Origin: Alphaproteobacteria bacterium
GTDB taxonomy: Bacteria; Pseudomonadota; Alphaproteobacteria; Micavibrionales; Micavibrionaceae
Direction: 5' to 3'
NCBI GenBank assembly: GCA_020848095.1
Contig: JADLAT010000017.1
Location: forward strand, 1 to 64,000
Length of the DNA: 64,000 bases
Below, piece after piece: positions 1-64,000 of this stretch. Both the position numbers and the translations under genes were made by a program. The notes under the pieces were generated by a model. That model had not been told where the DNA came from and made no database searches. It worked only from the letters and a program-made list of their open reading frames with translations. Numbering within the stretch: the first letter of the stretch is position 1; every line of letters begins with the position of its first letter.

Positions 1-1
1 G

Positions 2-526
2 GCCCTGAATGTCATCACCGGCGATGCCCATATCACCTTAAGCAGGCCCGAATACCAAAAAGACGACCCGAAAGCGACATCCAATACCATCATCATGACA
101 AAGCCGGACGGCACAGTGCAGGATTTGACCCTTCTCCCTGAAAAAGATGGAGTCCTGCGCCTACAAATTCAGGCCGACCAACCCGGCATATACAGCTTTG
201 AAACCGCCGATGGGGAGAGCCGTTTTGCGGTTATAGGTGATCTTAATCCTCTTGAATACCGGGACATCCTCAGCACAGATAAAATCCTGCGTCCCTTAAG
301 CGCGCAAACCGGGGGCGGGCTTTGGCGACTTTCACAGACCACGCCCGCCCTGCGCACCGTCAGCGCCAATGCCCGAGCCGCCGGGAGCAACTGGGCGGGG
401 CTGAGAGACAATCATTCCTATATCGTGACCGGCGCGCATGAAAAACCGTTTCTGCCTTTTTGGGTAAGTGCGACTTTGCTTTTGGGGCTTGCGCTTATTT
501 CCTGGTGGCGCGAGGGGCGTTCATAA
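2..526 (+). CDS. C-terminal part of a membrane protein (5' end outside window)
   Basis: The reading frame is open from base 2 and stops at 524-526, so only the last 174 codons are present. The visible part is a soluble, probably extracytoplasmic region ending in one membrane segment (LPFWVSATLLLGLALISWW, about 20 residues from the end) and a short basic tail. This layout, with the GGLWRL and NHSYIVTG stretches, resembles the tail of the large alphaproteobacterial membrane proteins found beside MoxR/von Willebrand gene clusters. That match is from memory and unproven. The gene ends tail to tail with the following minus-strand kinase and overlaps it by six bases. Confidence 0.6.
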   Translation, partial: ALNVITGDAHITLSRPEYQKDDPKATSNTIIMTKPDGTVQDLTLLPEKDGVLRLQIQADQPGIYSFETADGESRFAVIGDLNPLEYRDILSTDKILRPLSAQTGGGLWRLSQTTPALRTVSANARAAGSNWAGLRDNHSYIVTGAHEKPFLPFWVSATLLLGLALISWWREGRS

Positions 527-2533
527 CGGGTTTGAGAGAACCTGCGCCAGAACGCGGCCTAACACCTGCTGCGGGACAGGTTTGCGCAGGCTGGCTTTGA
601 TGGCAGGCTGTTCTTTCATAAAATCCTCAAGCCTTTCCTGACTATATCCGGAAAGCAAAATAAAACGCAGCGCCGGAAAATCAAAAAGCGCCCGGTTTAT
701 CAGCTCCAATCCCGTCATTTTCGGCATATTCTGATCGGCCAGAACCAGATCATACGCGCCTTCGTTTTGCCGCAGCAGTTCCAGCGCCTTTAGCCCTGTC
801 GCCGCGCTCTCCACCGTGTATCCCAAGCGCATCAACATGGCTTCAATCATCTCCCGCACGTCTTTTTGATCCTCGACCAGCAATATACGACCCGCCGCGC
901 TTTTTAATTCAGCTTCATCTATAGGCGAATCGTTCACCGGACTTCCTGCGGCCAAAGGAAAGTACAGGTCAAAGCGGGTTCCCACCCCCACGCGGCTCAA
1001 TAACATCAAGGCCGCCTTGTGACTCACGATAACGCCATGCACCATAGACAACCCCAACCCCGTGCCTTTATCAACGGTTTTTGTTGTAAAAAACGGCTCG
1101 AAAGCATGCTCCATAGTTGCCCGGCTCATTCCAGAGCCTGTATCTTCGATACTCAAGCACATATAGGCCTGTCCTGCGACCAAAGCGCCCAGCATCAAAC
1201 ATGTCTCGCCGGGTCTGCGATCTTCCAGACGAATGATCGGCGGCATTTCGGGATCCGGGACTATCTGCTGAATGAAGGATGCCGGTGGCTCTGTATCCTG
1301 CGCCGGAATTAAACGAATATGCAGCACCCCTTTTCCTTCTTCCATCGCATCGCCCGCGTTCACGCACAGATTCATGATCATCTGGGAAATCCGTGTTGCG
1401 CTGCCGCTTACTGGCGCTGCGTCTTCTCCTATTTTCTGCCGCACCTCTATGCTGCGCGGCAGGCTGGCCCGGAGCATAGAAAGGCTTTCCTCCAACGGCT
1501 CACGCAGATCGAATATTTTTGTTTCACCGTCGGAGCGGCGCGAAAAAGCTAAAATGCCATCGACCAAAGACCGGGCCTGAAGCCCTGCCTGCAAGATATT
1601 CCGGGCATAGCCATGCGTCATACTGCCCTCGTCCAGATCTTCTAGCAAAAACTCGGCATAACCGTTCATCGAGGCCAGAATATTATTAAAATCATGCGCG
1701 ATTCCTCCGGCCAGCCGGCCAATCGCCTCCATTTTTTGCGCCTGATATAATTGATCCTGAATATTTTTACGCTCCTGTTCCGCCTTGATCTGCTCGGTCA
1801 CATCTCTGGCCGTGCCAATAAATCCGCCATCGGGCAAAAGTGTAATGGCCAGCTCCGCAGGAATGATAGTGCCGTCCAGCTTCACGATGGGGGAGCGTCC
1901 CCGCCAGTATCCGTTTTTCTTTAGCGTATGTAACACATGCTCGCGCACATAATCCTGTCCCTTACGGGGGTAGAGGTTAAGCCAGCTTTTGCCGATATAA
2001 AGCGGCACTTCGTGCGGTTTTATGCCGTGCAGGTCCATCAAAGCGCGATTCATATAGGACAAATGACCGCCGGCATCGACAATCCCAATACCCTCAAGAC
2101 AGGCCTCCATCGCCGCAAGCCGTTGCTCCAGCAATTGCAGCACCGCTTTTCTTTCATCATTCATACTATCAAGCCGGTACATCTTGAGGGCATTGAGCAA
2201 GAGCAACACAAACCCGACCGCGCCCATAATCACAACCGACCAATAGACCCACGCCTCCAGAACTCGTGCGGTGCGCCGAAGCTCTTCGATGCTGTGTAAA
2301 ACCATTCCTTCGGGGGCCTGACCGGGCAATCCATAAGCCGCCAGAAAGTCATAGTGCGTTTGTAAACTCTTGCGTTTTTCTGAAAGTCCGATCGAGGCAT
2401 GAATGGCCAACATCCCAAAGAACAAGATCGCCAGCCCCGGAAAAATGTACCGTATGGCGGAGGTTTTCCTTTTGACCCACCCCCTTACATTCAAAGAAAA
2501 ACTCCGGCTTTTGAATTTTTCTGTTTGACTCAT
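521..2533 (-). CDS. Hybrid sensor histidine kinase with C-terminal receiver domain
   Basis: Membrane-bound hybrid kinase of about 670 residues. It has two membrane segments (about 29-50 and 97-117) flanking a small periplasmic loop, a PAS domain (about 140-260), a dimerisation/phosphoacceptor helix with AGGIAHDFNN (His280), an HATPase domain (NAGDAM, DTGSGM, GTGLGLSMV) and a receiver domain with phosphoacceptor Asp600 (LADQNMP). The layout is CckA-like, but a better cckA lies at 7.5 kb, so this is a paralogue of unknown input. The start at 2533 is preferred because AAGG lies about nine bases upstream. A longer start at 2599 (22 more residues) has AGG touching the ATG. The output is presumably a phosphorelay through the receiver. 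Confidence 0.85.
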   Translation of the reverse strand: MSQTEKFKSRSFSLNVRGWVKRKTSAIRYIFPGLAILFFGMLAIHASIGLSEKRKSLQTHYDFLAAYGLPGQAPEGMVLHSIEELRRTARVLEAWVYWSVVIMGAVGFVLLLLNALKMYRLDSMNDERKAVLQLLEQRLAAMEACLEGIGIVDAGGHLSYMNRALMDLHGIKPHEVPLYIGKSWLNLYPRKGQDYVREHVLHTLKKNGYWRGRSPIVKLDGTIIPAELAITLLPDGGFIGTARDVTEQIKAEQERKNIQDQLYQAQKMEAIGRLAGGIAHDFNNILASMNGYAEFLLEDLDEGSMTHGYARNILQAGLQARSLVDGILAFSRRSDGETKIFDLREPLEESLSMLRASLPRSIEVRQKIGEDAAPVSGSATRISQMIMNLCVNAGDAMEEGKGVLHIRLIPAQDTEPPASFIQQIVPDPEMPPIIRLEDRRPGETCLMLGALVAGQAYMCLSIEDTGSGMSRATMEHAFEPFFTTKTVDKGTGLGLSMVHGVIVSHKAALMLLSRVGVGTRFDLYFPLAAGSPVNDSPIDEAELKSAAGRILLVEDQKDVREMIEAMLMRLGYTVESAATGLKALELLRQNEGAYDLVLADQNMPKMTGLELINRALFDFPALRFILLSGYSQERLEDFMKEQPAIKASLRKPVPQQVLGRVLAQVLSNPL

Positions 2534-2692
2534 CAAGACTGCCTTGTTTGTATTTTTGTGCCTAGAAACTTCGTTCGGCTCGCCCGTAACGCATTTCATC
2601 CTAGCGCAAAAAAAGACAGATCATTGATAAGAACGCCCGATAATGCAGGCGTATGCAGGACTAAGGGGCGATAAATTTAACATTTTTAGCGT

Positions 2693-4681
2693 TTAGAGCC
2701 TGTTTCTCTGGCTCATCGCGAGATGAATCGGCGCGGTTGGCGGTTTTTGGATGGTTTTAAGGCGCAAACGGTAGACATACACCCCCTCCATAACCCTTTG
2801 GACATAGTTTCTGGTTTCGTAAATCGGGATCATTTCAATCCAGTCAATCGGATCGACTTCGCCCGTACGCGGATCTCCAAAAGTTTTCAGCCATTGATTC
2901 ACGCGGCCCGGCCCGGCGTTATACGCCGCAATCGCCAGCGGATAAGAGCCGTCATAGCGCCGCAGTAAGTCGGAGAGATAGCGGCTTCCCAACGCGATGT
3001 TATGTTCCGGGCGCGATACCAGCCAGAGCGTTTGATGCGGCGCACCCATTTTTCCAGCAGTTTCTGTTGCCGTGGCCGGCATTAATTGCATCAATCCCAA
3101 AGCGCCCGCCGGGCTTTTTGCCTCAAAATCAAACATGCTTTCCTGACGGATAATGGCATGCACCAATGACCATTCAAGATCAATTCCCTGCAACCGCTCC
3201 GGTATCACGGGATAGGATTGCGCCGTTAAGAACAGCCCCTTATTTGTGGCATCTTTGGAAATGCGCACTGCCTCGGAAATTCGGCCCATATTTACGACCA
3301 TCTCCACCGCGAAGCGATAGGCCTTGGGCGTTTCATATTTTTTTATAAACGCCTTGATGAAACGTACAGAATCGGTATTCATGCCGGCCTTGCTGAATAA
3401 ATAGGCCGCTTGGACCAGCTCCTCACTTTCAAAAACCCGCATATCGTCCGCCGTCAATGTCGGCGGCGCGGCATGCGGAAGACCATAATCCACACCCAGT
3501 TCCGCAGCCGCCAACTGCCCATAGAAAACCGTCTGATACCTGGCGGCCTCCTCATACCAACGGCGCGCGGCCTCAGTGTTCTTTCGCGCCTCCATCGCCC
3601 GCCCGGCCCAATACGCAGCGCGGGCCCGACTGACCGGTGAAGAAACATTCTTATAAAGATTTTCGAAACGGCGCGCGGCCTCATCGGGTTTATTTACAAA
3701 GCGCAAAGCCAGCCATCCGGCCAACCATTCCGCCTGAGCAAACTCCAGCCCCTCTGTCTGAAAATGCTGCGCGGCCAGTAAATACGCGCTTTCATACATA
3801 TGACGTTCCATCAACCGACGGATCAGAATATGATGCTCTTTCCACCATGCACTTTTATTTTGAATATTATCAATGGGCGGCGGATGATGCAGAATTTCCA
3901 TCGCCTCAACATCCAGATTATTTTTCCGCCGCCAGCGCAAGCGCTCGAAGGCCAGACCGACATCGCCCTGCAGCGTGCGCGGCACCAAACGTATAAGAGC
4001 GCTTGCCTGCGGATCCTCTGCGGCAAGAGCGATGCGCGCCTCCGCAAGCTCCGGGTACCCTGCCCCCAGAACCTGCGCCAGTGCACGGGCGTTTGTATTT
4101 TGCTCACGCAACAGCATCGTATCGAAACGGCGTAAATGCGCGCCTCGATCAAGATAAGAGGCGTATATTCTGAAAATACGGCGCTGATCATCGCGCGAGA
4201 GTGTCGTTGTTGTCCACCAGTCCGATAGAAAAGCGCGGGCCTCCCCACTACGCCCGGCACTGATCAATGCCTGGGCGTATCTATCCACGCCTTCCGCCGT
4301 TTCTGGCGGATAGTCCCTGTACCAGGCGATCACCTCATTGGCCTTGAGGAAACCCGGCATAACCCGCTCAACTTTTCTCTTAAGGTTGTCCACGCCCGGC
4401 CAATCCGGGTTTTGGCGAATAAATTGCGCGAGCTGCGGATACGCATCGGCGGCATCTTTTCGGGAAAAAAGGAGCCAGAAATAAAGCTTGGAGGCAAAGG
4501 CGTCCTTTGTTCCTGCAAATATGTTCCGTCCGTCCTGCCATTTATCACGATTAACGGCCTCCAGACCGCGCAATGTTTGCGCCTGCAGAGCGGCCGATTG
4601 TTTTTCCGCCAGTGCCGGCGCACTGCTCACCGAACACAACGCCAAAAATAAGGCGGCGAAAGCGATTTCCTTGCATAGAAT
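2693..4681 (-). CDS. slt: Soluble lytic murein transglycosylase, apparently without a canonical start
   Basis: Periplasmic exolytic transglycosylase (GH23) that cleaves the MurNAc-GlcNAc bond of peptidoglycan. The C-terminal catalytic domain is clear: RQES with the catalytic Glu, SPAGALGLMQLMPATA, and AIAAYNAGPGRVNQWL. The long helical N-terminal part is the usual superhelical U/L domain. A signal peptide is visible (KEIAFAALFLALCSVSSA then PALA before EKQ). No ATG, GTG or TTG exists in frame between this signal peptide and the reverse strand of dapA. The frame stays open far into dapA, which is a shadow. The nearest plausible initiator is ATT at 4681-4679. Alternatively, one extra T in the T5 run near 4645 hides an ATG at 4676 (N-terminus MQGNRFRRLI). 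The product is certain, the start is not. Confidence 0.85.
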   Translation of the reverse strand: MLCKEIAFAALFLALCSVSSAPALAEKQSAALQAQTLRGLEAVNRDKWQDGRNIFAGTKDAFASKLYFWLLFSRKDAADAYPQLAQFIRQNPDWPGVDNLKRKVERVMPGFLKANEVIAWYRDYPPETAEGVDRYAQALISAGRSGEARAFLSDWWTTTTLSRDDQRRIFRIYASYLDRGAHLRRFDTMLLREQNTNARALAQVLGAGYPELAEARIALAAEDPQASALIRLVPRTLQGDVGLAFERLRWRRKNNLDVEAMEILHHPPPIDNIQNKSAWWKEHHILIRRLMERHMYESAYLLAAQHFQTEGLEFAQAEWLAGWLALRFVNKPDEAARRFENLYKNVSSPVSRARAAYWAGRAMEARKNTEAARRWYEEAARYQTVFYGQLAAAELGVDYGLPHAAPPTLTADDMRVFESEELVQAAYLFSKAGMNTDSVRFIKAFIKKYETPKAYRFAVEMVVNMGRISEAVRISKDATNKGLFLTAQSYPVIPERLQGIDLEWSLVHAIIRQESMFDFEAKSPAGALGLMQLMPATATETAGKMGAPHQTLWLVSRPEHNIALGSRYLSDLLRRYDGSYPLAIAAYNAGPGRVNQWLKTFGDPRTGEVDPIDWIEMIPIYETRNYVQRVMEGVYVYRLRLKTIQKPPTAPIHLAMSQRNRL

Positions 4682-4738
4682 GCGGGGAGCGTATAGATTG
4701 GACGGCGCTTTCCCACGATTTTTAACGAAAGAATATAC

Positions 4739-5644
4739 ATGTTTAAAGGCTCGATCACGGCGCTGATTACACCGTTTAAAAATAACGAGATCGACTGGCG
4801 TGCTTTTGAAAACCTTGTCGAGTGGCAGATTGAACAAGGCGTGCACGGCCTTGTTCCCTGTGGAACCACCGGTGAATCGCCAACGCTTTCGCATGATGAA
4901 CATATGAGCATAATCGAGAGATGCGTTGCTGTGGTCAACAAAAGAATTCCGGTTATCGCCGGAACCGGATCGAATTCGACGAGTGAAGCCATTGAGCTGA
5001 CGCAGCATGCCAAGGATATTGGCGCCGATGCCGCGCTGATTGTTACGCCTTATTACAACAAGCCAACGCAAGACGGTATGATCGCTCATTTTACGGCCAT
5101 CCATAATGCCGTATCCGTACCCATTGTGATTTATAATATTCCGGGACGCTGCGTGGTGGACATGACCCCTACGACAATGGGGAAGCTTGCCAAACTGCCC
5201 AATATTATCGGTGTCAAAGATGCCAGCAACGATCTTGCCCGCCCGCTTGAAACTGCGCGTGAATGCGGGCCGGACTTTATCCAGCTTTCGGGCGATGATG
5301 TCACGGCCGCCGCCTTTCTTGCACAGGGCGGACACGGCGTTATATCGGTGGTGTCCAACATCGCCCCCGCCTTGAGTGCGGGTATGCAAAATGCGTGGCA
5401 GAGCTGTGATCTTCAGACCTTCGCCCTTTTGCGTGATAAGCTCGGCCCGCTGGGGAAAAACCTGTTTTGCGAAAGCAATCCCGCGCCGCTTAAATACGCA
5501 GCCAGCAGGCTGGGGCTGTGCCGTGATGAGGTGCGTTTGCCGCTTTTGCCGGCCAGCCTGTCCGCGCGGGAGAAAGTTGACGAAGCGCTTCAATACGCTG
5601 GCTTGAGCGATAGCGCAGGAAAAATAGAAATGGCGCTTAGGTAA
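4739..5644 (+). CDS. dapA: 4-hydroxy-tetrahydrodipicolinate synthase
   Basis: Condenses pyruvate with aspartate semialdehyde, the first committed step of the lysine/diaminopimelate pathway that feeds peptidoglycan cross-links. It is a TIM-barrel aldolase of 301 residues, the family's normal length. Key motifs are GTTGE (residues 42-46), YYNKP (105-109), the catalytic Tyr132 in YNIPGR and the Schiff-base Lys160 in GVKDAS. It is transcribed divergently from slt, with only about 57 bases between the predicted starts. smpB follows six bases after the stop, so the two are probably cotranscribed. Confidence 0.97.
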   Translation: MFKGSITALITPFKNNEIDWRAFENLVEWQIEQGVHGLVPCGTTGESPTLSHDEHMSIIERCVAVVNKRIPVIAGTGSNSTSEAIELTQHAKDIGADAALIVTPYYNKPTQDGMIAHFTAIHNAVSVPIVIYNIPGRCVVDMTPTTMGKLAKLPNIIGVKDASNDLARPLETARECGPDFIQLSGDDVTAAAFLAQGGHGVISVVSNIAPALSAGMQNAWQSCDLQTFALLRDKLGPLGKNLFCESNPAPLKYAASRLGLCRDEVRLPLLPASLSAREKVDEALQYAGLSDSAGKIEMALR

Positions 5645-5650
5645 TAATTT

Positions 5651-6148
5651 ATGACCTCCGGAAAAAGCAAAAAGAAACATGCTCTGATCTCGACCAGTCA
5701 GACCGTCGCCGACAACCGTCAAGCGGGTTACGAATACACGCTGGAAGACCGATTTGATGCCGGTATCATGCTGGTTGGCACGGAGGTTAAATCCCTGCGC
5801 CACGGGCAAGGCTCTATCAAAGAGGCGTATGTCGGACCCAAGAGCGGTGAAATCTGGATTTTTAATGCCAATATTCCGGAATACCAACAGGCCAGTCAGT
5901 ATTTGCAGCATGACCCCAAACGCCCGCGCAAGCTGCTTTTGCGCCGACGAGAAATCCATAAATTGCTGGGCGCGGTCACGCGCGAGGGTTACACCATCAT
6001 CCCGACCAAGCTGTATTTTGATGCCAGAGGCATGGCCAAAATTGAAATTGCGCTGGCTAAAGGCAAAAAGCTTCATGACAAACGGGCCACCGAAAAAGAG
6101 CGTGACTGGAACAAGCAAAAAGGGCGGCTTTTACGGGAGAAGAATTAG
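5651..6148 (+). CDS. smpB: SsrA-binding protein SmpB
   Basis: Binds tmRNA and delivers it to stalled ribosomes for trans-translation. The 165 residues show the family core: YTLEDRFDAGIMLVGTEVKSLR, then GSIKEAYV, and the basic C-terminal tail with KGKKLHDKR that enters the mRNA channel. The start lies six bases after dapA, and this dapA-smpB order is common in alphaproteobacteria. The gene faces recA tail to tail across about 50 bases in which no strong terminator was seen. Confidence 0.97.
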   Translation: MTSGKSKKKHALISTSQTVADNRQAGYEYTLEDRFDAGIMLVGTEVKSLRHGQGSIKEAYVGPKSGEIWIFNANIPEYQQASQYLQHDPKRPRKLLLRRREIHKLLGAVTREGYTIIPTKLYFDARGMAKIEIALAKGKKLHDKRATEKERDWNKQKGRLLREKN

Positions 6149-6197
6149 CATTCGTAATTCTTCCCCGCTTTCTAACCTGTTTAAAAACCCCGTTTAT

Positions 6198-7334
6198 CTA
6201 ACCTGATTTTTTCTTGGAAGTTGGCGCACTCTCTTCCATGTCCTCCGCCGTATCAGAGGATGGTTCATCGTTATCCGGCGCGACAAGCAAGGCATCGGCA
6301 ACGGGACCTGCGTTCTCTCTGATCTGCGCTTCGAGCCTGGCCGCAACTTCCGGATTATCCCGCAGGAAGTTTTTTGCGTTTTCGCGCCCCTGTCCTATGC
6401 GTTGCTCCCCGTAAGAGAACCATGAACCGGATTTTTCGACCAGATTTCCAGCCACACCCAGATCCAGAAGTTCTCCGGTTTTGGATATCCCCTCCCCGTA
6501 CATGATATCAAATTCCACCTGACGGAATGGCGGCGCCATTTTATTCTTTACGACCTTGACCCGGGTTTGATTTCCGACAATTTCCTCCCGATCCTTGATC
6601 GCGCCGATACGGCGAATATCCAGACGGACAGAGGCATAGAATTTTAAAGCGTTTCCGCCTGTCGTCGTCTCCGGCGAACCAAACATCACGCCAATTTTCA
6701 TACGAATCTGATTGATAAAAATTACAATGGTGCGCGAACGGGAAATGGAGCCGGTTAGCTTACGCAGCGCCTGAGACATCAAACGGGCCTGCAGCCCCAC
6801 ATGGGTATCGCCCATCTCCCCCTCAAGCTCGGCCCGCGGGACCAAAGCCGCAACGGAATCCACAACCAGAACATCCAGCGCACCAGAACGCACAAGCGTA
6901 TCCACAATTTCCAGAGCCTGCTCCCCACCATCGGGCTGAGAGATCAAAAGATCCTCAACATTCACGCCAAGTTTTCGAGCGTAGGTTGGGTCCAGAGCAT
7001 GCTCAGCATCCACAATGGCGCATGTTCCACCATTTTTTTGCGCTTCGGCGATAACCTGCAGCGCCAATGTGGTTTTTCCGGAGCTTTCCGGCCCATAAAT
7101 CTCAACAATTCGTCCGCGCGGCAACCCACCAATCCCCAAGGCAATATCCAGCCCAATAGAGCCTGTTGATATCGCCTCGACATTCATAGGGTTTTCCCCG
7201 CCACTTAATTTCATGATAGAGCCTTTTCCAAAGGCCCGCTCAATCTGTAACAGGGCGGCATCAAGGGCTTTTTTCTTATCTCCGGAATTTTGTGTGCTCA
7301 TCTCTTTACCCGTTTTCAGTTGTGTAACGCTCAT
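6198..7334 (-). CDS. recA: Recombinase RecA
   Basis: Strand-exchange ATPase of homologous recombination and co-protease for LexA. The 378 residues include Walker [10 protein letters not shown], the [15 protein letters not shown] stretch, Walker [16 protein letters not shown], the loop [13 protein letters not shown] and the usual acidic C-terminus. The start at 7334 is chosen over an internal ATG at 7301 because GAAGGAG lies eight bases upstream of the first. Regulation is visible: a perfect alphaproteobacterial SOS box and a TTGACT -35 element lie upstream. Confidence 0.98.
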
Positions 7335-7413
7335 TATTTTTCTCCTTCTTCATGACATATGGGCTGCGGCCTGTAAATTCTCCATTGCGGTCATTGCCGT
7401 TCTTATGCACAAG

Positions 7414-7440
7414 AATGTATTCTTTTTGTTCTACAGTCAA
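7414..7440 (-). promoter_or_regulatory. recA promoter
   Basis: On the minus strand TTGACT (7440-7435) is followed after 15 bases by TACATT (7419-7414), about 80 bases upstream of the recA start. The -35 is near consensus. The -10 is imperfect and the spacer is short, so the exact -10 is uncertain. It lies directly downstream of the SOS box. Confidence 0.55.
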
Positions 7441-7448
7441 CACAAAAA

Positions 7449-7463
7449 GAACAAAAAATGAAC
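7449..7463 (-). promoter_or_regulatory. LexA (SOS) box upstream of recA
   Basis: GAAC-N7-GAAC on the plus strand, which is GTTC-N7-GTTC in the direction of recA. This is the direct-repeat LexA operator of alphaproteobacteria, different from the CTGT-N8-ACAG box of gammaproteobacteria. It sits just upstream of the recA -35 element, so LexA binding would block the promoter. Confidence 0.85.
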
Positions 7464-7475
7464 TTTATGCATTTA

Positions 7476-7495
7476 CACCCCAAATCAACGGGGTG
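7476..7495 (-). terminator. Hairpin after cckA stop
   Basis: CACCCC and GGGGTG form a six-base-pair stem with an eight-base loop, seven bases beyond the cckA stop codon. There is no T-run in the cckA direction, so it may be a weak or Rho-assisted terminator separating cckA from recA. Confidence 0.35.
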
Positions 7496-7501
7496 AGCGC
7501 C

Positions 7502-10018
7502 TCACCCACCCAGAACATCTTTAACTTTTTCAGCCAGTTGCTTGAGCGTGAATGGCTTGGGGAGGAAATAGATATTCTCCCCCATATGGTCCTTGAGTTT
7601 ATCCTCGGTATAGCCGGACATAAAAATAATTTTGAGATGAGGGCTAATCTCGCGCATGCGCCGGGCCAAGGTCGGGCCGTCCATAATTGGCATCACAACA
7701 TCGGTTACCAGCAAATCAATGGCTTTATTTTCCTGCCGCTGCATCAGCTCCAAAGCACTTTCCCCGCTATCGGCTGTCAAAACCTCATACCCTTTATTGC
7801 TGAGCGCCCGCTGGGAGAACGTCCGCACGGCATCTTCATCCTCCACCAGCAAAATGCGCTCCGTTCCCGTGAGGTCTTTTGATTCGTTGATATCAATACC
7901 CGGTTTTTCGGCAGCCTCATCCGTTTCCGTTTCATGGGCGCGCGGCAGGTAAATGTAAAAGGTCGTGCCCTTGCCGATTTTGCTCTCAACATCCAAAAAG
8001 CCGCCAGTCTGGCGAATAATACCGTAAACCGTAGCCAGCCCCAACCCGGTTCCCTCCCCCACCGCTTTGGTGGTAAAGAAAGGCTCAAAAATACGAACCA
8101 GATTATCCTCAGGAATACCGCAGCCCGTATCTTGAACCGTAATAAGGGTCCAGTGCCCCGGCGGCATTTCCTCAGAAATCAGCTTTTTAAGTTTTCTATT
8201 GGTAAAATTTTCCGTCTGAATCGTGAGTTGCCCGCCGCCGCCCATAGCATCCCTAGCGTTTACGGCCAGATTGATCAGAACCTGCTCCATCTGGCCCTCA
8301 TCCACCTTCACCAGCCCGACATCGCGGCCATGAATCAGGTCCAGCTCTATATTTGCGCCGATCAAGCGCCGCAGAAGATGGGAAAGCTCGGTCAGAATAT
8401 CGCCGACATCATGTACGCGCGGGCGCAGGGTTTGCTGGCGTGAAAACGCCAGAAGCTGGCGCACCAGATTAGCCGCTCGATTAGAGTTTTGCTTGATCTG
8501 CATAATATCGCCAAAAGACGGATCACCGGGTTTATGCCGCAAAAACAGCAAATCGCAAAAACCGATAATGGCCGTAAGCAGATTATTAAAGTCATGCGCC
8601 ACACCGCCCGCAAGCTGGCCGATGGCCTGCATTTTTTGTGATTGGACGAACTGCGCCTCCAATGCTTTTTTCTCTGAAAGATCGATGAAGTGCAAAACCG
8701 TATTGCCACCAACCTTGAATTTTCGGGCGTGCATCTGGGTTTCCACCTGCGTTTTTCCGTCCTGCAGAGAAATCTCCAGAGGGGCCTCAAGCTGCTGGCC
8801 TTGTTCGATTCGGCCCATGGCGGAGAGAACCTCCTCCCGATTTTCCTCATCAATGAGCGATTCAAATTTACGCCCTTCAAGCTGCTCGACCGGAAGCCCG
8901 AGCATGGCGGCAAAGGCGTTGTTGCAATCGGCAATAGCGCCTTCCTTATCCACCAGAATAATACCCAGTGGCGCTTCATCAAAGAAACGCTGGAAACGGT
9001 CTTCAGAGGCCTTGAGCGCAAGACTCATTTCCCGCTCGATGGTCATATCGTGAACCACCGCCCGTGTGCGGACACGCCCGCCACCCTCCCGAACGATGAC
9101 CTGATTAACGGAAGCCAGAAAGGTTTTGCCGCCAACGCCCTTCATCCGGACTTCCACAATCTGGCGCGTTTTTCCGCCTTCGATCAGATCATAGGGCTGC
9201 ACATTTTCCGGGGGCTCCGCCAGATAGGTATGCAATACGCCGCTGTTCAAGAGGTAAAACAGATCCTCCCCCAGCCAGCGGGCGAAGGTTGCATTGGCAA
9301 AGATAAACCGGCCATTTTCATCGACAGAGAAAAATCCCACCGGGGCATTATCGGTAAAGTCGATCAGCTTTTCGCGCTCATCCCGAATGGCCGTGTCCGC
9401 CGTTCGTTTTTGTGTGACGTCATCAATACGCCAGTGGATAAATCCCGCACGGCCCGAAATCGGCTGAGCTGTCACCGTCAACCAGCGTTCACGGTCCCCA
9501 AATTTGGAAAACAGCTCAACAGAATCGCTCAAGCCGCGCTGCGCCTGCTCCGCCAGCAATAAAAAATGTGCGCTGCCTTCTGCGTTACCCTCAAACAAAC
9601 GCAGCAGGCTGGCATAGCCGAGTGGCCCGGCCCCCTGACAAAGTTTCTCAAAATTCCTGTTACAATAGAGCATGCTGCCCGTGCTATCGGTGATCATTCT
9701 GGCTGCGCGGGAGCCTTCCATCACTTCGCGTATAAGCTCCGTTTCCTCACTGCGCACCCGGTTGATCTTATAGACGTAATGGACCACCAGCCCGGTAAAG
9801 GTCATGACAACGAATAACAACCCCACAAGCACGCGCTCGCCGGGGTCTACACCTTCGGAGATAAAAGAAAAAACAAAAAATCCGCAGAAAAGTACAATTA
9901 AAACTGGCAAAAACCAGCCCTCATAAGATTTGCGTGCCGAGAGCGCGGGCAAAGCCGCAGGCTCAGACTGACCCCGCCCATGATGACGGGCAACGAACTC
10001 GGCATTATCAATATCCAT
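7502..10018 (-). CDS. cckA: Cell-cycle hybrid histidine kinase CckA
   Basis: Membrane kinase/phosphatase at the top of the phosphorelay that, through ChpT, sets the phosphorylation of the cell-cycle regulator CtrA. It has two N-terminal membrane segments, three PAS-like regions (between about 100 and 450), the phosphoacceptor region [18 protein letters not shown] (His475), a long HATPase domain ([38 protein letters not shown]) and a C-terminal receiver with Asp773 (LLVTDVVMP). Length and order match CckA well. The start is the ATG at 10018; a TTG at 10036 has no ribosome site. The gene ends the flgB-to-flhB operon strand, tying cell-cycle control to the flagellar locus. TTAA-N7-TTAA promoters elsewhere in the window suggest CtrA is active in this organism. 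Confidence 0.95.
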
Positions 10019-10105
10019 AGATAGAAAATGCCACAAAGGCCGTAAGAAAAACAGACCCCCTCTTTGTAATCGGGCTACCCGTCCACGGATTTTATTGCTC
10101 CGCTC

Positions 10106-11194
10106 TTACACCTCTTCGCGGCCAGAGCGCCCTCTGGTTTTAAATACGTAGGAGATCACCTCAGCCACAGCCTTATACTGCTCCGGCGGGATGGTTTCAT
10201 CGACCTCGACCGTGTCATAAAGCGTGCGGGCCAGCGGGCGGTTCTCAAACAGAATAATATCATGCTCCTTGGCCACTTCCCGAATGCGCAGCGCCACATC
10301 ATCAATCCCCTTGGCGACACAGAGCGGAGCCTCCATTTTATCGGGATCGTATTTCAACGCGATGGAATAATGGGTCGGGTTGGTGATCACAACATCCGCC
10401 GAGGGCACCGCCTGTATCATGCGTTGGCGGGCTTTTTCCGAACGGAGCTGCCGCAAACGCCCCTTAACATGCGGATCGCCCTCAGTCTGCTTGTATTCAT
10501 CCTTGATTTCCTGACGGCTCATACGCATTTTTTTGTTATGCTCATAGCGCTGATACACCAGATCCATAGCCGCCAGCACCATTAACACCACAAGAACCCC
10601 GATCATCAGCCGCACGACCAGTGTTTGAATCTCTATCGACAGCGCCTGCATGGGCAGGCCGATCAAATGCTCGAATTTATCAAAATAAGGGTAGAGGATA
10701 ATCACGCCCACCGTGCCGATCAGGGCTATCTTTACAATGCCTTTGGCAAATTCCACCAGAGAGCGCATGGAAAACAGGCGTTTAAAGCCGGATACGGGGG
10801 AGACCTTGCTCCATTTCATATGAATGGTCTCGGGCGCATAGAGCGGACCGACCTGCACGAACGGCGATAAAAATGCAGCCATCATCAACACGATGAACGG
10901 CAAGGCCATAATGTGCAGAACATCCAAAAGTCGATCACCCAGGACGAGTCTTAAGCCGCCTGGTATCCCCGGAAAAACGGCGGCGTTTTCTATATACCCC
11001 CGCAAAATAACGATTAAATCCACGAAAATAGAAGGAAGCATCGTTGAAATGATGATTGTCCCAGCCAGCAAGATAACCCAGTTGTTCACCTCGCGGGAGA
11101 GCGCCACCTGACCCTTTTTTCGTGATTCATCAATCTTTTTCTGGGTGGGGTCTTCGGTCTTTTGGGAATCATCGCCCTGTTCGCCTTCGCTCAT
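10106..11194 (-). CDS. flhB: Flagellar export gate protein FlhB
   Basis: Membrane component of the flagellar type III export gate that switches substrate class after hook completion. It has 362 residues with four membrane segments in the first 210 and a cytoplasmic domain carrying the self-cleavage motif NPTH (residues 272-275). The N-terminus TEDPTQKKIDESRKKGQ is typical. Three bases separate it from fliR. A short second copy of the cytoplasmic tail is encoded at 14642-15013. Confidence 0.97.
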   Translation of the reverse strand: MSEGEQGDDSQKTEDPTQKKIDESRKKGQVALSREVNNWVILLAGTIIISTMLPSIFVDLIVILRGYIENAAVFPGIPGGLRLVLGDRLLDVLHIMALPFIVLMMAAFLSPFVQVGPLYAPETIHMKWSKVSPVSGFKRLFSMRSLVEFAKGIVKIALIGTVGVIILYPYFDKFEHLIGLPMQALSIEIQTLVVRLMIGVLVVLMVLAAMDLVYQRYEHNKKMRMSRQEIKDEYKQTEGDPHVKGRLRQLRSEKARQRMIQAVPSADVVITNPTHYSIALKYDPDKMEAPLCVAKGIDDVALRIREVAKEHDIILFENRPLARTLYDTVEVDETIPPEQYKAVAEVISYVFKTRGRSGREEV

Positions 11195-11197
11195 GGC

Positions 11198-11977
11198 CTA
11201 TCCACCCGCCGCGCGCAGGAAAAACACCATCCCGTTTTCAAACTCCGAAAGCCAGTACATCAAACCGGCGGATAAAACGATCATCATCAGCATGATCGTC
11301 AGCAAAAGCTGTAGCGGCAGCACGATCATAAACACCTGAATTTGCGGCATAAGACGAGATAGAACCCCCATACCGGCATAGATAATCAAGGTTAGAACGA
11401 GCAGCGGGCTGGCGATTTTCACGCCGACTTCAAAACTGGCCGAGAGCGTGCGCGCCACCAGATCCGCCATGGAGCCTACATCGGGGATAGCGCCAATCGG
11501 GAACAGTGCGTAACTCTCCATAATACCCCGGAACAACAAATGATGCATGTCTGTAACAAATAAAAGCGTTGCCCCGGTTACGGATAAAAATGCGCCCACC
11601 AAAGACCCCTGCGCCGCCAAAGACGGGTTAAACACCTGTGCGTTTCCAAGGCCGGAGGCAATCGACATCACCATCCCCGCCGTATCGAGCGCGGTCATTA
11701 GCATTCTGGCCACCGTCCCGAAAAGCAGGCCAATAACAAACTCCATAATGATCAACATCAACAGGCCCGCCGTGCCCGGTAAAGGCGAAGGTATATGCGG
11801 CATAGTCAAAGGAAACAGCGCGAAGGACAGCGCCAGCGCAATATGAAGCCGGACTTTTTCCGATACGAAAGAATCACCGACGCCCGGCATAATCATAATC
11901 GCCGTCCCCAAACGCACGAAGGTCAGCATAAACGCAAACGCACTGTTGGTCAGAAAGGCTTCAAGTGCGCTTTGCAT
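11198..11977 (-). CDS. fliR: Flagellar export gate protein FliR
   Basis: Integral membrane protein of the FliPQR export pore. It has 259 residues, six hydrophobic helices, and the family features FVRLGTAIMIMPGVGDSFVS near the start and a conserved EFVIGLLFG stretch about residue 85. It lies between fliQ and flhB on the same strand with very short gaps, so cotranscription and translational coupling are likely. Confidence 0.96.
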   Translation of the reverse strand: MQSALEAFLTNSAFAFMLTFVRLGTAIMIMPGVGDSFVSEKVRLHIALALSFALFPLTMPHIPSPLPGTAGLLMLIIMEFVIGLLFGTVARMLMTALDTAGMVMSIASGLGNAQVFNPSLAAQGSLVGAFLSVTGATLLFVTDMHHLLFRGIMESYALFPIGAIPDVGSMADLVARTLSASFEVGVKIASPLLVLTLIIYAGMGVLSRLMPQIQVFMIVLPLQLLLTIMLMMIVLSAGLMYWLSEFENGMVFFLRAAGG

Positions 11978-12000
11978 GCTTCCTCTTGTCTATATCGTTT

Positions 12001-12267
12001 TTAGCTCATGCCGATGATACGGTCGGCCAGCTCTTCCATGAAGATCACCAGAACATTCATCATCCATGGCAAAAACACCATAAGCGTCAGGAAAATAGCC
12101 AAAATCTTGGGAACGAAAACCAGCGTAATTTCCTGAATCTGCGTCAAGGCCTGTACCAGAGCGATGGCCACACCAACCACAAGCCCAACCACAAGCGCAG
12201 GAGCGCCGATCTGTATGCAGATCAGTAAGGCCTCCTGTGCAAGCTCAAGAACAACGCTCTCGTCCAT
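12001..12267 (-). CDS. fliQ: Flagellar export gate protein FliQ
   Basis: Two-helix membrane protein of the export gate, 88 residues. The core GLVVGVAIALVQALTQIQE and the second helix VPKILAIFLTLMVF are diagnostic. It is followed by fliR after 23 bases. In related bacteria fliE usually directly precedes fliQ; here an ankyrin-like gene sits between them. No clear Shine-Dalgarno sequence is seen before the start. Confidence 0.95.
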   Translation of the reverse strand: MDESVVLELAQEALLICIQIGAPALVVGLVVGVAIALVQALTQIQEITLVFVPKILAIFLTLMVFLPWMMNVLVIFMEELADRIIGMS

Positions 12268-12383
12268 AGAAAAAAGGTTAGCGCAAAAAGGGGATCAACG
12301 GCAACCGGATTTCAGTTATAGAAGCACACAATCATGGGACGATGCCCCCTGCGCAGACCTGAGCCACAAGGAATCTTGAGATG

Positions 12384-13238
12384 CTAGCCGTTTCCCGGCG
12401 TGTTGGGCGCTGGAGGAGTGCTCTTCAAGAATGCTGCTCCGCCATTTCGACTAAAAAACTCTATAACCTCCGGGCCTTGTTTTATCGCGGTATTTGCATG
12501 GCGTTCCAGAAAAACGCCGCCGTTATCCAGATAGAATTGCGCCACGTCCAATCCCTGCTCCAGCGCCACCGTCCCGGCGTCACCCACAAAAACATTTTCC
12601 TGCGTTGTTTCGCGCCCCATGATAAAATTCCGCTGGGGGCGAATATCATGCCGCATGGATTTTTGGTCAACATCCATATATCCACCATGGGTAAGAAACA
12701 ATTTTCCACCCTCAACGCCCTGACGCAGCGCCAGCATCAAAGTGCTATCGCACGGTGTTTGATCATTGGGCCTAGTTTCCTGTGCGTTTGTGAAGCGCCC
12801 GCCGCATTCAACAAACGCCTTCATGGCCTCCAAACCCGTCTGTGCGGCAAAATATCCGGCATCCCGGCCTCTGGAATCTTTTACCAGATCAAATTCGCCA
12901 CCAAAATTTTTAAAGATGCGAATCTCGTGTTCTCCGTGGCTGGCAACAATCATGCCGGGCGTCATCCCCTTAACCAGCTCTTTTTGACCTCCCGTATGCT
13001 CTGGCGGCATCTCGCCAAGGCGAATCTTTTTATTAAAATTGCCTCCACTGAGAAGATGTGCCTGCATACCCCGCGCGCCGGATAAGACTGCTTTGAAACC
13101 CTTATAATCAGGATCATCCATCTTAATAGCGATATATAGGGGGTCTTGATTCTGGCGTTGCAGGTAATGGAAAGTATTCAGCTTCATTGCAGCCACACCA
13201 TCAAAAACCTGTTTAAAGACACTGCTAGTTCTCGCCAT
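12384..13238 (-). CDS. Ankyrin-repeat-like protein of unknown function within the flagellar operon
   Basis: The 284-residue product is not a known flagellar component. About five degenerate repeats of roughly 33-45 residues can be read, each with a short helix pair ending in a GG-hydrophobic turn: GEHEIRIFKNFGGEF, GLEAMKAFVECGGRF, GVEGGKLFLTHGGYM, GLDVAQFYLDNGGVF, GPEVIEFFSRNGGAAF. This suggests an ankyrin-type protein-binding solenoid. There is no signal peptide or membrane segment, so it is probably cytoplasmic or exported by another route. GAGGTG lies five bases before the ATG. Gaps of 97 and 116 bases separate it from fliE and fliQ, on the same strand, so it probably shares the flgB transcript. 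It interrupts a conserved gene order, which suggests insertion. Confidence 0.7.
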   Translation of the reverse strand: MARTSSVFKQVFDGVAAMKLNTFHYLQRQNQDPLYIAIKMDDPDYKGFKAVLSGARGMQAHLLSGGNFNKKIRLGEMPPEHTGGQKELVKGMTPGMIVASHGEHEIRIFKNFGGEFDLVKDSRGRDAGYFAAQTGLEAMKAFVECGGRFTNAQETRPNDQTPCDSTLMLALRQGVEGGKLFLTHGGYMDVDQKSMRHDIRPQRNFIMGRETTQENVFVGDAGTVALEQGLDVAQFYLDNGGVFLERHANTAIKQGPEVIEFFSRNGGAAFLKSTPPAPNTPGNG

Positions 13239-13335
13239 GATGACACCTCAATCTACAAAGAACACGTTACAAGAAGCGCCCTATGTAAAAGAAAAACTAA
13301 ACACTGTCAATGGTTTTTCGTAATATTGGTGCGTT

Positions 13336-13647
13336 CTATACGGGGAGTCGCATAATGTCCTGATAGGCAGAAACAAGGCGATCACGAAGCGCAATAACAG
13401 TCTGTAGCGTCAGTTCCGCTGCACCAACGGCCTGTACCACATCGGTTAAATCAGCCTCACCGGTTACGGCCTTTGCCGACATTTGCTCACTTTGTCTCAT
13501 CGTATCGATGGACTGGGAAGCCTTTTCCCGCAGGAAGTCGGCAAAACTTACCCCGTCCTCCCCGTCAACGCCTGCCTTCTTCCCGATATTTGAGGTATTG
13601 GAATAGGCGTTCAGGGCCACATTGGGGTCTATAATTTTATCTACCAT
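13336..13647 (-). CDS. fliE: Flagellar basal-body protein FliE
   Basis: Joins the MS ring to the rod. The 103 residues show the conserved C-terminal core, with TGEADLTDVVQAVGAAELTL followed by ALRDRLVSAYQDIMRLPV. Third gene of the flgB-flgC-fliE cluster. AGGAG is visible about 11 bases before the ATG. Confidence 0.95.
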   Translation of the reverse strand: MVDKIIDPNVALNAYSNTSNIGKKAGVDGEDGVSFADFLREKASQSIDTMRQSEQMSAKAVTGEADLTDVVQAVGAAELTLQTVIALRDRLVSAYQDIMRLPV

Positions 13648-13685
13648 GGAATTTAATGCTCCTTCCCTTCTATTCTACGCCAGCT

Positions 13686-14105
13686 TTAAGCATTCAACAA
13701 TTCTATTGTGCGCATAATCATCGAACGTGATTGTTCGATCATACCCATATTGGCTTCATAAGACCTTTGCGCCTCGCGAATATCCATCAATTCAATCAAA
13801 GAATTTACGTTTGGCATCTTCACATACCCCTTATCATCCGCCGCCGGGTGATCCGGAATATACTTCACGGGGAAAAGCGCTTTTTTATCTGTGCTGATTT
13901 TATCGACCATAACCTGACTGAATCCGTTTTTACGATCCAACTCATTTTTAAACGTAATTGTCTGGCGGCGATATGGGTCTGAACCGGGTGTTTTCCCGGT
14001 TGTGTCCGCATTGGCGACGTTTTCTGTGACAACACGAATGCGCGCGCCCTGGGCTTTCATGCCCATGGCCGATATCTGCATCGCATTTAGAATTTCAGAG
14101 CTCAT
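13686..14105 (-). CDS. flgC: Proximal rod protein FlgC
   Basis: Rod subunit of 139 residues exported through the type III gate. The N-terminal MSSEILNAMQISAMGMKAQ and RVVTENVANADTTGKTPG match the rod/hook family helix and ANADT motif. The C-terminal EAQRSYEANMGMIEQSRSM forms the partner helix. It lies between flgB and fliE. Confidence 0.96.
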   Translation of the reverse strand: MSSEILNAMQISAMGMKAQGARIRVVTENVANADTTGKTPGSDPYRRQTITFKNELDRKNGFSQVMVDKISTDKKALFPVKYIPDHPAADDKGYVKMPNVNSLIELMDIREAQRSYEANMGMIEQSRSMIMRTIELLNA

Positions 14106-14144
14106 AATTCATACTCCCTTTTAAAAACTATCCTTAATTAAACC

Positions 14145-14555
14145 CTAGCCCGTGCGCCCGATGGCCATTTTGATCATGCCTATATTTTTTTGATACAAAC
14201 TGGTCATCAACGTGTAATCCATAATGGTTTTGTTGGAATTTATAAGCTGCTCTTCCATCACGACCGCATTTCCGGCGGGCGCAACCTCATAGACCAGTTT
14301 TTGCTTTTTCTCGTCCGCGCTTTGTTCCATGCCGGAGAGCGACATATGCTGCTTGTTTGTGGATTCGAGACGCACATCACTTGAGCCGATGACCTTTTTC
14401 AAAACACCGCCAAAATCCACCGGCGTAAGATCGCGCGGGCGATAATTCCCCGTATCGGCGTTGGCTATATTTTCCGAGATCACGCGCTGGCGATGGTTCA
14501 AATATTCCATTTTTGCGCCCATGGCCTTGAAAAGTGCGATGCTCTGTGTCGTCAT
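14145..14555 (-). CDS. flgB: Proximal rod protein FlgB
   Basis: Rod subunit, 136 residues from the chosen start. It has the family helix with HRQRVISENIANADTGNYRPRDLTP and a C-terminal amphipathic helix. The ATG at 14555 is preferred because AAGGA lies nine bases upstream; an upstream in-frame start at 14612 adds 19 residues but lies at the predicted transcription start. First gene of the minus-strand operon, with a strong sigma-54 promoter about 70 bases upstream. Confidence 0.95.
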   Translation of the reverse strand: MTTQSIALFKAMGAKMEYLNHRQRVISENIANADTGNYRPRDLTPVDFGGVLKKVIGSSDVRLESTNKQHMSLSGMEQSADEKKQKLVYEVAPAGNAVVMEEQLINSNKTIMDYTLMTSLYQKNIGMIKMAIGRTG

Positions 14556-14623
14556 AGGGGTGTGTCCTTGTAAATTACTAACTATGTTTTTGCTCTTGAG
14601 GAGCGGTGTCACATAAAACCCTA

Positions 14624-14639
14624 TGCATAAGGCGTGCCA
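14624..14639 (-). promoter_or_regulatory. Sigma-54 promoter of the flgB operon
   Basis: Reads TGGCACGCCTTATGCA in the direction of flgB: -24 TGGCAC, -12 ATGCA, with exactly ten bases between the invariant GG and GC. Its sequence is nearly identical to the sites before flgF and flgI. Transcription would start near 14613, giving a leader of about 57 bases. The site overlaps the translation start region of the divergent gene at 14642. Confidence 0.85.
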
Positions 14640-14641
14640 AA

Positions 14642-15013
14642 ATGGTCGATACCTATGATGACGGACGAAAAATGGATAAGGACGAGCGTTTCAGGCCGCT
14701 TAACCTTATCCGAAAGCATAAACGCCAGACCGCCGTCGCCCTTAAGGAATCCGCGGCAAAGGGCGATGCCCCCACCATCACCGCCGCCGGGCGCGGGGAA
14801 ATTGCCGAGCGGATTATACAACTGGCTTTTGAGAACGGCGTGCGCGTCCGCGAGGACAGCGCTCTGGCGGAAATGCTGGCGAAGGTTGAACTGGACAGCC
14901 CCATCCCCAGCGAGGCCTTCATGGCGGTGGCGGAAATACTCTCTTATATATACCGCGCCAACGGGCAGGCTGATCCCTTCAACGCGATCACCGAAAATGA
15001 TAAAAACGGATAA
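14642..15013 (+). CDS. FlhB C-terminal-domain-like protein
   Basis: A 123-residue protein that resembles the cytoplasmic tail of FlhB without its membrane part or the NPTH cleavage motif. Conserved features are AAGRGEIAERIIQLAFENG, the acidic SALAEMLAKVELDSPIP, and AFMAVAEILSYIYRANG. Such stand-alone FlhB tails occur beside flagellar genes in several phyla and are thought to tune substrate switching. The ATG at 14642 is chosen because AAGG lies nine bases upstream; an in-frame GTG at 14606 lies upstream of the sigma-54 site. It starts a plus-strand run with fliO and fliP. Confidence 0.8.
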   Translation: MVDTYDDGRKMDKDERFRPLNLIRKHKRQTAVALKESAAKGDAPTITAAGRGEIAERIIQLAFENGVRVREDSALAEMLAKVELDSPIPSEAFMAVAEILSYIYRANGQADPFNAITENDKNG

Positions 15014-15015
15014 TC

Positions 15016-15279
15016 ATGACTTTTGAAGACCTGCGCCGTCAGTTTGAAACTATGAAAGACCTTGTTCGTGAGGCGGCACGCCGCCTTAAGGAGGAAGAGC
15101 GCATCGCCGATCTGCGGACGCTGGAGAAACAAGGGGTGGTACTTTGTGACAAAGCTTTAAAAGCAGAGGCGCAAACGGCGCGCGCGCTTCAGCCCTTTAT
15201 GGCCGAACTTATTGCCGAGCTGGATTCTTACGCCGAACAACTGGCAGATTTCCAAGAGACAAACCCGCCGAAGAAGTGA
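15016..15279 (+). CDS. Small helical protein of unknown function
   Basis: The 87-residue product is almost entirely charged helix with heptad-like spacing and has no membrane segment or signal peptide. It starts two bases after the FlhB-tail gene, so the two are translationally coupled. The size, helical character and position among export genes would fit a flagellar chaperone or a gate-associated protein. No family was recognised. Confidence 0.65.
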   Translation: MTFEDLRRQFETMKDLVREAARRLKEEERIADLRTLEKQGVVLCDKALKAEAQTARALQPFMAELIAELDSYAEQLADFQETNPPKK

Positions 15280-15308
15280 TACATATTTTATAACCAAAGG
15301 GCATTTTG

Positions 15309-15608
15309 ATGGATAATTTTACGGATCTGCCGTCGTATCTCAAGCTTCTAGCGTCGTTAACGCTGGTACTGGGTCTTATGGGCGGGCTTGCGCTTTTGCT
15401 AAAAAAACTGGGGCTTGCCGGGCAGGTTGCCAGCGCCAGCGGCCAGCAAAAACGCCTGAAAGTTATAGAAGCTGTGGCGCTTGATGCCCGCCGCCGCCTT
15501 GTGCTGCTCCAGCGCGATGATGTGCAACATCTGGTGATACTGGGCGCGGAAAGTGAAACAGTCATTGAAACCGCTATAAAGCCATTGGATAATATCCCGC
15601 ATGAATAA
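15309..15608 (+). CDS. fliO: Flagellar biosynthesis protein FliO
   Basis: Single-pass membrane protein that helps assemble the FliP ring. The 99 residues have one N-terminal membrane helix (LLASLTLVLGLMGGLALLLKK) and the cytoplasmic pattern RLKVIEAVALDARRRLVLL followed by QHLVILG, typical of FliO. The ATG at 15309 has AAGGG upstream at good spacing. It overlaps fliP by eight bases. Confidence 0.93.
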   Translation: MDNFTDLPSYLKLLASLTLVLGLMGGLALLLKKLGLAGQVASASGQQKRLKVIEAVALDARRRLVLLQRDDVQHLVILGAESETVIETAIKPLDNIPHE

Positions 15609-16395
15609 GAGATTCCCGTTTTTTCGGTTTTGTGCCCTGCTTGTGCCGGTTTTGCTCTTCGGTGCGGTTTCCCTTCTTCCCCTGCCCGGCGCGGCGCAGA
15701 ACATCTCCATAGATCTGGGGCAAGATGGCGATGGCACCGTCACGGGCCGCGTCATTCAACTCGTCCTTTTGATGACCATCCTCTCGCTTGCGCCGTCTAT
15801 CCTTATTATGATGACCTCCTTTACGCGGATTATCGTTGTGCTTTCCTTTCTGCGGACCGCTATCGGTATTCAACAAACGCCGCCCAATACCGTCATGATT
15901 TCTCTGGCGCTGTTTTTGACTTTTTTCATTATGGCGCCCACGCTTCAATCGGCCTATACGGAGGCCGTTGTGCCCCTGATGAATGAAGAGATTGACGAAA
16001 TCACCGCCTTTGATCGCGGCGTTGTGCCGTTTAAAACCTTTATGCTCCGCCATGTCCGCGCGCAGGATCTGCAATTATTCATGGAAATCAGCGAGACAAA
16101 AATGCCAGAAAAAGCGCTGGACACACCGATTCAGGTGCTCATCCCCTCTTTCATGATCTCGGAATTGCGCCGCGCGTTCGAGATCGGGTTCATGCTGTTT
16201 CTCCCCTTCCTGATTATTGATCTGGTGACGGCGGCTATATTGATGTCTATGGGGATGATGATGCTGCCGCCCGTCACGATCTCCCTGCCCTTCAAGATCA
16301 TGTTTTTCGTGCTGGTGGATGGCTGGTATCTCATTACCGGTTCGATGATCCGCAGTTTTGACCCTGCGGCGCTTTCTATTCCGCCGGGCGGATAG
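15601..16395 (+). CDS. fliP: Flagellar export gate protein FliP
   Basis: Core subunit of the export pore, 264 residues. It has a cleavable N-terminal signal peptide (ending near PGAAQN), then TSFTRIIVVLSFLRTAIGIQQTPPN and the C-terminal IPSFMISELRRAFEIGFMLFLPFLIIDLV and SMGMMMLPP signatures. It overlaps fliO by eight bases and closes this short plus-strand operon. The convergent TPR gene ends 18 bases beyond it. Confidence 0.97.
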   Translation: MNKRFPFFRFCALLVPVLLFGAVSLLPLPGAAQNISIDLGQDGDGTVTGRVIQLVLLMTILSLAPSILIMMTSFTRIIVVLSFLRTAIGIQQTPPNTVMISLALFLTFFIMAPTLQSAYTEAVVPLMNEEIDEITAFDRGVVPFKTFMLRHVRAQDLQLFMEISETKMPEKALDTPIQVLIPSFMISELRRAFEIGFMLFLPFLIIDLVTAAILMSMGMMMLPPVTISLPFKIMFFVLVDGWYLITGSMIRSFDPAALSIPPGG

Positions 16396-16413
16396 TCCAT
16401 AATTTTCTTTATG

Positions 16414-19400
16414 TTATTGCGCTCTCTCTGCTGCGCCAGGGGACGGCGCAGTCGCTGCGGCCGGCTCTGACGCCTTGGGCGTAGGCGGCGTTGCGCTATT
16501 TGTTTTATAACTGTTCAGGAAATCCGCGAACAGATCGACCTCCGAGACAATCCCCAACAGGGTCTCACGATCGGCCAGCGCGCTGCTCTGGCGAGGGCGG
16601 GTAATCACCTCAAAAACCTTACCCTTCTCTGTCTGGTTCATAAGGTCTGTATATTTTTGCCGCATATTGGCCAGTTCAATCCGATTACCACCCAAATTAA
16701 GTGCAATGCCTCGCCGCATCAGCAAGTCAACGTCTTCGGTACGCAAGGGCCGCGTCAGAGAAAGATCCCGATCTGAAATTACATCCTCCAAAGCTTCCGC
16801 CGCATCGTCCCAATAACTGGCCGTCCAGGCAATATCCGCACGCAAGCGGTTAACATCCGGTGTTTGCTCCATGTCGCCCAGCAATGCCAGTGCCTTATCG
16901 GGATGTCCCTGCCGCGAAAGCGCCCGCGCCTTGAGCAAAGCCACATCACTATAGTTTTTGGGGGTGCGCAGCTCCTCCGGCAGGGTTTCCAGTTTCTGTG
17001 CCGCCAGATTTAAAATACTCAGCGCCTTTGCGGGCTGGTTATCTAAAAGCCGAATGGCCGCGAGGCGCATGGCGGCCTTATAGGATTGCTCTCCCGTCAA
17101 TCTGTGTTCGATCTGATAGGCTAACAAATCGCCGGCGCGCTCTAACAGCCCGGCCTGCACCAGATATTCGGCCAATCTGTCCACCACCTGATTGCCGTTA
17201 TCGCCCAGCGGCACCAGTTCGCTAAACTGGTCGTACAGCGTGACGGCGTTCAAGGGCGACATTTTCTCAAAGTCACCGCCCAGAAAAAGCCCGGTGAATA
17301 AATCGACCATATCGCCCGCAATCCTCTTGGCCAGATCCGTACCGGGCGCAAAGGTCGTTGCATCGCGCATAATTTTCAAGCCTTTTATATAATCGCCGGA
17401 TTCAAAATAGGCCCGGCCCAGCCAGTAATTAACCTGTGCCTCCAGCTCATCACCGCGCCATGCGTAACGCAGCCGCTCCAGCGCATCGATCACTTTTTTA
17501 TTAGCCGCCGCGTCGCGTTCCCCGCCCAGCCGCGTCAACGCCAATCCGGCCCGAACGCGATAGAGCCTGTCCGGTCCGGAGGCCAGCGTTTTCCAAAGTT
17601 TTTTTGCCTCTTCCAGCTTGCCTTTCTGCCGGGCCAACTCGCCTTTCAGATAATCCAGCGCCGCGAGCTGCGGCGTTTCCAGCGCCTTGCGTCCGGCCTC
17701 CACACGCTCCAGAATTTTCGTGCCAAGCTCCACGTTTCCGGCCCGCAACGCCACCTCTGCCAGCGCCGGACCCAAACGCCCCACGATTACATCAGGATAA
17801 TCGTTCAACAACGCCACATCATCGGGCAATACGGCTGCGGCCTGCTGCCAGTCACCGAGACCGGCCAGAGTATAAGCCCGCCAATATCCCGTTTCCACGA
17901 AGAGCTGCAAATCTTCGCGGGAAAGCGTGCTGAAGGCCTTCTCCAGATGCTGACTCAGCGCATCAGCCACCCCCACCAGCGCCACAAATTCCGGACTGTC
18001 CTCCAGTGCGGGCATTTCCTGTGCCGCAAAACGTAATATCCCCAGAGCTTCGGGTCCCATCGCATTTGAGAGATACATTTTTGCCAGTGTCAGCAGCCCC
18101 TCAATCTTGGCCCCTTCATTGTTCAGCCCGCCCAAAATAATGCTCTTGTTTTCCGCCAATGCGGGCAAGCCGCCCAATTGCCAGCCTTTAAAATCAAACA
18201 GCCTTGGCGCGCTCGAGCTTGAGGGCCCCGTCAATCTGGCGGGCGGATGAACCATCGCCTCCTCAACCAGAGTCAAACCGGAAGGGCGAGAAATCACGAC
18301 CCCTTCGGGCACAATTTCGACCTTCAGATCATCCACCTTGGGCACCACTGCAAGGCCTATCGGCGCTCTTAAAAGGCTGAACTCCACGAAATCGCGGGGG
18401 CGTCCGGAGAATGCGGCGGCGTTTGTGACGGTCACGGCCTTGATGGTTCGCCCGGAATGTTCATCAACGATATCCAGAACCGATTGCGCGCCCGTTAAAG
18501 GGATCAAAAGCGCGCCACTATGGGCTTCCTCCGGCTTAACCTCTTTGCGCACAGGCTCCGCCCCGTCTTTTTCATCCATAGATGGGGACATCATCACCCG
18601 CCAGACCGGGCCTTTGCCCTGCCCCATCAGCTTAAAAGCCGGCGGAATCTTAAAGGCATAAACCTTGCCTTGTTCCGCCGGTACGGTTTCCGGCTGGCCA
18701 ATCGTGGCGGCGGCGGGCCCGCTAATCTGCGGCGCGGTCAGGAGATCGCTTTTATCATTCGCGATGAACAATCGTCCGGCAAGCTCAAAAACCGCCAGCC
18801 CGAAATTCTGCGTTGAGGACAAAACAACCATTGTGGGCTGCTCGCTCGGCTTGATCTTGATCGTCTCGGCGGGGGCGGGCTTTTCCGGCTCCTTTGCCGC
18901 GGGCGGCGGTACGCTCGCACTCTCCGCTTGTGATTGATCCGGCGTTTTTTCTGCAGTCGCCTCTTTTGCTACGGGCTTCTCAACAGAATCTTTCGCAGGC
19001 GCACTCTTTTCTGCGGTTTTTTTCGGCGGGGGCGCCGATGCAGGCGCTTCCTCTGGCGGATTGTAAACATCAAGGATAATCCGGCTGCCGGCGGCCATGT
19101 CCCGCGTTCGACTTTTTTCAGGTATGGACAGCGATACGGATAGCGGTTTTTCGGAAACGATTCTTAACCCCGTAACATTGGGAACAGATTTAAAACCAGA
19201 GGTATCAAGCGCCGAATCTGCCTCAAAATGCAAAACCAGAGTGCCCGGTTCAGGCCGCTCCAGACGATATTTCACAGATTTTGGCCAGTCAAAAACGAGG
19301 CGTGAATACTCTCCGTGAATACCTGTGCGGATAGCGGCGCGTTCCTGCGCTTGCGCCTGCGCGAAATCAGGCTGCGCAAAAAGAAAAAGGATTAAAAATA

Positions 19401-19428
19401 TCGGCGTCAAAAGACAAGCAGAGCGCAT
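16414..19428 (-). CDS. Large exported TPR-repeat protein
   Basis: The 1004-residue product has a signal peptide (LLTPIFLILFLFAQPDFAQA), a beta-rich N-terminal domain reminiscent of AMIN domains (about 30-125), a Pro/Ala/Lys-rich linker (about 125-200), a second beta-rich region and a long C-terminal array of helical tetratricopeptide-type repeats (from about 430 to 950). A short low-complexity Ala/Pro tail ends it. It is therefore a periplasmic scaffold, with AMIN-like parts often binding peptidoglycan. It lies 94 bases downstream of motB on the same strand. By analogy with PflA-type TPR scaffolds it might organise stators in the periplasm; this is inference. Confidence 0.75.
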   Translation of the reverse strand: MRSACLLTPIFLILFLFAQPDFAQAQAQERAAIRTGIHGEYSRLVFDWPKSVKYRLERPEPGTLVLHFEADSALDTSGFKSVPNVTGLRIVSEKPLSVSLSIPEKSRTRDMAAGSRIILDVYNPPEEAPASAPPPKKTAEKSAPAKDSVEKPVAKEATAEKTPDQSQAESASVPPPAAKEPEKPAPAETIKIKPSEQPTMVVLSSTQNFGLAVFELAGRLFIANDKSDLLTAPQISGPAAATIGQPETVPAEQGKVYAFKIPPAFKLMGQGKGPVWRVMMSPSMDEKDGAEPVRKEVKPEEAHSGALLIPLTGAQSVLDIVDEHSGRTIKAVTVTNAAAFSGRPRDFVEFSLLRAPIGLAVVPKVDDLKVEIVPEGVVISRPSGLTLVEEAMVHPPARLTGPSSSSAPRLFDFKGWQLGGLPALAENKSIILGGLNNEGAKIEGLLTLAKMYLSNAMGPEALGILRFAAQEMPALEDSPEFVALVGVADALSQHLEKAFSTLSREDLQLFVETGYWRAYTLAGLGDWQQAAAVLPDDVALLNDYPDVIVGRLGPALAEVALRAGNVELGTKILERVEAGRKALETPQLAALDYLKGELARQKGKLEEAKKLWKTLASGPDRLYRVRAGLALTRLGGERDAAANKKVIDALERLRYAWRGDELEAQVNYWLGRAYFESGDYIKGLKIMRDATTFAPGTDLAKRIAGDMVDLFTGLFLGGDFEKMSPLNAVTLYDQFSELVPLGDNGNQVVDRLAEYLVQAGLLERAGDLLAYQIEHRLTGEQSYKAAMRLAAIRLLDNQPAKALSILNLAAQKLETLPEELRTPKNYSDVALLKARALSRQGHPDKALALLGDMEQTPDVNRLRADIAWTASYWDDAAEALEDVISDRDLSLTRPLRTEDVDLLMRRGIALNLGGNRIELANMRQKYTDLMNQTEKGKVFEVITRPRQSSALADRETLLGIVSEVDLFADFLNSYKTNSATPPTPKASEPAAATAPSPGAAERAQ

Positions 19429-19522
19429 GTATTAAAGGTGGCATATGTTGTTCCGCAGAACAAGCGGGCGCGCATCACTTATCCGGATTTACCCGCCAGA
19501 TACGGCAAAACAGGTCATGCCC

Positions 19523-20329
19523 CTAGGGCGCAAACTCAAGTGGCTGTTTCTGGCTTCCGTCATCGCGCATAATTAAAAGATCAACACGGCGCGTCAAGGC
19601 AAGACGCTCGGCTTCAGGCATACCCTTGGGCAAATCCTGATAACGGCCATCGGCAAGCCCGCGAATAACCATAGGTTTAGTGTAGCCAATATTTTCTAAA
19701 ACCGCCGCCACATTCGCCGCCCGTGCCAATGAGAGCGTCCAGTTAGAATCAAAAACGCTTCCCTTCAATTCCGATACACGCGGGCCGGTATGACCGATGA
19801 CCTCCATCCTGTTGCGAATGCGCGACAATCCACCGCCAAGGGCAAACAGCGCTTTATGACCTTTTTCCGAGACCTCCGCTGCGCCGGGCGTAAAGAGGAG
19901 ATCCTCCGGCAGGGACACAACGAGATAATCCTTACCGGGAATCAGAATCACAGTATTTAACTGCTCGTCCTGCGCGATGATTTCGCCGAGAAGCGTGCTA
20001 AGATACCCCAGATTAAGCGCCTCACTGAACGATAATCTGCCTATATTTATCTCCTTTGGACCGGATTCGTACCACTCCGGGCTGCTTTCACCCGTGAGGC
20101 GACTGTTCAGACCTTGGGAGATATCCCTCCATTTATCTTCCGCCGGTGTGCTCATGGAATACATCAACACAAAAAATGTCAGCATCAACGCCATAATATC
20201 GGTGAACGTAATCAACCATAAGCTCACCCCCGCCTCTTCCTCTCCGGCGGCGTTTCGCCGTACTGAACAAATACTGCGCGGGGCGTATGTATTTGGCCCT
20301 TCCGATTCTTTTTCGAAACGATCACTCAT
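19523..20329 (-). CDS. motB: Flagellar stator protein MotB
   Basis: Peptidoglycan-anchored stator subunit. The 268 residues have a short cytoplasmic N-terminus, one membrane helix carrying the ion-binding Asp44 (LITFTDIMALMLTFFVLMYSMS), a plug/linker region and an OmpA-like peptidoglycan-binding domain (about 160-258; GHTGP, LSLARAANVAAVL, RRVDLLIM). It overlaps the upstream MotB-like gene by four bases. The matching motA is not adjacent but at 46.4 kb. Confidence 0.93.
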   Translation of the reverse strand: MSDRFEKESEGPNTYAPRSICSVRRNAAGEEEAGVSLWLITFTDIMALMLTFFVLMYSMSTPAEDKWRDISQGLNSRLTGESSPEWYESGPKEINIGRLSFSEALNLGYLSTLLGEIIAQDEQLNTVILIPGKDYLVVSLPEDLLFTPGAAEVSEKGHKALFALGGGLSRIRNRMEVIGHTGPRVSELKGSVFDSNWTLSLARAANVAAVLENIGYTKPMVIRGLADGRYQDLPKGMPEAERLALTRRVDLLIMRDDGSQKQPLEFAP

Positions 20330-20997
20330 GGATTTTTCTGCCCCGTATCCGCGACCATGCCTTCGGGGTGAAACGGTTCATGCCGCCGAAAATATAAGGT
20401 CAACATTCCCGCCTCTCCGGCGGAAAGGCCCGCCCCCATCAACCGCGCAGGAATCCCTGCGGTCTCAAGCCGTCCGGCGATGCTCACCAGAGCGGCGCTG
20501 GCCTTTTCCCCTTCTGCGGAATAGGGTTTTTCTTTCGTTTCCAGAACCATATCCATCCGGTAAGGTTCCACACCCTGCATTTGTTGGGTATCCAGCAAGG
20601 AAACCAGCATCGGCAAAAACCGTTTGCTCTCCGTGCCGGGCGTCAATTCTTCATTAATTTCTTTTTCAAAATCCTTGAACGCAAGACGAACAGCCAGCTC
20701 CGTTCCCAAACGATTCTGTTTTGTCTCCACGCCTTCAATCTGACTGCTGAAGAAACCTTCAACGCGCTGCACCGTACTGCCTTTTGACATTGCGTTCTGT
20801 GTGTCCTGATTTTGTGCAAGAGGAATACTCTCCCTCATGCCATGAAGCGGATCAGCGTTTTCCGTTCTAAATGCCAGCCCCAGACTATCCAGCACCGGGC
20901 GGGCTTTTGCGATCTCAAAGGTTGAAATGCTGTTCAACACAATGAAAAAGCATAACAGCACGATAAAAAGAGACAGGGCTAGGAATTGATTAACCAT
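20326..20997 (-). CDS. MotB-like membrane protein lacking the ion-binding aspartate
   Basis: A 223-residue protein with one N-terminal membrane helix (VNQFLALSLFIVLLCFFIVLN) followed by a periplasmic domain. Its overall plan copies MotB: helix, SISTFEIAKARPVLDSLGLAF linker and a C-terminal alpha/beta region resembling a worn OmpA domain. The helix has no acidic residue, so it cannot carry ions like MotB. It overlaps motB by four bases (ATGA type), indicating coupled production. It may be an accessory stator or a MotB partner. The ATG at 20997 is chosen over a TTG at 21003. Confidence 0.7.
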   Translation of the reverse strand: MVNQFLALSLFIVLLCFFIVLNSISTFEIAKARPVLDSLGLAFRTENADPLHGMRESIPLAQNQDTQNAMSKGSTVQRVEGFFSSQIEGVETKQNRLGTELAVRLAFKDFEKEINEELTPGTESKRFLPMLVSLLDTQQMQGVEPYRMDMVLETKEKPYSAEGEKASAALVSIAGRLETAGIPARLMGAGLSAGEAGMLTLYFRRHEPFHPEGMVADTGQKNP

Positions 20998-21075
20998 GAC
21001 CAATTATACGCCACGCAGGGCGCGTATAACAGCACAGAAATCAGATAAAATGAGAGGGCGCGTCCACAAACAGAC

Positions 21076-21681
21076 TCAAGCTTCGGAGAGTATCCGGTCT
21101 ATATCATCCTGAGAAATCGCGTTACCGGGAAGTTGCGGCCCGTTCAGCAGCTTTTCATCCGGAGATCTTGTATCCTCTTCCTCGCCGGCCTGCCCGCCCT
21201 TCCCGGAGGTCCCCAGTGCGGTTACCAGCTTTTCGACCTTGTCTTCAATCGTGCGCATTGTGCCCACGACCTTTTGAATGCGCTGCCCGGTTATATCCTG
21301 AAAAGAGCAGGCTTCATAAATTTTAATCACCTCGGCGGAAATTTTCTCCCCGGTTTCGTTACCCAGAGAAGAAGCCCCCTCTTCGATCAGATCACACGAA
21401 TCCATAATCCGGCCCGTGGCGTCCGCCGTGGCGGCGACAACGGCATCAAGCTCATCCGTGGCCGTGGGAATATGTTTCTCACTGATTTCATTGGCCCGTG
21501 TCGCGCCGATTTCGGCCCTGGCCTCCTCAATGATACGCTTTAACTCGATCAACTCCCCATATATGGCGGTAATCTGCTCGGTCCGCGGCTGCTCCGCTCT
21601 GGAGAGAACGGAGTTAATAATTTTGACGACCTGATCGCGACCATAGGACTGATCCTGCATCTTCGGCGAAACTTCTGTCAT
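21076..21681 (-). CDS. cheZ: Chemotaxis phosphatase CheZ
   Basis: Dephosphorylates CheY-P. The 201-residue helical protein has the catalytic-region signature EACSFQDITGQRIQKVV with the key Gln, about residues 130-146. Its C-terminal peptide ISQDDIDRILSEA (189-201) corresponds to the CheY-binding tail and closely resembles the N-terminal motifs of FliM and FliN in this window. It starts two bases after the cheY stop, so both come from one transcript. Confidence 0.88.
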   Translation of the reverse strand: MTEVSPKMQDQSYGRDQVVKIINSVLSRAEQPRTEQITAIYGELIELKRIIEEARAEIGATRANEISEKHIPTATDELDAVVAATADATGRIMDSCDLIEEGASSLGNETGEKISAEVIKIYEACSFQDITGQRIQKVVGTMRTIEDKVEKLVTALGTSGKGGQAGEEEDTRSPDEKLLNGPQLPGNAISQDDIDRILSEA

Positions 21682-21683
21682 GA

Positions 21684-22073
21684 TTAAAACTCCCCTAAAA
21701 CCGCAGAGATTTTCATTTTCAGTGTCTCAGCATTGAACGGCTTAACGATGTAATTGCTCACCCCCGCCTGCTTGGCCATAATAACGTTTTCCGTCTTGCT
21801 CTCTGCGGTGATCATGATAAAGGGTACGGCCTTAAAGCTTTCGCTGGAGGCCCGGATTTTTTTCAGCAGATCCAATCCGGTCACAGGCTCCATATTCCAG
21901 TCCGAAATCACCAGACCGTAAGGCTTATTCGTAAGTTTTTCATAGGCCATGCCGCCATCGGAGGCCTCATCCACATTGTTAAAACCCAGCTGTTTAAGCA
22001 GGTTTTTAATGATTCTGAGCATCGTGCTGTAATCATCCACGATCAGAACGTTCATATTTTTATCGACGGCCAC
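21684..22073 (-). CDS. cheY: Chemotaxis response regulator CheY
   Basis: Single-domain receiver of 129 residues that carries the chemotaxis signal to the flagellar switch. It has the acidic pair Asp13/Asp14, phosphoacceptor Asp58 (VISDWNMEP), the conserved Thr in MITAES and the Lys in VKPF. It lies directly upstream of cheZ and no other che genes are in the window. The 190 bases before it hold a terminator-like hairpin for the upstream transcript. Confidence 0.95.
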   Translation of the reverse strand: MAVDKNMNVLIVDDYSTMLRIIKNLLKQLGFNNVDEASDGGMAYEKLTNKPYGLVISDWNMEPVTGLDLLKKIRASSESFKAVPFIMITAESKTENVIMAKQAGVSNYIVKPFNAETLKMKISAVLGEF

Positions 22074-22144
22074 GTTGAATATCTCCCCGAAAAAACTTTA
22101 AAATAATTTAAAATTCTACAACACGAATTGTGAAAAGAAAAGGC

Positions 22145-22158
22145 GCAGCGAACGCTGC
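22145..22158 (-). terminator. Probable terminator of the fliM-motE transcript
   Basis: GCAGCG and CGCTGC form a perfect six-base-pair stem. On the minus strand it is followed by a T-rich stretch (CCTTTTCTTTTC). It lies about 105 bases after motE and before cheY, both on the minus strand, so it would isolate cheY-cheZ. Confidence 0.55.
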
Positions 22159-22263
22159 AAGGACCCTACTTAATTGCCAGTATTTAACGGGAATTGCAAG
22201 GGCTATGTGCTTTTTACTACCAAGTGTTGTGTATTTTAAGCGCCGGGAATGGTATTGTTTTCC

Positions 22264-22968
22264 CTAAGGTAGACTAGGGAGCTGCTTTTCTTCCGAAAGC
22301 ATAATGGTGACTGTCCGCGCACGCTCCGGGTTCATCGCCGCCAGAATAGGAGAAAGGCGACGCTCCGACATTTTGGAGACAACACTCACCAGAACATCCA
22401 GATCAAGCGTATCGAAAATCCGGGCGGCTTCCTTGGGTTTCATGTTTTCGTATATTTTGACCAGACTGGCAACACTTGCCTGCTCTTCCGCTGATTGCTT
22501 ATCCAAAAGCGTTTCGATCTGCCCGCGCAGCTGATTTAACTCCTGATATTTCAGATCCAGTTCCTGTTCCGCCGCCTTAAACAGGGCTTCGCGCGTTGCA
22601 AGATCCTGCTCACGCTTATCAAGCTCCTTTTGACGGGCGACAAGATCATCAAAGACCTCTTTTTTTACCTTTTCAAAGTCCGGCTCCTCATCACTGGCAT
22701 CCCGCCAGTCAATAGCAGCGGCAGCCGGCTTATTTTCCTCCGCCTTATGAGCCTCATCCGTTTTTTCCGGTGCCGCCGCTTCATTCTGCGCCACAGGCTT
22801 TTCCTCTGACGGCTTTTCTTCTTCGTGTGGCTTTGCCACGCTCTCAGCAAAGGCTGCACCGCTCAGTGACGATACACCTGTGGCAAAATCAACCAGCCGG
22901 ATGGAAAATGCCATCAAGACCACAACCACAAGGACCGGAATAATTTTAAACTGCGAAACGCCCGACAT
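22264..22968 (-). CDS. motE: MotE-family periplasmic motility protein
   Basis: The 234 residues begin with a membrane or signal segment (about 9-40), then a Glu/Lys/Ala-rich linker, a coiled coil (about 95-160) and a C-terminal MgtE_N-like domain (SLVKIYENMKPKEAARIFD to ILAAMNPERARTVTIML). This is the architecture of rhizobial MotE, a periplasmic chaperone for the MotC stator protein, and of similar proteins beside fliM in other alphaproteobacteria. It follows the DUF6468-type gene after three bases. Confidence 0.82.
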   Translation of the reverse strand: MSGVSQFKIIPVLVVVVLMAFSIRLVDFATGVSSLSGAAFAESVAKPHEEEKPSEEKPVAQNEAAAPEKTDEAHKAEENKPAAAAIDWRDASDEEPDFEKVKKEVFDDLVARQKELDKREQDLATREALFKAAEQELDLKYQELNQLRGQIETLLDKQSAEEQASVASLVKIYENMKPKEAARIFDTLDLDVLVSVVSKMSERRLSPILAAMNPERARTVTIMLSEEKQLPSLP

Positions 22969-22971
22969 AAT

Positions 22972-23556
22972 CTAGAAATGCCCTCCGCCCGTTATCTTTT
23001 TATTCTTTTTCAGGGCATTGTATAAATCTCTCTCGGCCTGAGAGGAAAACTCTTCCGGAGCCTGCGCCCAATCATCTTCTTCGGGCAGGCTGACATCGCG
23101 GTCCTGAATGGAGAAAGCCGGAGCATCCACATTCCCCCTATGGGCGGGCCTGTAAGGCTCTTCCGTTTTTTCATGAGAGGGCGCGCTGTCATAGTCATCC
23201 TCAAAACGCCCTTGCGCGGCTTTACGCGCACGCTCAGCCAGTTTTTCCAAACGAGAGGCCAGACCGTCGCCGGTGGCATTTATCATTTTCAGCTCATCAA
23301 CCATTTTCCGCGAGTCATGCAGCACATCTTCCAGATTGTCCGCAGCGGTGTTGCTGGATTTTCTTAACTCATCAATGGCGCGGTGCGCCTCATCAATATT
23401 GCGGCCAAGCTCCACAATCACCGCTTTCAAGGCCTCCCGATGCTCCCGGAAATTGTCCAAAGAGCGGCTCAGGCGCATCATGTAATACATGCCCCCGGCC
23501 AGCGCCAGCAGCAACACAAAATCCATAACCAGACTCAGTAAAGACATACTCATCAT
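22972..23556 (-). CDS. DUF6468-type membrane protein of the flagellar locus
   Basis: A 194-residue protein with one N-terminal membrane helix (LLSLVMDFVLLLALAGGMYYMM) and a long cytoplasmic coiled coil (about 30-120) followed by an acidic, disordered stretch. Proteins of this plan occur between fliM and motE in alphaproteobacteria and carry the DUF6468 label. Their function is unknown to me. It overlaps the fliM stop by four bases (ATGA), so translation is coupled. Confidence 0.75.
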   Translation of the reverse strand: MMSMSLLSLVMDFVLLLALAGGMYYMMRLSRSLDNFREHREALKAVIVELGRNIDEAHRAIDELRKSSNTAADNLEDVLHDSRKMVDELKMINATGDGLASRLEKLAERARKAAQGRFEDDYDSAPSHEKTEEPYRPAHRGNVDAPAFSIQDRDVSLPEEDDWAQAPEEFSSQAERDLYNALKKNKKITGGGHF

Positions 23557-24689
23557 TCCTCAGATTTTTCGGGTTCAAGGTATTTTTCAATCCGTACGGC
23601 AATATGATCCTGTTTTTGCCCCACCGGGCCGCGAAACATCGGAAAATCGCCGCAGCGCAGCTCCAGTTCATCAACAACCCGCGTGTTAAACATAATTTTT
23701 GAGCCGATTTTCCAGTTCAGCATTTCACCCAGAGGAACTACAGTTTCCCCCAATATGGCCTGAAGCTGCACATCGGTTTTGTAAAGCTCCTGCGTCAGGT
23801 GATTTTCCCAGATCGAATCGCGCCCGAATTTCTCCCCCATGAACATCTGCAACAGCAACTCACGGATAGGCTCCAGCGTTGCGTAGGGGATCAGCACTTC
23901 AATGCGACCACCGCGCTCCCCCATATCCACCCGCAAACGGGCCAGAACGCAGGCATTGCCGCTTTGGGAAATTGTCGCAAAACGCGGGTTTGTTTCCATA
24001 CGGTCCAGCGTAAAACTCACCGGAGAGAGCGGGTCGAAGGCGGAGGATAAATCCCCCATCGTCACATGCACCATTTTCTCGACCAGCTTTGTTTCAATCG
24101 TGGTATAGGGCCGTCCCTCAACCCGGATAGCGGGCGTGCCCTTTCTTCCGCCGAGCAACACATCAACGATCGAATAGATCAGGGCGCTGTCTGTTACCAA
24201 AAGGCCGTTATTGTCCCATTCATTGGCCTTGAACACCGAAAGCATGGCGGGCAAAGGGATGGAATTCATATAATCGCCGAAACGAACGGTTGAGACCTGA
24301 TCGAGGGAGACCTCCACGTTATCGGTTGTCAGATTGCGCAATGATGTCGACATCAAACGCACAAGCCGGTCGAACACGACATCGAGCATCGGCAGGCGTT
24401 CGTAATTCACCATCGCGGAATTAACAAGCGCCATCACACCCGATAGCTCGCCGTTCAGCGCACCGTCATCATCAAACCCCAGAAGAGAATCGATTTCTTC
24501 CTGATTGAGAATCCGGGTGCCGCCATCATAATCGCCACCGTCAAAGGCGGGAACGGCATCGGCGGCAATTTCTCCGCCGCCGCCCTCATCCGCAGCCGAA
24601 TCATCGCCGGCCATGGATTCCCATTCCTTCATCATGGCCTTTTCTTCGTCGCTCATTTCTCCGAGCTCTTGGGTGCCGGTATCGCTCAT
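23553..24689 (-). CDS. fliM: Flagellar switch protein FliM
   Basis: C-ring component that binds CheY-P and sets rotation direction. The 378 residues include a CheY-binding peptide ILNQEEIDSLLGF at 60-72. It is preceded by an unusual 58-residue acidic extension; this peptide is normally at the very N-terminus. The middle CheC-like domain and the C-terminal SpoA domain (VQLQAILGETVVPLGEMLNW) follow. It heads the fliM-DUF6468-motE run with overlapping stops and starts. Confidence 0.95.
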   Translation of the reverse strand: MSDTGTQELGEMSDEEKAMMKEWESMAGDDSAADEGGGGEIAADAVPAFDGGDYDGGTRILNQEEIDSLLGFDDDGALNGELSGVMALVNSAMVNYERLPMLDVVFDRLVRLMSTSLRNLTTDNVEVSLDQVSTVRFGDYMNSIPLPAMLSVFKANEWDNNGLLVTDSALIYSIVDVLLGGRKGTPAIRVEGRPYTTIETKLVEKMVHVTMGDLSSAFDPLSPVSFTLDRMETNPRFATISQSGNACVLARLRVDMGERGGRIEVLIPYATLEPIRELLLQMFMGEKFGRDSIWENHLTQELYKTDVQLQAILGETVVPLGEMLNWKIGSKIMFNTRVVDELELRCGDFPMFRGPVGQKQDHIAVRIEKYLEPEKSEE

Positions 24690-24799
24690 GCCTTCTTTAC
24701 TCTTGTTCTGACTCTTGTCTTGCGGGTGCGCCGCATCGTCATTTTCTACAGGTCATTTGAAAACCATGCAATTTTCATACCCGTCCAGATATTATAGCA

Positions 24800-25435
24800 T
24801 TATTGTATAAGAATTTCCTGTAACAGCACATCTTTGACCTTCACGGGCGCTGCGGCCTGGTTAACGCGCCAGAGCATTTCCATCTGCAATCTATAGATAC
24901 CGGCGGAACCCCGTAAATCCTTGACCCGTAATTCACGCAAATAGGATTGAAACTGGTCAATCACACGGGGGATGATCGCCTCAACCGCCGCGCGGTCTGA
25001 CGATTTCTCCAGCTCCAGCTGGACCGTCAATCGTAAGTAACGCGGCGTATCATCATCCGTATTCAAATTGACGATCATAGGCGGAATTTCAATAAAATTA
25101 CCGGATTTGGCCTCACCATGGCCGCCGCCTCCACCGCCATGACCGTCATCGGCCTTTTCAGCTTTTGCGCCGTGACCGTCTCCGGAATCCTCGCCATGCT
25201 CGCCGCCTTCTTCTGCGGCCTTATCACCGCCGCCCAGCATACCGGTGAAATACAAACCGGCCCCGGCCACCGCCAGCAGCAACACAGGCGCGGCTATAAA
25301 CAATATGAGCTTCTTTTTGCTCTTACCCTTGGCCTCACCACCTTCTGCGCCCTCTTCCCCTTCCGCGCCATCCGCAGCGGCTGCGCCCTCCAGGATTTCA
25401 GCTTCATTTTCTTTATCGGATTTTGCATCGGCCAT
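24800..25435 (-). CDS. fliL: Flagellar basal-body-associated protein FliL
   Basis: Single-pass inner-membrane protein that surrounds the stator and raises torque. It has 211 residues with a cytoplasmic acidic N-terminus, one membrane helix (KKLILFIAAPVLLLAVAGAGL), a His/Gly/Glu-rich flexible linker (HGEDSGDGHGAKAEKADDGH and on) and the periplasmic domain (FIEIPPMIVNLNTDDDTPRY to VKDVLLQEILIQ). The ATG at 25435 has GAGG upstream. A start at 25516 would add 27 odd residues. The His-rich linker might bind metal. Confidence 0.92.
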   Translation of the reverse strand: MADAKSDKENEAEILEGAAAADGAEGEEGAEGGEAKGKSKKKLILFIAAPVLLLAVAGAGLYFTGMLGGGDKAAEEGGEHGEDSGDGHGAKAEKADDGHGGGGGGHGEAKSGNFIEIPPMIVNLNTDDDTPRYLRLTVQLELEKSSDRAAVEAIIPRVIDQFQSYLRELRVKDLRGSAGIYRLQMEMLWRVNQAAAPVKVKDVLLQEILIQ

Positions 25436-25628
25436 AGTGTTTATGATCCTCATTGGAATTTTTAAAAGCGGCAATCTCAAGATAAAGATCCGCGGCCCCA
25501 TCATAAAACAAAACACTGCCCCCGTCTAACCGGGTGAGGTGTGTTTTCTTCATCCGCGCACAAAAAACCTTTATATGCCGCCGCGCCCTCTTTTTGTGGA
25601 AACGATATAGGGCTTTTAGGAAAATTTT

Positions 25629-25659
25629 GCCTGTACGCCCGCCCGGGCACAGGCCCCTT
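25629..25659 (+). other. GC-rich hairpin with T-run in the fliL-flgF intergenic region
   Basis: GCCTGT (25629-25634) pairs with ACAGGC (25649-25654), with a further GCCC/GGGC pairing inside, followed by CCCTTTTT. It looks like a plus-strand intrinsic terminator, but no plus-strand gene lies upstream in this 415-base gap (25436-25850). It could end a short unannotated transcript. The rest of the gap holds the sigma-54 promoter and the leader hairpin of flgF. Confidence 0.4.
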
Positions 25660-25730
25660 TTTCATTCCTTAGCCAGTGCCCCCTGATAAAAAACACCATT
25701 AAACATCTGAAAAACAACACTATTAAAATC

Positions 25731-25746
25731 TGGCACGGCACATGCA
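25731..25746 (+). promoter_or_regulatory. Sigma-54 promoter of the flgF operon
   Basis: TGGCACGGCACATGCA: -24 TGGCAC and -12 ATGCA with ten bases between GG and GC. Transcription would start near 25757, about 94 bases before flgF. FlbD, encoded at 48.1 kb, is the likely activator. Confidence 0.88.
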
Positions 25747-25771
25747 ACGTCTTTAGCGCAAGCATATGAAT

Positions 25772-25815
25772 TGCGGTGAGATCCCGGCCCCCCCTTGCCG
25801 GCAGATCTCACCGCA
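25772..25815 (+). promoter_or_regulatory. Long perfect hairpin in the flgF 5' UTR
   Basis: A 12-base perfect inverted repeat, TGCGGTGAGATC with GATCTCACCGCA, encloses a second stem CCGGC/GCCGG. It lies just after the predicted sigma-54 start and 36 bases before the flgF ATG. No T-run follows, so it is not a terminator. It may protect the mRNA or be an RNA control element. Confidence 0.6.
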
Positions 25816-25850
25816 GGGCTTAAAGACAGGAACAAGGAATTTAGAACGTC

Positions 25851-26576
25851 ATGGAAAACAGTATTTATCTCGGCCTATCCAGACAAATGGTCCTGCGCAA
25901 TAACATGGACATTGTGGCCAACAACATCGCGAACATGAACACCAGCGGCTATCGCGCGCAAAATCTGATGTTTGAGGAATATGTCAGCAAAGACAAGCAG
26001 GATTTTGACCCCATGTCCTTCGTTTATGACCGCGGACAATATAAAGACACTGCGCCGGGTTCTTTGACCCCCACGGGCAACCCGCTGGACATTGCGCTGA
26101 CCGGTCCCGGCTTTATCGGTGTGCAGGAACCGGGCGGCGCCATCGCCTATTCCAGAGCAGGCAGCCTGCAAACGGATGCCGCCGGGACATTGTTAAACTC
26201 GGCGGGCTATCCCGTGGCCTCCGCAGGCGGCGCGTCTATCGTCATCCCTCAGGGCTCCACGGAAATTAAAATTGATGCGCGCGGCGTCATCTCCAATCAA
26301 GATGGCCAGATCGGCCAGATCATGGTGGCCGAGTTTCAGAATCTTCAGACGCTAAAGCCTCTGGGCGACACGCTCTATCAAACAACCGAAGCCCCGCTTC
26401 CGGCGGAAAATACGCATGTCAAACAGGGCATGCTTGAGGGCTCCAACGTCAAACCCATTATCGAGATGACGCACATGGTTGAAACGCTGCGCTCTTACCA
26501 ATCCATACAAAATGTCCTGCAGACAGAAAATGACCGTCTGCGCGGCGCTATACAAAAACTGACCCGGCAGGGATAA
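25851..26576 (+). CDS. flgF: Proximal rod protein FlgF
   Basis: Rod protein of 241 residues. It has the N-terminal family helix RQMVLRNNMDIVANNIANMNTSGYRAQ, the central GNPLDIALTGPGFIGVQ, and the C-terminal EGSNVKPIIEMTHMVETLRSYQ helix. First gene of flgF-flgG-flgA-flgH. AAGGA precedes the ATG. Confidence 0.96.
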   Translation: MENSIYLGLSRQMVLRNNMDIVANNIANMNTSGYRAQNLMFEEYVSKDKQDFDPMSFVYDRGQYKDTAPGSLTPTGNPLDIALTGPGFIGVQEPGGAIAYSRAGSLQTDAAGTLLNSAGYPVASAGGASIVIPQGSTEIKIDARGVISNQDGQIGQIMVAEFQNLQTLKPLGDTLYQTTEAPLPAENTHVKQGMLEGSNVKPIIEMTHMVETLRSYQSIQNVLQTENDRLRGAIQKLTRQG

Positions 26577-26618
26577 AAACACAAGAACAACGAGCTTTAG
26601 CATTTAAGGAGAAAGACC

Positions 26619-27404
26619 ATGAGATCACTGGATATAGGCGCGACGGGCATGCTGGCCCAGCAAACCAATGTGGATGTTATTTCCAACAACATCGCCAACA
26701 TGACCACCACCGGTTTCAAGCGCCAGCGCGCCGCCTTTCAGGATCTGATCTACCAAAACATAGATCGCCCCGGCTCCACCTCTTCCGATGCGGGCACGAC
26801 CGTTCCCTCGGGTATCCAGATGGGTCTGGGCGTTCGCACAGGCGCGGTTTACCGGATGCACGGACAAGGCGCGATCAAAATCACAGAGAACTCTCTTGAT
26901 ATTGCCATCACGGGTGAGGGGTATTTTCAGGTTCAACTCCCTAACGGGGACACGGCCTATACGCGGGATGGCACGTTTCAGGTTAATGAGAATGGTGAAC
27001 TGGTGACTGTGCAGGGCTATCTGCTTGATCCCGGCATCACCATCCCCGCAAATGCCGTTGATATCGACATCAATAACTCCGGGGAAGTTCTGGTAAAAAT
27101 TCCGGGAAGCATCACCTCCCAGAATGTCGGGCAACTACAGCTGGCGGGGTTTGTAAACCCGGCGGGGCTGGAGGCGATCGGCGATAACATGTTCGTCGAG
27201 ACGGATGCTTCCGGGGCGGCCGTAACCGGCAATCCGGCGGAAAATGAATTTGGCGCCCTGCGTCAAGGCGCTCTGGAGCAATCCAACGTCAATGTGGTGG
27301 AGGAAATTACCCTCCTGATCGCCGCGCAGCGGTCTTACGAGATGAATTCAAAGGTGATCTCCACCAGCGATGAAATGCTGCAAACGGTCTCACAACTCCG
27401 TTAG
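26619..27404 (+). CDS. flgG: Distal rod protein FlgG
   Basis: Distal rod subunit of the normal 261-residue length. It shows DVISNNIANMTTTGFKRQRA at the start, the FlgG-specific QMGLGVRTGAVYRMHGQGAIKIT, NSLDIAITGEGYFQVQL, and the C-terminal LEQSNVNVVEEITLLIAAQRSYEMNSKVI. AAGGAG lies upstream of the ATG. Confidence 0.97.
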   Translation: MRSLDIGATGMLAQQTNVDVISNNIANMTTTGFKRQRAAFQDLIYQNIDRPGSTSSDAGTTVPSGIQMGLGVRTGAVYRMHGQGAIKITENSLDIAITGEGYFQVQLPNGDTAYTRDGTFQVNENGELVTVQGYLLDPGITIPANAVDIDINNSGEVLVKIPGSITSQNVGQLQLAGFVNPAGLEAIGDNMFVETDASGAAVTGNPAENEFGALRQGALEQSNVNVVEEITLLIAAQRSYEMNSKVISTSDEMLQTVSQLR

Positions 27405-27454
27405 GGCCGGAGGGGTTTTTCAGTAATCAGGGTAGATTCACAGGGAGAATGAGA

Positions 27455-28435
27455 ATGCAAAGATGTAAGTACATTCAAAACAAACATACGCCGCGCCGCC
27501 GGATGCGGATGGCCGTTCTGATTCTCACCTTTGTTATGGGGGCACTGCTTGCCCTGCCTCAAACTGCCCTGGCCGTCTCCTTAAAGGAAAGCGGCAAGAT
27601 AGAGCATGACCAGATCCGCCTCGGGGATATATTCGACGGGCTGGAGCAAGGTGAGGACAAAATTCTGGGCGCGGCCCCCCGTCCGGGTCAGGACATGACC
27701 CTTAATGCCCGGACCTTGCTTCGCATCGCCATTGCCATGGACCTTCCCTGGCGTCCGGCCACGCGCGCAGATCAGATCGTCCTGCGCCGCGCCGCTACGA
27801 TTATTGATAAATCCATGATCGAAGAGGCTTTGAAAAAGAAAATCATAGAGCAAGGCATTCCCGGCAGGTTCGAGATTAATCTCTCCGGCGATAACACCCA
27901 GATCGTGCTGCCGCAGGACATGGAGGCTGGCCTTGATATCACTTCTTTGGATATGCAGGCCGGGCGGGGTAGTTTCAAGGCCACCATCGCCGCACCCTCA
28001 AAGGATAACCCTGTAAAACAGATGGACGTCACAGGCACGCTGCAACGGATGGTCGAGATTCCTGTTCTGCAAGGAACACTGCAAAGCGGTGACATTATCA
28101 GCGAGCGCGATCTGGCCTTTGTCGAGATGCGAAGCGAGAACATCGTGCAGGATATCGCCTTGCGGGCCGAGGATGTAATCGGCATGAGCCCCCGGCGCAT
28201 GATTCACGCCGGCCAGCCCATCAAGACCAATGAAATTCAACCGCCAAAGCTGGTGGATCGCGGCGATAGCGTGCTGATGATCTTCACTTTGAACGGGCTT
28301 ACCCTCACCGCGCAGGGCAAGGCGCTGGAGCCGGGCGCCAAGGGTGACACGATCCGCGTGACCAACGGCACCTCTAACAAAACGGTGGAGGCGCGGGTTA
28401 CGAATACCGGCGAAGTCACCGTCCAGAATTTTTAG
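27455..28435 (+). CDS. flgA: P-ring assembly chaperone FlgA
   Basis: Periplasmic chaperone that guides FlgI polymerisation around the rod. The 326 residues begin with a signal peptide (MAVLILTFVMGALLALPQTALA) after a basic stretch and end with the SAF-type domain (LQSGDIISERDLAFVEMRSE, MSPRRMIHAGQPIKTNEIQPPKLV, VEARVTNTGEV). The second ATG (27455) is chosen because GGGAG lies seven bases upstream, while the first (27449) nearly touches it. Confidence 0.92.
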   Translation: MQRCKYIQNKHTPRRRMRMAVLILTFVMGALLALPQTALAVSLKESGKIEHDQIRLGDIFDGLEQGEDKILGAAPRPGQDMTLNARTLLRIAIAMDLPWRPATRADQIVLRRAATIIDKSMIEEALKKKIIEQGIPGRFEINLSGDNTQIVLPQDMEAGLDITSLDMQAGRGSFKATIAAPSKDNPVKQMDVTGTLQRMVEIPVLQGTLQSGDIISERDLAFVEMRSENIVQDIALRAEDVIGMSPRRMIHAGQPIKTNEIQPPKLVDRGDSVLMIFTLNGLTLTAQGKALEPGAKGDTIRVTNGTSNKTVEARVTNTGEVTVQNF

Positions 28436-28471
28436 ATCTCTCGCGTAAACGAATAAAGAAGGTATAGAGCC

Positions 28472-29224
28472 ATGAAAATAAATACTCTCTCAAAAGCGAC
28501 CCTTAGCCTGCTCACCTGCAGCATGCTCGCCGGCTGTAGCGCCGCAGACCGTATCGCCAATATCGGACAGGCCCCGGCCATGAGCGGAATCGAAAACCCG
28601 GTCACGAAAAAGGAATATCAGCCGGTCAGCCTGCCCATGCCCACGCCCAAAAATACCACGCCACAGAGAAACTCTCTCTGGGCGGCGGACCGGACGACCT
28701 TTTTTAAAGATCAACGCGCCAATGATGTCGGGGATATTATCACCGTCACTATTAAAATAGATGACAAGGCGGAGTTGGATAATGCCTCAGGGCGCACCCG
28801 CAAAAGCGGAGAGAATGCAGCCCTACCCGCCCTGCTTGGCTATGAACAGGCGCTTGACCGCGTCCTGCCGCAGGCCATCGACAATACCAACCTGATCGGC
28901 AGCACAGCAGACAGCAACTTCAAAGGCACCGGTACAATCGACCGGGAAGAAAAGATCGAGGTCAAACTGGCCGCGCTTATCACGCAAATCCTGCCTAACG
29001 GGAACATGGTCCTGCACGGTCGGCAGGAAGTTCTGGTGAATTTTGAAAAGCGCATTTTGGAGATTAACGGCGTTGTCCGGCCAGAGGACATCACCATCCA
29101 GAACACCATCTCTTACGAAAAAATTGCCGAAGCGCGCATAGCCTATGGCGGCGAAGGGCAAATGACCGACGTGCAGCAGCCCCGGTACGGCCAGCAGCTC
29201 TACGACATCGTGTTCCCGTTCTAA
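28472..29224 (+). CDS. flgH: L-ring lipoprotein FlgH
   Basis: Outer-membrane L-ring subunit of 250 residues. The signal peptide ends in lipobox LAGC (Cys22). Conserved parts include SLWAADRTTFFKDQRANDVGDIITVTI, a FKGTGTIDREEKI segment and the C-terminal GQMTDVQQPRYGQQLYDIVFPF. An intrinsic terminator follows about 35 bases after the stop. Confidence 0.96.
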   Translation: MKINTLSKATLSLLTCSMLAGCSAADRIANIGQAPAMSGIENPVTKKEYQPVSLPMPTPKNTTPQRNSLWAADRTTFFKDQRANDVGDIITVTIKIDDKAELDNASGRTRKSGENAALPALLGYEQALDRVLPQAIDNTNLIGSTADSNFKGTGTIDREEKIEVKLAALITQILPNGNMVLHGRQEVLVNFEKRILEINGVVRPEDITIQNTISYEKIAEARIAYGGEGQMTDVQQPRYGQQLYDIVFPF

Positions 29225-29258
29225 CTTCTCCTGAAACAGAAGCATCATGACCAGAAAG

Positions 29259-29282
29259 CCCCCGCCCGCGCGGGGGTTTTTT
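29259..29282 (+). terminator. Intrinsic terminator of the flgF-flgH operon
   Basis: CCCCCGC and GCGGGGG form a seven-base-pair stem with a four-base loop, followed by six T. It closes the rod/L-ring operon and insulates the following CtrA-type promoter. Confidence 0.9.
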
Positions 29283-29310
29283 GCTTCACGCACTATGAAA
29301 CGCCCCGTTG

Positions 29311-29342
29311 TTAACCCTTCTTTAACCATTGCGAATTATGAT
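29311..29342 (+). promoter_or_regulatory. CtrA-type promoter of the orphan peptidoglycan-binding gene
   Basis: TTAA-N7-TTAA (29311-29325, TTAACCCTTCTTTAACC) is the CtrA recognition pattern. Exactly 11 bases after it lies TATGAT (29337-29342), a good -10. The box covers the -35 position, as expected for CtrA-activated promoters. The same spacing recurs at 50996 and 58419. The distance from box to ATG is 55 bases. Confidence 0.75.
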
Positions 29343-29381
29343 AAACCCACAGACAGAAATTCGGGCGATAGAGGAGCAGAC

Positions 29382-30392
29382 ATGGCAACCACCGTTGTAA
29401 ACGTCACAGCCGAGACCGGCGCAGAAGACATTAAAAATGCCATGGAAAAAACTTTTGGAAACAAACCCGGCACTATGAACGATAGCACCACGTTCGATCG
29501 AACAGTCCAACAACAAGCCTTCCTGAAATTACTTACAGATAAACAGCAGGGATGGGCAAAAGAGATCGACAATGCCCCGGATGAAGCAACAAAAATGGAA
29601 GCCGCGGACAAACTCTCGCGCAGCTTAACTGATGAACAAAAATTAGCGGCAGCCCAGTTTTTCAAAAATCAATTTCCAGAGCAGGGAAATGCGCAAGTCG
29701 CCAGCACTCCGGAAGTTGAAAATGCTCCCGAAAATGTGGCAAAAGCCCCAACGACACCGGGAGTAAAACCCGCGCTACCCGAAACATTTAACGCCGCCGC
29801 GACGCAGGTCACAGACCCCGCGAGCCGGCCAGCCATCACATTAAGCGGTAATCAGGTTGCTGCCCAGAATGCCGATGTACTCAAAGCCCAAACAACCCTA
29901 GCAGAAATGGGCATAAATGTAGGCCCGCTGGATGGCAAAGAAGGCCCGCTTACCCGTGCCGCCATCGAAAAATATGCTGAAATACACAAACTGGACCCGC
30001 GGGAAATGACTCTGGCCAGCCTGAATGAACACATGGAAGAGACAAAACTGGCCAGCGTTCAGGATATAGCCAGCAAAGTTATAGCCGATATTAAAAATGA
30101 CGTAGCGCAGACCAGCGATAAAATTGACAACATTGCCAAAGGCACCGTATTCACATACGCAAACCCCATGACCGGCGAAGGAAAATCAGCCGGCACCCAA
30201 ACCATGAGATTTGATGAATCATTAGACAGAATGGTTATTGAGGATGCTGCCGGACGAACACCATTTGAACGATTTATGGCTGCCGTCACCGGACCGGCCG
30301 CGGCACCTGCTCCCCAGCCAGAAGTGCAGCCCGATGCGGATCTCTCATCTAAAATGGATAGAATCGTCCCTGCTGCAATGAGCCTGGGCTAA
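29382..30392 (+). CDS. Orphan protein with a peptidoglycan-binding-like motif
   Basis: The 336-residue product has a helical, acidic N-terminal region (about 15-110), an Ala/Pro/Thr-rich linker (about 110-150) and a segment near 166-200 (LKAQTTLAEMGINVGPLDG, LTRAAIEKYAEIHKLDP) that matches the PG_binding_1 repeat pattern. There is no Sec signal peptide or membrane helix, which is odd for a wall-binding protein and suggests another export route or a non-wall role. GAGGAG lies before the ATG. It sits between flgH and dksA, where related bacteria have nothing, and has its own CtrA-type promoter and terminator. The function is unknown. Confidence 0.7.
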   Translation: MATTVVNVTAETGAEDIKNAMEKTFGNKPGTMNDSTTFDRTVQQQAFLKLLTDKQQGWAKEIDNAPDEATKMEAADKLSRSLTDEQKLAAAQFFKNQFPEQGNAQVASTPEVENAPENVAKAPTTPGVKPALPETFNAAATQVTDPASRPAITLSGNQVAAQNADVLKAQTTLAEMGINVGPLDGKEGPLTRAAIEKYAEIHKLDPREMTLASLNEHMEETKLASVQDIASKVIADIKNDVAQTSDKIDNIAKGTVFTYANPMTGEGKSAGTQTMRFDESLDRMVIEDAAGRTPFERFMAAVTGPAAAPAPQPEVQPDADLSSKMDRIVPAAMSLG

Positions 30393-30416
30393 GTTTTATA
30401 ACAAAAATCAGAACAG

Positions 30417-30452
30417 ACCCGGCGCAGCTTAATCGTCGCGCTGGGTTTTTTC
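30417..30452 (+). terminator. Terminator of the orphan gene, embedded in the dksA 3' end
   Basis: ACCCGGCGC and GCGCTGGGT form a nine-base-pair stem with one G-T pair and a 12-base loop, followed by TTTTTT. The stem spans the dksA stop codon, so the convergent gene's coding sequence doubles as a terminator. Confidence 0.75.
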
Positions 30453-30863
30453 CAGACGCTCGTGGCGTTCCTGCGCCTCAATCGACAATGTGGCAATCGG
30501 GCGGGCCTTCAGGCGGGCGATCGAAATCGGCTCTCCCGTTTCTTCACAATACCCGTACTCATCATCATCCAGCCGCTCCAGCGTGGAGTTAATCTTGGAA
30601 ATCAGCTTGCGCTCCCGGTCACGGGTGCGCAGCTCCAGCGCATGATCGGTCTCGGCGGAGGCACGGTCCGTCAAATCGGGCTTTTGCAACTCCGTCCCCT
30701 GCAGGGTGTTCTGGATGGTTTCTCTGGATTCGCGCAAAAGCTCATTACGCCATTTAATGAGTTGCTGACGGAAATACTCCAGCATAACCGGATTCATAAA
30801 CGCGCCCTTATCCTTTTCAGGATCATAATCGGGGGGAACAATAACGCTGTTTGGAGTTGCCAT
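30429..30863 (-). CDS. dksA: RNA polymerase-binding factor DksA (zinc-finger-poor type)
   Basis: Binds the secondary channel of RNA polymerase and works with ppGpp. The 144 residues contain the coiled-coil tip region with DRASAETDHALELRTRDRERKL and the C-terminal domain YGYCEETGEPISIARLKARP. Of the four zinc cysteines of classical DksA only one remains (Cys, Thr, Ser, Ala at the four places), as is common in alphaproteobacteria, so it probably folds without zinc. It lies next to fliX, an arrangement shared with Caulobacter flagellar loci. Confidence 0.92.
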   Translation of the reverse strand: MATPNSVIVPPDYDPEKDKGAFMNPVMLEYFRQQLIKWRNELLRESRETIQNTLQGTELQKPDLTDRASAETDHALELRTRDRERKLISKINSTLERLDDDEYGYCEETGEPISIARLKARPIATLSIEAQERHERLEKTQRDD

Positions 30864-30981
30864 GTTTCTTCAGACCCTTTTCAACAATATACTTCTACAA
30901 AGCCGGGAGAATATAGGCACGCCGCGCGGTAAAAACAAGAAAAACCGCACAAGGCCCTATATTTTAAAGGGGGAATCCTTG

Positions 30982-31440
30982 TTATGCCTCGTTGATAGCG
31001 GCGTTTTTCCGCGCGTCCAGCACAATGCGCATCTTGGCCAACTCGACCTGCGCCCGTAAATCCACCTCATCCATGATCGCGGTCAGGCCCGGATCGTAAA
31101 TTTTCTCCCGGTGCGAGGCCACAACATCGGCCACATCAATCATATGTCCCACAGTCAAGGTTCCGCCCAGCATCGCCAGCCGGATCTTTTCCAGCTCATT
31201 AAGAATATCACTGGCACGATGGCGCATGCGTTTTTTGGCGGCGCGGGCGGCAGGGTCTTCCGCGCCCTGCACAGCCAGTAAGGCATCCAGACGGGCGATA
31301 GATTGCGTGGCCTGCGGCGAGGACGCTGCCTGCGTTTCCGGCGCAACGAAATCGCCGAATCCGCCGCTCGTGCCAGAGGCTTTATCCTTGCCTTTTGTTC
31401 TTGAGGGGCCCTGCGGCCCACCCGGTCCTTGAACCTTCAT
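30982..31440 (-). CDS. fliX: Flagellar assembly regulator FliX
   Basis: A 152-residue regulator that couples basal-body assembly to FlbD activity. It has a Gly/Pro-rich N-terminus (VQGPGGPQGPSRTKG) and a conserved helical C-terminus (ASDILNELEKIRLAMLGGTL, then DPGLTAIMDEVDLRAQVELAK). The ATG at 31440 is preferred; a longer version to 31515 has no support. It is divergent from flgI, as in Caulobacter. Its partner FlbD is encoded at 48.1 kb. Confidence 0.9.
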   Translation of the reverse strand: MKVQGPGGPQGPSRTKGKDKASGTSGGFGDFVAPETQAASSPQATQSIARLDALLAVQGAEDPAARAAKKRMRHRASDILNELEKIRLAMLGGTLTVGHMIDVADVVASHREKIYDPGLTAIMDEVDLRAQVELAKMRIVLDARKNAAINEA

Positions 31441-31664
31441 GATATAGGAGCCTTTTGTTGATCCTTCTGAAATTGTAGCGCGTTTTGCCCTTGAGGGAAA
31501 GAATTGCCCGGTCATCCCGCGCCGGAGAAATATGGTGGAGTGTATATGAATCTGTTTTTCAAAAATACTTTTTTAACACGCGCATGCTCATCCACAGAGA
31601 AAAAACGGCGAAACACAAAGGCTGAGTGCGAATATACATCCATTTAAGGGCGCATTCCAAAAAC

Positions 31665-31680
31665 TGGCACGGCTTTCGCA
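31665..31680 (+). promoter_or_regulatory. Sigma-54 promoter of the flgI operon
   Basis: TGGCACGGCTTTCGCA: perfect -24 TGGCAC, a GC at -12 and ten bases between GG and GC. Transcription would start near 31692, about 50 bases before flgI. It lies in the 303-base fliX-flgI divergent region, where no other clear element was found for fliX. Confidence 0.85.
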
Positions 31681-31743
31681 TAGTCTTTTCCTGAACAGAT
31701 AATCCCGCGCAAAAATTGCCGGAATTTCAGGGATCGAAAACAG

Positions 31744-32940
31744 ATGTGTAAATATATAAAGAGCCGTACGGCCACAAAGAACACACACAGGAACGCAACA
31801 TCTGCCGGGCTGCGCGCTGCGTTGCGCGGTGTTGCGCTTGGCTTTTTCAGCGCCGCCCTTTTGCTCGGCTCCGGCCTGTATAAGGCTGAGGCCCGCACTT
31901 CCCGGATCAAGGATATCGTCAATATCGAAGGCGTACGGGAAAACCAGCTTGTCGGTTACGGGCTTGTTGTCGGCTTAAACGGGACCGGGGACGGCCTTGG
32001 CAATTCCCCCTTTACCGAGCAAAGCCTTATCGCGATGCTGGAGCGTCTGGGCGTTAACGTCCGGGGCGAAAACCTTAAAACCGGCAACGTCGCCGCCGTC
32101 ATGGTCACGGCCACCCTGCCCCCCTTCATCAATCAAGGCTCTCGCATAGATGTCAGCGTTTCGGCGCTGGGCGATTCCAAAAGCCTTCAGGGCGGAACCC
32201 TTCTCGTCACGCCGCTTCTGGCCGCCAATGGCGAAGTTTATGCCGTGGCGCAGGGCGAGTTGTCCATCGCCGGGTTCAGCATTCAGGGCGACGCCGCGAC
32301 CGTAACGCAAAATATTCCCACGTCCGGGCGCATCACCAATGGCGCCATTGTTGAGCGTGAAATCAATTTCCAGCTTGAAGACCTTCAGGAAATTCGTCTG
32401 GCGCTTAAAAATCCGGATTTCACCACCTCCCGCCGTATAGCGCAGGCCATTAACGGCTTTACCGCCTCCAGCCTTGCGCGTGCCGAAAACTCCGCCAGCG
32501 TGGTTTTGCGCCGGCCTGAGGGCTATGACGGCTCCATTGTTGATCTGATTACCGATATAGAGCAATTGCCCGTCCAGCCGGACCAGCCTGCCAGAATCGT
32601 TATTTCCGAGCGCTCCGGCGTGATTGTGATCGGCGCGGATGTGCGGATCAGCGATGTCGCCATCGCCCAGAGCAATCTGACGGTTAAAATCACCGAAACA
32701 CCACAGGTTTCACAGGCTAATCCCTTTGCCGAAGGCGGACAGACCGTTGTCGTGCCGCGCAGCGATCTACAGGTGAATACCGGCGCGGATGTCAAGCTTG
32801 CGACGCTGGAAACCGGTGTGACGCTGCACGATCTGGTTACCGGGCTTAATCGTCTGGGGATGCAGCCGCGCGACATTATCACCATCATTCAGGCCATAAA
32901 GGCCGCAGGCGCCCTGCAAGCCGATATAGAGGTGCTGTGA
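31744..32940 (+). CDS. flgI: P-ring protein FlgI
   Basis: Periplasmic P-ring subunit of 398 residues. It has an extended basic N-terminus before the signal peptide (ALGFFSAALLLGSGLYKAEA), then TSRIKDIVNIEGVRENQLVGYGLVVGLNGTGD, the family hallmark. The end GLNRLGMQPRDIITIIQAIKAAGALQADIEVL is also typical. Its stop overlaps the next start by one base (TGATG). Confidence 0.97.
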   Translation: MCKYIKSRTATKNTHRNATSAGLRAALRGVALGFFSAALLLGSGLYKAEARTSRIKDIVNIEGVRENQLVGYGLVVGLNGTGDGLGNSPFTEQSLIAMLERLGVNVRGENLKTGNVAAVMVTATLPPFINQGSRIDVSVSALGDSKSLQGGTLLVTPLLAANGEVYAVAQGELSIAGFSIQGDAATVTQNIPTSGRITNGAIVEREINFQLEDLQEIRLALKNPDFTTSRRIAQAINGFTASSLARAENSASVVLRRPEGYDGSIVDLITDIEQLPVQPDQPARIVISERSGVIVIGADVRISDVAIAQSNLTVKITETPQVSQANPFAEGGQTVVVPRSDLQVNTGADVKLATLETGVTLHDLVTGLNRLGMQPRDIITIIQAIKAAGALQADIEVL

Positions 32941-33284
32941 TGAGCGGTTTTTCAAACAATCTCAGCCCTGATACCAATCTGGCCCTTATGCAGGCTTCGC
33001 AAGCGGAAGTCGGCAAAGCGTCCAAGGCGCTGTCTGCGCAAAAGGACAAGGCCAAGCTGAATGAAGCCGCTCAGGAGTTTGAGGCCGTTTTTATCGCCGA
33101 GATGATGAAGCCCATGTTTGAGGGGATCAGCACAGACGGCGAATTTGGCGGCGGCAAGGGCGAAGAAGTTTTTCGCAGCCTGCTCATTCAGGAATACGGA
33201 AAAATTATCTCACAATCCGGCGGCATGGGCTTTAGCGACCAAATCCGCGAAGAAATGATCCGGATGCAGGAACAGGCCGGATAA
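32940..33284 (+). CDS. flgJ: Rod-binding protein FlgJ (N-terminal domain only)
   Basis: The 114-residue protein matches the rod-scaffold half of FlgJ: AAQEFEAVFIAEMMKPMFEGI and FRSLLIQEYGKIISQSGGMGFSDQI. The muramidase domain of enterobacterial FlgJ is absent, as usual in alphaproteobacteria, so wall cutting must be done by another enzyme. Slt at 2.7 kb is only one candidate. Confidence 0.92.
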   Translation: MSGFSNNLSPDTNLALMQASQAEVGKASKALSAQKDKAKLNEAAQEFEAVFIAEMMKPMFEGISTDGEFGGGKGEEVFRSLLIQEYGKIISQSGGMGFSDQIREEMIRMQEQAG

Positions 33285-33308
33285 CACAACCTTATGGAGA
33301 ACGAAAGA

Positions 33309-33782
33309 ATGCAACAAACTGCCGCGCACACCCTCAAAGCCCCCTCGCCTCTGCCGATTGAAAAGTCGCAGGCGCTGAACATGATGATCCGCATCACGCA
33401 AAGCCTGCTGACGCTGGCGGAGCGGGAATCCCAGGCGCTGGCGATGAATGACATGCTGAGCTTTGCCATTTTGCAGGATGAAAAAAATCTGGTGAAGGAT
33501 CAGTATATTCAGCTCTCCGAGGCGTTTAGAACCAATATCGAGGCCTATCGCGGCGTAGATAAGGCGCTGCTCGACCGGCTGGAGAGCCTTCAAAATGCGC
33601 TGGCGGAGAAAACCCGCAGCAATAATCTCTGCGTGAATACCATTTACGAGCGTGCCAGAGGCAAGACCCAAAGCGCCCTTATCACCGCGCAGGAGCTGGG
33701 CCAGCAACGCCCCGTCAGCTTCGCACATGCCCCGCAGGAAACCCCTGCCGGGATGCAAACAGAAACACAAGGAGCCCTTTAG
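33309..33782 (+). CDS. FlgN-like flagellar chaperone candidate
   Basis: A 157-residue helical protein. The middle, LTLAERESQALAMNDMLSFAILQDEKNLVKDQYI, has the pattern of FlgN-family chaperones for hook-associated proteins. The ATG at 33309 has GGAG nine bases upstream, so it is preferred over one at 33294. The next gene starts with no gap and has a similar core (EALERVDTKTFLALQDEKIATA), suggesting a duplicated pair. The hook-associated proteins themselves are not in the window. Confidence 0.65.
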   Translation: MQQTAAHTLKAPSPLPIEKSQALNMMIRITQSLLTLAERESQALAMNDMLSFAILQDEKNLVKDQYIQLSEAFRTNIEAYRGVDKALLDRLESLQNALAEKTRSNNLCVNTIYERARGKTQSALITAQELGQQRPVSFAHAPQETPAGMQTETQGAL

Positions 33783-34235
33783 ATGTCACAAGCCCTGCAA
33801 ACCGCCGATAAATCCCTTGAAGACATGATGCTGACTATAAATCAGCTCTTTAAAATCTATGAACTGGAGACAGAAGCTCTTGAAAGGGTTGATACCAAAA
33901 CCTTCCTTGCCTTGCAGGATGAGAAAATCGCCACGGCGCGGCTGTATCAGAGCGGCATGCAAAACCTGCTGGAGCGTAAAAACGAGATGCGCAAGGCGGC
34001 CCAGCCGGTGCGCGCGCGCTTTGAGCAGATGCAGGCTGATTTTTCAGTGCTTTCCCGCAAGAACATGGAGGCGCTGAGCCGTATGCAGCGCACGATGGAG
34101 CGTCTGGGCGGCACTTTGCGCAAGGCGGCCAAGGATGCCACCAAAAAACAACGCGCTCTCAGCTATGGAGCAAACGGGATTGTTCCCGATGATGACAAAC
34201 GGCAAATCTCGATGGGCGTTAGCGAAACCGCGTAA
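33783..34235 (+). CDS. Second FlgN-like helical protein
   Basis: A 150-residue, highly charged helical protein that starts immediately after the preceding stop. Residues around 20-60 echo the upstream gene: an acidic helix, then a FLALQDEK motif matching FAILQDEK. The C-terminal half is a basic coiled coil (KNMEALSRMQRTMERLGGTL). A role as export chaperone or FliJ-like factor fits the position between flgJ and fliK but is not proven. Confidence 0.6.
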   Translation: MSQALQTADKSLEDMMLTINQLFKIYELETEALERVDTKTFLALQDEKIATARLYQSGMQNLLERKNEMRKAAQPVRARFEQMQADFSVLSRKNMEALSRMQRTMERLGGTLRKAAKDATKKQRALSYGANGIVPDDDKRQISMGVSETA

Positions 34236-34253
34236 ACCAAAGGTTATAAAGAC

Positions 34254-35831
34254 ATGAGCATGGACAGCCTGTTCACATTGCAAACCACCACAAACACCCA
34301 GAGCGGCATCTCAAAGCCCGCCGGGGATCGCGCTGCCTTGAACACGGCACAAACGCTTGACTTTATGGCGCTTATTCTCTCGCGCCTTGGTCAGAATATT
34401 GATCAAAACATTACGGCTTCCGACAATGGCGCGGTAAAGGCCAAACCCTCCGCGATGCTGCAAACCCCTTTGAGCGGCACGACCCCGCCACTGGCAGATT
34501 CCGATCTGCTTCAGACTCTTTCCCTGAACAGCAATGCTCTGGATAAGGTTCTTGCGCCGCTTACCAACGGGATAATTACGACCGCAGAAATTGAAAATGG
34601 CAGCCCGCGCATTTTACAGGCCCTGCTCATTGACACGGGAAGCGTTGACCAAAATTTACAATTGAAAATCAATGCGTTAAAGGAGAAACTTCAGAATTTA
34701 ATGAAAAGCGGTGAAGCCGTCGCCATCAGCATAAACCTGACGCCCGAGCAAATCACCGCCCTGCAAAATGCCGAAGAAGGCCAATGGCCGAAAGAGCTGG
34801 ACGGCGTTATGATCGGTCTGGTCACTTTGATCCCGCCGCAGCCGGAAAATTCAGCACAAAATGCCCTTGGGGATGAGTCTAAGGAGATAGAAGACGACCC
34901 GGCGCTGCAAAATCTGCTCGTATTACTGGCTCCCGCACCAATGGCGAATAAAGATAAACCGCTCCAGACTTCGCTTACTCCGGGGAGCAAGCCTGTCACA
35001 GGCTCAACCGCGCCTCCTGCCGCGCCCGCGCAAAATGCCGCCAACAACACCTCAAGCCAAAGTGCGCAAGCCGCTTCACCGGGCACATTGGCCGATTTTG
35101 AGGGCACGCTCCAAAATCTTGAGAGCGCCAACACGCCCTACCGCAAAAACAGCGAAATCAGCGGCAACCAGCCCCAAAATGCACAAAATGCACCGGGAAA
35201 CACGCAACAAAACCCGCAGATCACCGCCGCCTTGCGTGGCTGGAGCTTTCCTGTTGAGGGCAGCCTGTTTGCCAGCACTTCAGATCTGAGCGCCCAGACG
35301 GGCGATCTGGGCCTGCCCGGCATGAATGCGGCTGGCAATGCTCTTGGCACGATGAGCCTGACCGGAATCTTGACGCAGGCACAAAGCGCCGCGCACGCTC
35401 ACCCCGCCACACAGATGGTGGCTATCAGCCTGCAAAAATCTGCGGCGCAGGGCGAAAACAGAACTTTCGTGCTGGAAATGGACCCGCCGGAGCTTGGCCG
35501 CGTCGAAATCCGCATGACCTTCGGCAAGGATAAAGCCGTTCAGGCGACCGTGATCGCGGAAAAGCCGGAAACCTATCTCATGCTCCAGCGTGATGCGCAC
35601 AGCTTGCAGCGCGTGCTGGAAAATACAGGGCTGGATAGTGGCGGCCTGAGCTTTGAGCTAGCCGGACAGGATCATAATTTCACCGGCGATAATCAGCGCG
35701 GCGGCGGCCATGAAAACGGCGGCACAGGCGCGCAGACAGGCCCAGATACAAACGACAACACTCTACAGACCACAATGACATGGCATATCGACCCCAATTC
35801 CGGGCACATGCGCTACGACATTCTGGCCTGA
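34254..35831 (+). CDS. fliK: Hook-length control protein FliK
   Basis: Secreted ruler that measures hook length and triggers the FlhB switch. The 525 residues are mostly Gln/Asn/Ala/Pro-rich and low in complexity, as in other FliK proteins, and end with the conserved Flg_hook domain (about 385-470: NRTFVLEMDPPELGRVEIRM, AETYLMLQRDAH-like region with a following long helix). It lies just upstream of flgD and flgE, the usual position. Confidence 0.9.
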   Translation: MSMDSLFTLQTTTNTQSGISKPAGDRAALNTAQTLDFMALILSRLGQNIDQNITASDNGAVKAKPSAMLQTPLSGTTPPLADSDLLQTLSLNSNALDKVLAPLTNGIITTAEIENGSPRILQALLIDTGSVDQNLQLKINALKEKLQNLMKSGEAVAISINLTPEQITALQNAEEGQWPKELDGVMIGLVTLIPPQPENSAQNALGDESKEIEDDPALQNLLVLLAPAPMANKDKPLQTSLTPGSKPVTGSTAPPAAPAQNAANNTSSQSAQAASPGTLADFEGTLQNLESANTPYRKNSEISGNQPQNAQNAPGNTQQNPQITAALRGWSFPVEGSLFASTSDLSAQTGDLGLPGMNAAGNALGTMSLTGILTQAQSAAHAHPATQMVAISLQKSAAQGENRTFVLEMDPPELGRVEIRMTFGKDKAVQATVIAEKPETYLMLQRDAHSLQRVLENTGLDSGGLSFELAGQDHNFTGDNQRGGGHENGGTGAQTGPDTNDNTLQTTMTWHIDPNSGHMRYDILA

Positions 35832-35859
35832 ACAACACAGATTATAAGGAGACCTTAAA

Positions 35860-36558
35860 ATGACGTCCGAAGTTACACTGGGCACCGCCCTTAACCAGCA
35901 ATCCAAGACACAAGCCGCAAAAACCGGTCTGGCCGAGGATTTCTCACAGTTTCTTAACCTGTTGACGGTGCAGCTGCAAAATCAGGACCCCCTGAACCCC
36001 ATGGACACGACCGAGTTCACGAACCAGCTCGTTGCCTTTACCGGGGTGGAGCAACAGATCAACACCAACCAGAAACTGGATTCACTGGTCGCGCTGCAAC
36101 TCGGCAATACCATGGGCTCCGCGCTGGGTTATGTCGGTCTGGATGTCAGCTACATCTCCAGTGAGTTTCATTATGACGGCACGCAGGCGCCCAAAATCAC
36201 CTATGCGCTGGACGCTCAATCCGTGGGCGGCAAGGTGCGCGTTTACAATGAAGAAGGCCGCCTTGTCTATGAAACCGCAGCGGCCACCGCCGCCGGGAAG
36301 CATGACTTCACATGGGACGGGAAGGACAGCAGCGGTAAACCTGCTCCGGCTGGCACCTATGAGATCAAGGTCGATGCCGTTGGCGTGGATGAAAAAGCCG
36401 TAGGCTATTCCACTGTGGTTTCCGGACGCGTACGCGGTGTGGAGACACAAGACGGGCTTATCTTCCTTCTGGTGGGGGAGCGCGCCGTATCCACAGGCAA
36501 TGTCCTGAACGCCAGTCAACCACCGGCAAACACCAACACAACAACAACGCAATCATAA
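35860..36558 (+). CDS. flgD: Hook-capping protein FlgD
   Basis: Scaffold cap for hook assembly, 232 residues. It has the N-terminal signature DFSQFLNLLTVQLQNQDPLNPMDTTEFTNQLVAF, then FlgD Ig-like and tudor-like regions (TWDGKDSSGKPAPAGTYEIK). AAGGAG precedes the ATG, and flgE follows after 42 bases. Confidence 0.96.
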   Translation: MTSEVTLGTALNQQSKTQAAKTGLAEDFSQFLNLLTVQLQNQDPLNPMDTTEFTNQLVAFTGVEQQINTNQKLDSLVALQLGNTMGSALGYVGLDVSYISSEFHYDGTQAPKITYALDAQSVGGKVRVYNEEGRLVYETAAATAAGKHDFTWDGKDSSGKPAPAGTYEIKVDAVGVDEKAVGYSTVVSGRVRGVETQDGLIFLLVGERAVSTGNVLNASQPPANTNTTTTQS

Positions 36559-36600
36559 CAATCAACCCTAAAACACACTCAGGTAAAAGGAGACACAATC

Positions 36601-38397
36601 ATGGGACTTTTCGGATCACTCTTCACCGGCGTATCGGCCTTGTTCGCGCAATCGCAAAACACGGCCATTATTTCCAACAACATCGCCAACATCAACACAA
36701 CGGGCTTTAAACGCTCCGAAGCGGCGTTCAACTCGCTCGTGACCTCACAAAGCCGCCTGTCGCGCTATTCGCCCGGTACGGTTTCTATCAACAGAATCCA
36801 GCGTGTGAACCAGCAAGGCGCCATTCAACAATCAGCGGCGGCAACAGATGCGGCCATTTCCGGGAACGGTTTTTTCCCGGTCAAGCGCTCCACCGATTTT
36901 GGACAGGAATATCTCTACACCCGCGCCGGACAATTCTCGGAAGATGCCTCCGGCCTGCTTCGAAATGCCTCGGGCTTCATTCTTCACGCCTGGCCGATTG
37001 ATGCCAATGGCGATCTTCCTGCCAATCAGGGGGATCTTGTTTCTCTCGTTCCTGCGGATGTGGCCTTCCTTGGCGGACTTACCCGGCCAACAACCTCGGC
37101 GCAGCTTGCCATCAATCTGGATGCGAACCAGACTCCTATCAATGCCGGAAGCTTACAGGGCGGCGCGTTTGTCGGTACGACCGGCGCAACAGGTTTCCCA
37201 ATCCCCAGTTCCAGCCCGGCAGCCTTCTCTCGCGGTCTGACGGTTTACGATACGCTCGGCTCGGCCCAGACGCTGACGCTGGAATACAGAAAAGTGGACG
37301 GCCCCATGGCCAAGGCGCGCTCGGAAACCACCGTTGTCATGAACAGAGATACAAATCTTGTTTCTGACATTCCGGGCATTGCCGCGGGTAACGCCTTTAC
37401 CGTGGCCGTCACCGGCACAGCGGCGCAGGAATATATTATCGGCGCACCCGCCGGCGTGGGCCAGATCCGTATTGATACGCTGGGTGATCTGCTGGACAAT
37501 CTGAATGATACCTACGGCGTAGGCCTTGAGGTTGATGCCTTTGTCACACCGGATGGCCAGCTCCTTATCCAGGCGAATAACGTTACGGACTCCATCACCA
37601 TCACCGACACCGCCGGCACGCCCATGTTCGGCGCTACGGGGCTCAATCTGCCGGGCGCATCGGGCACGGCGTTTGATGCCTTCACCTTTGATGGAACCGC
37701 CGCACAAAGCGTTACCAACCCCTATGGTTTCACAGCCAGCCAGACCAATCAGGACGATTTCCCGGCGCTGGCCAACACTGTTAACCCAAATACGCAAGGC
37801 TGGTGGGAACTTAAAGTTATCCACCCGGATGGCAGCATACTTTCCGAGGGCCTGCTTAACTTCGATGGCGATGGTACGCTGAATGCCACACCGGATTCCG
37901 CAGGGGAAATTGCCGTTGATCTGTCCAATATCGACTGGGGCAACGGCTCCAGCCTGCAAAGCATCAGCCTTGATGTCGAGCGTTTCAGCCAGTTTGCCGG
38001 GAATTTCGATGTGATCTTCTCGGATCAGAACGGCGCGGAGCTTGGTCTTCGGACCGGGGTGGAGATTACGCGAGACGGCGTTGTGGTCGCCCGGTTCTCC
38101 AACGGGGCCTCGGCTGCGCTTTACAAAATACCGCTTGTGACCTTTGCGAACTCAAACGGCCTGACCGAGGTTTCCGGGACCGCCTATTCAGAATCCGAAG
38201 AATCCGGGGAGGAAAACCTCCGGGAAGCCGGACGCGGCGGCGCGGGCTTTATCGAGCCATCAACGCTGGAATCCTCCAACGTGGATCTGGCGGACGAATT
38301 TGCCAAGCTCATCATTGCGCAAAGAGCGTTCGGCGCGGGAACCAAGGTTATCACCACGGTTGACCAAATGACCGAGGACCTGCTTCGTCTGCGATAG
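36601..38397 (+). CDS. flgE: Flagellar hook protein FlgE
   Basis: Hook subunit of 598 residues, longer than enterobacterial FlgE (about 400) because of enlarged outer domains in the middle. The N-terminal FTGVSALFAQSQNTAIISNNIANINTTGFKRSEAAF and C-terminal ESSNVDLADEFAKLIIAQRAFGAGTKVITTVDQM helices are intact. Last gene of the flgI operon, followed by a structured intergenic region ending in a terminator. Confidence 0.96.
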   Translation: MGLFGSLFTGVSALFAQSQNTAIISNNIANINTTGFKRSEAAFNSLVTSQSRLSRYSPGTVSINRIQRVNQQGAIQQSAAATDAAISGNGFFPVKRSTDFGQEYLYTRAGQFSEDASGLLRNASGFILHAWPIDANGDLPANQGDLVSLVPADVAFLGGLTRPTTSAQLAINLDANQTPINAGSLQGGAFVGTTGATGFPIPSSSPAAFSRGLTVYDTLGSAQTLTLEYRKVDGPMAKARSETTVVMNRDTNLVSDIPGIAAGNAFTVAVTGTAAQEYIIGAPAGVGQIRIDTLGDLLDNLNDTYGVGLEVDAFVTPDGQLLIQANNVTDSITITDTAGTPMFGATGLNLPGASGTAFDAFTFDGTAAQSVTNPYGFTASQTNQDDFPALANTVNPNTQGWWELKVIHPDGSILSEGLLNFDGDGTLNATPDSAGEIAVDLSNIDWGNGSSLQSISLDVERFSQFAGNFDVIFSDQNGAELGLRTGVEITRDGVVVARFSNGASAALYKIPLVTFANSNGLTEVSGTAYSESEESGEENLREAGRGGAGFIEPSTLESSNVDLADEFAKLIIAQRAFGAGTKVITTVDQMTEDLLRLR

Positions 38398-38431
38398 ACG
38401 TTGATGATTTAAGTTTTAAAGTTTGGATTTT

Positions 38432-38621
38432 CCGGATATCCGGGTTTTGCTACCCTGCATTCCCTGTCCCGGAGCCGGAAGATCCGAAAATTTCTGTGGA
38501 AGCCAATCCCTCGCCTAGAATAGGCGTACCGGCCCCACAGAAACGGCGCACCGGGCAATGCCCAAGGCTCGTTCCCCTAAAACGAGCCCTACCCCAACCG
38601 CTCGGTGCGCCCTCTTTTTTT
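38432..38621 (+). ncRNA. Structured RNA candidate / complex terminator region after flgE
   Basis: This 423-base flgE-flagellin gap holds dense RNA structure. In order: palindrome CCGGATATCCGG (38432-38443); stem TTTCTGTGG/CCACAGAAA (38491-38499 with 38535-38543) enclosing GCCTA-GAA-TAGGC (38513-38525); and nine-base-pair stem GGCGCACCG/CGGTGCGCC (38545-38553 with 38603-38611). The last encloses GGGC/GCCC and an eight-base-pair GGCTCGTT/AACGAGCC (38566-38573 with 38581-38588), making a three-way junction. It ends in CTCTTTTTTT. The final part surely works as an intrinsic terminator. The amount of upstream structure suggests a small RNA or a structured 3' UTR. It matches no RNA family I recognise. 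Confidence 0.55.
38545..38621 (+). terminator. Branched intrinsic terminator after flgE
   Basis: A nine-base-pair GC-rich closing stem (38545-38553 with 38603-38611) is followed directly by CTC and seven T. Two inner hairpins make it a three-way junction, not a simple hairpin. It separates the flgI-flgE operon from flagellin. Confidence 0.8.
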
Positions 38622-38722
38622 ATCCGCCTTCTCAAATACGTGAATACGCGGTTTTTTATAATCCTTGAGCAACGAAAAAACCGTAGAAAATGCAAAAAAA
38701 TTTGGGATAACACGATATAGCG

Positions 38723-38754
38723 TTAACCTTCCGTTCATGGTTATGATATATTCT
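38723..38754 (+). promoter_or_regulatory. Flagellin promoter of CtrA type (weaker second half-site)
   Basis: TTAA-N7-TTCA (38723-38737) is followed after exactly 11 bases by TATTCT (38749-38754), the same geometry as the three perfect CtrA-type promoters in the window. A possible sigma-54 site (TGGCCC at 38763, GC at 38776, ten-base spacing, poor -12) lies just downstream. Which one drives flagellin cannot be settled from sequence. Confidence 0.5.
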
Positions 38755-38820
38755 TAAAGATGTGGCCCAGTATCGGCCTCATGCAGGAAGCATACATGAA
38801 CCCTAGGAAAGGAAACTATC

Positions 38821-40497
38821 ATGTCATCTGATGTTGTATTGACCGCAGCTCTGCGGACTAACCTACTCTCTCTCCAGAACACGCAAAGCCTTATTGACAA
38901 GACCCAGCTTCGTCTGGCGACTGGCCTTAAAGTTAACTCTGCTCTGGACAATCCACAAAACTTCTTTGCGGCACAATCTCTTAATAACCGCGCTGGCGAC
39001 CTGACCCGTCTGCTGGACGGTATCGGCCAATCGATTCGTACAATCGAAGAAGCTGACAAAGGGATTTCGGCCTTAACCAAACTGATTGAACAAGCTGAGT
39101 CAGTCGCCGATTCTGCGCAGGCAGAAATTCGGGCGTCGGAAGGTTTTGCAAACTTTGCAGGAACGGAAAACGTTGAGGCTCTCGGTGGCAATGTCGTTGA
39201 CGGAACTGTTATTGTTGACGGTGCGTCAGACCAGTTTGCTATTTCCGTCACAACGTTCGATTCAGCAGGCGCAGCAACAACGGTCACAGCACAGGTTGCA
39301 CTGACGGCGAATGACACTATCGACGATATCGTGGCCATCATTAACTCCGATGCCACAATCGGGGCCAACGCCAGCACCCAACTTGTTAAAGCCAGTGTTG
39401 GTAGTGGCGGTGAGCTTCGTTTGGAATCTCTATCTGAAAACGCACTAATCCGCGTTGATGATGGGGCTGCAAACACGCTGACGGCTGCCGGCTTCGCCAG
39501 ATTGGGACTGGACAATATCGTCTCAACGGAAAGCAACGTGGCAACAACCCGAAATGGCGGCACTGTCGTTGCGGGTCGCCAGATCAAATCCGCCGTAACC
39601 GCCGGCACAGCCGTCAACGGTAAATTTGAAGCCAGCGACACACTCGGCACTGCCGGCTACCTGAATGCAAACTTTGCAACAGGTGGCGCAGACGATGCCA
39701 TTTTGTCAGTAACGATAGACGGCCAAAACACAACCATTGGCGAATACAATGCTGCCGACCACACAATTCAGGACATTGTTGACGGAATTAATAACTCCGG
39801 CGTTAATGGCCTGACGGCGAGCTTTGATACCGACAAGGGTCAGATCATATTGACCGTTGCAGACAACGTTGGTCAATTGTCCCTCAACTTCGAAGCAGAA
39901 GCTGGTGGTACGACTGCCTTTGGCTTCGGTACGGGAGCATCTGATGCAGCACTGGCTGCTGCGACAAACGCTGCCTCTGAAAACTTTACGTTTGTTGGCT
40001 CAAGCGCCAATCTGGAGCAATACCAGTCAGACTTTAACAATATCCGTAATCAAATAGACGATATCGTTGAAGATGCCAGCTATCGTGGGATTAACCTCCT
40101 GAACGGCGACAACCTCACAACATTCTTTAATGAGGATCGCTCTAGCTCCCTTACATCAGAAGGTGTCAACTTTGACGCTCTTGGCTTGGGCATTGCGGCA
40201 GCGGACTTTTCTTCCGCCGCCAATGTTCAACTCTCTCTGGATGATGTTCGTGGCGCACTGGCCTCCGTTCGTAACTTTGGTCAATCCATTGCAAACGACC
40301 TTGCCATCATTCAAACCCGGCAGGACTTTACAAAGGATACGATCAGCACACTGAAAGCCGGTGCTGACGACCTGACGGTTGCCGACCAGAACGAAGAAGG
40401 TGCGAACCTGCTCTCCTTGCAAACCAGACAGACACTGGGCGTTACCTCCCTGTCTCTGGCTTCGCAGTCTCAGCAGTCCGTTCTGCGGTTGTTCTAG
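38821..40497 (+). CDS. fliC: Flagellin
   Basis: Filament subunit of 558 residues. The conserved D0/D1 ends are clear: ALRTNLLSLQNTQSLIDKTQLRLATGLKVNSALDNPQNFFAAQSL at the start, and DVRGALASVRNFGQSIANDLAIIQTRQDFTK to the C-terminal LSLASQSQQSVLRLF. The long middle (about 110-400) is variable Ala/Thr/Asp-rich outer domain. It is the only flagellin in the window. Codon use differs from the neighbours, with many CTT and CTG codons and few rare ones, as expected for an abundant protein. AGGAAA lies before the ATG. FlbT and FlaF, encoded next, control its mRNA and secretion. Confidence 0.96.
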   Translation: MSSDVVLTAALRTNLLSLQNTQSLIDKTQLRLATGLKVNSALDNPQNFFAAQSLNNRAGDLTRLLDGIGQSIRTIEEADKGISALTKLIEQAESVADSAQAEIRASEGFANFAGTENVEALGGNVVDGTVIVDGASDQFAISVTTFDSAGAATTVTAQVALTANDTIDDIVAIINSDATIGANASTQLVKASVGSGGELRLESLSENALIRVDDGAANTLTAAGFARLGLDNIVSTESNVATTRNGGTVVAGRQIKSAVTAGTAVNGKFEASDTLGTAGYLNANFATGGADDAILSVTIDGQNTTIGEYNAADHTIQDIVDGINNSGVNGLTASFDTDKGQIILTVADNVGQLSLNFEAEAGGTTAFGFGTGASDAALAAATNAASENFTFVGSSANLEQYQSDFNNIRNQIDDIVEDASYRGINLLNGDNLTTFFNEDRSSSLTSEGVNFDALGLGIAAADFSSAANVQLSLDDVRGALASVRNFGQSIANDLAIIQTRQDFTKDTISTLKAGADDLTVADQNEEGANLLSLQTRQTLGVTSLSLASQSQQSVLRLF

Positions 40498-40533
40498 TTT
40501 TAAATACAAATGGGCATTGCCCGGTACAAAAAA

Positions 40534-40566
40534 AGCCCTGGCAGAACGCCGGGGCTTTTTCTTTTT
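40534..40566 (+). terminator. Intrinsic terminator of flagellin
   Basis: AGCCCTGGC and GCCGGGGCT form a nine-base-pair stem with one mismatch, followed by TTTTTCTTTTTT. It lies 37 bases after the flagellin stop. Confidence 0.9.
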
Positions 40567-40658
40567 TAAAAAGCTGCCGCTCCTTCATCACGATCACAAA
40601 CAGAGGAAGATATGAAAATGCTCATCACCAAGAAAACACACGGGCATATTTAACGGAT

Positions 40659-40686
40659 AAAAAGGAATGCGCTTATTCCTTTTTTA
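40659..40686 (+). terminator. Second hairpin between flagellin and flbT
   Basis: AAAAAGGAAT and ATTCCTTTTT form a perfect ten-base-pair, AT-rich stem with a six-base loop, followed by one more T before AACGG. Direct repeats of TTAACGGA flank it. It could be a back-up terminator or a leader element for flbT. No other clear element was seen in this 252-base gap. Confidence 0.5.
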
Positions 40687-40749
40687 ACGGAAATTTGCTA
40701 AACTTAAAAGATAGGCAGAATGCCCCGTCAAAGATAAGGGAAGAACTCC

Positions 40750-41145
40750 ATGGCACTTGTTATCGACCTCAAACCTCACGAAAAAATTTTAATAGGCGAG
40801 GCCGTTATCACTAACGATTCGCAGCGCACACGTCTTCACATTGCCGGTGATGCCCCCATCCTCCGGGAGAAGGATGTAATGCAGGAGGAGGACGCCGATA
40901 CGCCGTCCAAGAAGATCTATTTTCTAATTCAATGCATGTATCTGGCCAAAAAGCCGGAGGAGTACCACGCGAAATATTTTAATTTGCTGCGTGAAATTCA
41001 AAACGCCGCCCCCAGCACCACAATATTCTTTGCCCAGATCAATGAACATATCATGGGCAATGGCTATTACCGGGCGATGAAACTGGCGCGACAACTCATA
41101 GACCACGAAAAGGAATTGATCGAAAATGTCCTCAAATCCCCATAA
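40750..41145 (+). CDS. flbT: Flagellin mRNA regulator FlbT
   Basis: Post-transcriptional regulator that binds the flagellin mRNA leader and lowers its stability until the hook is complete. The 131 residues show the family signature: MALVIDLKPHEKILIGEAVI, RTRLHIAGDAPILREKDVM, and SKKIYFLIQCMYLAKKPEEY. It overlaps flaF by 20 bases. Together with FlaF it forms the alphaproteobacterial flagellin control pair. Confidence 0.95.
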   Translation: MALVIDLKPHEKILIGEAVITNDSQRTRLHIAGDAPILREKDVMQEEDADTPSKKIYFLIQCMYLAKKPEEYHAKYFNLLREIQNAAPSTTIFFAQINEHIMGNGYYRAMKLARQLIDHEKELIENVLKSP

Positions 41146-41548
41146 CCCTCATGCGCAGGCCGCAGGAGCCTATGGAAGCAACGCGCAGAAACACACCCCC
41201 GACCAAAGAGAGCTCGAGGGGCGTATCTTGCTCAAGGCGGCTAATATGATGGCCGAGCTCCAAAAGGACTGGGAAAACGTCACGCCGGTCCTGCTGGAGG
41301 AAACCCTCACCTATAATCGCCAGATATGGATGCTTTTCTATGATACCGCACTGGAAAACCCGGAAAACAACCGCCCGAACGATCTGCGCAGCAATATCGT
41401 CAATCTGGCGAATTTTATCTTCAAGCGGGAAATCAATATCAAGGCCGATCCGGAAAAAAACAAACTTGATATTCTTATCAGCATAAATCGTGAAATTGCC
41501 GCCGGGCTCATGACCAAACCCAAACTTCCGGAGCAGGTTTCCGAATAG
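41126..41548 (+). CDS. flaF: Flagellin secretion regulator FlaF
   Basis: FlaF acts as a flagellin secretion chaperone and activator, opposing FlbT. The 140 residues carry the family pattern AAGAYGSNAQKHTPDQRELEGRILLKAA and LTYNRQIWMLFYDTALENPENN. It starts inside the end of flbT, so translation is coupled. Confidence 0.93.
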   Translation: MSSNPHNPHAQAAGAYGSNAQKHTPDQRELEGRILLKAANMMAELQKDWENVTPVLLEETLTYNRQIWMLFYDTALENPENNRPNDLRSNIVNLANFIFKREINIKADPEKNKLDILISINREIAAGLMTKPKLPEQVSE

Positions 41549-41585
41549 CGGTGCTTAAAAAGACAAGATTATGAATCGAGGGAAA

Positions 41586-42086
41586 TCAGGCGGTAACGCT
41601 TACGGCTGACACCGAAACCTGTCCGGATTGCGCTCCGATACTCAAGGCGGTGATGGCGGCCTGTGCCGCACCACTCCCCCCGGCTGGGGGAGACGGCAGA
41701 TCGGCATGGGCCTCCTGCACAAAGGTAATCGTAGAGAAATCGGCGCTCTTACCGCCTGTAACACTCTCAGAAACGATCCCCGGACCGTCGCTCTGCGGCA
41801 AAGACAAAGCGCTCTGCGCCTCTTGCTGCTGGCGCAAGCGCAAGGCCGTATCTGTTGGAAACTGTGCCACTACATCGCCCGTATCAGAATCGCGCAACTG
41901 CAGGACAGCGGCATCCAAAAGCGGGTCAACAGCGATATAAGGGCTGATATAGGGGGCCACCGGACCGCGCGCAACGCTCTCCACCGCCAAAGCATCGGCG
42001 GCGAAAGAACGCGGAGCGGACGTCTGGTCCGCAGCTATGCGGATTAACGGCGCATTCGATATGACTGAATTTACAGCTTCTATCAT
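41586..42086 (-). CDS. FlaG-like flagellar protein
   Basis: The 166-residue protein has disordered, Ala/Ser/Pro-rich ends around a core AVLQLRDSDTGDVVAQFPTDTALRLRQQQ, which matches the FlaG pattern (strand, D-TG-V, Q-P, helix). FlaG proteins influence filament length in other bacteria. It lies opposite flaF and fliF, with its own strong sigma-70 promoter and palindromic operator, so it is controlled separately from the sigma-54 genes. Confidence 0.6.
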   Translation of the reverse strand: MIEAVNSVISNAPLIRIAADQTSAPRSFAADALAVESVARGPVAPYISPYIAVDPLLDAAVLQLRDSDTGDVVAQFPTDTALRLRQQQEAQSALSLPQSDGPGIVSESVTGGKSADFSTITFVQEAHADLPSPPAGGSGAAQAAITALSIGAQSGQVSVSAVSVTA

Positions 42087-42134
42087 TTTTTTCCCTAAAA
42101 GTTTGACTTTTCCATATACAGAAAAAATTCAAAC

Positions 42135-42180
42135 GATACTATCCTAGTATCATATTAACGCAGCAAAACGCAAAAGTCAA
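42135..42180 (-). promoter_or_regulatory. Near-consensus sigma-70 promoter with overlapping palindrome
   Basis: In the minus direction TTGACT (42180-42175), a 17-base spacer and TAATAT (42157-42152) form an almost perfect housekeeping promoter. The predicted start falls in a perfect seven-base palindrome, GATACTA-TCC-TAGTATC (42135-42151), placed like a repressor operator. It drives the FlaG-like gene. Confidence 0.75.
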
Positions 42181-42378
42181 GTATTACCACGACCTACCCC
42201 TTCCCCAGCCTTCATTCAGCCCGAAAAAAGGGCCATTCTCCACCGCAAATCCGCAACAAACGTGTTTTATACACAGCTCCGTAGAAATGAGTGAAAAAAA
42301 CGACTATAATAAATATTGCCGGGGCTTGTCCGGTTGAAAAACCATGGCAGGCTCTCTCCGGAGGAACCATCGTCAAAC

Positions 42379-42410
42379 GGCCCTCCCCGCCCTCTTCGGG
42401 GATTCGGGCC
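42379..42410 (+). promoter_or_regulatory. GC-rich hairpin in the fliF leader
   Basis: GGCCC (42379-42383) pairs with GGGCC (42406-42410) around an inner CCCCG/CGGGG stem, 52 bases before the fliF start. No T-run follows. The 376-base gap 42087-42462 also holds the FlaG-like promoter and a TATAAT at 42305-42310 without a good -35. No sigma-54 or full CtrA box was found for fliF. Confidence 0.4.
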
Positions 42411-42462
42411 CCACAACGAGACCCGGCTTATGACACGACTAAACTTTTAAGATCGGATTCAC

Positions 42463-44112
42463 GTGAGCGGTTTTGTTGACACTTTAAAACAACTTGGACC
42501 ATCCAGACTTGCTATAATGGGCGGAATTCTGGTCGGTATGCTTTTGTTTTTCGTTTTCGTTTCCCTGCGGGTAGCCACCCCGGAAATGAAACTTCTCTAC
42601 GGCGATCTGGCCAGTGTTGATTCCGGCGCTATCGCTGCAAAACTCGAGGAAGCCGGCATTCCCTACGCCGTGTCCCCGGATGGGACGCGCATATCCGCCT
42701 CTGCGGAAGATATAGGCAGAGCGCGGCTCTTGCTGGCTGAGGCCGGCCTCCCCAATGGCGGGTCGCTGGGTTATAAAATATTCGACCAGCAATCGGGCTT
42801 TGGCACAACCAACTTTGTCCAGAACATCAATCAGGTTCGCGCGCTTGAGGGGGAACTGGTGCGCACCATCAGCTCACTGGAAAGTGTCCGCAGCGCGCGT
42901 GTTCACCTTGTCCTGCCCCAGCGGGAGCTTTTCTCAAGAGAGCCCCGCCCCTCCAGCGCCAGCGTCTATCTGGGCATACGGCCCGGCGCGCATCTGGAGC
43001 AGCAAACCATCTATGCCATACAATCGCTCGTTGCCTCCGCTGTTCCGGATCTTAAGGCAACGAATGTGACCATCATCGACAGTAATGGCACCTTACTGGC
43101 CAAAGGTGGCGGAGAGACCGAAGCCGGCATGATGAGCGCCAAGGCCGAGGAAATGCGCCGTAATTACGAATCGCGCCTGACGGAAAAAATTGAAGATCAG
43201 GTCAGCCGCGTTGTCGGCTTCGGCAGTGTGCGGGCCATCGTCACGGCGGAAATGAATTTCGACCGCATCAGCACCAATGAAGAGGTCTTCGACCCCGAAG
43301 GACAAGTGGTTCGCTCGACGCAGTCCAATTCCGAAAACTCTCTTGAGCGCACCCCTCTATCCGAAGAGGTCGGCGTTCAAAACAACCTGCCCGGTGTCGG
43401 CGGCAATCTTCTGGCCGACAACCAGCCCTCAACCGAAAGTACCGCCACTGGTGAAGTCACCAATTTTGAAATCAGTAAAACCCTGCGCAATACTGTGCGC
43501 GAGGTTGGAGAGGTTCAAAAGCTTTCCATTTCCGTTCTCATTGATGGTCGATACACGACGGCGGAAAATGGCGATAAAATCTATGAAGAGCGTAGCCCGG
43601 AAGAATTGCAAAAAATCGAGGATCTCGTCCGCAGCGCCACAGGATTTAATACCGAGCGCGGCGATATCCTGACTGTGCGCAATATGCGTTTTGCTGAAAT
43701 TGATGTGGGCGATGGCGGACTGGATGAAAGCCTGCTCTTTGGCTTTGAAAAATCAGATTTGATCAGCATGGCGGAAATTCTCCTCATCAGCATCATGATC
43801 ATTCTGGTGGTTCTTCTTGTGCTGCAGCCTATGGTCTCAAGACTGCTCAGTACAGAAGGCGGGGACATGCCGCAGGATATTGAGGCTGATCTTCTGGCCA
43901 TGCGTCCGATGAACCCTGCGCTCGCAGCCCCTGTCGGCGGTGGCGAGGACTATATTCCGCCCGAGCCTTCCGAGGAAGAGAGCCTGATCAATATCCAAGG
44001 TGTTGAGGGTAAGGTTAAATCCTCCTCCATCAAAAAAGTTGAAGAGATCGTTGAAAATTACCCTTCTGAAACCGTTTCGGTTATTCGTAGCTGGATGACG
44101 CAGGAAAGCTGA
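42463..44112 (+). CDS. fliF: MS-ring protein FliF
   Basis: Forms the MS ring in the inner membrane, the base of the flagellum. The 549 residues have an N-terminal membrane helix (about 17-36), ring-building motifs (LYGDL, GYKIFDQQSGFGTTNFVQNINQVRALEGELVRTI, SARVHLVLPQRELFSRE), a C-terminal membrane helix (MAEILLISIMIILVVLLVLQPMV) and the FliG-binding tail EEIVENYPSETVSVIRSWM. The start is GTG. It leads the fliF-fliG-fliH-fliN-motA-hydrolase-flbD run, like the Caulobacter fliF operon. Confidence 0.97.
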   Translation: MSGFVDTLKQLGPSRLAIMGGILVGMLLFFVFVSLRVATPEMKLLYGDLASVDSGAIAAKLEEAGIPYAVSPDGTRISASAEDIGRARLLLAEAGLPNGGSLGYKIFDQQSGFGTTNFVQNINQVRALEGELVRTISSLESVRSARVHLVLPQRELFSREPRPSSASVYLGIRPGAHLEQQTIYAIQSLVASAVPDLKATNVTIIDSNGTLLAKGGGETEAGMMSAKAEEMRRNYESRLTEKIEDQVSRVVGFGSVRAIVTAEMNFDRISTNEEVFDPEGQVVRSTQSNSENSLERTPLSEEVGVQNNLPGVGGNLLADNQPSTESTATGEVTNFEISKTLRNTVREVGEVQKLSISVLIDGRYTTAENGDKIYEERSPEELQKIEDLVRSATGFNTERGDILTVRNMRFAEIDVGDGGLDESLLFGFEKSDLISMAEILLISIMIILVVLLVLQPMVSRLLSTEGGDMPQDIEADLLAMRPMNPALAAPVGGGEDYIPPEPSEEESLINIQGVEGKVKSSSIKKVEEIVENYPSETVSVIRSWMTQES

Positions 44113-44150
44113 TACACTCAATAAAAAGATAAGAACAACGGAGAGTTACT

Positions 44151-45176
44151 ATTTCTATTCGCGTACGTGAAGATTACAGAACGCTTAGCGGGCCTGAAAA
44201 GGCCGCTATTCTCGTGCTGTCCTTAAGCGAGGATCAGGCTTCCAAAATCTTCCAGCAAATGGATGATGATGAAATCATGGAAATCTCGCAAACCGTTGCG
44301 GGGCTCGGCAAGATCAGCCCTGCCGTGGTGGAGCGTCTGTTTGTTGATTTTGCCGAGCAGATGAGCTCGACAAACGTCCTTATCGGTACGCAGGACAGTA
44401 CAGAGCGCCTTTTGTCCAAAGCCGGGCTGGATCAGAGCCGCATTGAAAATATCATGGAGGAAATCCGCGGTCCCGCCGGGCGGACCATGTGGGAAAAACT
44501 CGGTAATGTCGGGGAGGAAGTGCTGGCCGCCTTCTTGCAAAAGGAATACCCGCAAACCGTTTCGGTGGTTCTCTCCAAAATATCAACCGATCACGCCGCC
44601 CGTGTTCTGGCGCTTTTGCCGGAGAATTTTGCGCTGGAGGTTATCCACCGTATGCTGCGGATGGAGGCCGTTCAAAAAGATATTCTGGATGAGGTCGAGC
44701 GGACCTTGCGCCAGGAATTCATGACCAATCTGGCTAAGACCCAGCGGCGCGACAGCCACGAGCTTATTGCCGAGATTTTCAACTCGCTTGATCGGGCCGT
44801 TGAAACGCGCTTCATGGAGGAGCTTGAGAAATCGGCGCCGGATGCGGCTGAGAAAATCCGCTCCCTCATGTTCACTTTCGAGGATCTGGTCAATCTCGAT
44901 CCGGCCTCGACCCAGACCCTTATCCGCGCTGCCGACAAGGACAAGCTGCCGATCGCGCTCAAGGGGGCGACCGAAACGCTCAAGGATCTGTTCTTCTCCA
45001 ATATGTCGGAGCGTGCGGCAAAAATCATGAAAGAAGACATGGCGGCCATGGGGCCGGTTCGCCTCAAGGACGTGGAAGAAGCCCAGCAGTACATCGTCAA
45101 TGTGGCAAAAGACCTCGAGGCAAGAGGCGAGATCACCATCGCAAGCGGCGATGCCGAAGATGAGCTGATCTACTAG
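44151..45176 (+). CDS. fliG: Flagellar switch protein FliG with an apparent ATT start
   Basis: Rotor protein linking FliF to FliM and facing the stator. The conserved N-terminus [20 protein letters not shown] lies upstream of the first canonical start in this frame (GTG 44214), which would delete part of it. Between the in-frame stop at 44130 and 44214 there is no ATG, GTG or TTG. ATT at 44151 is preceded at five bases by GGAGAG and gives a 341-residue protein starting ISIRVREDY, the right family length. The C-terminal torque domain with its [20 protein letters not shown] region is intact. Confidence 0.92.
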
Positions 45177-45205
45177 CCGCCAGGTAAGGAAGGGCTCTAA
45201 TAGCT

Positions 45206-45925
45206 GTGGCCAGAAGCGACGAGAAATTTCTTTTCAATATGCATATGTTCAATAGCGATGAAGACGCATTGGACAAGCAATTGGCTGAGGGCGAAGAGCC
45301 GCCGGTTATCTATGAAGAGGCCGAGTATGAAGCCGCCAAGGCCGCCGCCTTTGCCGAGGGGCGTAAACAGGCGGAAACCGAGGCCGCCGCCAGCCGGGCG
45401 CAACATTTGACTGCGCTCATGGATACTGTTGCCAAGAATATCACCGCCCTTTTCGCGCAGGAATATCTGCGGGAAAAAATATATGAGCGTGAAGCTGTTG
45501 ACCTTACCTTGAAAATCTTTAAAAAACTCTTTCCGGCCTACACGGCTGCGCATGGCTTTGAAGAACTTCAGGGCTTTATCACCGGCGTTCTTGAAAAACA
45601 TAGCGGCCAGAAAAAAATCAGTATTTTTGTTGAGCCCGACTTTGCGGCGGGCGTTGAAAAGTTCATAACGCCGCTTTCCGCGCAGCACCAAGGGGTGAAC
45701 TTCGCCATCACCGCCGATGAGAGCGTAAAATCAGGAAGCTGTAAAATCCGCTGGGAAGATGGCGGCGCGGTCAAAAACAACGAAGCCATCGCTGAGGAAA
45801 TTCTGGGCATTCTGCAGGATGCTCTTGCAGCGGGAAGCGCAAAAGGCCATGATAAAGATAACGATGACGATGCGTCCGTAAAGGGCCGGGAAACACAATC
45901 CGGAGCGGAGAACCCCGATGAGTGA
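45206..45925 (+). CDS. fliH: Flagellar export regulator FliH
   Basis: Links the export ATPase FliI to the C ring. The 239 residues have a charged N-terminus, a central Ala/Glu-rich helix (AAKAAAFAEGRKQAETEAAAS) and a C-terminal FliH-type domain ending near DALAAGS. It is the counterpart of Caulobacter FlbE. The GTG at 45206 lies 11 bases after AAGGAAGGG. In-frame ATA at 45200 has better spacing, so the start is uncertain. It overlaps fliN by eight bases. Confidence 0.82.
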   Translation: MARSDEKFLFNMHMFNSDEDALDKQLAEGEEPPVIYEEAEYEAAKAAAFAEGRKQAETEAAASRAQHLTALMDTVAKNITALFAQEYLREKIYEREAVDLTLKIFKKLFPAYTAAHGFEELQGFITGVLEKHSGQKKISIFVEPDFAAGVEKFITPLSAQHQGVNFAITADESVKSGSCKIRWEDGGAVKNNEAIAEEILGILQDALAAGSAKGHDKDNDDDASVKGRETQSGAENPDE

Positions 45926-46340
45926 TGATAACCAGAATAAAGATGGCGGCGCTTCCGTTGGACAGGATGAGATCGACAGCATGTTCGATACGCCGCCGGC
46001 GGCTGACAAGCCTATGAATCTAAGCCAGATTGAGGCCACCGAAGGCTCCTCAACAGAGCAGGACCGTCAATACGCCGTGGGCGAGCCTATGGCCGACAGC
46101 GTTACGGCCATCTATGATATCCCTGTGCAGATTTCTGCCGTTCTGGGCCGCTCGACCATGCAGGTCAGCCAGCTTTTGAAACTGGGCCGGGGCGCTGTGG
46201 TGGAGCTGGACCGCAAAGTCGGCGAAGCTATAGACATTTACGTCAATAACCGGCTGGTCGCGCGCGGGGAAGTCGTTGTTGTCGAGGATAAGCTGGGTAT
46301 AACCATGACCGAAATTGTCAAATCCGACCGCACAAGTTAA
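45918..46340 (+). CDS. fliN: Flagellar switch protein FliN
   Basis: C-ring subunit, 140 residues. The C-terminal SpoA domain is typical: YDIPVQISAVLGRSTMQVSQ, LKLGRGAVVELDRKVGEAID and ARGEVVVVEDKLGI. The N-terminus carries GQDEIDSMFD (15-24), very like the CheY-binding motif of FliM, so it may also bind CheY-P. Confidence 0.95.
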   Translation: MSDDNQNKDGGASVGQDEIDSMFDTPPAADKPMNLSQIEATEGSSTEQDRQYAVGEPMADSVTAIYDIPVQISAVLGRSTMQVSQLLKLGRGAVVELDRKVGEAIDIYVNNRLVARGEVVVVEDKLGITMTEIVKSDRTS

Positions 46341-46381
46341 TAAACCGCAATCAAGCAGGACCGAACCGGAAAAAACAAATC

Positions 46382-47245
46382 ATGAGCGAAGCAGCACATA
46401 ATGCCATGCCGGGAGACGCCGCCAACGCCGATAACAGCCCCCTTCCCCTTATAAAGCTTCAGCCGTCCGAAAAACGTCCTGATCTGGCCTCTATCCTAGG
46501 GCTGATCTTCGCCACTGGTTTTATTGCGGTGGCTATCTTGATGGGGAAAAGCGATGCCAGCTTCTTTAATGTCCCCTCCCTTCTGATTGTATTATTCGGC
46601 ACCATGGCGGCCACGGCCATTTCCTATACGGTGGAGGAGCTGGGTCAGGCCGGACGACTGCTTGGAAAATCTTTATTCCGCACGACACAGAATCATTCCA
46701 AAATGGCTTCTGACCTTATTGATCTGGCCGTTGTGGCAAAGAAAAAAGGGCCACTGGCGCTTTCGGCCTATGAAAGTGAACTGCGGAATGAGCCTTTTCT
46801 CCACCGCGCCATGCAGATGGTGATTGACGGCTATAATCCCGATGATATTGATTTTTTACTCTCGCAAGAGCTTGAGGCCGGGGCGGAGCGGCATAAACGC
46901 GCTGCCAGTATTGCCCGGCGCTCCTCCGAAGTAGCGCCCGCCATGGGGTTGATCGGTACGCTGGTCGGGCTGGTCCAGATGCTGGCCAATCTGGAAACGC
47001 CGGAAACCATCGGCCCGGCGATGGCGCTGGCCCTGCTCACCACATTCTATGGCGCTATTTTGGGAACCGTTATCATGGCCCCGCTGGCGGTCAAGCTGGA
47101 AAAACGCTCCAGCGATGAAACCCTGATCAAAACCATGATCCGCATTACCGCCACCTCCATGGCGCGTCAGGAAAACCCCCGTAAACTTGAAATGCTGCTT
47201 AACGCGGAGCTTTCCCCGTCCGAGCGGCTACGGTATTTTGATTAA
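46382..47245 (+). CDS. motA: Flagellar stator protein MotA
   Basis: Ion-channel stator subunit of 287 residues with four membrane segments. Key parts are VPSLLIVLFGTMAATAISY, the cytoplasmic loop with RNEPFLHRAMQMVIDGY, and the pore helices APAMGLIGTLVGLVQML and GPAMALALLTTFYGAILGTVI with conserved Pro/Gly. It belongs to the MotA/PomA class. It is 26 kb away from motB, inside the fliF operon; its stop directly abuts the next gene. Confidence 0.9.
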   Translation: MSEAAHNAMPGDAANADNSPLPLIKLQPSEKRPDLASILGLIFATGFIAVAILMGKSDASFFNVPSLLIVLFGTMAATAISYTVEELGQAGRLLGKSLFRTTQNHSKMASDLIDLAVVAKKKGPLALSAYESELRNEPFLHRAMQMVIDGYNPDDIDFLLSQELEAGAERHKRAASIARRSSEVAPAMGLIGTLVGLVQMLANLETPETIGPAMALALLTTFYGAILGTVIMAPLAVKLEKRSSDETLIKTMIRITATSMARQENPRKLEMLLNAELSPSERLRYFD

Positions 47246-48070
47246 ATGCGCATTCTTCTTGTAACGCCTCTCGTCCTTATCGTGCTTTATCTTGCCTTTG
47301 TTGCGGCGCTCTACCTGACCCAGCGCGACCATATTTATCTGCCCGCCTCAAACCCGCCGAACCGCGCCGAGCTTACCGCTCATGAATTAACTGCTCAAGA
47401 TATTACCGTTACGCCGGAGGAAAATCTGAGCCTTCATGGCTGGTATTTTCCGCCCACGCCCGAAAACGGGAGGGTGATTTTGCTGTTTCACGGCAATTCC
47501 GGCGATATCTCAGGCAGAGTCTTTAAAGCCGCGCCCTTTCTTGCGCAAGGCTACGGCGTACTTCTTGCCGAATACCGGGGTTATGGCGGCAATCCGGGAA
47601 AACCAACGGAGGCCGGGCTTTATAAAGACGCGCAGGCCTATTACGACTGGCTGATTGAAAACGGGACAAAGCCGGAGAACATTATTCTCTATGGCGAATC
47701 GCTTGGCTCCGGCGTGGCTGTTGAAATGGCCGCGCGAAACGGCGCACATGCGCTTATTCTCGAAGTGCCCTACGCCTCCTTGCTGGAGATCGGGCGAAGA
47801 AATTACTTTTTTATTCCGTTTCTTGAGTATCTGATGACGGATCAATTCCGTTCCGATCTGAAAATTTCCACTCTGACCATGCCGAAATTGTTCCTGATCG
47901 CCGGGCAAGATACGGTGATCGGCGCGCAAACCGGCATAAATCTGTATGAAATGGCGCCCGCGCCCAAAACCTTAAAAGTTTTTGATGAAGCGCCGCACAA
48001 CGGCGTGTACGATTTCGATGCACAGGCTATCATTTTGCACTTTCTAAAATCGCTTGAGACGGGGAAATAA
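47246..48070 (+). CDS. Membrane-anchored alpha/beta hydrolase
   Basis: A 274-residue serine hydrolase of the BEM46/ABHD13-like group. One N-terminal membrane helix (LLVTPLVLIVLYLAFVAALYL) anchors it. The oxyanion motif is HGNSGD; the nucleophile Ser152 sits in GESLGSG; Asp222 (GQDTVIG) and His251 (PHNGVYD) complete the triad. The substrate is unknown. It starts on the base after the motA stop and is followed by flbD after three bases, so it is expressed with the switch/stator genes. No hydrolase is expected there in the Caulobacter-type order. Confidence 0.88.
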   Translation: MRILLVTPLVLIVLYLAFVAALYLTQRDHIYLPASNPPNRAELTAHELTAQDITVTPEENLSLHGWYFPPTPENGRVILLFHGNSGDISGRVFKAAPFLAQGYGVLLAEYRGYGGNPGKPTEAGLYKDAQAYYDWLIENGTKPENIILYGESLGSGVAVEMAARNGAHALILEVPYASLLEIGRRNYFFIPFLEYLMTDQFRSDLKISTLTMPKLFLIAGQDTVIGAQTGINLYEMAPAPKTLKVFDEAPHNGVYDFDAQAIILHFLKSLETGK

Positions 48071-48073
48071 CCA

Positions 48074-49474
48074 ATGCGCCTTATGATTATCGGACAACTC
48101 GAAGGTTATATTTCGCAAGCAGGCAAGATTGCGCTGCAAAAGGGCGCAAAAGTCATTCACTGCGAAGATACGGAACAGGCTATCGGCGCGCTGCTCAACG
48201 GGCGCGGCGCGGATCTGGCCATGATCGACGTTAAGCAGAAAATCCGGGAATTTATCGACCGGCTTGCGTCCGAGCGCATTCACATGCCCGTGATTGCCTG
48301 CGGCATTGATACCGACGCGCGGGCCGCTGTGAAGGCCATCCAGCAAGGGGCCAAGGAATACGTTCCGCTTCCGCCCGATGCGGAATTGATCGCTGCCGTT
48401 CTGGCCGCCGTCACCGAAGAACAAAGCAATATGATCGCCGCCGACCCTTCCATGCAAACGGTGGTGAAGCTGGCGGATAAAATCGCCCCTTCCGATGCCA
48501 CCATCCTCATCACCGGGGAATCGGGGACAGGTAAAGAGGTGATGAGTCAGTATATCCACCGCAAATCCAAACGGGCGCAGGCGCCTTTCGTGGCCGTCAA
48601 TTGCGCGGCCATCCCGGAAAACCTTCTGGAATCAGAACTGTTCGGTCATGAAAAGGGCGCCTTCACCGGTGCGACCGGGCGGAGGATCGGTAAATTCGAG
48701 GAAGCCCATTCCGGCACGCTTTTGCTCGATGAGGTCAGCGAAATGCACCCGCAGCTTCAGGCAAAGCTCCTGCGCGCCATTCAGGAACGGGAGATTACCC
48801 GCGTTGGCTCCAACAACGCGGTCAAGGTTGATGTGCGGATTATTGCCACCTCCAACCGCAATCTTGAACAATCCGTCCAAAAGGGCGATTTCCGCGAAGA
48901 TCTTTATTTCCGCCTGAATGTCGTTAATCTTGGCCTGCCGCCTCTGCGCGAGCGCCCCGGCGATATTGTTACGCTGGGCCAGTTTTTTGCCGATAAATAC
49001 GCCGATGCCAATGGTATGAAGCGCAAAAAACTCTCTGAAAACGCTAAAGCCAAACTGGTCGGCTATGGCTGGCGCGGCAATATCCGGGAGCTGGAAAACA
49101 CCATGCACCGCGCCATTTTGGTCTCGGTTGAGGATGAACTGGAGGCTCTGGCGATCCATGTGCAGGAAAGCGCCTTTTCCCCCGGCGCGCCCGGCACGAC
49201 CGCCAAGACGCCGGAGACCACCGCTGGCGGAACATCCGCAACGGGAACCGCAGGAGGAAGAACGTTGAAAAACCCCGGCGCGGTAGAGGCCTTGGTCGGG
49301 CGCACCATCGCCGATGTCGAGCGGAATATGATCATCAACACGCTGGAGCATTGCCTCGGTAACCGGACGCATGCGGCCAATATTCTGGGGATTTCCATCC
49401 GCACCTTGCGCAACAAGCTCAATACATATAAAGATGAGGGGCTTGATGTCCCTGCGACGGCGAGCGGGGATTAA
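48074..49474 (+). CDS. flbD: Sigma-54-dependent flagellar regulator FlbD
   Basis: AAA+ activator of sigma-54 promoters for rod, hook and filament genes. It has an N-terminal receiver-like domain (1-115) that lacks the usual acidic pair but keeps an Asp at 52, as FlbD proteins do. The ATPase domain has GESGTGKE, GAFTGA (sigma-54 contact), LLLDEVSEM and RLNVVNLGLPPLRER, and a C-terminal Fis-type helix-turn-helix (NRTHAANILGISIRTLRNKL) follows. The domains are linked by a Thr/Gly-rich stretch. It is close to Caulobacter FlbD throughout. Likely targets here are the sites at 14624, 25731 and 31665; FliX is its regulator. Confidence 0.96.
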   Translation: MRLMIIGQLEGYISQAGKIALQKGAKVIHCEDTEQAIGALLNGRGADLAMIDVKQKIREFIDRLASERIHMPVIACGIDTDARAAVKAIQQGAKEYVPLPPDAELIAAVLAAVTEEQSNMIAADPSMQTVVKLADKIAPSDATILITGESGTGKEVMSQYIHRKSKRAQAPFVAVNCAAIPENLLESELFGHEKGAFTGATGRRIGKFEEAHSGTLLLDEVSEMHPQLQAKLLRAIQEREITRVGSNNAVKVDVRIIATSNRNLEQSVQKGDFREDLYFRLNVVNLGLPPLRERPGDIVTLGQFFADKYADANGMKRKKLSENAKAKLVGYGWRGNIRELENTMHRAILVSVEDELEALAIHVQESAFSPGAPGTTAKTPETTAGGTSATGTAGGRTLKNPGAVEALVGRTIADVERNMIINTLEHCLGNRTHAANILGISIRTLRNKLNTYKDEGLDVPATASGD

Positions 49475-49498
49475 TCCCTTAAAAAGGGGCCAGACTCC

Positions 49499-49972
49499 CT
49501 ACTCTTCCGCCGCTTCAACGCGCAGCACTGTGCCCTTAAGTGCCAGAACGCGCACCTTGCTGCCGGCGGGCATATTTTGTACCGCGCTCTCAATGCGCCA
49601 GAGGGAATCATCAACGCTCACGCGTCCGAAACCATCAATAACGGGTTCCTCCAGCGTGAAAATGCGGCCAACATATTGTTCACCGCGCCGGTTTAGAAAC
49701 GGCTCCTGCGCGTGCGCCTGATCCGGATTTCTCTTTTTGTAAACCCGCCAGCCGACAGCCCCCGCAAGCGCCAACAAGGCCCAGATCATAAACTGCGCGG
49801 GCCAGCCCATCCCCGGGAACACCAACAAAACAGCGCCCGTTAAAACCCCGGAAACGCCCAGCCAGAGAAAGAAAAAGCTCATGGTCGATATTTCAAGCAC
49901 AAGGAAAACCCCGGCCAGAATCCACCAATGCCAGTATTCCATCTGCGTCATTTCAAAGCCGAAGATTTCCAT
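49499..49972 (-). CDS. nfeD: NfeD-family membrane protein
   Basis: A 157-residue short NfeD protein: about three membrane segments (about 15-90) and a C-terminal OB-fold (YVGRIFTLEEPVIDGFGRVS, SKVRVLALKGTVLRVE). It works with SPFH/stomatin proteins in membrane quality control. The start directly follows the stop of the upstream SPFH gene, so the two form one operon. Confidence 0.92.
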   Translation of the reverse strand: MEIFGFEMTQMEYWHWWILAGVFLVLEISTMSFFFLWLGVSGVLTGAVLLVFPGMGWPAQFMIWALLALAGAVGWRVYKKRNPDQAHAQEPFLNRRGEQYVGRIFTLEEPVIDGFGRVSVDDSLWRIESAVQNMPAGSKVRVLALKGTVLRVEAAEE

Positions 49973-50914
49973 CTAGCCGATCTTTCCTTTTTTATCAAAA
50001 GCATCCCGCGCGATTTCAGCGACACCACCCAGCGCGCCAATAACATTCGAGGCCTCCAGCGGCATGAACAAAATCTTCTGGTTCGGGGAATGGGCAAACT
50101 CCGCGAGGGTTTCAATATATTTCTGCGCCACGAAGTAATTGATGGCCTGCACGTTGCCGCCCGCGATGGCATCGGACACCATCTGCGTGGCTCTGGCTTC
50201 GGCTTCGGCTTCGCGCTCTCTGGCTTCTGCGTCACGAAATGCCGCTTCCTTGCGCCCTTCCGATTCCAGAATTTGTGCCTGTTTTTCCCCTTCGGCCCGC
50301 AGGATCGCAGCCTCCCGGTGGCCGCCGGCTTCGGTGACGGTTGCGCGTTTTTCACGCTCGGCCTTCATCTGCCGGGCCATTGAATCCACCAGATCGCGCG
50401 GCGGCGTGATATCCTTGATCTCAATCCGCGTGACTTTGATGCCCCATGGCTCGGTCGCTTCATCAACAATCGTCAGCAACCGCGCATTGATCTTATCGCG
50501 TTCGGAGAGCAGTTCATCCAGATCCATAGACCCCATAACGGTCCGCAGATTCGTCATGGTCAGGTTCAAGACCGCACGCTCAAGATCACGCACCTCATAG
50601 GCGGCTCTGGCGGCGTTTAAAATCTGATAGAAGACCACGCCATCCACCTGCACCAAGGCGTTATCTTTTGTAATAACCTCCTGAGAGGGCACGTCCAGCA
50701 CCGTTTCCATCATGCTGAGCTTCGCGCCGACCGCATCGACAAAGGGCACGATGAAATGCAGACCCGGCTCCATTGTGGTGGTGTATTTGCCAAAACGCTC
50801 AACCGTATATTGATAGCCCTGCGGCACGGCCTTAATGCCCTTAAAAACCAGAAGGACGCAAAGCCCCACAAAAACAATGACAAAAACTTCCACGGAAAAA
50901 CTCCCCAACAACAT
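49973..50914 (-). CDS. qmcA: SPFH/stomatin-like protein (QmcA type)
   Basis: A 313-residue inner-membrane scaffold with one N-terminal helix (VEVFVIVFVGLCVLLVFKGI), a band-7 domain (VPQGYQYTVERFGKYTTTMEPGLHFIVPF to ATEPWGIKVTRIEIKDI) and a coiled coil rich in AEGEKQAQILESEGRKEAA. It oligomerises into microdomains with NfeD. It is unrelated to flagellar assembly as far as known. Confidence 0.92.
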   Translation of the reverse strand: MLLGSFSVEVFVIVFVGLCVLLVFKGIKAVPQGYQYTVERFGKYTTTMEPGLHFIVPFVDAVGAKLSMMETVLDVPSQEVITKDNALVQVDGVVFYQILNAARAAYEVRDLERAVLNLTMTNLRTVMGSMDLDELLSERDKINARLLTIVDEATEPWGIKVTRIEIKDITPPRDLVDSMARQMKAEREKRATVTEAGGHREAAILRAEGEKQAQILESEGRKEAAFRDAEAREREAEAEARATQMVSDAIAGGNVQAINYFVAQKYIETLAEFAHSPNQKILFMPLEASNVIGALGGVAEIARDAFDKKGKIG

Positions 50915-50995
50915 TTAAAAAACGATTCTTCTCAAAAGGATTGTCACAGATAAAGCCCGCTGGCTCAAGGGGATGTTCCCCGCCGCCCGCCTTTC

Positions 50996-51027
50996 TTAAC
51001 TGTTTATTAACCTGGCTTCGCTACAAT
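50996..51027 (+). promoter_or_regulatory. CtrA-type promoter upstream of the 51.1 kb orphan gene and flhA
   Basis: TTAACTGTTTATTAACC contains TTAA-N7-TTAA (50996-51010). TACAAT (51022-51027) follows after exactly 11 bases. The box ends 54 bases before the ATG at 51066, almost the same as at 29311. It may also serve flhA downstream. Confidence 0.75.
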
Positions 51028-51065
51028 CTGGAGGACAAAGTAAAAAACAGATTTAAGGAATACTC

Positions 51066-51950
51066 ATGGCCGCACTCCGCACAGATTGTACCCTGGCCCA
51101 TCTCCGCGATGCCGCTAAGGGGGGTATTGAGCCTGTAGTAGATATTCTGGTTGAAAAAGGCATCAAGCATGAACAATCCGATGTTGAGAGCTTCTTTAAG
51201 GGCGAGGAATTTGATGCACGCGGTTTTTGGGATAGATACCTGAAACCCAAAGACCCCGAGAAGGAAATCAGCTTTCTTTCAGATCCAAAAGGGTATATCG
51301 CGCAACAGGCCAATGGCATCAAAACCGCGCTCTCCGGCATTAAGGAAACGGCCTCAAGCCTGTCTGAATCCATTGGCGGTCAATTTTCAAGTGTCATCAA
51401 CGCCATCCTTGGCTTTTTGCCCGGGCTTGAGACCATGTTTGATGGGATACTTGCCAAATTCGGGATCGGTGGCGATAAAGCCGCAACCGAGAACGTAACG
51501 ATGGCGGACACATCCGCGCCGGAAGCTGAAAACGCCGCGCCCAAAGGGCCGAAATCCGCTCAGGTTAAAGGCCCCGCTTCGCCATCAAGTTCAGAAGAGG
51601 CTTTTAATGCCGGCGCTCTTGGCTTGAAAGAGGCCCCCCCAACCATCGCCCGGATAGAGCAGCAGCAGCAGGCCCTCATAGATAACTATCTTGGTAAAAC
51701 CAGTGAATTGGCAAGGAAAGAAATCGGAGATCAACTTAATGTTGAAAAGATGAGAGAACCGGGATATTTGGCTCAAGTCGAGGGTATAGCAAAAGAAAAT
51801 GCCCTCTTCCTCCCTGCCGACACGGCGCAGACCCTCGCCACCTTTAAAAATCTGGAGGCCCAGCGGCAGGCTTTGATAAACGCAGAAAGCACCCCGTCGA
51901 TGGCCGCCGCAGCACCCCTTAACACTCAGGCAGCACTTCCCAAGGTATAA
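51066..51950 (+). CDS. Orphan protein of unknown function preceding flhA
   Basis: The 294-residue product matches no family I know. The N-terminus LAHLRDAAKGGIEPVVDILVEKGI looks like one ankyrin-type helix pair. Residues about 80-140 are a weakly hydrophobic, Gly/Ser-rich amphipathic stretch (GIKTALSGIKETASSLSESI, AILGFLPGLETMFDGILAKF). A Pro/Ala/Lys linker follows, then a helical Gln/Glu-rich C-terminus. There is no Sec signal. AAGGAA lies just before the ATG. It lies on the same strand 91 bases before flhA and has a CtrA-type promoter, like the orphan genes at 29.4 and 58.6 kb. Confidence 0.65.
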   Translation: MAALRTDCTLAHLRDAAKGGIEPVVDILVEKGIKHEQSDVESFFKGEEFDARGFWDRYLKPKDPEKEISFLSDPKGYIAQQANGIKTALSGIKETASSLSESIGGQFSSVINAILGFLPGLETMFDGILAKFGIGGDKAATENVTMADTSAPEAENAAPKGPKSAQVKGPASPSSSEEAFNAGALGLKEAPPTIARIEQQQQALIDNYLGKTSELARKEIGDQLNVEKMREPGYLAQVEGIAKENALFLPADTAQTLATFKNLEAQRQALINAESTPSMAAAAPLNTQAALPKV

Positions 51951-52041
51951 AGTCACACATCCATTTGCCTAAAACCCCAGCGGCATATAGAATGACGGCT
52001 GATTTTCACCTTCGGGCGTATTCGCGCCCCGCCGGATAGCC

Positions 52042-54204
52042 ATGCCTGAGCCAAGCAGTTCCAATCTTCCCGCAAAACAAACCGGCGCAGCCACGGCGGT
52101 GAAACGTGCCGGCGCGTTCAGTACCGGCGGCATCACCACAACGCTTGCGCCTTATTTCCGGACCGATGTGCTGTTCGCGCTTTCGATCATCCTGATTCTT
52201 ATGTTCATGCTGGTGCCGATGCCGACCGCAATGCTGGATATCGGGCTGGCGCTTTCGATCATGTTCTCGGTCATGATTCTCATGACGGTTTTGTTTATCC
52301 AAAGACCTCTTGAGTTCTCAACCTTTCCAACCGTTTTGCTGGTGGCGACCTCGCTGCGGCTGGGGCTGAACATCGCCTCTACCCGGCTTGTGCTCTCGCA
52401 CGGGCATGACGGCACCGATGCCGCCGGACAGATTATTCAGGCCTTTGGAACCTTTATCATCGGGGATGATTACGTTATCGGCGCGATCGTCTTTGCAATT
52501 TTGGTGATTGTGAATTTCGTGGTTATCACCAAGGGTTCCGGGCGTATCGCGGAGGTTGCTGCGCGTTTTACCCTTGATGCCATGCCCGGCAAGCAAATGG
52601 CGATTGATGCCGATCTGTCCGCCGGATTAATTACAGAGGAAGAGGCCAAGACCCGTCGCCGTACGCTGGAGCAGGAAAGCACCTTCTACGGCGCCATGGA
52701 CGGCGCGGCAAAATTCGTGCGCGGCGATGCCATTGCCGGGCTTTTGATTACCTTCGTCAATATTATCGGCGGGATCATTATCGGCACGGTTTCACGCGGC
52801 ATGTCTTTGGAGGATGCGGCGCAGACCTATTCCGTTTTGACCATTGGTGACGGCCTTGTATCACAGGTTCCGGCGCTGGTGGTTTCGGTGGGCGCGGGTC
52901 TTCTTGTTTCCAAGGCCGGGGTTGAAGGGTCGGCGGATAAGGCGCTGTATGACCAGTTCAGTGCCTATCCCCGGGCGCTCGCCATGAGTGCGGGGCTTAT
53001 GCTCACGCTGGGGTTAATCCCCGGTATTCCGCCGGTGCCGTTTATCACGCTGGCGCTGGCCACGGGCGCGATGGCGTTTTTCTCCTTCCGCCGCCAGAGC
53101 GAGCTGGCCGCTGCCACGAAGCTGGCCGCCGCGCCCAAGGCGAGGCAGCCGGGCGGACCGCCCCCGGCGGAGGAACCTATCTCCAAGGCGCTGGCGATTG
53201 ACACCGTACGGCTGGAACTTGGCTACGGCCTGTTGCCGCTGGTGCAGGGCGAAGGCGGTAATAAGCTCACCGACCAGATTAAGGGCCTGCGCCGACAACT
53301 GGCGGAGGATATGGGCTATGTTCTTCCGGCGGTGCGGATTCAGGATAATCTGCAACTGGCCGCCAGCACCTATGTCGTGCAAATCAAGGAGATCGAAGCC
53401 GGGCGCGGCGATGTGCGCCCGAATATGCTTATGTGCATGGACCCGACCGGGGCCACCATCTCCCTGCCCGGTGAGAGCACTGTGGAGCCGACTTTCGGCC
53501 TGCCCGCCATGTGGATTGACGAGCAATACCGCGAAGAGGCGCATTTCCGGGGCTATACCGTTGTTGATGCGCCCACCGTTATCACCACGCATATTACCGA
53601 GATCATCAAGGACAATATTCCCGACCTCCTGAATTATGCGGAGACGCAAAAACTGCTCGATGAGTTGCCGCGTGAATATCAAAAACTGGTCAGTGATGTT
53701 ATCCCCGGCCAGATCAGCGTCGGCGGCCTGCAACGCATTTTGCAGCGCCTTCTGGCCGAGCGGGTTTCCGTCCGCGATCTTCCGGCCATATTGGAGGGGA
53801 TTACCGAAGCTGCGGCCTATACCAAAAACATCGCCCACATAACCGAGCATGTGCGCACCCGTCTGGCGCGCCAGCTTTGCGATGCCAACGCCAATCGTGC
53901 CGGGGTTGTGCCGCTGGTCACGCTTTCGCCCGATTGGGAACACGCCTTTGCAGACGCGCTGGTGGGGGATGGCGAAGATCGCCAGCTGGCCATGCCGCCC
54001 TCAAAACTTCAGGAATTTATCGGCGCTATTCGTGCGCGTTACGATGAACTTTCTGCCTCCGGGGAAATTCCGGTGCTGCTGACCTCCCCTGCTATCCGCC
54101 CTTATGTGCGCAGTGTCATTGAACGCTTTCGCCCGCAAACCGTGGTCCTGTCGCAAAACGAGATTCACCCGCGCGCGCGGATCAAGACTCTGGGGCAGGT
54201 TTGA
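52042..54204 (+). CDS. flhA: Flagellar export gate protein FlhA
   Basis: Largest export-gate component, 720 residues. Eight membrane segments lie in the first 330 residues, with the family-specific FHIPEP-like region RPLEFSTFPTVLLVATSLRLGLNIASTR and DAMPGKQMAIDADLSAGLI. The cytoplasmic domain (from about 370) binds chaperone-substrate complexes and forms the nonameric ring. It is followed by flhF after 137 bases. Confidence 0.97.
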   Translation: MPEPSSSNLPAKQTGAATAVKRAGAFSTGGITTTLAPYFRTDVLFALSIILILMFMLVPMPTAMLDIGLALSIMFSVMILMTVLFIQRPLEFSTFPTVLLVATSLRLGLNIASTRLVLSHGHDGTDAAGQIIQAFGTFIIGDDYVIGAIVFAILVIVNFVVITKGSGRIAEVAARFTLDAMPGKQMAIDADLSAGLITEEEAKTRRRTLEQESTFYGAMDGAAKFVRGDAIAGLLITFVNIIGGIIIGTVSRGMSLEDAAQTYSVLTIGDGLVSQVPALVVSVGAGLLVSKAGVEGSADKALYDQFSAYPRALAMSAGLMLTLGLIPGIPPVPFITLALATGAMAFFSFRRQSELAAATKLAAAPKARQPGGPPPAEEPISKALAIDTVRLELGYGLLPLVQGEGGNKLTDQIKGLRRQLAEDMGYVLPAVRIQDNLQLAASTYVVQIKEIEAGRGDVRPNMLMCMDPTGATISLPGESTVEPTFGLPAMWIDEQYREEAHFRGYTVVDAPTVITTHITEIIKDNIPDLLNYAETQKLLDELPREYQKLVSDVIPGQISVGGLQRILQRLLAERVSVRDLPAILEGITEAAAYTKNIAHITEHVRTRLARQLCDANANRAGVVPLVTLSPDWEHAFADALVGDGEDRQLAMPPSKLQEFIGAIRARYDELSASGEIPVLLTSPAIRPYVRSVIERFRPQTVVLSQNEIHPRARIKTLGQV

Positions 54205-54341
54205 TCTGGTTTTTATCCCCATATTTCCAGCTTTAAAGCCTCCTACGACCACTTACCCCCTTTTATGAATAAGAAATGGTGTGCTATACTCGAAAGTGTT
54301 TATATTTTCTGATAATTTAGTTTCTGTGAAACACTCCCGCC

Positions 54342-55412
54342 ATGCGGCTAAAATCTTTCTATGCCAGAACTATGACTGAGGCGATGCAAATGGTTCGTGA
54401 AACGCTCGGCGAAGACGCCGTTATTGTCGCCACCCGCGAGGAAAAGGGCGGCAAGGCCGTGCGCGTGACCGCGGCAATAGACCCCGGAGATTACAGCGAA
54501 CGCGGCGGAGCGCGGCGCGAGCCTGCGTTTGAGACGCATGGCAACCGCCAGCCCGCCAGCGCCGATACATGGCTGCAATATGATGATGAACAGGACGAAT
54601 CTGCCGTGGCGGAGGAAATCACCGATGCCATGCTGCGCCATGCCGTCCCCGAAGATGTCATGGACCATATTCTGTCCTGCGCCACTGTGGTCGGATTTGA
54701 ACAACCCTCGGTCGCACTGATCGCCGCGATTGAGCATCTCTTTCACTTTACGCCCCTGCCCTTAAAGCCACAGGGCAAGGCTCTGATGTTTGTTGGGCCG
54801 CCCGGTGCGGGTAAAACGCTGGCGGTGGCCAAGGCGGCGGCCAGAGCGGCGATGAACGGCTTGAATGTCGGCGTTATCTCTACCGATACGGTTCGCGCCG
54901 GAGGGCTGGAGCAGCTTCAGGCCTTCACAAAATTGCTACAGATTGATCTGGGCAAGGCGGATAGTCCGACCTCCCTGCGGGAGCGCATGGCGATGCTGGA
55001 TAATTGCGACCAGATCCTGATCGATACGCCCGGCATAAACCCCTTTAATGCCGAAGATGTTAAAATGCTGGCCCGGCTCATGGGGGCGGAGAGCATGACC
55101 CCCATCCTCACCCTGCCCGCGGGGATCGACGCCGAAGAATCGGGAGAAATTGCGCGTGTATTCGCCACAATCGGCACGGGACAGCTTCTGGCAACGCGCC
55201 TTGATATCGCCCGCAGGCTGGGCGGTGTCCTTTCGGCGGCCCATCACGGCGGGATGAGTTTTACCGATGCCTCCAACACATCCAGAGTGGCTGATGGTTT
55301 CATCTCGCTAAATCCCAAAATTTTGTCTAGACTGCTCATGCCCTCGGCTTTCCGGGATGAACCGCCCGCCCGCGCCGCTGGCCAGAACCGCAAAACAGGA
55401 ACACGTCAATGA
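54342..55412 (+). CDS. flhF: Polar flagellar GTPase FlhF
   Basis: SRP-type GTPase that marks the pole for flagellar assembly. The 356 residues have the N-terminal MRLKSFYARTMTEAMQMVRETLGEDAVIVATRE (B domain), P-loop GPPGAGKT (about 151-158), ISTDTVRAGGLEQLQ, IDTPGINP and a TRLD motif. It overlaps flhG by four bases (ATGA). FlhF with FlhG implies a polar flagellum whose number is controlled. Confidence 0.94.
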   Translation: MRLKSFYARTMTEAMQMVRETLGEDAVIVATREEKGGKAVRVTAAIDPGDYSERGGARREPAFETHGNRQPASADTWLQYDDEQDESAVAEEITDAMLRHAVPEDVMDHILSCATVVGFEQPSVALIAAIEHLFHFTPLPLKPQGKALMFVGPPGAGKTLAVAKAAARAAMNGLNVGVISTDTVRAGGLEQLQAFTKLLQIDLGKADSPTSLRERMAMLDNCDQILIDTPGINPFNAEDVKMLARLMGAESMTPILTLPAGIDAEESGEIARVFATIGTGQLLATRLDIARRLGGVLSAAHHGGMSFTDASNTSRVADGFISLNPKILSRLLMPSAFRDEPPARAAGQNRKTGTRQ

Positions 55413-56242
55413 ACGACAGCATAATACAGGCCAATCCCACCACCGCGATGCCCACTTTCCGCCGGGCGACAAATCTGCTGGCGGTGGCTTCCGGTAAGGG
55501 TGGTGTCGGCAAAACATGGTTTTCAATCACCATGGCCAATGCGCTGGCCCGCATGGGTAAGAAAGTTTTGCTATTCGATGGCGATCTTGGGCTTGCCAAT
55601 GTGGATGTTCAGCTAGGCCTGATGCCGCGGCGGGATCTCAACGATGTTATTCGCGGGCGTTTGTCGCTCGATAAAGTGATACAGGAATTTGAAGAGGGCG
55701 GCTTTGACGTTGTCGCGGGCCGTTCGGGACAGGCCTCTCTTTCCTCTCTCCCGTCCCAGCGTCTGGCGCATCTGCGGGACCAGTTGTTAGAAGTCGCCGA
55801 TAACTACGATATCGTTGTGGCCGATCTTGGCGCGGGGGTGGACCGGACTGTGCGCATGCTTTCCGCCACGGCGGCCCGTACCATGCTGATCACGACGGAT
55901 GAACCAACCTCCCTCACCGATGCTTACGCCTTTATAAAGCTGGGTCATGCGGCGGGCATGTCCAAAAATGTCAGTATTGTGGTCAATATGGCCTCCAGTG
56001 ACACGGAAGGGGAGAAGACCTACAAAACTCTGCTCAAGGCGTGTGAGAACTTTCTGCGCCTCTCCCCGCCTCTGGCCGGGATGGTCCGGGTTGACCCCAA
56101 GGTCAAGGAGAGCATTCGTCACCAGACCCCTATCTTGATTCGCTCCCCCAATACGCAGGCCTCGGAAGACGTGGAGCGCATTGCCCGCTACGCCTGGCAG
56201 GTTATCTCCGAAGCGCGGCGCACCGCCGCCGTCAGCGCCTGA
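55409..56242 (+). CDS. flhG: Flagellar number regulator FlhG (MinD-like ATPase)
   Basis: ParA/MinD-type ATPase that limits FlhF and thereby flagellar number. The 277 residues carry the deviant Walker A SGKGGVGKT (28-36), FDGDLGLANVDVQLGLMP, VVADLGAGVDRTV and TTDEPTSLTDAYAFIKL. Its start overlaps the flhF stop. Confidence 0.94.
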   Translation: MNDSIIQANPTTAMPTFRRATNLLAVASGKGGVGKTWFSITMANALARMGKKVLLFDGDLGLANVDVQLGLMPRRDLNDVIRGRLSLDKVIQEFEEGGFDVVAGRSGQASLSSLPSQRLAHLRDQLLEVADNYDIVVADLGAGVDRTVRMLSATAARTMLITTDEPTSLTDAYAFIKLGHAAGMSKNVSIVVNMASSDTEGEKTYKTLLKACENFLRLSPPLAGMVRVDPKVKESIRHQTPILIRSPNTQASEDVERIARYAWQVISEARRTAAVSA

Positions 56243-56306
56243 AAAACCTGCTGCACACAAACGCGCCAACAGCGCATAAATGAAAAAATTCCTGTAAACT
56301 CTATAT

Positions 56307-58355
56307 ATGAGCGATTCCGGGCCTATAAATTTTATTCCCTCTGCCGGGGCGCTGCCTGAAAAAGCAGGAAGTGCTTCAGAGCGTACCGGCAGCGCGCAGC
56401 TGATCGGCGCGCCTGAGGATGTCCGCGAAGAGGTCAGCAAGAGCCGCCGCCCTTTGAAATTAAGGGGGGAAGTCGTCCGCGAAAATCGCGATGGCTCGGT
56501 TCGGGTTCAAACCCGGCGCGGGGATGTCGATATCCGGCCTGCGCCGGGGCAAAGACCGCCTGAAAAGGGCCAGAAGGTCGAAATTGAGATTTATCCCAAC
56601 CGCGCGCCAAACCTGCCACCGGAGACGGCGAATATCCGGCCTGCGCCCCGCGCCGATACGCCCCCGGCAACCTCGACAGACACTGAAATCACGCTCGCGC
56701 TTGACCCTGCGCAACGACAGCCGCCCCGCGTACAAATCACCTATCCACCGGCGGAGCCCCGGCCAGTCTCCAGCAATGGGCAAAGCCTCCCGCCGGAGGG
56801 GGTGATCGTGCGTTTACTCCCCCTGCCCCTGCCCGGACAGAGCGCCGCCGATGTGACCGCCCCGGCTCCGTCGCTGCCGCCACAGATTATAAATGCCGCT
56901 CCCGAGCAAGGGGTTTTTTCTCCTCTCGCGCCGCTGCCTGCCGCAATAACGCCGGGCGCTCAATCCGGTTTAACGCACACAATTCTTCCGCATGCACAAC
57001 CGGCTGCCGGAGAGCATACAACGATCAACACGGGCGCGCAGACCGGCCAGCTTCCGCAGCTTTCAAACCAAGCCGCCCCCTTATTCCTTACCGCGCCACA
57101 ATTTGCTTTCCCGCAAGAAACACAAAGCGGGGCGGCGCCACAAATCTTAACGGGGAGCATCCCCCCCCTTGCAGGAACAGAGCCGCCAGCCCTGCCCATT
57201 GCCCTGCTCGCTCCGTCCTCTTTCTCTGCTGTCTCCATGCCGGGCGGGCAGGCCTTAAACGTCCAGATCCTGAGCGCCGCGCCGCCGCCGCCGGTCTTAA
57301 GCAACGCTGCCGCGCCCCTTTCTCCGGAGAATGCGTTCCCGGCGCCGGAGGGGCAAACACCTCCCGAAACGCTTCTGAACTCCAAAAACGCGCTCATCGA
57401 CGCCGGCATTAAAACCAGGCCCGCCCTCTTGCTGCAAAACGGTCCGGCGGGCAGCCTGTCTGCCACCATCACCGGAAAGACCGTTCAGAATCTGCCGATT
57501 TTAAGCATAAATTTTCCGGCCTCCGGACTGGAGCAATCCTATATCATGCAGTTCCCGGGTGAGGGTATTTCCCCCGGCACCACGCTCCAGCTCATGCCGC
57601 AAAGCCTGCCGCAGACCGCTAAAGCCACAGCAACACCCCTGCCCGGTGAGGCTGCGCCCTTTTCCACGCTGGTTACGCCCGGCCCGTGGCCGCTCATGGA
57701 TGAGATTCTGCGCAATCTGATGCAAATCTCGCCGCAGGCCACGCAAGCCCTGCTCAGCCTGACGCCGTCCTCTTCCGGTCCGGCGCAGCAGATGTCTCCG
57801 GCTATATTATTTTTCATCGCGGCGGTGCGCGGCGGCGATCTTACACAATGGCTGGGCGATAAAACGACAGATATCCTGCGCCGGGCGGGACGCGGGGCTT
57901 TGCTCTCCCGCCTTGCGCAGGAAGGCTCCACCTTGAGCCGCGTGGCTGCCGAGCCTTTATCACAGGACTGGCGCGCGGTTAATCTTCCCTTGTATCATCA
58001 GGGCGAGTTGCACAAAATCGCGCTTTATTACAAGCATGAATCCCCGCCCGATGATGCGCCGGAGGGGGGCGGCCTTAAGGGGACGCGCTTTATATTTGAT
58101 CTGGCCCTGAGCACCATGGGCCGGGCGCAGCTTGACGGGTTGTTTCGTCCGGTCTCCAGCGCGGGCAAACGGCTCGATCTGGCCGTACGGACCGAGCGTG
58201 TCTTTTCAAGCGCCGCACAGGCGGAAATGCGCCGTCTGTATGCAAAAGCCCTGCGTGACACCCAGGTCACGGGCGAGCTTTCCTTTCAAAATCGCCCGGA
58301 ACAATGGGTTAATATTGATACAGACCGCAAGAATGCTCTGGGCGTTTCCGTCTGA
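56307..58355 (+). CDS. Proline-rich FliK-like protein
   Basis: The 682-residue product begins with a basic beta-rich segment (LKLRGEVVRENRDGSVRVQT, VDIRPAPGQRPPEKGQKVEIEIYP) and continues with about 350 residues of Pro/Ala/Gln-rich low complexity. It ends with a folded domain (about 470-680) whose last part, RFIFDLALSTMGRAQLDGLF then DLAVRTERVFSSAAQAEMRRLYAKALRDTQVTGELSF, resembles a Flg_hook/FliK C-terminus. The classical fliK is at 34.3 kb, so this would be a second, larger FliK-like protein. No signal peptide is seen. It lies 64 bases after flhG. Confidence 0.6.
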   Translation: MSDSGPINFIPSAGALPEKAGSASERTGSAQLIGAPEDVREEVSKSRRPLKLRGEVVRENRDGSVRVQTRRGDVDIRPAPGQRPPEKGQKVEIEIYPNRAPNLPPETANIRPAPRADTPPATSTDTEITLALDPAQRQPPRVQITYPPAEPRPVSSNGQSLPPEGVIVRLLPLPLPGQSAADVTAPAPSLPPQIINAAPEQGVFSPLAPLPAAITPGAQSGLTHTILPHAQPAAGEHTTINTGAQTGQLPQLSNQAAPLFLTAPQFAFPQETQSGAAPQILTGSIPPLAGTEPPALPIALLAPSSFSAVSMPGGQALNVQILSAAPPPPVLSNAAAPLSPENAFPAPEGQTPPETLLNSKNALIDAGIKTRPALLLQNGPAGSLSATITGKTVQNLPILSINFPASGLEQSYIMQFPGEGISPGTTLQLMPQSLPQTAKATATPLPGEAAPFSTLVTPGPWPLMDEILRNLMQISPQATQALLSLTPSSSGPAQQMSPAILFFIAAVRGGDLTQWLGDKTTDILRRAGRGALLSRLAQEGSTLSRVAAEPLSQDWRAVNLPLYHQGELHKIALYYKHESPPDDAPEGGGLKGTRFIFDLALSTMGRAQLDGLFRPVSSAGKRLDLAVRTERVFSSAAQAEMRRLYAKALRDTQVTGELSFQNRPEQWVNIDTDRKNALGVSV

Positions 58356-58418
58356 TCCGGGTTATTTCTTCCGCAAAATAACCTAAAAAACACTCAAATC
58401 TCCCGCTCACGCCCTTTT

Positions 58419-58450
58419 TTAACCTTTTATTAAGACCTGATCTTTATCAT
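58419..58450 (+). promoter_or_regulatory. CtrA-type promoter of the 58.6-63.6 kb orphan genes
   Basis: TTAA-N7-TTAA (58419-58433, TTAACCTTTTATTAAG) followed after exactly 11 bases by TATCAT (58445-58450). Same geometry as the sites at 29311 and 50996. The leader to the next ATG is about 110 bases and holds an AAAGGAGG (58460-58467) that leads into no reading frame. Confidence 0.75.
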
Positions 58451-58568
58451 GGGAACTGTGAAAGGAGGCCCTTATTTAAAGCCCCTTTCCAGAGAAAAAG
58501 AAAAAGCCCGAAAAAATATAAAAAAGGGCACAGGACAAACGGCTTAATAAAGAGAGTGTAAAACAAAG

Positions 58569-59120
58569 ATGATCTTTCCGTTGCTAGGAAAATTGATGAC
58601 GCACTGGAAGCTCACCACAGCCGCCGCCGCTGGCGCCGATTATTTTTTCAACGATTCAAAATTAACGCTCGGAGCACTGGGAAAAGCGGCTGATGTCGGC
58701 GGCGAAGTTGCCCAGCAAGGCATTGATAAAACAGCTGAGAAAATAAGCGCTAAATTTGCCGACAGTATTGATAGCTTTTTGGGTGCCGATAGCGAGGCTG
58801 GAGCCTTTATGAAAGATCATTGGGGCAAGCTCATATTATCGGGGCTCAGCTTAGGGCTTCTGGGTACAGGCAATACCTCTTTGGGGCTGTTTATAGGTCT
58901 GGGCGTGGCCGCTTATGCCGCCTACAGCCATGTGTCGAAAAACGGCTTCAACACTGCCGCGATCAAGGAAAATGCTGCGAGCCTGGCGCAAAAAACCGGG
59001 CTCCTGCCAGATACGGCACAGATGAAGAATAATCCCAATTTTGTAGGCACAGGAACACAGCATGTTCGTGCGCCATCTTCCGCCAGAACCGTACAGGAGC
59101 CACAACCAGAACCACAGTAA
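58569..59120 (+). CDS. Small membrane protein of unknown function
   Basis: The 183 residues have a hydrophobic N-terminus, a helical region (about 30-85: GALGKAADVGGEVAQQGID and KTAEKISAKFADSIDSFLG), a membrane hairpin (about 88-120: LILSGLSLGLLG, LGLFIGLGVAAYAAY) and a Pro/Gln-rich tail. It has no cleavable signal peptide. It lies 71 bases upstream of the 1475-residue gene and shares its probable transcript. The hairpin resembles the C-terminal membrane part of that large protein in character, so the two may interact. Confidence 0.65.
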   Translation: MIFPLLGKLMTHWKLTTAAAAGADYFFNDSKLTLGALGKAADVGGEVAQQGIDKTAEKISAKFADSIDSFLGADSEAGAFMKDHWGKLILSGLSLGLLGTGNTSLGLFIGLGVAAYAAYSHVSKNGFNTAAIKENAASLAQKTGLLPDTAQMKNNPNFVGTGTQHVRAPSSARTVQEPQPEPQ

Positions 59121-59191
59121 CCACTCATAAGACGCCACGAAGCCATAAAAAAGGCCGGGCGAATGCGTAGAAGAAGATTAGAGGGTATTAA

Positions 59192-62100
59192 ATGACAACA
59201 GATGCAGCAGTAATGAACGCACTAGAAGAAAACCAAAGCCGCTCCGGCTATGGTGCGTCCGTTCCTGCGCCTGAAGGTCAGGGCGGCAGTCTCAAAATCG
59301 ACCCCAATGCCCTCGACAAAAAAGAAGGCAACGCGGAGTATTTCAACTTCTGGAAAAACGCCAAGGACTATGATCACAAGATTTTCGCAGGCCACCTGAG
59401 CGAGGACAAACTTCGCGCGGATGAAAGCTGGCTGAAGGCTTCCAAAATTATCTACAACATGGTCCACGGCGAGGAAAAAAACTGGGACCGCGAAGTTATC
59501 CTTAACGGCTGGAATGAAAAAACCGCCGCTAAAAAACTCGCCGATTTCGGTATCGACTACATGGTTAATTTCAACTATCAAGCCTGGGAAACCGCCAAGG
59601 TTGGCTTTACGCTTGATGATAAAACTCCAGACCAGCAAAACGCTCTTTATTTTATGATGAGCGCCTACGACCATAAGGACTGGACAGCCGGAACCTTTGG
59701 CCGCGCCTTTATAGCCTCGGTTATGGATCCCCTTTCATTGGGCACAATGGCCGTGGGCTTTGCGCTTGCACCCGCCACCGGCGGCGCCAGTGTTCCCGGA
59801 GCGGCTGCGCTTACAAAAGCCGGCCAGCTTTCTTTCGTGGTGGCCCTTAGAGCCGCTGTTGCGAATAACCTTGCCAAGGTTGGCGCTAAACTCCCGACAG
59901 CCGCGGCCATTACCACAACAATAGCAAAAAACACCGCTGCCAGAATGACCAGCAATACCGCCATGGGCTCTGCTCTGAACATGGCCGTCATTGGCGGCGT
60001 CTATAGCGGTGTCGACACTCACATCCGCCAGAACGTAGAGATCGCAGGCTCCAAGGCGAATAATGTCGACAGAGAGTACAGCCTATCACAAACCGCAGGC
60101 GGTGTCCTCGTAGGCGGCGCCGTCGGTGCAGGCGGCGGTTATGCGGCCGGCTTTATCTTTAAACCTGTCATTGACGGGATGCATAATCTTTCTACAAAAT
60201 TAGGCCACTCCATAAAAGGTCGATTTAATAAAAAAGCAGCTGTGGATCAGGCCACGCCCGACAACGCCCAAACTTCTCAGGCTGCGGCACTGGCAACCAA
60301 GGACGCGAAAGATCCACAAACTGCGACGACGGCAACCAAGGATGCTCAAGATCCTAAAACACCCGTTGTGAACGAAGAAATAAAGGTAAAGAGATACCCT
60401 TTTAAAACGACAATTCTTCCTCCGGTCAACATGATGAAGAGAACGAGGGATTTCACCGATTACATCACCGAATCCTATTACAAACATATTTCCGGCATCT
60501 TTGGTGGGGTCCTGAAAAATGCCGAAGGTAAGTATGACACCAGTCTGATTGATCCCAATGCGCTTACCTCCAAGATTCATAAAACGGCTGAAGACCTGCA
60601 AACACTTTCTGGCAATCTGGGCAAGAGTGTGTCGCGCGCTGCCGCAGAAGAAAAAATTATTACTCTGAAAACAACGCACACGAAGAATGAGCAGGAAATA
60701 TATCAAAACCTGGCTGATCTGAAAACAAAGCTCAAATCTGTCCAAGACCGCTTAACAGATAAGGACTTCAAAGACAGACAAGATATAACAGATGGTATAA
60801 GAGCAAAATGGCAGATTCCCATCCTAAATCCCATGGGGACACGGCCGGAAAGAATTCCTGGCGCCACTATGTACTGGCCGGGCGAACGCATAAACCGCGC
60901 CGATAAAAATGGTGTCTTAAAGCTTGAAAAGTTCTTACAAAAACAGATAGATGATATTGAAAACGTCGCGAAAAAAGAAAGCGCCGATGTCACAAAAGCA
61001 ATCACAAAAATTGAGGAAGCCATAAAGAACAATGCGAGCGATTCGGATCTGGCCAAAAACATCGGAGAGGCCGCCAGCGCCATCAAAAAACAGGCCGATA
61101 ACCTGACGCACAGAGTTACCGACGGTGACCCGTTGAAAGTTGAAATCTATCAACTCGGAAAGACATCCTTTGAGACTTTCAAGGACAGAATGTTTCAATC
61201 CCGATATGCAATAACTCCCAATGCCGATTATCGGGAAATCCTTATCCGGAGCCTTCGCGAAGATTACGTCAATGATGCCCCGCGCCTAACCAAGATAGAT
61301 CGTCCAGTTGATCAATACCAGAATGCTGAAAACCTGGCCATGAGCATTGAAAGCTTTTGGGATGGCAGAAAATCAATCGACCAAACTGATGCCGCCAATT
61401 TGGGAAAACTGGTTTACGACCTGTACGCAATTGGTATGGAGCATGAAGCCCTATACGCTCTTAGACACTTATTCGCCAGAAGAGGCGGCGATGTCAGCAA
61501 GCATGGCGTTGATAACCTGAAAATTGGTAATTTCGTCCCTTCAAAATTCAGAGAGGAAGTTAAAAACGCCCATCAACTCACTCTGGGCAACACCCCTCTC
61601 GGCGATGATAAGCATTTTACAAATTTTATGGCAGCGCTAAAGAAAACAGTAACAGACGGAGATCAAAGACATCACCCCGGGCCAATCTGGCGCGGTGGAG
61701 ACCGTGAAGTATACAAACTCTATTCCATGGCAACTTTCATGCCACGTTATTCATTCCGGCATCGGGGCAATGGGATTTTTGCCATTCCGTTTAAAGAGCG
61801 GTATATGAACGAACCTCTCGCCGGTTGGGCAGATCGCCTGTTTACCTTCAACTATTTTATGGGCAAGCCTATAGATGAAAAGGCTACAGAAGCAGCGTTT
61901 GCGGCCAACAAAAGAAAATACAAACGTGTTTTCCAAGAGGAATGGGGGCCCGCATGGAAAGTTCCCTTAAGAATCGTCGGGCGCCCTTTAAATGATCTCG
62001 TTGCTCAGCCTGCGTTAACATTCGGAAAATATACTTCCTTCGGAACCCTTTCCCAGACCAGTGGAAAAATTGCTCTTGGTGCAGGGCTGCTCTGGGGTAT

Positions 62101-63619
62101 CGAAGAGGGTCTTGAATGGGCATTCGATACCGAATTCAAAGTCCCCGGCACAGATTGGCAAATAGACGCCGGCGCGTCTATATGGGCCGCGCAACTGGCC
62201 GTGATCGACAACACCACTCTGGCGATAGGGAGATTCGCAGTCGATAAATTTGCGCCTGAATACACAGATTACCTTGATCTGGAGAAAAATGGCGTTCGCA
62301 GCTTTGTGCGCTCCACTCTGGGTGATCAGCCTTTAGATCCTAACGCGAAAACAGGCCCTGTTTCCAAAAAAGACGCCAGAGCGGCGATATATGATATCAG
62401 CCATAACGACCCACAAAACCCGCTTTACCTTCCGCCCACGCATCCGCATTACGGCAATGCTGTGGCCACTTTGGTTAAGCGCAATACCGTTGACCCCAAA
62501 GATGTCAGTAATGTTATTCAAGATGCATTAAAGCTGGGCGCACCTGCCGCAGCCGTTGCGGCCGCCCCTGCCCCTGCTGCTGTTGTGGCTGATCCTGCTG
62601 TTGACCCTGCGGTGGCCCCTGCTGCTTCGGCTGATCCTGCAGCTCCGCCTGTTACTCCTGCTGTTGATCCTGCGGTGGCCCCTGTTGACCCAGCCATTGC
62701 CCCGGCAATCGCACCCATTACAACCACAACGACTACGACAACAACGCCCACCTCCCCTGCGAAGAAGGAGTTCTTCAAGAGCAGCAGCGCAAGCGGCCCG
62801 GAGCGCAGCGTTAGCGAAAGCTTGAGCAATCTTGCAACCCTGCCCGGCCGCACATTGAAAGCCGCCTACACCTTTGACGGCGATGTTCCGCGCGACCTCG
62901 AAGACGGCATCAATGTGGTTGGCGGCGCGTTATCCGGTATGTTTTCCGCTATCGGCGATCTGGGAAGCAATCTTTACAATGAGAAAATTGAGGGCGGACG
63001 CTGGTGGCTTAGCGGTGGTATCGGTGCCATCGGCGCGCTCATGATCGGGAAATGGGTTCAAAATATTCCCATTATCAAATCTATTCCCTTTATTGGTATA
63101 ATCAGCTTTATTCTGGCTCTGCCTATGCTGGCCAAAGGCGCAAAGGCGATCATGGACGGAGATGTCCTCCGGCAGGGCGATAGCAACAAAACGCATGCCC
63201 CCAATATTATTACCACAGCCACCCGCGTTTCCAGCGTTCCCAGCGTTTCCCACACTGGGCAGGAAGTACGGAAAGTCCTGTGGGAAGCCCCAGATGACAC
63301 CTCGGCCATCAGCAAGGTCGAGGCGGTTGATCCCGATGGCCCCGGCCCTCAGAAGTTTGCTGTACAGGCCTCCGGCAAAGATGGCAAGACTCTGGCCGAT
63401 ATGAGAATGCTTCAGGACTGGATCGGCCCCGGAAAAGACCCGATCATCATTTCCGAAAAATCGCTTGATACAATGGGCCTTAAAAAGGAAGATTTCGGTT
63501 ATGATGCCATGACGCATGACGGTGTTACACTGACCAAGCTTCAAGTCGAAATCGACAAAGCCGCCAAAGGTTTTCAGAATATCTTCCTCGGCACACCAGA
63601 GAATTATGTCCCGCAGTAA
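59192..63619 (+). CDS. Giant orphan membrane-active protein (1475 residues)
   Basis: No family was recognised. The N-terminus is soluble and lacks a Sec signal (residues 1-165). Residues about 171-327 are Ala/Gly-rich hydrophobic segments ending in AGGVLVGGAVGAGGGYAAGF. A tandem ATKDA-DP repeat (about 364-390) and a long helical, coiled-coil-like region (about 457-640) follow. After a mixed region come another hydrophobic stretch (about 961-979), a Pro/Val/Asp-Pro and poly-Thr linker (about 1122-1190), two membrane helices (about 1270-1315; IGAIGALMIGKW, IPFIGIISFILALPML) and a soluble tail of about 150 residues. The plan recalls large secreted effectors or phage injection proteins. This is inference. 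Confidence 0.7.
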   Translation: MTTDAAVMNALEENQSRSGYGASVPAPEGQGGSLKIDPNALDKKEGNAEYFNFWKNAKDYDHKIFAGHLSEDKLRADESWLKASKIIYNMVHGEEKNWDREVILNGWNEKTAAKKLADFGIDYMVNFNYQAWETAKVGFTLDDKTPDQQNALYFMMSAYDHKDWTAGTFGRAFIASVMDPLSLGTMAVGFALAPATGGASVPGAAALTKAGQLSFVVALRAAVANNLAKVGAKLPTAAAITTTIAKNTAARMTSNTAMGSALNMAVIGGVYSGVDTHIRQNVEIAGSKANNVDREYSLSQTAGGVLVGGAVGAGGGYAAGFIFKPVIDGMHNLSTKLGHSIKGRFNKKAAVDQATPDNAQTSQAAALATKDAKDPQTATTATKDAQDPKTPVVNEEIKVKRYPFKTTILPPVNMMKRTRDFTDYITESYYKHISGIFGGVLKNAEGKYDTSLIDPNALTSKIHKTAEDLQTLSGNLGKSVSRAAAEEKIITLKTTHTKNEQEIYQNLADLKTKLKSVQDRLTDKDFKDRQDITDGIRAKWQIPILNPMGTRPERIPGATMYWPGERINRADKNGVLKLEKFLQKQIDDIENVAKKESADVTKAITKIEEAIKNNASDSDLAKNIGEAASAIKKQADNLTHRVTDGDPLKVEIYQLGKTSFETFKDRMFQSRYAITPNADYREILIRSLREDYVNDAPRLTKIDRPVDQYQNAENLAMSIESFWDGRKSIDQTDAANLGKLVYDLYAIGMEHEALYALRHLFARRGGDVSKHGVDNLKIGNFVPSKFREEVKNAHQLTLGNTPLGDDKHFTNFMAALKKTVTDGDQRHHPGPIWRGGDREVYKLYSMATFMPRYSFRHRGNGIFAIPFKERYMNEPLAGWADRLFTFNYFMGKPIDEKATEAAFAANKRKYKRVFQEEWGPAWKVPLRIVGRPLNDLVAQPALTFGKYTSFGTLSQTSGKIALGAGLLWGIEEGLEWAFDTEFKVPGTDWQIDAGASIWAAQLAVIDNTTLAIGRFAVDKFAPEYTDYLDLEKNGVRSFVRSTLGDQPLDPNAKTGPVSKKDARAAIYDISHNDPQNPLYLPPTHPHYGNAVATLVKRNTVDPKDVSNVIQDALKLGAPAAAVAAAPAPAAVVADPAVDPAVAPAASADPAAPPVTPAVDPAVAPVDPAIAPAIAPITTTTTTTTTPTSPAKKEFFKSSSASGPERSVSESLSNLATLPGRTLKAAYTFDGDVPRDLEDGINVVGGALSGMFSAIGDLGSNLYNEKIEGGRWWLSGGIGAIGALMIGKWVQNIPIIKSIPFIGIISFILALPMLAKGAKAIMDGDVLRQGDSNKTHAPNIITTATRVSSVPSVSHTGQEVRKVLWEAPDDTSAISKVEAVDPDGPGPQKFAVQASGKDGKTLADMRMLQDWIGPGKDPIIISEKSLDTMGLKKEDFGYDAMTHDGVTLTKLQVEIDKAAKGFQNIFLGTPENYVPQ
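62556..62758 (+). repeat. Coding low-complexity Pro/Ala/Val/Asp and poly-Thr tract
   Basis: Imperfect repeats of GATCCTGC and GACCCTGCGGTGGCCCCTG encode DPAV and DPAVAP units, followed by nine Thr codons in a row. It separates the main body of the 1475-residue protein from its C-terminal membrane part and is likely a flexible, length-variable linker. Confidence 0.75.
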
Positions 63620-63760
63620 AAACACCCCGCCAGGGGCCTTGAAACAAGGGCTTTGTCTTTCTTTCGAGGCAGTGCTACAATTGTTCGGTGTTTTGTTATG
63701 GGTCCTCCGTGACATTATTGATTTTATGAAAAATATATCTCGAGCTACCCGCCCATTCCC

Positions 63761-64000
63761 ATGACCGATGAAAAAATCACATCCCCCAACGGCAGTATAA
63801 AGGAGGCATTCGGCCCCGGGAAAATGCCGGGGAAGCCGGGCCTGTTTCTGCCTGATGAAATGGATATCTATTGTAACAAAGTTACCAGGGAAACCTTCAT
63901 TTTCCACTCCAAAAAGATAGATTATGAATCGCTGGCGCGGCTGGAATACGACCCGGATGATTACAGCGTCGAAGTGTTTAAAAAGGATGGCACATCCCTT
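63761..64000 (+). CDS. Start of an unknown gene (3' end outside window)
   Basis: The frame is open from the ATG at 63761 to the window edge, 80 codons. The visible N-terminus (MTDEKITSPNGSIKEAFGPG, then a hydrophilic alpha/beta-looking region with EMDIYCNKVTRETFIFHSKK) shows no signal peptide or recognised domain. It lies 141 bases after the giant orphan gene on the same strand. No clear promoter was seen in that gap. Confidence 0.5.
   Translation, partial: MTDEKITSPNGSIKEAFGPGKMPGKPGLFLPDEMDIYCNKVTRETFIFHSKKIDYESLARLEYDPDDYSVEVFKKDGTSL

Follow-up and report, generated by a model that had tools for sequence, protein, structure and literature searches.

The DNA between the hook gene flgE and the flagellin gene of this alphaproteobacterium raises the question of whether the structure it can form is more than a terminator and, if so, what such an RNA would do between these two genes. 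The question reaches beyond the locus itself, as the FlbT work of 2000 left two questions that still stand for Alphaproteobacteria, namely the recognition of flagellin mRNA by FlbT and the coupling of hook completion to synthesis of the filament.

Structure of the element

A new structured RNA of Micavibrio-like predatory bacteria lies directly 3' of flgE in the window (the whole 64,000-nucleotide stretch of DNA analyzed). Its three hairpins and the neighboring flagellar features are listed in Table 1. The original prediction had described, starting at position 38432, a palindrome, a nine-base-pair stem with an inner hairpin and a three-way junction closed by another stem, followed by a T-run. 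All of these elements are present, and the nine-base-pair stem with its inner hairpin and the terminal run of seven T are found as described. The other parts required correction: the start at 38432 cuts into stem 1, and the palindrome TCCGGATATCCGGA (38431-38444), although it can be read in the sequence, proved in the comparative data to be only the 5' strand of the larger stem 1 hairpin. The three-way junction is correct only in part: the closing helix of stem 3 (38545-38556/38600-38611, 11 of 12 positions paired) encloses an inner hairpin, but the interior of this long terminator-like stem varies, with one extra hairpin here and none or several in relatives. The G+C-rich stem (38545-38611) and the sequence TTTTTTT that follows it constitute an intrinsic terminator, which a simple terminator scanner missed because its loop limit was 8.

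Table 1. Features of the flagellar locus and of the RNA located in it.
Feature	Position	Strand	Support or match
flgE, flagellar hook protein, 598 aa	36601..38397	+	Pfam Flg_bbr_C, Flg_bb_rod, FlgE_D2
Whole structured RNA, three hairpins	38424..38613	+	Covariance models R1 and R2, fold z −6.43, covariation
Stem 1 with inner hairpin TGCTACCCTGCA (38448-38459) and C-rich strand TTCCCTGTCC (38460-38469)	about 38422..38488	+	
Stem 2, nine-bp outer stem 38491-38499/38535-38543 (9/9 paired)	38491..38543	+	
AGNAN pentaloop hairpin CGCCT-AGAAT-AGGCG, apex of stem 2 (RNA loop AGAAU)	38512..38526	+	
Stem 3, terminator closing stem, inner hairpin 38566-38588	38545..38611	+	
Seven-T run, end of intrinsic terminator	38615..38621	+	Sequence
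Flagellin leader: GGCC-CAGTATC-GGCC (38764-38778), ATGC-AGGAA-GCAT (38781-38793), Shine-Dalgarno mini-hairpin CCT-AGGAA-AGG (38802-38812)	38764..38812	+	
Flagellin gene, 558 aa	38821..40497	+	Pfam Flagellin_N 3.6e-11
AGNAN hairpin (AGAAC loop, 13 bp) just 3' of flagellin, terminator-like	40530..40560	+	
flbT	40750..41145	+	Pfam FlbT 3.1e-43
flaF, flagellin secretion chaperone	41126..41548	+	Pfam FlaF 2.4e-25
FlaG-like gene	41586..42086	−	Weak FlaG match, E 0.21
AGNAN hairpin (AGGAT loop, 8 bp), 46 nt upstream of FlaG-like gene	42133..42153	−	

The minimum free energy of the RNA was −79.3 kcal/mol, compared with −54.2 ± 3.9 kcal/mol for 200 dinucleotide shuffles (z −6.43), and no shuffle was as good. 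A recurring three-hairpin element was seen in the DNA 3' of flgE in relatives, in which stem 1 reads GCUACCC-GGCAU-YCCUAACCCC, stem 2 has an AGAA or AGGA apex and stem 3 reads GGCGCAUCGGGCAAUGCCC...AACCCAACCGCUUCGGUGCGCC and is followed by T's. Within the family, conservation of unpaired bases is highest in stem 1. A pseudoknot between the C-rich loop of stem 1 and GGGCAAUGCCC of stem 3 was discarded, since relatives without GGGCAAUGCCC keep the stem 1 motif.

The proposal that the RNA is structured beyond the needs of a plain terminator was to stand or fall with the conservation of its stems in relatives, a check named beforehand, and the stems are kept with strong covariation. Two-sided (compensatory) changes were found in 36 of 39 base pairs in an alignment of 33 distinct rows. 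Standard pairs filled 90.8% of its cells, against 74.7% with the 3' letters shuffled and at most 52% after sliding; it must be noted that the alignment was fitted to the model and includes two antisense matches (L061/L062), so the figures lean towards structure, although the margin is large. A good fold is also obtained for the complementary strand (z −4.57). Given that G-U exceeded A-C in the pairs of the refined alignment by 121:38, the plus strand is favored, which also fits the T-run and the orientation of flgE.

In addition, the element resembles no known RNA family in these searches. Rfam 15 gave no match at gathering level across the whole window, and when seven relatives were searched with E values up to 5 no family matched the RNA. 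ARAGORN revealed neither tRNA nor tmRNA in the window. The Rfam search that had been recommended thus returned nothing like the element, and the view that it is none of the housekeeping RNAs holds at gathering level in the window and for weak matches on the RNA of the seven relatives. The element also contributes an RNA family that had not been listed, from a group of predatory bacteria in which RNA biology has received little attention.

Distribution and genomic position

The own genome (about 2.0 Mb in 23 contigs) carries a single copy of the RNA, by which a mobile repeat was ruled out; a phage origin was likewise rejected, as the exact stem 1 core was absent from viral contigs. Plain DNA searches in relatives returned short matches only. 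A first covariance model, built from eight copies, was run at E≤1 on 104 genomes of the same family and detected the RNA in 34. A second one of 29 copies, applied to 142 genomes of the order, gave matches at E≤0.1 in 36, of which 35 were at E<0.001; all of these belong to one family, which is taken to be the Micavibrio group. When 385 genomes across the class were searched with the 29-copy model, a single weak and doubtful match (E 0.014) was obtained outside this family. The RNA is present in one copy per genome and on the same strand as flgE. A model of stem 1 by itself also gave one match per genome, and in all cases where positions were comparable this match coincided with the element.

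In 29 of 30 loci checked flgE extends up to the element on the same strand, the exception being L073, without an upstream flgE match; the gap between the flgE stop codon and the element ranged from 5 to 121 nt (median 19) in 34 flgE loci. In most loci the next gene is that of flagellin, and flbT and flaF often come after it. Such a short distance would hardly accommodate a promoter in most loci, so the element is interpreted as the terminator and 3' UTR of the flgE message. It does not look like a separate gene driven by a promoter of its own; the best description is that of a structured 3' UTR and terminator belonging to the flgE transcript, which could also be processed to yield a stable RNA.

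The element is missing from part of the family, given that in five loci (L116, L130, L135, L137, and L155) flagellin starts about 50 nt past the flgE stop codon without the RNA. In L026 (genome G018), the first 300 nt past the flgE stop codon contain, instead of the RNA, a long inverted repeat that is nearly perfect (GTCATCCCGGCGAAAGCCGGGATCCAG) and probably belongs to a dispersed palindromic type.

A hairpin loop class shared with flagellin leaders

One loop class recurs among the hairpins downstream of flgE and those in the flagellin leaders. The most frequent loop 4-mer in flgE 3' regions was AGAA (41 of 77, 7.0 expected from dinucleotide shuffles) and that in flagellin leaders was AGGA (32 of 63, 3.6 expected), both being cases of the AGNAN pentaloop. 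This was the commonest pentaloop class after flgE (45 of 191, with 12 in the next class) as well as in the leaders (46 of 112, with 5 in the next). The result held with 71 diverged representatives, among which AGNAN accounted for 40 of 169 pentaloops in flgE 3' regions and 39 of 101 in leaders. For stems of at least 5 bp, its density was 1.5 per kb in flgE 3' regions and 3.0 per kb in flagellin leaders, compared with 0.042 per kb on the opposite strand. As the AGNAN class was named after the Micavibrio-type data had been seen, the leaders of the remainder of the class Alphaproteobacteria are the sole independent check; in the flagellin leaders of other alphaproteobacterial families AGNAN was again the top class (12 of 90 versus 3 of 218 in coding controls). 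Several of these hairpins overlap the Shine-Dalgarno sequence (UCC-AGAAA-GGA) and others are placed further upstream. Across Alphaproteobacteria the flagellin Shine-Dalgarno sequence often forms a UCC-AGAA(N)-GGA mini-hairpin (L180, L184, L186, L174, L182, L183, L187, and L194).

Within the RNA there is usually one AGNAN loop, more often AGAAN than AGGAN. Its usual place is the top of stem 2 (relative position 0.35-0.56), but where a relative has a short stem 3, the AGNAN loop may instead be that of the terminator. In the window the class also occurs in the flagellin leader (38781-38793). The two further AGNAN hairpins of the locus, 3' of flagellin and upstream of the FlaG-like gene, suggest a small late-flagellar RNA regulon.

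These data bear on the simplest alternative, namely that the structured 3' UTR only guards the flgE mRNA from 3' decay and terminates it, AGNAN being a favored stable loop with no partner in trans. Stem 3 with its T-run is indeed a terminator, the RNA is always at the 3' end of flgE, and the binding of FlbT discussed below is putative. However, a plain stabilizer needs neither the conserved unpaired motif of stem 1 nor a loop class shared with the leaders. Nor is AGNAN a general terminator loop in this genome: a motif scan of 837 kb of the own genome (about 42% of it) found nine non-coding sites with stems of at least 5 bp, three of them in this 3.7-kb locus, counting the one at 38512, although the script had assigned it to the antisense strand of a spurious ORF (38450-38713). 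We regard this explanation as unlikely.

Another possibility is that a small RNA processed from the 3' UTR pairs with G-rich sites in other mRNAs by means of the C-rich stem 1 strands CUACCC and CCCUAACCC. Stable hairpins and a 3' terminator are typical of small RNAs and both are present, and the most conserved unpaired bases are those of stem 1. Against it, the own flagellin leader was no better partner for the RNA than swapped leaders (mean rank 11.1 of 23, with 12 expected). Antisense pairing with that leader was thus rejected, and a base-pairing small RNA in general appears quite improbable.

FlbT as the putative binder

In Alphaproteobacteria FlbT regulates flagellin post-transcriptionally, as a repressor that binds flagellin leaders. 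It is the protein known to act at these leaders (PMC3930126, PMC4347634), and a flagellin paralog, FljJ, acts together with it (PMC7591256). Its working mechanism is still considered unresolved in a review. In this locus, flbT is found 2 kb downstream of the RNA, beside flagellin. CsrA (PF02599) was absent from the own genome, which is 99.7% complete, and the positive controls matched; a CsrA sponge was therefore rejected. The simplest reading is that the AGNAN hairpins are FlbT sites and the 3' UTR a decoy. That they are instead bound by some other protein, such as a ribonuclease or another RNA-binding protein that sets the stability of late flagellar mRNAs, is still less probable than base pairing. 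In its favor, the loop class common to both regions implies a common recognizer without naming it; against it, FlbT is the protein known at flagellin leaders and is encoded at the locus.

We favor, with a probability of about 0.4, a reading in which the flgE 3' UTR displays AGNAN sites like those of flagellin leaders, FlbT binds both and the hook mRNA titrates FlbT. The conserved 3' UTR and terminator of flgE would act as a three-hairpin RNA showing one or more AGNAN hairpins, and one RNA-binding protein, most likely FlbT, would bind AGNAN there and in the flagellin leaders. FlbT would delay flagellin synthesis until hook assembly is complete, and the RNA would be its possible decoy. As long as there is plenty of hook mRNA, the 3' UTR, either as part of the message or as a stable fragment released from it, may compete with flagellin mRNA for the regulator, and the release of flagellin translation would thereby be coupled to the expression of the hook gene.

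Several observations speak against the decoy. The most conserved bases, in stem 1, are left unexplained by titration of FlbT. An AGNAN hairpin was found in under half (16 of 43) of the flgE 3' regions without the RNA, and in some genomes flagellin follows flgE at about 50 nt with no RNA between them. Moreover, when a strict rule is applied, a perfect AGNAN hairpin is missing from about 10 of the 34 loci with the RNA, and the resemblance of FlbT to CsrA is weak.

With regard to this resemblance, the N-terminus of FlbT is similar to CsrA by eye (IG-x-x-V ... AP ... REK). The alignment of the FlbT N-terminus with CsrA in hhalign was not significant, and a column-shuffle comparison gave a z of 3.1 (2 of 200), which is suggestive only. 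In the predicted FlbT model (pLDDT 90) a helical bundle forms the C-terminal part, and the N-terminal part, which is CsrA-like in sequence by eye, has three strands. A Foldseek search with this model gave nothing significant. In VIA-align, FliS was listed for the C-terminal helices with a Z of 6.9, within the range for any helical bundle, and CsrA was not among the matches listed, in a structure comparison that barely covers the N-terminal part. As the profile comparison was not significant, FlbT was not accepted as a proven CsrA relative and the similarity is kept as a lead only. In a small sample, the two CsrA-bearing alphaproteobacterial genomes (G169 and G251) were not FlbT-positive and the FlbT-bearing genomes were without CsrA.

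A wider proposal would make AGNAN hairpins the FlbT recognition element across Alphaproteobacteria, in a CsrA-like post-transcriptional regulon, with the 3' UTR of the hook mRNA of Micavibrio relatives as a sponge that turns this mRNA into the signal releasing flagellin translation; we consider it rather doubtful. In any case, an RNA that ends the hook gene and shares a hairpin class with flagellin leaders supplies, in AGNAN, a specific candidate site that can be mutated, and it may link the hook gene to flagellin.

Comparison with known systems

The flg-Rhizobiales RNA motif (Rfam; PMC2864571) is, judging by its name and a mention in text, also a structured RNA tied to flagellar genes in Alphaproteobacteria, but no Rfam family matches the RNA in the window or in the relatives. 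The flagellar small RNAs of Campylobacter jejuni, as they are described in PMC11187230, likewise act post-transcriptionally in the flagellar hierarchy, whereas the RNA reported here is the 3' UTR of an alphaproteobacterial flgE. Another parallel is that of RNAs titrating CsrA/RsmA (CsrB/RsmZ and the flaA mRNA of C. jejuni with CsrA-FliW; PMC4894983): here too an RNA presents hairpin loops with an AGGA-type core and would titrate a repressor of flagellin translation. The element differs in that there is no CsrA in this genome, its loops are AGNAN (mostly AGAAN) instead of ANGGA, it forms the 3' UTR of flgE and FlbT is its putative binder. Finally, in the control of flagellin by FlbT in Caulobacter the known site is the flagellin 5' leader, and no site in a hook-gene 3' UTR is described in that literature (PMC3930126, PMC7591256); the regulator family and the flagellin target are nevertheless the same, and the flagellin leaders of the class show the AGNAN hairpins that the flgE 3' UTR also carries.
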